32,889 nt of DNA from Oscillospiraceae bacterium. GTDB taxonomy: Bacteria; Bacillota; Clostridia; Oscillospirales; Ruminococcaceae. The notes under the pieces are model-generated. The model made no database searches, was not told the DNA's origin, and was given only the letters and a program-made list of their open reading frames with translations. Positions 1-32,889 of the stretch are shown piece after piece. Position numbers and translations under genes: made by a program. How positions within the stretch are numbered: the first letter of the stretch is position 1; each line of letters opens with the position of its first letter. The DNA lies in assembly GCA_009778115.1 (NCBI GenBank), contig WRKL01000011.1:1-32889 (forward strand), in the 5' to 3' direction.

Positions 1-5183
<5,183 letters not shown>

Positions 5184-5240
5184 TTATCCTTTCGCCGATA
5201 ATATACGGCATATAAAAAAATATTTAAACTTCCTATTGTT

Positions 5241-5269
5241 ATTTTAACTATTACGATCTCTTTTTTCAA
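5241..5269 (-). promoter_or_regulatory. Predicted promoter of the beta-galactosidase gene
   Basis: Reading the minus strand, TTGAAA (5269-5264) and TAAAAT (5246-5241) are separated by exactly 17 bp. The start codon follows about 67 bp after the -10 box. The spacing and near-consensus boxes fit a sigma-A promoter. The -35 box ends 8 bp from the paired direct repeats at 5278-5307, a position suited to activation by a bound regulator. Confidence 0.65.
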
Positions 5270-5277
5270 TGTGTTTT

Positions 5278-5307
5278 TGTTGCATAGTATTGACTATATG
5301 TTGCATA
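5278..5307. promoter_or_regulatory. Paired direct repeats TGTTGCATA, candidate AraC-family operator
   Basis: TGTTGCATA occurs at 5278-5286 and again at 5299-5307, a centre-to-centre distance of 21 bp, or two helical turns. AraC-family proteins typically bind such tandem half-sites. The pair lies in the divergent region between the beta-galactosidase and the AraC-type regulator, immediately upstream of the predicted beta-galactosidase -35 box. The operator role is inferred from position and geometry only. Confidence 0.5.
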
Positions 5308-5351
5308 TATGGTAAGCTTTATACAAAGAAATAATACAGGGAGGATTGAAC

Positions 5352-6164
5352 ATGGATGATCTGATAAAATATCTTCCTGAGGAGCTGCCGGATAATTTTT
5401 TGTCGGTACGCGAATACGGCTGGCAAATTTGTGCCCCCGGTCACAGTTATTTGGGGAAAAAGTTGTATTATGTTATGCATTATGTGATAAAAGGTCACGG
5501 TGTGTTCGAATTCGAAAAGCAAAAATATCACCTGAGCGAAGGACAAGGGTTTATAATTAACCCTAAAGACTATGTATATTATTACGCCGACGATGAAGAC
5601 CCTTGGGTCTATACCTGGGTGGCGTTCAACGGAATCAACGCATCCCATCTTTTGCATTTATCCGGATTGACGGAAAGCACGGTTTTTAAGTGCGGCGATG
5701 ATGCGAAGTTAAAAAAATATTTTTATGACTTGTGCAGTCAAAGCAACTCTGCTCCTTCGCCTGAAATGGCGAGAATAGGTTACCTGTATTTGATATTCTC
5801 ACATCTGATAAATCATATCGACACTTCAAAGGATATGAAAAATAAAGACTTTTTAATGCTTGCCGTAAAATATATGGAACATAATTTTGATAAAAAAATA
5901 AGTGTAAACGATATAGCAAAATATTTCAATGTAAGCCGGTCACAATTCTACCGGTTGTTCAAAAACAAGCTGAACATCAGCCCGTCGGAATATTTAAGTG
6001 ATATGAAGCTTTCCAAGGCGTGCTTTTATCTCGAAAGCAGCGACATGACGGTTTACAACATATGCACTGCGGTAGGATATTCGGATGCCGCACATTTTTG
6101 CAAGAGGTTCAAGAAAAAATATTCGATAACGCCGCTGGAATATCGTCAGAAACATAAAAAATAG
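5352..6164 (+). CDS. AraC-family transcriptional regulator, likely of the divergent beta-galactosidase
   Basis: This 270-residue protein has an N-terminal cupin-like ligand-binding domain (about residues 25-100, with GHSYLGKKLYYVMHYVIKG and the later EGQGFIINP). Its C-terminal AraC double helix-turn-helix spans about 167-270, with the first helix pair around VNDIAKYFNVSRSQFYRLFK and the signature GYSDAAHFCKRFKKKY..TPLEYR. The size is normal for AraC/XylS regulators of carbohydrate genes. The ATG at 5352 is preferred over an in-frame TTG at 5346 because AGGGAGG at 5338-5344 lies 7 nt before the ATG but only 1 nt before the TTG. It is divergent to the beta-galactosidase with 177 bp between the starts. 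That arrangement suggests it senses a sugar and activates the enzyme gene; the ligand is unknown. Confidence 0.93.
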   Translation: MDDLIKYLPEELPDNFLSVREYGWQICAPGHSYLGKKLYYVMHYVIKGHGVFEFEKQKYHLSEGQGFIINPKDYVYYYADDEDPWVYTWVAFNGINASHLLHLSGLTESTVFKCGDDAKLKKYFYDLCSQSNSAPSPEMARIGYLYLIFSHLINHIDTSKDMKNKDFLMLAVKYMEHNFDKKISVNDIAKYFNVSRSQFYRLFKNKLNISPSEYLSDMKLSKACFYLESSDMTVYNICTAVGYSDAAHFCKRFKKKYSITPLEYRQKHKK

Positions 6165-6290
6165 GGTTTCGCTAAAAAAGCTAAAAATTTAATCACTTTG
6201 GGTTTAATTCCCCGCAGCTTGCTGCGCTATCCCCCGTAACGTAACCCCGGAGGATGGGGCTACCGCACAAATAAAAAATAAAAGAGAAAC
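6165..6290. other. Intergenic region between araC-type gene and insertion element, no gene
   Basis: No coding frame is convincing here. There are small dyads: CGCAGC/GCTGCG near 6214-6227 with a very short loop, and CCCC/GGGG around 6244-6260. The left end of the IS1182 element probably lies in this stretch, but I found no terminal inverted repeat matching the region after the transposase gene, so I do not place the boundary. Confidence 0.4.
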
Positions 6291-6328
6291 AAAACACCGT
6301 CGAAAAGTTGAAAATCGACGGTGTTTTT
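6291..6328 (+). terminator. Hairpin before the IS1182 transposase, terminator-like
   Basis: AAAACACCGTCGA at 6291-6303 pairs perfectly with TCGACGGTGTTTT at 6315-6327 around an 11-nt loop, and five T residues end at 6328. It could stop transcripts entering from the araC side, which insertion sequences commonly do to limit transposase expression. Its loop also holds the -35 box of the transposase promoter, so the two roles overlap. Confidence 0.55.
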
Positions 6329-6336
6329 GGTATAAT
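6308..6336 (+). promoter_or_regulatory. Promoter of the IS1182 transposase, giving a near-leaderless transcript
   Basis: TTGAAA at 6308-6313 and TATAAT at 6331-6336 are separated by 17 bp. The transposase ATG starts at 6343, only 6 bp after the -10 box. Transcription would therefore begin at or within a base or two of the start codon. No Shine-Dalgarno sequence is present. The -35 box lies in the loop of the hairpin at 6291-6327. Confidence 0.7.
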
Positions 6337-6342
6337 TGAAGC

Positions 6343-8014
6343 ATGAAAAAACAAACAATATACCAAAAAGATTATAGCAAATATCAAAAGAACTATCAAG
6401 TACAACTTTGCAGTGAATTGGATATTTTACTGCCTGAAGATGAATCAATACGGTTATTGAGCGAAGTAATGGAGGAATTAGATTATACAAAATTGTATAA
6501 CGCTTACGCCGGAAGAGGGCGAAAACCGAAAACCGCACCGAGTGCCATGTTCAAAGTTTTAGTTTACGGAGCAAGTGAAGGGAAATTTGCAAGCAGTAAA
6601 GTAGCGAAAGCGTGCCGCCGAGACATCAATTATATGTGGCTTTTAGGCGAAGAACTGCCGCCGGATGATGATGCGTTGAATCGTTTTCGCAGCAAACATC
6701 TAAGTGAAGTGGTTGAAGATTTATTCTATCAGTTGGTGAAAAAGTTAAGAGAACTTGACGAAATCAAGTATGAGCATTTATTTGTGGACGGTACAAAAAT
6801 AGAAGCTAATACTAATCCCACATTAAAATCATCGTTTCAAACTTCGTTCGTTATTCGTTTTTCTTAAAAAACTACTCACTCGTTTTCAACGGTTTTTAAA
6901 ATGGGATTAGTATAATGCCAACAAATATACGTTTGTGTGGAAAAAAAGCACGAATAAGTACCTATCACGGTTGGAATCGAAGTTAAAGGATTTTATGATT
7001 GAAATTTACAATCGTTATAATTTACCAAACGAAACAACTCCACAGGAAACCATAAAACACCTTGAAAAACAAAAGAAAACACCTTTTGTTTACGGACGAG
7101 GAAAAAGGAAAACACAGCTTCAACGTGATTATGAAACTTTGATTGAAATGCTAACCCGGCAAGGCAAATACAACGAAACTTTTAGAGGCAGAAACAGCTT
7201 TTCAAAGACAGATCCAGACGCAACTTTCATGCGTATGAAAGACGACCACATGCGAAACGCACAGTTAAAACCGGGTTACAATCTACAACTTGCGGTTGAG
7301 GGTGAATACATAGTCGGATTAGATGTTTCAAGTGAACGTAGCGACCAATTAACGCTAATTCCGTTGATTGAACGTATGGAACAACAGCTTGAAAACAGAT
7401 ATGAAGATGTAACTTTGGATGCAGGTTATGAATCAGAAGAAAACTACACATTCTTTGAAAAAAGAGAACAAACCTGCTACATCAAGCCGCAGAATTATGA
7501 AAGAAGCAAAACTCGCAAATTTAAAAACAACATGTCCCTGCGTGAAAATATGCTGTATGATACTAAAAAAGACGAGTACACCTGTCAAAACGGAATGAAA
7601 ATGAAAGCGATTCACACAGGTAAGCGACAATCTAAAAGTGGATTTGAAAGTGAAATTACTTATTACGAATGTGAAAACTGCAAAGGTTGTCCTCATAAAA
7701 AGAATTGTACTCGTGCGAAAGGCAACCGCAAAATGCAGTTATCCAAAGAATTTTTACGGCAACGTAAAGAATCATTGGATAAAATCACATCGCAAAAAGG
7801 GATTTTATTAAGAATGAATAGAGCAATCCAAGCAGAGGGTGCGTTCGGTGTTATTAAGCAGGATTACGGTTTCAAGCAGTTTTTATTGAGAGGAAACAAG
7901 AAAGTCCGCACTGAACTTTTTATCCTTGCTTTAGGTTACAATATCAACAAGTTACATAATAAAATTCAAGCAAACAGAACTGGTCGGCAGTTGTTTGAGA
8001 AAATGTCAACTTAA
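6343..8014 (+). pseudogene. IS1182-family transposase, interrupted by a 103-bp mini-element
   Basis: Two frames (6343 to 6809 and 6916 to 8014) join into one 521-residue transposase when the inserted mini-element and one copy of its TAA target repeat (6810-6915, 106 bp) are removed. The repaired junction reads EANANKYTFVW, as expected in IS1182-type DDE transposases. The N-terminal DUF772-like domain contains GRGRKPKTAPSAMFKVL. The catalytic segments are HLFVDGTKIEAN (first Asp), DVTLDAGY (second Asp) and AEGAFGVIKQDYGF (Glu). A cysteine cluster, CENCKGCPHKKNC, precedes the last motif. The insertion adds stops and shifts the frame, so the enzyme is very likely inactive. Neither end of the insertion sequence could be placed. 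Expression appears leaderless (promoter at 6308-6336). Confidence 0.93.
6810..6912 (+). mobile_element. 103-bp MITE-like element, copy 1, inside the IS1182 transposase gene
   Basis: The element begins TACTAATCCC and ends GGGATTAGTA. Its ends are imperfect inverted repeats of about 19 bp (TACTAATCCCACATTAAAA against TACTAATCCCATTTTAAAA). It is flanked by a 3-bp direct repeat TAA (6807-6809 and 6913-6915), and removing it with one TAA restores the transposase frame. It has no coding capacity, so it must be moved by an enzyme supplied elsewhere. Two further copies lie at 8056-8158 and 14871-14973. Confidence 0.92.
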
Positions 8015-8055
8015 CATTTACACATGTGAATGCACAGACTGCATTTTGAGGGTTA
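8015..8055 (+). other. 3' flank of the IS1182 transposase gene with a weak dyad
   Basis: This short non-coding stretch contains AATGCA (8029-8034) pairing with TGCATT (8040-8045). It may be a weak transcription end. The right end of the IS1182 element probably lies beyond it, past the second mini-element copy, but its boundary is not visible. Confidence 0.3.
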
Positions 8056-8158
8056 TACTAATCCCATTTTAAAAACCGTTGAAAACGAGTGAGTAGTTTT
8101 TTAAGAAAAACGAATAACGAACGAAGTTTGAAACGATGATTTTAATGTGGGATTAGTA
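8056..8158 (-). mobile_element. 103-bp MITE-like element, copy 2, inverted
   Basis: Reverse-complemented, this copy is identical to copy 1 over all 103 bp. It is flanked by a TTA direct repeat (8053-8055 and 8159-8161). It lies 41 bp after the transposase stop, in opposite orientation to copy 1, so the two copies form a large inverted repeat around the C-terminal part of the broken transposase gene. Complete identity points to recent movement or gene conversion. Confidence 0.92.
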
Positions 8159-8211
8159 TTACCTCTGTTTTGTTGCGTTTATTTTAGCATAAATATCTCA
8201 TATTATTGAAT

Positions 8212-8560
8212 TTATTCCATATATTGGCACACAAAAAGGTTACCGCACGTTTTAAATTGTGCGGGAGTTCCTGTGTCCGCCGGATTTTTTGCCCGTTTTT
8301 GTTTTGCCGTTGTATGTATTTGGGGCGTTCGGCTTGGTGTCGCTTGACGGCGGATTAGAGGAATTGTTGCTGTCGTTGCCCAGCTGTTTGCGGAGGCGGT
8401 CATTTTCTACCTCGAGCATAGAAACACGTTTTTCGAGTGCATTGCATTTGTGCATAACTGCGTCAAGAGTTTCATTCAGCCTATCAATAATCCCCCAATA
8501 TTTATTGGACGTTTCGGCTTCGATGTTGGCGGCCTTTGCCTTTAAGTTTTCATTTTCCAA
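8212..8560 (-). pseudogene. IS66-family transposase (TnpC) N-terminal remnant
   Basis: The minus-strand frame from a TTG at 8560 to 8252 encodes a coiled-coil-like leader followed by LENDRLRKQLG-type sequence (VENDRLRKQLGNDSNNSSN), then PPSSDTKPN and KTGKKSGG. This is the hallmark N-terminus of IS66 TnpC proteins (LRxQLGxNSxNSSxPPSSD...KKxGGQxGH). After KKSGGH the frame ends abruptly. A neighbouring frame continues as TGTPAQFKTCGN before stopping near 8212, which suggests a small deletion and frameshift. The whole catalytic DDE part is missing. It is a non-functional fragment left by an older insertion. Confidence 0.8.
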
Positions 8561-8760
8561 AGTTAATTCTTGATTGTGGTTGAGCAGATTTATCGTGGTT
8601 TTTATGCAACTTTTTTATACTTATTCGTCCCGGGCTTTTTGATGTTTTTCAACTTTGCGACTTTTTTGATTTATCTTTTCTGTCACAGATGGGAGTGGCG
8701 GCGGCGTAGCTGAGCAGTAACGTAAAACAAATCGTAAACTATCATTTTATAAAAAAAGTA
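8561..8760. other. Non-coding stretch upstream of the IS66 remnant and the tRNA promoter
   Basis: The IS66 frame meets a stop just beyond 8600 on the minus strand. The rest is AT-rich with no supported gene. It probably contains the decayed outer end of the IS66 element, but no tnpA or tnpB remnant is recognisable. Confidence 0.35.
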
Positions 8761-8789
8761 TTGAATTTTGAAACTTGTGCTATTATAAT
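8761..8789 (+). promoter_or_regulatory. Predicted promoter for the tRNA-Tyr-like gene
   Basis: TTGAAT at 8761-8766 and TATAAT at 8784-8789 are separated by 17 bp. The predicted start of transcription is near 8796, about 77 bp before the tRNA. Nothing else on this strand lies between them. Confidence 0.6.
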
Positions 8790-8872
8790 GATTTTAGTCT
8801 TCAGAATTTTGGTAATCGGTTTCTTGTTTTCGGCTTTTAGTTTTTATTCATTAGTTTACAATTCATAATTAA

Positions 8873-8953
8873 GGGAGATTTCCCGAGCGGCCAAAGGGGG
8901 CAGACTGTAAATCTGTGGTCTACAACTTCGGTGGTTCGAATCCTCTATCGCCC
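8873..8953 (+). tRNA. tRNA-Tyr (anticodon GTA), with imperfect stems, possibly degenerate
   Basis: The D-arm region (CCCGAGCGGCCAAAGGGG), an anticodon arm with CTGTAAA as its loop (anticodon GTA at 8907-8909), a long class II variable region and a T loop TTCGAAT are all present and typical of bacterial tRNA-Tyr. The acceptor GGGAGAT (8873-8879) pairs with ATCGCCC (8947-8953) except for an A-G mismatch at the fourth pair. The T stem GGTGG/CCTCT has a T-T mismatch and a G-T pair. The base after the acceptor is C rather than the A usual for tRNA-Tyr, and no CCA is encoded. The gene has a plausible promoter and terminator. It may be a weak but working gene or a decaying copy. Confidence 0.75.
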
Positions 8954-9010
8954 CCCTTGGCTGCGCCGTTTCACTTGTGTTGTGGGTAAACTGGCTGCCT
9001 ACAATAAATT

Positions 9011-9036
9011 AGGAAGGTTTCAACAACCTTCCTTTA
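9011..9036 (+). terminator. Hairpin terminator after the tRNA-Tyr-like gene
   Basis: AGGAAGGTT (9011-9019) pairs perfectly with AACCTTCCT (9025-9033) around a 5-nt loop, followed by TT. The stem is strong but the T run is short. Its position 58 bp after the tRNA suits transcript ending. Confidence 0.55.
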
Positions 9037-9131
9037 CAGTATATATAGAAGCGCACGTTTGGGATGATGGAACCTTAGACAAATATAAAACTGAATGGAT
9101 AGCGCAGAAAGGCGGGCTGCAAAATGAATGA
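9037..9131 (+). pseudogene. Possible C-terminal gene fragment, unrecognised
   Basis: The frame ending at a TGA at 9129-9131 reads HVWDDGTLDKYKTEWIAQK then GGLQNE. It overlaps the next gene's ATG in the manner of translational coupling. No start belongs to it; the upstream part of the frame runs through the tRNA and hairpin. It looks like the tail of a lost gene that once preceded the DUF3788-like gene. I do not recognise the family. Confidence 0.3.
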
Positions 9132-9556
9132 CAAAACCGAATTACAAAAAGTCAGCGAAGAAACCATGCGTTTCATGCGAGGAAAATATGTTCTCGACGA
9201 AGTGGCGGGCAAATACTACGATATTGATTTCCTGAAATTCCGTCAGGGCAAGAGAACTATCCTGTCCATCAACATACACGAGGACTATTACGATTTTCAA
9301 ATAATTTATGGTAAAGCCGAACGTGAGAAATTCGAGGCTCGTCTTGATGAATTCCTAAAAAGCAATACAAGACCTCTATAACAATTCCCGTGCGTTACAT
9401 GACGGCTTATGGATGTTGATTCGAGTAGATAATCTGGAAATGCTTGAAGCTGTAAAGCAGATGATTTTGATTAAGAAAAACCCGAACCGTAAACCGTTCC
9501 CGAAGGCAAAGAATACCGCCGTATGGGCTGCATGGAGAGCAATATTTTTAGCCTAA
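9124..9556 (+). pseudogene. DUF3788-like protein gene with a single-base frameshift
   Basis: The first frame (9124 to 9381) encodes residues up to KFEARLDEFLK and then leaves the family pattern. Reading instead from GCA at 9362 gives AIQDLYNNSRALHDGLWMLI then VDNLEMLEAVKQMILIKK, which resembles the end of DUF3788 proteins. The switch falls in an AAAAA run at 9357-9361, so one extra A explains it. The function of the family is unknown to me. The repaired protein would be about 125-140 residues. The insertion could be real decay, likely given the surrounding remnants, or a homopolymer sequencing error. The family name rests on motif memory only. Confidence 0.6.
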
Positions 9557-9843
9557 TCGGAAACCGCATGAAAGGCTGCCGCGCCTGCCGGAGTATCAAA
9601 GGCGGAGACAATCTCGCAAGGCTGCTTTGCTTGAAACACACCGGTAAACTGTCTGAAGCCCTGCAAAGCCTGACAACCGCTACCCTGCCGGAGAAATACG
9701 CCGAGGAAATCATTACAATTTTGTCTCAAACGAAAGTTGCCAAATCCACCGGGAAAGGGTATGATGGGTATCACAAGGCAACCTCTCCGGCGACGCCGGA
9801 ATACAAGTGGCTACGGAATTTAGGCACTATTCGGGATTTTTAA
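9505..9843 (+). pseudogene. C-terminal fragment resembling ISLre2/UPF0236 transposase
   Basis: The frame reads KEYRRMGCMESNIFSLIGNR then MKGCRACRSIKGGDNLARLL and CLKHTGKL, and stops at 9843. The order Gly-x-x-Glu, then Arg-Met-Lys, then a Gly-rich turn followed by LARLL, fits my recollection of the C-terminal end of UPF0236/ISLre2 transposases. Only this end is present; the catalytic part is absent. The fragment overlaps the tail of the DUF3788-like frame in a different phase, so an old insertion and later deletion probably joined the two. The first ATG in the frame is at 9523, but there is no ribosome binding site at a good distance. Confidence 0.5.
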
Positions 9844-9970
9844 TCCATAAATGATATCTTTTCCATTTTTTAGCAGTAGCAGCCAATCAATTTTGCTGTT
9901 TTTGTGTAACAGAAAATTAACAAATATCTTGCCCACTTTTACTTGACACATACAAAATTAACATTGCGTA
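9844..9970. other. Intergenic, no feature seen
   Basis: This AT-rich stretch lies between the transposase fragment and the promoter of the MoxR operon. I see no gene, repeat or clear hairpin. Confidence 0.4.
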
Positions 9971-9999
9971 TTGCGTACCGCGGCAAAATATGATATACT
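9971..9999 (+). promoter_or_regulatory. Promoter of the moxR-DUF58-transglutaminase operon
   Basis: TTGCGT (9971-9976) and TATACT (9994-9999) are separated by 17 bp, about 58 bp before the MoxR start codon. A second TTGCGT lies 7 bp further upstream. It is the only good promoter seen for the three genes that follow. Confidence 0.65.
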
Positions 10000-10057
10000 C
10001 GTTTCATAACTTGTTTCATTTTGTATAGACTGTTTTTGTGAAAGGATAGGATGATAA

Positions 10058-11005
10058 ATGCAAACCCCGGATATTTTACAAGCTATTACGGACAATGTGG
10101 AAAAGGTAATAATTGGAAAACGCCATGTCATCGAACTGATGATAATAACGCTGGTGGCGAAAGGGCACGTTTTGATTGAAGATTTGCCCGGTGTAGGTAA
10201 AACCCAGCTTGCCGCCGCCCTTGCGCGTTCTTTCAATTGTTCATTCAGCAGAATACAATTCACCACCGATGTTTTGCCGTCGGATATTATGGGTTTTTCG
10301 ATGTATAACCAAAAAACCCGGGAGTTTGAATTTAAAAAAGGCACAATTATGAGTTCGTTTGTGCTTGCGGACGAAATCAACCGAACTTCCCCGAAAACCC
10401 AGGCAAGTTTGCTTGAGGCAATGGAGGAACAGCAGGTCACGGTAGACGGAGTTACATACGCAATGGAATCACCTTTTATTGTTATTGCCACTCAAAACCC
10501 GGTGGAATATGTGGGTACGTTTCCGCTCCCCGAGGCACAATTGGATAGGTTTATGATACGCATAGCCATCGGTTATCCGACACATGAGCAGGAAATAGAA
10601 ATGCTGGAGCGATACAAATATGTTTCGCCTTTGGAAACCTTGAAACCCGTGGCATCCGCCCGGGATATAATCAATATGCAGCAAGCAGCGGAGGATGTGC
10701 ATATCGACGATAAATTGAGCGATTATATAGTAAAGCTGACCAATGCGACGCGGAATCATGAAGGGCTTTTGTTGGGAGCGAGTCCGCGCGCATCCTTAAA
10801 CCTGATGAAGATGGCGCAATCCCGAGCATTTTTCCGGGGGCGTAAACATGTACTGCCCGAGGATATTGTGGAAATGGCCGTCCCCGTGCTTTCGCACAGG
10901 CTGAGGATCAAGCAGGAGTTGGTTTTGCGCGGGATTACCCAAAAAGAGATAGTAGATGATTTATTGAAAAAGGTTCAATTTCCGTTATTTAGAAACCTGT
11001 CTTAA
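10058..11005 (+). CDS. MoxR-family AAA+ ATPase
   Basis: The 315-residue protein is full length for MoxR ATPases. Walker A is GVGKT at residues 45-49, preceded by the family's EDLPG. Walker B is FVLADEINRT with Asp105 and Glu106. The sensor segment IATQNPVEYVGTFPLPEAQLDRF is at about 143-165, and the C-terminal lid contains GASPRASLNLMK. MoxR proteins act as chaperone-like ATPases and are usually encoded just before DUF58 and transglutaminase-type genes, as here. The likely partners are the next two gene products, at the membrane. AAAGGATAGG lies shortly before the ATG at 10058. The gap to the next gene is 45 bp, which fits an operon. Confidence 0.95.
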   Translation: MQTPDILQAITDNVEKVIIGKRHVIELMIITLVAKGHVLIEDLPGVGKTQLAAALARSFNCSFSRIQFTTDVLPSDIMGFSMYNQKTREFEFKKGTIMSSFVLADEINRTSPKTQASLLEAMEEQQVTVDGVTYAMESPFIVIATQNPVEYVGTFPLPEAQLDRFMIRIAIGYPTHEQEIEMLERYKYVSPLETLKPVASARDIINMQQAAEDVHIDDKLSDYIVKLTNATRNHEGLLLGASPRASLNLMKMAQSRAFFRGRKHVLPEDIVEMAVPVLSHRLRIKQELVLRGITQKEIVDDLLKKVQFPLFRNLS

Positions 11006-11050
11006 TATCCTGAAGACAAATTAAAACAAAGCATAGAGGATGATACATAA

Positions 11051-12259
11051 ATGAGAAGTGCGCGTATCGGTTATTCCGCAGTCATCGGGGTTATAGCTCT
11101 GTGGGTTTATTATTCCGGCACCGGACTCGCGTATGTTTCGCTGTATGTGGTGCTTGCCGTTCCGGTGCTGTCCCTGCTTTTATCGCTTATTATGATAAAA
11201 AGGATCCGAATCATACAACGGCTCCGGCCCGATGTTATAGTAAAAAACAACACTGTTGCGCTTAAGGTCAAGGTTGTAAATCCGGATATATTTACCTATC
11301 CGTATGTTGCGCTTCTGCTGCCTGCGGGGCGCGACATAAAAGAAATATCGGACGAAAAAAACGGAATGAACCAAAAGCAAAAGCAAAAGTACGCTTATTG
11401 CTCGGTAAGGTTTCTAAGCACCACAGAAATTGAACTCAATATTTCTTTCAAATACAGGGGTTTTTATCATGTTGGTATAAATGAAGTTTGTGTCTACGAT
11501 TTTTTCGGTCTTTTCCGGTTAAAAAAGAAAGTTGAGCATTCCGAGGCCGTTACGGTATATCCACAGCACAAGAGCTTGGACGAGTTGCAAATCACCCCGC
11601 ATTCAGGGCATATCGACGCAACCAAAAGATCCCTGGTAGGAGGCGATCCTACAGAAATTTTATATGTGGAAAAGTATCATTCGCTGGATAATATGCGGCA
11701 TATACACTGGAAGCTGTCCACTAAGCTGGATGAATTAATGGTAAAACGTTTCGCCGACGAAGCCGAAAAAGGTGTCCTGCTCGCGGTAGATCTCAGCCTT
11801 AAGGATTACAGCGATACGAACATCTGCGATATGATTGACGACAGAATTATCGAAACTGCGCTTTCGATCCTGGATTATTGCATAAGAAACGGTATAACGT
11901 CCGAGATTTTTTATCATACCCAAAATTTCGTGTCTAAAATATGCCGTAACGCAGAAGATTATCATAAGATCCGTGCCGAATTGGCAGTGGTGGAATGCAG
12001 CGGCGGTTTTCAAGCGGACGCGCTGGTAGAAAGCATAGCCGAATACAATTTCAGCGAAACGAGCATGGTAATTATTACCAACCGCTTGAATGATTCGATA
12101 GTTAATGCGCTGTTGACCCGAGCCAGCAAACATCCGTTGCTGTTCCATGTGTTCGCGGGGGATTTTTTGAGCAAAGAAGAACGGGCGGAAACAGAAAAAT
12201 CCATAAACTTTTTGATCGGCAAGGGTATAGTATGCATCCAAACTGATGCTTCCGTTTAA
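11051..12259 (+). CDS. DUF58-domain membrane protein
   Basis: The 402-residue protein begins with two hydrophobic segments (about residues 8-25 and 27-48). A soluble beta-rich part follows, then the DUF58 signature GDPTEILYVEKYHSLDNMRH with IHWKLSTKLDELMVKRF near residues 197-235. The motif GVLLAVDLSLKDYSD after it resembles the start of a von Willebrand A-like fold. DUF58 proteins accompany MoxR ATPases; the molecular role is not known. GAGGATG lies about 8 nt before the ATG. It stands second in the operon, with 75 bp before the transglutaminase-like gene. Confidence 0.93.
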   Translation: MRSARIGYSAVIGVIALWVYYSGTGLAYVSLYVVLAVPVLSLLLSLIMIKRIRIIQRLRPDVIVKNNTVALKVKVVNPDIFTYPYVALLLPAGRDIKEISDEKNGMNQKQKQKYAYCSVRFLSTTEIELNISFKYRGFYHVGINEVCVYDFFGLFRLKKKVEHSEAVTVYPQHKSLDELQITPHSGHIDATKRSLVGGDPTEILYVEKYHSLDNMRHIHWKLSTKLDELMVKRFADEAEKGVLLAVDLSLKDYSDTNICDMIDDRIIETALSILDYCIRNGITSEIFYHTQNFVSKICRNAEDYHKIRAELAVVECSGGFQADALVESIAEYNFSETSMVIITNRLNDSIVNALLTRASKHPLLFHVFAGDFLSKEERAETEKSINFLIGKGIVCIQTDASV

Positions 12260-12334
12260 AGACCTGTTTTGAAAATTCTTGCAAATATTTAGCGGAAATC
12301 GAATTTTTAAGAACCGCATAAAGGAGGTCAACCT

Positions 12335-14677
12335 TTGAAAACAGTTCCTGTAACCGAGCATATTTACGCTGTTTTGATTAGCGTTCTTTTGTCTTTTTCG
12401 TTATCTTTATCGTCGCTGGCTTCTACTACGATAGAATATTCGATTACGGTTTTAGCTATATTTTCGATTTTATTTGTGGTACTCTTTTACTTTGTTATAA
12501 CGTTCAGGCGGGGGTTGCCTATACTGTTTTTGACATTGCTGGGAACATTTTTGATTGCCGCAATAATTTCGATTTCCAACAACGGAATACAGGGAAGTTT
12601 CGAATTTTTGAGCGATTCGATGAACCGGCTTTTGGATTTGCTGGCTTTCCCTCACGACTTGTCGCCGTACATTCAGTTTAATATTACACTCATTATAACC
12701 GGCGCACTCTCTTTCTTTTCGGTTATGTGCATGGGGTTCAGCTTTGGTTACATAATCATCACGGCTTTCGGGGTAGTGTTTTTTTCGGCGCAGCTGTTAA
12801 CCAATAATTTTTATCTGCCCAACCACAACCTTGCTTTCTTTATATTTATTTTGGCTATCCCGTTGTTTATCCTGAAACAAGTAAACGCGGGATTTCTTCG
12901 GCGCAACATTCTGTCTAAGCTTCGTCCTGCATCGGCGATAGCGTGGATAGTTATCCCGCTTTGCGCTGTTGTGGTTTTCGCTTCTTTCAGATTGACGGAT
13001 ATGACTACAAATCTTAACGATTTCGATTGGACAAAACTTTTCAGCAACTTCTATATCAACGACGGTATCGGGGAGTTTGAAATTTCCGCCGCCGGATATT
13101 CCGAAGAGGACGGAACATTGGGGGGTGAAGTTACTATTGACCGAAGCCCCGTACTTGAGCTTACATCGCGAACTCCGCTGTATTTGACCGGGCGCGTTAA
13201 AGATTTTTACGACGGCTCAAAATGGACGACTTCGGTCCGGCAAAAGGTAAAACTGGATCAGGTTGACTTTGCCGATACACGCCAAACCGTAAATTTTGTC
13301 AACAATATAAGGGGGAATACCCGAAAACCGTTTATCGAATCCGGCAGCGTGAGATATATCGGTCTTAATGTTCGCACGGTTTTTACACCCGACAAAGCAA
13401 GCGGAATCGAAATCTCCGAAGCCTTTGATTTATGGGCAAGCAAAAACGGCGAACTCTTTACGAACCAGTTCCTTAGAAAAGATTTTTCATATGATTTCGA
13501 ATTTTATCGTTTGTATATGAGTAACTACACGAAATCTATCAAAGATTCCGCCGAAAGTTTTTCATTGGATGATGATTTTGAACGTTATCTCTATATTCCC
13601 GAAACTGTAACCAAACGCGTTAAAAATTTAACCAACCGAATAACTGAACCCTACGAAAATAATTACGACAAAGTTATAGCGATAAAAAATTATCTCGCTA
13701 ATTTCCCCTATACGCTGAAAACATCTTCTGTTCCCGAAGAACGGGATTTTGTGGATTATTTTCTCTTTACCGAAAAAAAAGGTTATTGCACATATTATGC
13801 TTCTGCGCTTACTATCATGTCGCGCTATCTGGGGATCCCGGCACGGTATGTTGAGGGTTACGGACCTACTTTTGCATTAAAAACCGAAAATGATGAAGCG
13901 TTTATACTGACAAATGAACAAGCGCACGCATGGGTTGAGGTATACTTAGGTGATGCCGGCTGGAACCTTATTGAGGCTACTCCGCCTTACGATCAAATCA
14001 ATCGCGGGCTAACGCCGTCCCTCGAAATCTTCAGCGAAGAGATGCTGGAAGATCCGGATTATAAAGAACATATATCAAAAACATTCCGCCCTATAGAGCG
14101 AATAACGGGGAAAACTTCTGATGCTTCTCTGCCCAAAATAAATGTGGGTGAAAGTGAAAAGGGAGGTATATTTGATGATGAATATTTTGATTACCAGCCG
14201 CCGGTTCCGGAAAAATTTTCGCTATGGAACGCGCTCTTTTCGCTTATTCCGTTTATTTTCGTCTTTGTGATTGTTCCGGTTGCGGTTATAGTAGGGATCA
14301 TTATTCTAATTGAGGTAATCAACGAAAAAAACCGGTTACGCAAACTCGCGTTCCTTTCACCTAAATCAAAAATTATATTTTATATTAAAAAAATTCTGCG
14401 CTTGGCATCCTACGACAACAAGCCTATATCCTCGCATGAGTCGATGACGGCTTTTGCTTTACGCGTAAACTTCGATTATCCTTTAATCCGCGGAAAAATG
14501 ATCGAAGCCGCTCAAATCTTTGAACAAGCTTCTTACAGCGGACAGCCGGCAGGAACCGAACAATCCGGAATAGTGGCAAACATTTACAATGAATTTAATG
14601 AATATGTCAAAACCTCACACGGACGGTTAGGGAAGTTGCGGTACTTTATCGCACGATATATTTTACGGAAGCTTTAA
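12335..14677 (+). CDS. Transglutaminase-like membrane protein (TgpA-type)
   Basis: The 780-residue protein starts with TTG at 12335, supported by AAGGAGGT at 12321-12328. The first 220 residues contain about six membrane segments, followed by an external domain. The transglutaminase-like core carries Cys485 ([20 protein letters not shown]) and His531 (QAHAWVEVY). The third triad position is [11 protein letters not shown], with Glu547 where Asp is usual in this family. A further membrane segment (about 640-665) precedes a C-terminal cytoplasmic tail similar to DUF4129. Proteins of this kind sit beside MoxR and DUF58 in many bacteria and probably act on peptides or proteins outside the membrane. 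The substrate is unknown. It ends the operon, and no clear terminator follows. Confidence 0.92.
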
Positions 14678-14684
14678 TTTTTGC

Positions 14685-14849
14685 AAAACAACGGAAAACC
14701 TAACTTGTGCCGAATCCCGGATCCGTGATACAGATATGGCGAAAGAAATAACTTTGTTCATCAAAAATCAAATGTTGGTTCAATCCGCTCAGGCGATGTC
14801 GAGTCAGGCAAACCAAATTCCACAGGGCATATTACAACTTATACATTAA
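14685..14849 (+). pseudogene. Flagellin C-terminal remnant
   Basis: The frame ending in TAA at 14847-14849 reads [20 protein letters not shown], then [20 protein letters not shown], then [13 protein letters not shown]. This is the conserved C-terminal helix of bacterial flagellin (AENLTAAESRIRDxDMAKE...QANQxPQGxLQLL). The N-terminal and middle parts are absent, since the frame begins within a few bases of the transglutaminase-like gene's stop. Only about 50 residues survive. An internal ATG at 14735 has no ribosome binding site, so I take it as a dead fragment. No other motility gene is present in the window. Confidence 0.8.
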
Positions 14850-14870
14850 ACAAATCTTCGCCACACATCA

Positions 14871-14973
14871 TACTAATTCCACATTAAAATCATCGTTTCA
14901 AACTTCGTTCGTTATTCGTTTTTCTTAAAAAACTACTCACTCGTTTTCAACGGTTTTTAAAATGGGATTAGTG
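14871..14973 (+). mobile_element. 103-bp MITE-like element, copy 3
   Basis: It matches copy 1 at 101 of 103 positions; the differences are T for C at the eighth base and G for A at the last base. It is flanked by a TCA direct repeat (14868-14870 and 14974-14976). The element lies in the convergent gap between the transglutaminase-like operon and tuf, just after the flagellin remnant. The third different flanking triplet confirms a TNA target pattern. Confidence 0.92.
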
Positions 14974-15023
14974 TCACACATCAAAACGGTATTAAAACCG
15001 GCATTGAATAAACAGAAAATACG

Positions 15024-15064
15024 AAAAAACCGCTCCCCTGTGATTTTTACAAGGGAGCGGTTTT
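15024..15064 (-). terminator. Rho-independent terminator of tuf
   Basis: On the minus strand, CCGCTCCCTTGT pairs with ACAGGGGAGCGG over 12 bp with one G-T wobble around a 7-nt loop, followed by six T residues (15029-15024). It starts about 20 bp after the tuf stop. It ends the long minus-strand housekeeping block and could also stop plus-strand transcripts from the opposite operon, because the arms are flanked by A and T runs on both sides. Confidence 0.92.
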
Positions 15065-15082
15065 GAATATTATGGTATTATT

Positions 15083-16282
15083 TTATTCGTTTATTTGAAC
15101 AACAACACCGGAACCGACAGTTCTGCCGCCTTCGCGGATAGCGAACCGGAGTTCTTTTTCGATGGCTATAGGAGTGATAAGTTCAACGTCCATTTCAACG
15201 TTGTCGCCGGGCATACACATTTCAACATCTTGCGGAAGTGTAACAACACCGGTAACATCAGTCGTTCTGAAATAAAACTGCGGGCGGTAGTTATTGAAGA
15301 ACGGGGTATGGCGTCCGCCTTCTTCCTTTTTCAAAACATAAACCTGACCGCGGAATTTGGTGTGAGGATTGATGGAACCGGGTTTGCACAATACCTGACC
15401 GCGCTCGATTTCGGTACGTTGCACACCGCGCAGCAGAGCCCCAATATTATCGCCGGCTTCCGCATAATCCAGATACTTGCGGAACATTTCAATACCGGTA
15501 ACTACGACCTTTCTGCGTTCATCAGTAAGTCCGATAATTTCAACTTCTTCGCCTGTTTTAAGTTGTCCTCTTTCAACACGGCCGGTAGCGACCGTTCCGC
15601 GTCCGGTTATAGTGAAAACATCTTCAACCGGCATGATAAAAGGTAAATCCGATTTACGTTCGGGTGTCGGAATAAAATCATCAACGGCAACCATGAGTTC
15701 CTTAATGGAATCATAAGCGGAATCGTTAACATCGTCACCGGCATTCATCGCCTCAAGCGCGGATCCGCGTACTACCGGCGTATCGTCGCCGGGGAACTCG
15801 TATTCGCTCAACAATTCGCGAATTTCCATTTCCACCAGATCGAGAAGTTCGGGATCATCAACCTGATCTACCTTGTTCATGTAGACAACGATACTGGGAA
15901 CACCGACCTGACGGGCAAGCAGGATATGCTCACGGGTTTGGGGCATAGGACCGTCCGCCGCCGAAACAACGATAATCGCTCCGTCCATTTGCGCCGCACC
16001 TGTGATCATGTTTTTAACATAGTCCGCGTGTCCCGGGCAGTCAACATGGGCATAGTGACGCTTTTCAGTTTCATACTCAACATGGGCAGTGTTGATAGTA
16101 ATACCGCGCTCGCGTTCTTCCGGAGCTTTGTCGATCATGTCGTAATCCACAAAATCAGCTTGTCCCGCCATGCCCAAAGTTTTGGTTATAGCGGCAGTCA
16201 ACGTAGTTTTGCCGTGGTCAACGTGACCGATAGTTCCAATGTTTACATGGGGTTTGGTTCTTTCAAATTTTGCTTTTGCCAT
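15083..16282 (-). CDS. tuf: Translation elongation factor Tu
   Basis: The 399-residue protein has the normal EF-Tu length and start ([20 protein letters not shown]). GTPase motifs are visible: G1 GHVDHGKT (19-26), the switch I segment RGITI, G3 DCPGH, and G4 NKVD. Domains 2 and 3 follow with [11 protein letters not shown] and the C-terminal [11 protein letters not shown]. It carries aminoacyl-tRNA to the ribosomal A site. GGAGGG precedes the ATG. It has its own promoter in the 155-bp gap after fusA, so it can be made in excess of the upstream str genes. It is followed by a strong terminator. Confidence 0.99.
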
Positions 16283-16324
16283 TTTTTTAGTTTCCCTCCA
16301 ATTAATACTTATTACTTAATTTTT

Positions 16325-16352
16325 ATTTTACCATACTTTCCTGAAAAAGCAA
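16325..16352 (-). promoter_or_regulatory. Promoter of tuf
   Basis: On the minus strand, TTGCTT (16352-16347) and TAAAAT (16330-16325) are separated by 16 bp, about 42 bp before the EF-Tu start codon. It would let tuf be expressed separately from fusA. Confidence 0.6.
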
Positions 16353-16437
16353 GTATTATTTATAAAATATTGTTTATTTCCGGCTCTACCCGCTTTGTAG
16401 CCTTAATTACCCGGTTTATTGCCTTTAAAAAGACTTG

Positions 16438-18510
16438 TTATTTTCTGGTGCTGATAATTTTTTCGGTCACGGATTTCGGCACTTCAATATAACTGTTGGG
16501 TTCCATCGTGAACTGGCCGCGTCCCTGAGTTTTGGACCGCAAATCGTTTGCGTAGCCGAACATTTCGGACAAAGGTGTCATTGCGGATATTTGCTGCAGG
16601 CCGGTTCGTGCTTCCATTCCGGTTATCTGACCGCGCCGCGAGGTAAGATCCCCGATAACCTCACCCATATATTCCTCAGCGACTATTACGGTTACCTTCA
16701 TAATCGGTTCGAGGATGACAGGTCCGGCTTTCTTCATAGCTTCCTTAAACGCTTGTGACCCTGCGATTTTGAACGCCATTTCGGACGAATCCACTTCGTG
16801 GAAAGAACCGTCATAAAGCGTGACTTTTACATCAACTACCTGATACCCTGCCAGAACACCTGCCAGCATCGCACCCTTTATACCGTTATCCACCGCGGAT
16901 ATATATTCTTTGGGGATTGCTCCGCCTGTTATTTTATCGACAAACTCATAACCTTTTCCGGATTCATTGGGTTCGACGGTGAGTTTGACATGACCGTATT
17001 GGCCGCGCCCACCGGTTTGACGTGCGTATTTATGGTCTACATCCGCCGTCTTGCGGATTGTTTCTTTATACGAAACCTGCGGCATACCCACGTTTGCTTC
17101 AACCCGGAATTCACGCAGCATCCGATCCACTATGATTTCCAAATGCAGCTCACCCATACCCGCTATTATGGTCTGTCCCGTATCTTCATCGGTATAGGTT
17201 TTGAATGTCGGATCCTCTTCTGCAAGCTTGGACAGGGCTATGCTCATTTTTTCCTCGCCCGCTTTGGTTCGGGGCTCGATCGCCAGATTTATAACAGGTT
17301 CGGGGAATTCCATAGATTCAAGTATTACCGGATTCTTGGAATCACATAAAGTATCCCCCGTCGTGACATTCTTAAAGCCGACCGCTGCTGCAATATCACC
17401 TGCATACACTTCGTTTACGTCCTGACGGTGATTAGAGTGCATCAGCAGTATACGCCCTATGCGCTCATTCTTTTCTTTAGTGGAATTATAAACCGTGCTT
17501 CCTGTTTTGAGCGAACCTGAATACACGCGGAAGAAACAAAGTCTTCCAACATACGGATCGGTTGCGATTTTAAACGCAAGTGCGGAAAACGGGGCATCTT
17601 CCGTGGACGGGCGTGTAGTTTCCTCCCCTGTTTCGGGGTTATTGCCTTTTATATCGACTACATCAGTAGGCGCAGGCATATAATCTATTACGGCATCGAG
17701 CAGTTTTTGCACGCCTTTGTTGCGATAGGATGTACCGCATACTACAGGTACTATTGTATTTGAAATAGTACCCTTGCGTATGCACATTTTAATATCATCG
17801 ACCGACAATTCATTGCCCTCGATATATTTTTCCATAACATTATCGTCGAGCTCCGCAATCGTCTCCAACAGGCTTTCACGGTACTCGCTGACTTTATCCC
17901 GCATATCCTCGGGGATGCTTTCTTCCCTTACATCAATTCCGACATTATCGTGGTAAACGAAAGCTTTTTGTTCTACAAGGTCTATTATTCCTTTGAACTC
18001 GTCCTCGGTTCCAATTGGAAGCTGGATCGGGACAGCATTGCATTTCAAACGATCACGCATCATATCCACAACATTGTAGAAATCCGCGCCCATAATGTCC
18101 ATCTTGTTGATATAAGCCATACGCGGAACCTGATAAGTGTCCGCTTGCCGCCACACTGTTTCGGATTGAGGTTCTACGCCGCCTTTGGCGCAAAAAACCG
18201 TTACTGAACCATCCAGCACCCGTAAAGAACGTTCAACTTCAACAGTGAAGTCAACGTGCCCGGGAGTGTCAATGATATTTATCCGGTACCCTTTCCAAAA
18301 CGCCGTAGTTGCAGCGGAGGTTATGGTTATTCCCCGCTCCTGCTCCTGCTCCATCCAGTCCATGGTAGCGGCACCTTCGTGAACCTCGCCCATTTTATGT
18401 GTCTTGCCCGTGTAGAATAATATTCGTTCGGATGTTGTGGTCTTCCCCGCATCAATATGCGCCATTATACCGATATTACGGGTCAATTCCAACGGTATAT
18501 CTCTTGGCAT
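16438..18510 (-). CDS. fusA: Translation elongation factor G
   Basis: The 690-residue protein is full length. It begins [20 protein letters not shown], with the G1 motif [10 protein letters not shown], then [18 protein letters not shown] and NKMD. Later domains include [14 protein letters not shown] (domain III) and RGQYGHVKL (domain IV), and the C-terminal [10 protein letters not shown] is present. It drives translocation and, with RRF, ribosome recycling. AGGGGG lies about 6 nt before the ATG. It follows rpsG by 30 bp in the usual str-operon order. Confidence 0.99.
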
Positions 18511-18540
18511 AAATTTCCCCCTGCAGGAACTCTGTTCCTG

Positions 18541-19011
18541 TTACCATCTGTAGTGTGCGAATGCTTTGTTTGCTTCCGCCATTTTATGTGTGTCGTCGCG
18601 TCTTTTGGCTGCTCCGCCCGAACCGTTTACAGCATCGAGTATTTCCGCCGCCAATCGTTCGCGCATCGTTTTCTCTCCGCGTTTGCGCGAAAAGAACGTC
18701 AGCCATCTGAGCCCCAGAGTTTGTCTTCGGTCGGGACGTACTTCCATTGGAACCTGATACGTCGCACCGCCTACCCGCCGTGCTTTTACTTCCAGAACGG
18801 GCATAATATTTTCCAGCGATGTTTGAAACACTTCAAGCGGTTCTTTCCCGGTTTTGTCCTTCACAATATCAAAAGCACCGTAAACGATATTCTGTGCAAC
18901 ACCTTTTTTTCCGTCAAGCATAATGTTGTTGATAAGGCGTGTCACCAGTTTTGATTTATACATAGGGTCCGGTAATACATCGCGCTTTGGAATTTTTCCT
19001 CTTCTCGGCAT
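18541..19011 (-). CDS. rpsG: 30S ribosomal protein S7
   Basis: From the ATG at 19011 the protein has 156 residues, the standard bacterial length, beginning [17 protein letters not shown] longer frame from a TTG at 19029 is rejected because that codon lies inside the AAGGAGG ribosome binding site, which is 8 nt before the chosen ATG. The conserved [19 protein letters not shown] segment and C-terminal [15 protein letters not shown] are present. S7 starts assembly of the 30S head and, in some bacteria, represses its own operon by binding mRNA between rpsL and rpsG. That region is unusually long and structured here. Confidence 0.98.
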
Positions 19012-19029
19012 TTTTCTTCCCTCCTTCAA

Positions 19030-19251
19030 AATATTGAATTCTTAGGTACTCGAATGCAGCGGCTCTTTGAACTCGCTGCAGGCAATTTGACAAATCATCC
19101 GAACCGATAATTTTAAATTGCCAAAGTCTGAATTTTTTGTTTGCAGACCTTTTTCGTTGTGCCGAAAGATATATAGATACATCTATCTTTCAGCAAATCG
19201 GATAGATTGTTGTTTGTTTTTCCTGCGTAAGATTTTTAATTTTTCACAGAA
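19030..19251 (-). ncRNA. Structured rpsL-rpsG intercistronic region, candidate S7-responsive leader
   Basis: This 222-bp gap holds three dyads in a row: GCCGAAAGATA with TATCTTTCAGC (19161-19194, one G-T pair, with further inner pairing), GGCAATTT with AAATTGCC (19081-19122), and TGCAGCG with CGCTGCA (19055-19080). The last two touch end to end. No gene is present. S7 autoregulation through this gap is established in Escherichia coli; applying it here is inference. A simple processing or attenuation role is equally possible. Confidence 0.4.
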
Positions 19252-19665
19252 TTATTTTTTGGGACGTTTTGCTCCGTACTTTGAACGCGCCTGACCCCGT
19301 TCCGAAACGCCCTGCGAATCCAGTGTCCCGCGGACTATGTGATAACGTGTACCCGGAAGATCCTTAACACGCCCCCCGCGAACCAAAACCACGCTATGTT
19401 CCTGCAGGTTATGACCGATTCCGGGGATATAAGCCGTCACTTCAATTCCGTTGCTTAACCTTACCCTCGCGACTTTTCTTAACGCTGAATTAGGTTTTTT
19501 CGGTGTTAGTGTTTTAACCGTAGTGCATACTCCGCGTTTTTGCGGTGAATTATGCTCGGTCGGCTGTTTTTTAAGCGAATTCAAACCTTTCACAAGTGCC
19601 GGTGCTGTGGATTTTTTGATCGAAACTTCCCGTCCTTTTCGGACAAGCTGGTTAAATGTCGGCAT
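19252..19665 (-). CDS. rpsL: 30S ribosomal protein S12
   Basis: The 137-residue protein begins [15 protein letters not shown] and has the longer Gram-positive form, with an insertion around [14 protein letters not shown]. The decoding-site loops [11 protein letters not shown] and GGRVKDLPG carry the lysines whose changes give streptomycin resistance; both are wild type, so sensitivity is predicted at this locus. AAAGGAGGTG lies just before the ATG. It has its own promoter in the 100-bp gap after rpoC. No L7Ae-like gene lies between rpoC and rpsL, although many Firmicutes have one there. Confidence 0.99.
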
Positions 19666-19694
19666 TCTTTCACCTCCTTTTCCAACAGATTAAT

Positions 19695-19723
19695 ATTTTA
19701 CACTGCTATAATGCAAATGTCAA
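19695..19723 (-). promoter_or_regulatory. Promoter of the str operon (rpsL-rpsG-fusA)
   Basis: On the minus strand, a perfect TTGACA (19723-19718) and TAAAAT (19700-19695) are separated by 17 bp, about 29 bp before the rpsL start. The short leader leaves no room for a long regulatory structure upstream of rpsL. Confidence 0.85.
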
Positions 19724-19765
19724 GAATTTATTCAGATACGGCAAATATTTTTTTCGGCGTGTTTT

Positions 19766-22700
19766 TTACGCATATTCAATTTCTACTCCGGAGTACACAT
19801 TCATACCGGTTCCGGCCGGGATAAGCTTTCCTATAATGACGTTTTCTTTCAAGCCCAGCAACGGATCGACCTTGCCTTTTATGGCGGCATCCGTAAGCAC
19901 ACGGGTCGTTTCCTGGAAAGAAGCAGCGGACAGGAAGCTTTCGGTCGCCAGCGAAGCTTTGGTTATCCCCAGAAGTACCGATGTAAACTTTGCCGGCCGC
20001 AGATCGCTTTTGTTTTCGGAACTTATCTGTTCTACACGACGATTTTCCGCGTCGGCTTCCAGACGTTCCACAACCGTACCCGGAAGCAGGTTGGTATCCC
20101 CTTCGTCCTCAATGCGGACTTTACGCATCATCTGGCGGATAATAACTTCGATATGCTTATCATTTATATCAACGCCCTGAACCCTGTAAACTTTTTGAAC
20201 TTCAGCGATAAGGTAGTTTTGAACTTCTTGCTCGCCTTTTACCGCGAGTACGTCATGAGGATTGATAGAACCTTCGGTGAGTGCATCGCCTGCCGTGATT
20301 TTATCGCCCTCTTTGACTTTGATTCTAAACCCATACGGAATGGGATATGAGCGTTCATCGCCGTCTTCGCCGGTTACAAATATATGCCGGGTATGCTTGA
20401 TTTCACCCATTCTTACTTCACCGGTAATTTCGGTTATGATAGCCGAGCTTTTCGGTCTTCTTCCTTCGAACAGTTCTTCAACACGGGGTAAGCCCTGTGT
20501 AATATCTTCGGCGGAAGCGATACCTCCGGTATGGAATGTGCGCATGGTGAGCTGTGTTCCGGGTTCGCCGATAGATTGTGCCGCTATTATTCCCACGGAT
20601 TCGCCGACCCCGACGTGCTTGCCGTTAGCAAGGTTTGCGCCGTAGCAACGCGCGCATACGCCGTGTTTCGCTTCGCAGCCTAAAACTGAACGTATTTTTA
20701 CGCGTTCGAATCCTTTGCTTATTATGCTTTTCGCATCAGAATCTGTTATCAGCCGTTTTTTCGACATAACAAGAGCGCCGGTATTTTCATCGACAAGATC
20801 ATTTACGAGATAACGGCCGATCAAGCGTTCGATCATGGGTTCGATCAGTTCATTTCCTTCGCGTATCTCATAAACTTCTATTCCTCTGTTTGTTTGGCAG
20901 TCCTCTTCCCGTATAATAACTTCCTGTGAAACATCCACCAGGCGGCGGGTCAGATAACCTGAGTCCGCTGTCCGTATAGCGGTATCCGCAAGTCCCTTTC
21001 TTGCGCCGCGGGATGAAATGAAATATTCGAGAACATTAAGGCCCTCGCGGTAGTTTGCCCGAATCGGAATTTTTATGGTTACGCCGGCGGTGTTTGCGAT
21101 AAGACCACGCATACCCGCAAGCTGGCGTATTTGATTTATACTTCCTCTTGCTCCCGAACCCGCCATCATATTCAGCGGATTATGCGGATCGAGATTTTCG
21201 ATAAGCGCATCGGTTACTTTTTTGGTGGTTTCTTCCCAAGTTTTAATAACCAGGGCATAACGTTCGCTGTTAGAAATAAGTCCGCGGCTGAAATGTTTGT
21301 CTATTTTAGTTATAGCGTTATCGGCATCGGATAGGATTTTTGCTTTTTGCGGCGGAATAACGGCATCGGACACCGCCATGGTAACGGCTCCGCGGGTCGC
21401 ATATTTAAATCCGATTTCTTTTATTTTGTCCAAAAGCTCCGCTGTGTTTGATGTTCCGTGTATTTTGATGCAACGGTCAACAATTTCGGTTAACCTTTTT
21501 TGATCTACCTCAAAGCATACTTCCAAATCGAACAGGCTTTCGGGTTTTGTCCGGTCTACGAATCCCAGATCCTGCGGTATGGATTCATTGAATATTATTT
21601 GTCCTACGGTAACGGATATTAGTTTGGATATTTTTTCTCCCTCTATATCCTTGGTTATTCTTACTTTAATAGGCGCCTGAAGATCAATTTCCCCCTCAAA
21701 ATATGCCATTTGTGCTTCATTGAGATCCCTGAAAATCTTACCCTCACCCTTTGTTCCTTCTTTTACGAGGGTTAAATAGTACGAACCCAAGACCATATCC
21801 CGGGTAGGCACAACAACAGGTCGTCCGTCCGACGGTTTGAGCAGATTGCCAAACGCAAGCATCAAAAATCTGGCTTCCGCCTGCGCTTCTGCGGACAAGG
21901 GAACGTGAACCGCCATCTGGTCGCCGTCGAAATCAGCATTATACGCCGTACACACCAGCGGATGCAGCTTCAGCGCGCGTCCCTCGACAAGTACCGGTTC
22001 AAACGCCTGTATACCCAGCCTATGCAAAGTAGGAGCCCGGTTGAGCAGCACAGTATGTCCCTTGATAACGGTTTCCAGAGCATCGTAAACCTCGGTTCGG
22101 GCGCGTTCCACCATTTTGCGGGCACTCTTGATATTGTTTGATACACCGCTTTCTACAAGCAGCTTCATGACAAACGGTTTAAACAATTCCAGCGCCATCT
22201 CTTTGGGAAGTCCGCACTGGTACATTTTTAATTCAGGTCCCACAACGATAACCGAACGCCCTGAGTAATCCACACGTTTGCCCAGCAGGTTCTGTCTGAA
22301 ACGACCCTGTTTCCCCTTAAGCATATCCGAAAGGGATTTCAGCGGACGATTGTTGGGACCGGTAACCGGACGTCCGCGGCGGCCATTGTCTATCAGTGCA
22401 TCAACGGCTTCCTGTAACATACGTTTTTCGTTGCGCACAATAATATCCGGCGCACTTAACTCTATCAGTCTTTTCAACCGGTTGTTGCGGTTTATTACCC
22501 GGCGGTACAGGTCGTTAAGATCGCTGGTGGCAAATCTGCCTCCGTCCAGCTGAACCATGGGACGGATGTCCGGCGGAATTACCGGGATAATGTCCATAAT
22601 CATCCATTCCGGGCGGTTACCTGAAAGCCTGAAAGCATCCACAACCTCTAAACGGCGAAGCAACTTGACACGCTTTTGCCCGACTGCTGTGGCGAGATCC

Positions 22701-23278
22701 TCTTTCAATTCCAGCGAAAGCTTTTCAAGATCAAGTTCGCTCAAAAGTTCCTTGATAGCTTCCGCACCCATTCCGGCTTTAAAATCATCTTCATATTTTT
22801 CGCGCATATCTGAATGTTCTTTTTCGGTCAGAAGCTGTCCTTTTTCCAACCCTCTCGCATCGCCCGGATCAATAACGACATACTTGGCGAAATAAAGTAT
22901 TTCTTCAAGCCGGCGCGGAGATATATCGAGAATCAATCCCATTCGCGAGGGAATCCCCTTAAAGTACCATATATGGGAAACCGGAACAGCAAGTTCAACG
23001 TGTCCCATACGCTCGCGGCGCACTTTTGCGCGTGTAACTTCAACACCGCATTTATCACACACTTTACCCTTGTAACGAAGCCGTTTATACTTTCCGCAAT
23101 GACATTCCCAGTCTTTTTGCGGTCCGAAAATACGTTCGCAAAACAAACCTTCCTTTTCAGGTTTGAGTGTACGGTAGTTTATTGTTTCGGGTTTTTTTAC
23201 TTCGCCGAAAGACCATGCTCTGATTTGATCGGAATTAGCTAGACCTATTTTTATGGAATCAAAAACATTTATGCCCAA
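19766..23278 (-). CDS. rpoC: DNA-directed RNA polymerase subunit beta'
   Basis: The 1170-residue protein contains the N-terminal zinc-binding module ([20 protein letters not shown]), the active-site loop [12 protein letters not shown] that holds the catalytic magnesium, the bridge-helix region with [20 protein letters not shown], and the second zinc site ([13 protein letters not shown]). The start is TTG at 23278, with AAGGAG about 11 nt upstream; no in-frame ATG lies nearby. The length fits Firmicutes beta', which lacks the large insertions of proteobacteria. It lies 51 bp after rpoB and is co-transcribed with it. Confidence 0.99.
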
Positions 23279-23329
23279 TTTTATGATTCTCCTTTTTACG
23301 AATGAATTTTGAGTTCGAGATACATATTC

Positions 23330-26300
23330 TTAAATTTCTTCGCCGGATTCGTCATCGGTTTCACCGTCTGTTTGTTCGCCCGTTTCATCATCTGTGTCAT
23401 TTTCGAAATCATCGTCGTCAATAAATTCATCGTCTTCATCTTCTTCGGAATAATCCTCTATGGTGAAATCCTCCAGATCATCCTCGTCTTCAACTTCGGC
23501 GAATGCTTCATCGTCCACTATATTTACTTCAAGCTCATTGTCCTCTTCAAAAGTTTGCTTGAGGTCGATTTCAACATTATCGCGGTTTAGTACCTTAACG
23601 TCCAGGCTCAATGACTGTAATTCTTTGATAAGAACCTTGAAAGCTTCGGGGGCACCGGGTTTCGGTATGTTTTGCCCTTTGACTATAGATTCATAGGTTT
23701 TGACTCTGCCCAGCACATCGTCGGATTTAATCGTCAGTATTTCCTGAAGTGTGTAGGCGGCACCGTAAGCTTCGAGAGCCCAAACTTCCATTTCTCCGAA
23801 ACGCTGTCCGCCGAATTGCGCTTTACCGCCCAGCGGCTGTTGTGTTACCAGCGAGTACGGTCCGGTAGACCGGGCGTGTATTTTGTCGTCCACAAGATGG
23901 TGCAGTTTCAAAAAGTACATATATCCCACGGTTATGGGGTTATCGAAAGGTTCGCCGGTACGTCCGTCATATAGCACGATTTTTCCGTCTTCGCTTATTC
24001 CCGCTTGCTTAAAGCAGTCGCGGATGTCGTGTTCACGCGCCCCATCAAACACCGGAGTCATAATATGCCAGCCCAATGTTTTCGCGGCCAATCCAAGATG
24101 AACCTCCAGCACCTGTCCGATGTTCATACGCGATGGAACACCCAGCGGATTCAATACAATATCAATCGGAGTACCGTCGGGCAGGAAAGGCATATCTTCC
24201 TGCGGCAATATACGCGAAACAACACCCTTGTTGCCGTGACGTCCCGCCATTTTATCCCCGACACTGATTTTACGCTTTTGTGCGATATAGCAGCGAACTG
24301 CCATATTTACCCCGGGATTAAGCTCTTCGCAATTCTCACGGTCAAAAACCTGAACTTTAACAATAGTGCCGTATTCCCCGTGCGGAACTTTAAGTGAGGT
24401 ATCGCGTACTTCGCGTGCTTTTTCGCCAAATATTGCGCGAAGCAGTTTTTCTTCTGCGGTCAATTCGGTTTCCCCTTTGGGAGTTACCTTACCAACCAGA
24501 ATATCACCTGCCTGCACCTCGGCACCTACACGGATTATACCGCGCTCGTCAAGATCCTTAAGCGCATCCTCGCTGACATTCGGTATCTCCCGGGTGATTT
24601 CTTCAGGACCCAATTTTGTGTCCCGTGCTTCGAGTTCATATTCCTCCATGTGTATGGATGTGAATATATCTTCACGCACAAGCCGCTCATTTATAAGAAT
24701 AGCATCTTCGTAGTTATAACCCTCCCAGCTCATAAACGCGATAAGCGCATTTCTGCCCAGGCTGATTTCACCGTTGGATGTAGCGGGACCGTCCGCTATT
24801 ACATCATCTTTTTCCACGCTGTCCCCGACGTTGACAATGGGGTGATGGTTTATGCAGGTGCTTTGATTTGAACGATTAAATTTTATTAGCTTATATTCGT
24901 CTACTTCACCGTTGTTTTGCTCTACATTAATTTCCTGCGCAGTGACACGGGTTACAGTGCCTGAATTTTTTGCGGTTACCATAACACCTGAATCCTGCGC
25001 CGCTTTATATTCCATTCCGGTTCCGATGATAGGACGTTCGGTTAAAAGCAACGGAACTGCCTGACGCTGCATATTAGAACCCATAAGGGCACGGTTTGCA
25101 TCATCGTTTTCGAGGAAAGGGATCATTGCCGTTGCTACCGAAACCACCATTTTAGGCGATACATCCATGAAGTCCACACGCTCACGGTCAACTTCGAGTA
25201 TCTCGTCCCGCCAGCGAGCGTTGACACGGGGATTCGCGAATGTCATATCCTCGTTAAGAGGTTCGTTTGCCTGCGCCACAACATAATTGTCTTCCACATC
25301 CGCAGTCATATATTCAACTTCGTCCAATATCCTGCCGTTGGTTTTGTCCACACGGCGGAAAGGAGCCTCGATAAATCCGTATTCGTTGATTTTAGCGAAA
25401 GTGGCAAGATAGGATATAAGCCCGATGTTCGGTCCTTCCGGGGTTTCTATCGGACACATCCGGCCATAATGGGAATAATGCACATCGCGCACTTCGAAAC
25501 CCGCTCTGTCGCGTGAAAGTCCGCCCGGCCCCAGCGCTGAAAGCCGGCGTTTGTGCGTAAGTTCGGCAAGCGGATTTGTCTGATCCATAAACTGCGACAA
25601 AGGGCTTGAGCCAAAAAATTCCTTGAAAGCCGCAACTACCGGGCGAATGTTTATCAGAGCCTGCGGTGTGACTACATCCATGTCCTGCGCTTGTAATGTC
25701 ATTCTTTCACGGATAACTCTTTCGGTTCGCGCAAGACCGACACGGAATTGATTCTGTAAAAGTTCGCCCACCGAGCGGATGCGGCGATTACCCAAATGGT
25801 CAATGTCGTCCACTACTCCCAAATCGCAGGCGAGAGTATTGACATAGTTTATGGAAGCAAGTATGTCGTCCTTTATTATATGTTTTGGAATAAGATTATC
25901 GCGGCGTTCTTTCAGTTCTTTTATAATTTTAGCTTTATCGCCGACGCAATCTTCCAAGATTTGCTTCAGCACGCTTATGCGCACTTTTTCATTGATTTTC
26001 GCTTCACTGTAATCAAAATCCAAAAATTTATCAAGCCCTACCATTTTATTGGATATAACCTTGACTTCGTTTTCAGATCCTTCAACATAACAGACGCAAA
26101 CACCGGCGGCTTCTATTTCCATCGCACGCTCCACGGTTACTCTTTCGCCTGCTTCGGCAATAACTTCTCCGGTCATTTCGCTAACAGCCGGGCGAGCCAA
26201 TACCTGATCGGATATGCGCCCGGAAATTGAAAGCTTCTTATTATACTTGTAACGCCCGACTCTGGATAAATCGTAACGACGGTCGTCATAGAACAGGTTG

Positions 26301-27124
26301 CGCAGATGCGAAACAGCGCTATCTACCGTGGGAGGTTCCCCCGGACGTAATTTGCGGTACACTTCCAGCAGTGCGTTTTCACCGTTTTCGGTCGAATCCT
26401 TGGATGCAATGGTTTGCATTATGCGCTCGTCTTCCCCGAAGATTTCTATAATATCGCTGTCGTTGCCGATAAAATCCGTGAAAATATCATTTTCGTCCGA
26501 CCATTCCGTGTCTTTCATTTTCAACAAAGCACGGATAAGTGTCGTTACCGGGATTTTTCTGTTTTTATCTATACGCACATAAAAAATATCGTTTGAATCT
26601 GTTTCATATTCCAGCCATGCGCCCCGATTCGGAATTATAGTGCATTGCCATTTTTTCTTTCCCGTTTTATCGTACTCAAAATTGTAATATACGCCGGGGG
26701 AACGTACAAGCTGAGAAACTATAACACGTTCCGCGCCGTTTATAACAAAAGTGCCGTTGTCGGTCATGACCGGGAAATCACCCATAAAAATTTCCTGATC
26801 CTTAACTTCTCCGGTTTCTTTGTTGATGAGACGGACATTTACGCGTAAAGGCGCGGCGTAAGTCACATCGCGCTCCTTACATTCGTCTATGGTATATTTA
26901 GGGGTATCATCCATGCGGTATCCCAAAAATTCTAACACCAGATTACCTGTATAATCGGTGATTTGTCCCATGTCTTTAAAAACATCCTTCAAGCCTTCTT
27001 CCAGAAAGTTCTTGAACGAATTTTTCTGTACCTCTATAAGATTCGGTTCTTCCAGTACTTCTTCAATTTTCGCAAAACTCATTCGCTCATTTTTACCAAG
27101 CTTGATAGGCTTTACATTGACCAT
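23330..27124 (-). CDS. rpoB: DNA-directed RNA polymerase subunit beta, with acidic C-terminal tail
   Basis: The 1264-residue protein begins [20 protein letters not shown] with GGAGTGG upstream. The rifampicin-binding region reads [20 protein letters not shown] then [11 protein letters not shown]. The Asp, His and Ser positions most often changed in resistant strains are unaltered, so sensitivity is predicted. The active-site and bridge-contacting segments ([34 protein letters not shown]) are intact. After the normal end (about residue 1190) comes a tail of roughly 73 residues, of which 42 are Asp or Glu and none Lys or Arg. Unlike the common order, rplJ and rplL do not precede it. The gene has its own promoter after an unrelated gene. 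Confidence 0.99.
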
Positions 27125-27262
27125 GCGTTAAACCACTCCATTTTTCACTTTAATTTTCGGTTTTTTTACATAATTGCATTAATACCGGGATGTGCGTGAC
27201 CGCAAACCGGGCTTTCAGGGATTATTGTTATAGGCACAAAACCCCATTTTACTCAATGTATC

Positions 27263-27290
27263 ATTATATCACTTTTTTTCAACTTGTCAA
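27263..27290 (-). promoter_or_regulatory. Promoter of rpoBC
   Basis: On the minus strand, a perfect TTGACA (27290-27285) and a perfect TATAAT (27268-27263) are separated by 16 bp. The predicted leader is about 130 nt before the rpoB ATG. The leader contains no obvious terminator hairpin or short open frame with a ribosome binding site. The stretch from 27291 to 27338 shows no feature. Confidence 0.85.
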
Positions 27291-27338
27291 CCCGATTTTA
27301 AAGGTTAACAAAAAATTCAAATTTCAGGAACCGGTCAA

Positions 27339-27899
27339 TCATTGCAATACTGCTAAAATTTCATCAAGATTGTCAATCAAAAATTTTTGTGCGTTTTCGG
27401 AGTATAACGTAGCTGTATAACCGCCGTGCAGACCTTCCCTCTCTTCGGACATAATACCAAGGCTTAACCCCGACTTAGTCGGTTTTTTACGTTTTCTGCC
27501 GTTAAAGGTTTCCTCAAAAAGAAAACCTTTGTTTAAAAGCCAGGATGTAAATGTTGTGGGGGATAGCTTTTTCATTGCGGTTAAATCGCTCAAATCATTT
27601 AACCGTTCGGTAAATTGACGGATCATGGCGGGTGATTTTGTAATCTCAACTTTGTCGCGCAGTTCCTGCGGCATAGAGAACGCCGGCAAATCGGCTTGCT
27701 TGACATATACTTTTTTGGAAATTCCCCCGTTTTCGATAATTTGGCGCAATATATCCGAAACATAGAAAAAACATCTCGACAGCCTGACATTATTTAAAGC
27801 GGAATCGTTGTCAAGAGCTTTTCCGCTTATCGGATCAATACCGTCCGCCAGCATATCCATGTATTCTTTTGCCCTTTGCATCTTTTCAAGCTCGGTCAC
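27339..27899 (-). CDS. Conserved-looking protein of unknown function
   Basis: The 186-residue soluble protein starts with GTG at 27899, with GGGGG 7 nt before it; the overlapping ATG runs straight into a stop. It begins MTELEKMQRAKEYMDMLADG followed by IDPISGKAL. The middle part, NNVRLSRCFFYVSDILRQII, appears helical. The C-terminal third (SPTTFTSWLLNKGFLFE then KRKKPTKSGLSLGI) ends GGYTATLYSENAQKFLIDNL, suggestive of a winged-helix-like fold. I do not recognise its function. It lies 14 bp after alr and probably shares its transcript. It shows no membrane segment or signal peptide. Confidence 0.8.
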   Translation of the reverse strand: MTELEKMQRAKEYMDMLADGIDPISGKALDNDSALNNVRLSRCFFYVSDILRQIIENGGISKKVYVKQADLPAFSMPQELRDKVEITKSPAMIRQFTERLNDLSDLTAMKKLSPTTFTSWLLNKGFLFEETFNGRKRKKPTKSGLSLGIMSEEREGLHGGYTATLYSENAQKFLIDNLDEILAVLQ

Positions 27900-27913
27900 A
27901 TCAATACCCCCAT

Positions 27914-29074
27914 TTAGTTTAGATATTCTCTTTCGACACGCATTCCTATTTTGCTTAGAATTTCGTAACTGATCGTACCTGCGGTTTCCGCCAGCTCGTC
28001 CACACCCAAAAACGCATCCCCATTATGCCCGAACAGGGTCACCTCCTGCCCCTCGTCTGCGCCGATTCCGGTTACATCAACCATAATCTGATCCATACAA
28101 ACAACTCCGACGATCTTAGCATATTTCCCGCCGATCAGAACCCGGCCTTTGTTAGACAGTGCCCTCGGATAACCATCGGCGTATCCTGCAAAAACAGTTG
28201 CGATTTCCATTTGTCCGGGGGCGGCAAAGGTTTGTCCGTAGCTGATATATTCGCCTTTTTTTACGGTTTTTATCATTGCTATTTCAGATTTCAGTTTCAT
28301 CACGGGTTTGAGATTAACTTTGGAATTTTTACACGGATTTATACCGTACAGAGCAATTCCGGGCCGTGCAATCGAAAATTCCGGTTGATTTTCACACGCA
28401 AACGGTGTGCCAATGATCCCTGCGCTGTTTTGAATATGTGTTATTCCCGTATCAAAACCCCTGTTTTGAAGTTCGGTGATAAGCGAAAAAAATCGTTCAT
28501 ATTGGAGCTTGGTGTATGCTTGTGTCCTCTCATCTGTTCCGTCCGCACCTGAAAGATGAGAATATATTCCCGTCACGTTTAGATTTTTGTATTTGTATAT
28601 GCCGGCTATTTCATCAACCTGCTTGGAATTGCCCGAATAAGCAAAACCAAGCCGCCCCATTCCGGTATCAGCTTTAATATGTATATTTAAGTGTATCCCG
28701 GAATCTTCACATTCCTGTTGCAAATCTTTTGCGATACTTTGGTTGAAAACCGTTTGGGTAATGTTATTTTGCGCAAGGTAGACCGCTTGACCTCCGGTTG
28801 TTCCAAAAACCAGAATATCGCCTTTGATTCCGGCGGAACGCAGCTGTGCCGCTTCGTTTATATTGAAAACGGCAAAGAAGTCAACCCCCGCTTTTTCAAG
28901 TTCAAGCGAAACTCGCTGTGACCCGTGACCATAAGCATCCGCCTTTACCGCCGCCATAATTTTTGTCCGCTCGGGCAATATTTTTTTGAGCTCGCTGAGA
29001 TTATGACGCAACGCAAACAAATCCACTAATGCGCGGATCGGGGCTTTATATTTCAATTCGTGATATGAGATCAA
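27914..29074 (-). CDS. alr: Alanine racemase
   Basis: The 386-residue protein carries the PLP-binding lysine Lys44 in AAVKADAYGHG, the family segments GRLGF, IHIKADTGM and HIQNSAGI, and the C-terminal VVCMDQIMVDVT and ISYGQTF motifs that complete the active site. It converts L-alanine to D-alanine for peptidoglycan synthesis. The start is TTG at 29074, with GGAGG 7 nt upstream. The length is normal. It stands before an unrecognised gene (14 bp gap) and after a 249-bp gap holding an inverted-repeat element. No promoter is obvious in that gap. Confidence 0.97.
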   Translation of the reverse strand: MISYHELKYKAPIRALVDLFALRHNLSELKKILPERTKIMAAVKADAYGHGSQRVSLELEKAGVDFFAVFNINEAAQLRSAGIKGDILVFGTTGGQAVYLAQNNITQTVFNQSIAKDLQQECEDSGIHLNIHIKADTGMGRLGFAYSGNSKQVDEIAGIYKYKNLNVTGIYSHLSGADGTDERTQAYTKLQYERFFSLITELQNRGFDTGITHIQNSAGIIGTPFACENQPEFSIARPGIALYGINPCKNSKVNLKPVMKLKSEIAMIKTVKKGEYISYGQTFAAPGQMEIATVFAGYADGYPRALSNKGRVLIGGKYAKIVGVVCMDQIMVDVTGIGADEGQEVTLFGHNGDAFLGVDELAETAGTISYEILSKIGMRVEREYLN

Positions 29075-29133
29075 CTATTATCCTCCGTATTTAAAACTGA
29101 CTGTTTTTAACGAATCCTTTTAAAGCTTATCAA

Positions 29134-29295
29134 TAGACCTCCTCGAAAACCACTTCGCAACGTATGGACGGAAGATTTCCCGTCACACGGCGTTAATTTA
29201 TCCTCAAATATCTATGATATTTTCGTCAAAATTGCCTTGTTTGACGAAAAATCATCTGTGTTCATACATCACGTTTTAATTTCCGAAGAGGTCTA
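29134..29295. repeat. 162-bp inverted-repeat-bounded block upstream of alr
   Basis: TAGACCTCCTCGAAAA at the left end matches the complement of the right end (TTTCCGAAGAGGTCTA) at 14 of 16 positions. Inside are TTTTCGTCAAA (29220-29230), which pairs with TTTGACGAAAA (29240-29250), and GACGG/CCGTC near 29166-29184. The layout looks like a mobile mini-element or a structured RNA ahead of alr. No clear target-site duplication was found; TATC occurs near both ends (29128-29131 and 29300-29303) but does not align with symmetric termini. It is unrelated in sequence to the 103-bp family. Confidence 0.6.
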
Positions 29296-29323
29296 ATGGT
29301 ATCTTTATGAATAAAACAAATAA

Positions 29324-30550
29324 TTAAACCGTTTTAATAAATCTTTGGATCAGCTTCTTCGCATCGTCGTAAAATATCCCCGATGCTTTTGCTGTATCTT
29401 CGCTGAAGTTAACGCTATTTCCGGTTTTGATTTTGCCGGTTTTGTCAGATTCATATATTATAAACGGGACAGATGCCGATGTGTGCGTTCTGAGGTTCAA
29501 GGGAGTCGTGTGGTCTGAGGTTATCATAATTTTAAAGTCCTGACCTTTTAAACCGTCAAGCAAAAGTTTCAGCACTCTGCGATCTATATTTTCTATGGAT
29601 TTAACCTTATTTGCAAATTCGCCGCGGTGCCCGCATTCGTCGGGAGCTTCAATATGTATATAAACAAAATCAATTCCGTCCGCCAGCGCTTGCAATGCAG
29701 CATTTGCCTTACCCTCGTAGTTTGTGTCGATATATCCCGTCGCGCCTTTTACGTTTATTATCCGCATTCCGACCAAAGCCGCAATACCTTTGAGCAAATC
29801 CACTGCGGAAATCATCGCTGCATCCAAGCCGTATTTTTCCTTGAATTGGATAAGCGGAATTTTTCGCCCATACCCCCACAGCCATATAGCGTTTGCCGGA
29901 CGTTTACCGTCCTTAAGCCTGCGCAGGTTAACAGGATGGTTTTTCAAGACAATGCGGCTCTTTTCAATTAATTCCGTCAATGGTTTCGCATCGGGCGCAT
30001 CCGGAAGATATTTTTTTATGTTTTCGTCCATAATGTCATGAGGAGGCGAAAAAACTCCGAGATTCCCTCTATCTGACGGGCATTTAAACACAAGACAATG
30101 CCGGTAATTTTTACCGCAATAAAAACGAAAAATATCGCTGTTGAATTCATCCTGCAATGCTTTTACCAGTTCGTCCGCTTCCTGCGTGGATATATCGCCG
30201 GCGCAGTAGTCGAGCATAACACAATCTTCCAGTTTTTCATGCCCCGAAAGTGTCACAAGATTACAGCGCACCGCAAAATCGTCAGAGTCCAAATCTACCC
30301 CGATACTCGCCGCTTCCAACGGAGCGCGGCCGCCGTAACCCGAGGTTAGTTCATACCCCAAAACCGATAAATTCCCGACATCGCTGCCCGGCTCGAATCC
30401 GTCCGGAATCGTCTTCACCATCCCGGTTTCCCCTAAATCCGCTAACATATCCATGTTGGGTGTAGCCGCTTTTTCCATAGGGGTCATGCCGTCAAGCTCT
30501 TTTTGTTTATTGTCGGGCATACCATCGCAAAGCAAAACTATGTATTTCAT
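29324..30550 (-). CDS. apgM: Cofactor-independent phosphoglycerate mutase homologue (archaeal-type)
   Basis: The 408-residue protein belongs to the alkaline phosphatase superfamily. MKYIVLLCDGMPDNK gives the first metal-binding Asp, GSDVGNLSVLGYE holds the catalytic Ser, and EAPDECGHRGE with ITSDHTTP supplies the remaining metal ligands. The length fits the archaeal-type enzyme rather than the GpmI form of about 510 residues. It would interconvert 2- and 3-phosphoglycerate. Some members are proposed to act as homoserine kinases instead, and no thr genes are nearby to decide. The start codon is 10 bp after a small membrane-protein gene, so the two are probably co-transcribed. Confidence 0.93.
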   Translation of the reverse strand: MKYIVLLCDGMPDNKQKELDGMTPMEKAATPNMDMLADLGETGMVKTIPDGFEPGSDVGNLSVLGYELTSGYGGRAPLEAASIGVDLDSDDFAVRCNLVTLSGHEKLEDCVMLDYCAGDISTQEADELVKALQDEFNSDIFRFYCGKNYRHCLVFKCPSDRGNLGVFSPPHDIMDENIKKYLPDAPDAKPLTELIEKSRIVLKNHPVNLRRLKDGKRPANAIWLWGYGRKIPLIQFKEKYGLDAAMISAVDLLKGIAALVGMRIINVKGATGYIDTNYEGKANAALQALADGIDFVYIHIEAPDECGHRGEFANKVKSIENIDRRVLKLLLDGLKGQDFKIMITSDHTTPLNLRTHTSASVPFIIYESDKTGKIKTGNSVNFSEDTAKASGIFYDDAKKLIQRFIKTV

Positions 30551-30560
30551 ATTGATTCCT

Positions 30561-30911
30561 TTATTTGAAAATATAAATTAGAGTCAGTGTCACCACGAAC
30601 GCCGAGCTTATAGACATAAATAATATCCGGTTGGATTTTAACCGGAACACACCCGACATAAATCCCAGCAAAAGGCAACACAACGCCAGCGTAACGATCA
30701 TCGTGACACTGTAGTGAAAATCCGAAATATTCACGCCCACTTTTATATGCTCTTTCAGAAGAACCAATAAAATATTCGCCAGCGGCACAATACCCAGCGG
30801 TATTGTGCAAAAAACATAGCCGTACTTTTTCGCGCGCATAAAGATAATCGAAACCAAAGCTAACACAATTAATATTGCTACGGATTCAAACATCATGGTT
30901 CCGGTAAGCAT
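30561..30911 (-). CDS. Small four-helix membrane protein, unknown function
   Basis: The 116-residue protein contains four hydrophobic segments: AILIVLALVSIIFM, VFCTIPLGIVPLANILLVLL, SVTMIVTLALCCLLLGFM and ILFMSISSAFVVTLTLIYIF. They are joined by short basic or polar loops. AAGGGG precedes the ATG at 30911. It lies 64 bp after guaB and 10 bp before the phosphoglycerate mutase homologue, with no terminator between, so the three may form one transcript. I do not recognise the family. Confidence 0.85.
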   Translation of the reverse strand: MLTGTMMFESVAILIVLALVSIIFMRAKKYGYVFCTIPLGIVPLANILLVLLKEHIKVGVNISDFHYSVTMIVTLALCCLLLGFMSGVFRLKSNRILFMSISSAFVVTLTLIYIFK

Positions 30912-30975
30912 GAAAACACCCCTTGCTATTGAATCAGGAAATTCAAACCTGTTCTAATATTTTTAGAGGATACTG

Positions 30976-32469
<1,494 letters not shown>

Positions 32470-32474
32470 CTAGT

Positions 32475-32503
32475 ATTATACACCTTGATAATTGCGTTGT
32501 CAA
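32475..32503 (-). promoter_or_regulatory. Promoter of guaB
   Basis: On the minus strand, a perfect TTGACA (32503-32498) and a perfect TATAAT (32480-32475) are separated by 17 bp. Transcription should start about 20 nt before the guaB ATG. Confidence 0.9.
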
Positions 32504-32589
32504 TTTTTATTTGTTGTTAATCGGGAATTTTTCTAAAGTTTTCTTAAAAGCATAAATTAATGGGAAAGTTTACGGGAATTTTTAGAATT

Positions 32590-32889
32590 TTTTTGAAATT
32601 TGTAATTTATACGCGTGTCTTCGGAAGCACCCCTGACGAAATAAAAAACAGGAACCTATTGAAATGCCTTTGTACAACTTCATGCAACTATCAAGGCGAG
32701 GGTAGGTTGCATTTACAATGGCAAGTGAGGTGCTGAGAAAAGTCGGCATAAAATTTTGTCTCAGTGTAAAATTAATGTAGGAGAATTTTAAGTAAAAAAA
32801 GGTACAAGAGGAAGCCAAAAAGTGATTTAATAGAATTGTAGATTCAAAAAAATCACGAAGGAGGCAACCTCTTGTGAATACAAGTATAC
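32590..32889 (+). other. Possible group II intron RNA segment, apparently 5'-truncated
   Basis: This stretch has no supported gene until its last bases. It contains GGAACCTATTGAAATG, ATGCAAC...GTTGCAT dyads (32681-32711) and GTGCTGAGAAAAGTCGGCAT, and ends with GAAGGAGGCAACCTC before a start codon. The pattern is like the RNA domains that precede the reverse-transcriptase frame in clostridial group II introns. Only about 300 bp separate it from the guaB promoter, less than a full domain I, so it may be 5'-truncated. I see no clear GTGYG 5' end. The call rests on pattern memory. Confidence 0.4.
32874..32889 (+). CDS. Start of a gene running off the right edge, possibly intron-encoded reverse transcriptase
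   Basis: AAGGAGG at 32858-32864 lies 9 nt before GTG at 32874, which opens GTG AAT ACA AGT ATA (MNTSI). A TTG at 32872 in another frame is the alternative start. Only five codons are visible, so the product is a guess from the group II intron-like sequence just upstream. Confidence 0.4.

Follow-up and report, generated by a model that had tools for sequence, protein, structure and literature searches.

The inverted-repeat block upstream of alr in an Oscillospiraceae bacterium is very probably a copy of a dispersed palindromic MITE with IS5-type ends

The 162-bp inverted-repeat block located directly ahead of the alanine racemase gene (alr) in the window (the whole 32,889-nucleotide stretch of contig WRKL01000011.1 analyzed here) very probably belongs to a palindromic, non-autonomous MITE family that is dispersed in the genome, carries no gene and would be moved in trans by a transposase of the IS5/ISL2 type. 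The initial annotation had offered two readings, a mobile mini-element of a different family or a folded RNA leader acting on alr, and the first of these is borne out by dispersed copies in discrete size classes, 3-bp ANT duplications, nesting and matching IS5-type insertion sequence ends in relatives. That a transposase of this type moved these particular copies is what we infer from the comparison with those relatives. The family has the features by which bacterial MITEs are recognized, being short and non-coding, with terminal inverted repeats, many copies and a target duplication, and it has ends in common with an autonomous transposon in the relatives G056, G017 and G029. The window copy represents one insertion, between the phosphoglycerate mutase gene and alr, that probably has no specific function. 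The features of the locus are as follows.

29132-29134, no strand: left 3-bp target-site duplication AAT (sequence, with the register taken from 57 flanked copies)
29135-29294, minus strand (the best-folding RNA strand): MITE proper, 160 bp, AGACCTC...GAGGTCT (dispersed copies, alignment, folds)
29135-29149, plus strand: left terminal inverted repeat, the diverged arm, CCTCGAAAACC; the insertion sequences of relatives have CCTCGGAAATT there
29220-29250, no strand: perfect 11-bp inner dyad (sequence)
29276-29294, minus strand: right terminal inverted repeat, reading AGACCTCTTCGGAAATTAA on that strand, near the IS5-family ends of G056, G017 and G029
29295-29297, no strand: right 3-bp target-site duplication AAT (sequence and flanked copies)
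29324-30550, minus strand: phosphoglycerate mutase, 2,3-bisphosphoglycerate-independent, the upstream neighbour (PF10143, PF01676)
27914-29074, minus strand: alanine racemase (alr), the downstream neighbour (PF01168, PF00842)

The block had been placed correctly at 29134-29295, with outer 16-mers (29134-29149 and 29280-29295) that match as an inverted repeat at 14 of 16 positions, and the inner dyads ascribed to it were found as well, the 11-bp one (TTTTCGTCAAA/TTTGACGAAAA, arms 29220-29230 and 29240-29250) being perfect. Taken alone, the terminal match is within chance, as each of ten first-order Markov controls of the window contained from 0 to 5 such 14/16 pairs. The whole fold, on the other hand, is beyond chance on either strand: the RNA of the minus strand folds at -67.5 kcal/mol (z -10.85) and that of the plus strand at -44.5 kcal/mol (z -4.89), and in neither case did any of 200 shuffles equal the value. 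The element proper is the 160 bp from 29135 to 29294, the outer T and A of the block being part of the AAT target duplication. As had been noted, the block fills most of the intergenic gap between the phosphoglycerate mutase and alr ORFs (162 of 249 bp) and no promoter is evident, no sigma-70-like site having been found within 29000-29400; nor does any ORF of at least 80 amino acids overlap 29134-29295.

The search for dispersed copies that had been proposed for recognizing a mobile element was run on the own genome of the window (1,450,493 bases in 87 contigs, 65% complete). A blastn search with the block gave at least 44 matches (40 of 134 candidates were scored), 40 of the 44 with 83-100% identity, and a terminal-repeat pattern allowing up to two mismatches had 197 matches (reversed control: 10), which corresponds to about 95 elements. 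The true copy number is probably higher because several copies sit at contig ends; indeed, many contigs end in a MITE copy. About 95 copies in 1.45 Mb amount to one per 15 kb, an unusually high density for a MITE in bacteria. Both ends could be paired in 59 copies, drawn from the surroundings of the first 100 listed of the 197 ends and of 30 blastn loci, while copies with one worn end or broken off by a contig end were left unpaired. The paired copies fall into discrete length classes: 4 of 54-60 bp, 22 of 73-83 bp, 14 of 126-143 bp and 16 of 160-178 bp (56 copies of 54-178 bp in all), plus 3 of 222-236 bp. Judging by their sequences, the shorter copies appear to be derived from the long class by internal deletion. 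A 222-bp copy (L019, G000:C2:5287-5508) has one arm in which a 15-bp unit is repeated several times in the manner of a minisatellite. According to a simple ORF call, all 59 paired copies lie outside ORFs longer than 450 bp and therefore insertions into genes are rare or have been lost.

With AGACC...GGTCT as the element boundaries, identical 3-mers stand on both flanks in 46 of 57 flanked copies, 43 of the 46 in the form ANT; the remaining 11 flank pairs are not identical, and the adjacent 3-mers, used as a control, agree in 3 of 57 copies. The window copy is flanked by AAT on either side. On contig C19, a longer element has inserted into one of the short class and is bordered by AAT at both junctions; the outer element is intact once the insert and one AAT are removed. 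At this nested site (L067, G000:C19, about 3061-3362 of the contig) the inner copy is enlarged by about 85 bp close to one of its ends. No orthologous site was seen both occupied and empty; in the same-genus genome G001, alr shows 46% identity and the region upstream of it is different.

Elements with the same ends occur in other genomes. One sister family has copies at 1362-1521 of L094, 5554-5714 of L120, 5030-5191 of L121 and 6474-6635 of L124, L120 and L121 being from one MAG so that the family is present in three genomes. These four copies have a common interior that is unrelated to that of the window family, and the copies in G205 combine the same ends with a third, unrelated interior. 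Thus, several MITE families use these ends. The sister MITEs resemble the window family in their ends, length (157-162 bp) and palindromic structure but differ from it in their interiors and in that only a few copies of them were seen.

The fold of the family is markedly one-sided, the RNA of the minus strand being the better folder of the two in 54 of the 56 copies (54-178 bp). In a strand-neutral self-alignment of the 162-bp consensus, the differences between the arms leave 9 G.T vs 1 A.C pairs on the minus strand, and the diverged arm, compared with the insertion sequence ends, has changes that leave wobble pairs on this same strand (alignment columns 13, 17 and 18). The G205 element with the unrelated interior (L092) gave 0 G.T vs 7 A.C and the G215 element (L094) 11 G.T vs 0 A.C, each as one-sided as the window consensus for its own better strand; the Fisher-combined P for these three representatives, which were picked after the counts had been seen, is 4e-5. 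These counts, together with the sister-family changes given below, speak for a reading that would add to the MITE reading, namely that master copies are selected for a hairpin of one RNA strand (or of single-strand DNA), useful for tolerance in transcripts or for steering mRNA processing, e.g. as reported for ERIC/NEMIS. However, the relatives of L094 show weak asymmetry (6:3, 3:2 and 4:2 in L120, L121 and L124), and the copies have no significant orientation preference with respect to neighbouring transcription (19 in the same and 12 in the opposite direction, P = 0.28).

Covariation, which had been named as decisive for a folded RNA, is clear in the sister family and mixed among the own copies. 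In only four sister sequences 14 of 62 pairs were changed on both sides, a number reached by 0 of 500 shuffles, whereas the A2 alignment of the window family has 5 of 63 such pairs and 18 of 500 shuffles reach it. Fourteen copies of the 160-178-bp class (16 in all) entered the A2 structure counts; L014 (C3:40904) and the 178-bp copy of that class were omitted, as were the three longer forms (222-236 bp). Unique changes among the own copies mostly behave as if unconstrained: 13 pairs were kept vs 12.8 expected and 26 broken vs 23.3 expected in the 143-bp class, and 19 were kept vs 16.9 expected in the 76-bp class. The 162-bp class fares better (33 pairs kept vs 26.5 expected, P 0.006). The compensation in the sister family shows that the palindrome was kept through divergence, and it is compatible with selection on RNA or DNA, as the keeping of a DNA palindrome likewise yields compensation. 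The RNA of the element may thus matter to the element itself, yet we hold selection of master copies for a one-strand hairpin to be unlikely, if worth considering, and its extension to the IS5-type MITE lineages of Oscillospiraceae in general, as RNA-active passengers, to be slightly more doubtful. If such selection were real, G.U pairs would accumulate on one strand and compensatory changes would hold the stem while the sequence drifts.

Returning to the MITE reading, the enzyme that mobilizes the family is probably an IS5/ISL2-type transposase. A 21-base end pattern was searched in 394 genomes and matched in eight, own genome included; the sole congener encountered, G001, did not match. Among named genomes, five stretches from MAGs of Oscillospiraceae and Bacillota carry exact matches to the ends, and we take these MAGs, by their isolate names, to come from termite guts. 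G056 (L090) has a complete insertion sequence of about 900 bp that is bounded by these ends, at 615 and about 1520, and flanked by ATT left and right; its two frames overlap and match HTH_Tnp_4 (PF13613) and DDE_Tnp_4 (PF13359), which places a DDE_Tnp_4-type transposase between the ends in a relative. Reading inward from the repeat end in G017 (L122), one comes to the C-terminus of a transposase of the HTH_Tnp_4/DDE_Tnp_4 kind, and in G029 the C-terminus of one of the same kind stops just inside the repeat. The ISL2 group of the IS5 family duplicates a 3-bp ANT target (ISfinder), a rule on which a literature search returned nothing usable. Elements of this group with two overlapping frames have been described in Amoebophilus, in the part of PMC3196728 that deals with them. 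Searches of the own 65%-complete assembly found neither DDE_Tnp_4 (PF13359) nor DUF4096 (PF13340), nor a protein like that of L090 (in a search for which that genome offered no positive control), and the enzyme is therefore deduced from the relatives. According to the mechanism that we propose, an ISL2-like IS5-family transposase with HTH_Tnp_4 and DDE_Tnp_4 would be supplied in trans, would recognize the MITE ends of about 20 bp (AGACCTCCTCGGAAATTAAA), excise or copy the element and insert it at an A-N-T target, duplicating 3 bp. It is quite improbable that the copies are moved instead by a different transposase of the own genome: the candidates are of the DDE_Tnp_1 type, the only ones of that type found there, and the three loci retrieved with PF01609 (on C77, C11 and C19) have no convincing window-family ends nearby, while the relatives' insertion sequences that bear the ends are of the DDE_Tnp_4 type. 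In this way, the relatives tie orphan MITEs to a transposase group.

That the block is a structured RNA leader regulating alr in cis, as its position directly ahead of this gene and the great fold stability of the alr strand might suggest, is scarcely credible, given that about 95 copies of the family lie beside many genes elsewhere in the genome, that the alr loci of six relatives (L125-L130), examined for the conservation that had been proposed as a check, have no such block and no homology in the gap, that Rfam has no match in it and that orientation shows no significant preference. A milder version may hold: one strand being by far the better folder, transcription through a copy would give the message a strong hairpin; the window copy, between co-directional genes, would add a hairpin of about 160 nt to any read-through transcript. 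The block is not a terminator, as no T-run follows the hairpin; the sole terminator-like match in 29000-29400 lies at 29020-29039 on the minus strand, inside the alr ORF. The one Rfam match of the window is a tRNA (8873-8954).

The MITE family itself is new as far as our searches reach: besides Rfam, no match was found among phages, plasmids and viral contigs, which disposes of a phage or plasmid origin, and the literature searched held no description of it. Its kind is well known. According to the excerpts of PMC4596501 on these elements, MITE464/PgRS and BrickBuilt of P. gingivalis and ATR of N. meningitidis are likewise protein-less and multi-copy, with IS5-matching terminal repeats, GAGACC-type ends and internal direct repeats, but they have other end sequences, around 10-20 copies and a parent insertion sequence in the genome; the target duplications of BrickBuilt are described there as irregular, unlike those of the window family. 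ERIC/IRU and Correia/NEMIS, as presented in excerpts of PMC2229807, share the size of about 100-160 bp, the mostly intergenic location and the long, stable stem-loops in transcripts, and Correia, too, occurs at full length and in a form shortened internally; the same excerpts describe ERIC as acting on mRNA in an orientation-dependent way. ERIC/NEMIS differ in their 5'-TA-3' termini, their other sequences and the RNA effects reported for them, and the window family is set apart from them by its AGACCTC ends, its ANT target and the lack of an Rfam match. RUP of Streptococcus pneumoniae is similarly a MITE whose ends indicate a parent insertion sequence, but this is IS630-Spn1, of IS630 instead of IS5, with a TA target (same excerpts). 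The points of interest of the present family are its copy density, its size ladder and the wobble pairing on one strand, and its copies offer a natural series of sites, sizes and orientations for the effects of mobile hairpins on operon mRNA.

The block is, as had been claimed, unrelated to the other inverted-repeat family of the window. This second MITE-like family, palindromic and 101 bp long with ends ACTAATCCCA, has copies at 6811-6911, 8057-8157 and 14872-14972; its ends matched 60 times in the own genome vs once in the control, corresponding to about 30 copies, and its flanks suggest a TA duplication. In the window region 6600-8014 there is a DDE_Tnp_1/DDE_Tnp_1_6 transposase ORF (6935-8014), which the copy at 6811-6911 seems to split from upstream coding sequence, and the copy at 8057-8157 stands just behind it. 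Finally, an IS5-type insertion sequence with ends AGACCTCTTGCGAAATTA was noticed at about 1259-2395 of L031 (G123), with an extra truncated copy beside it.
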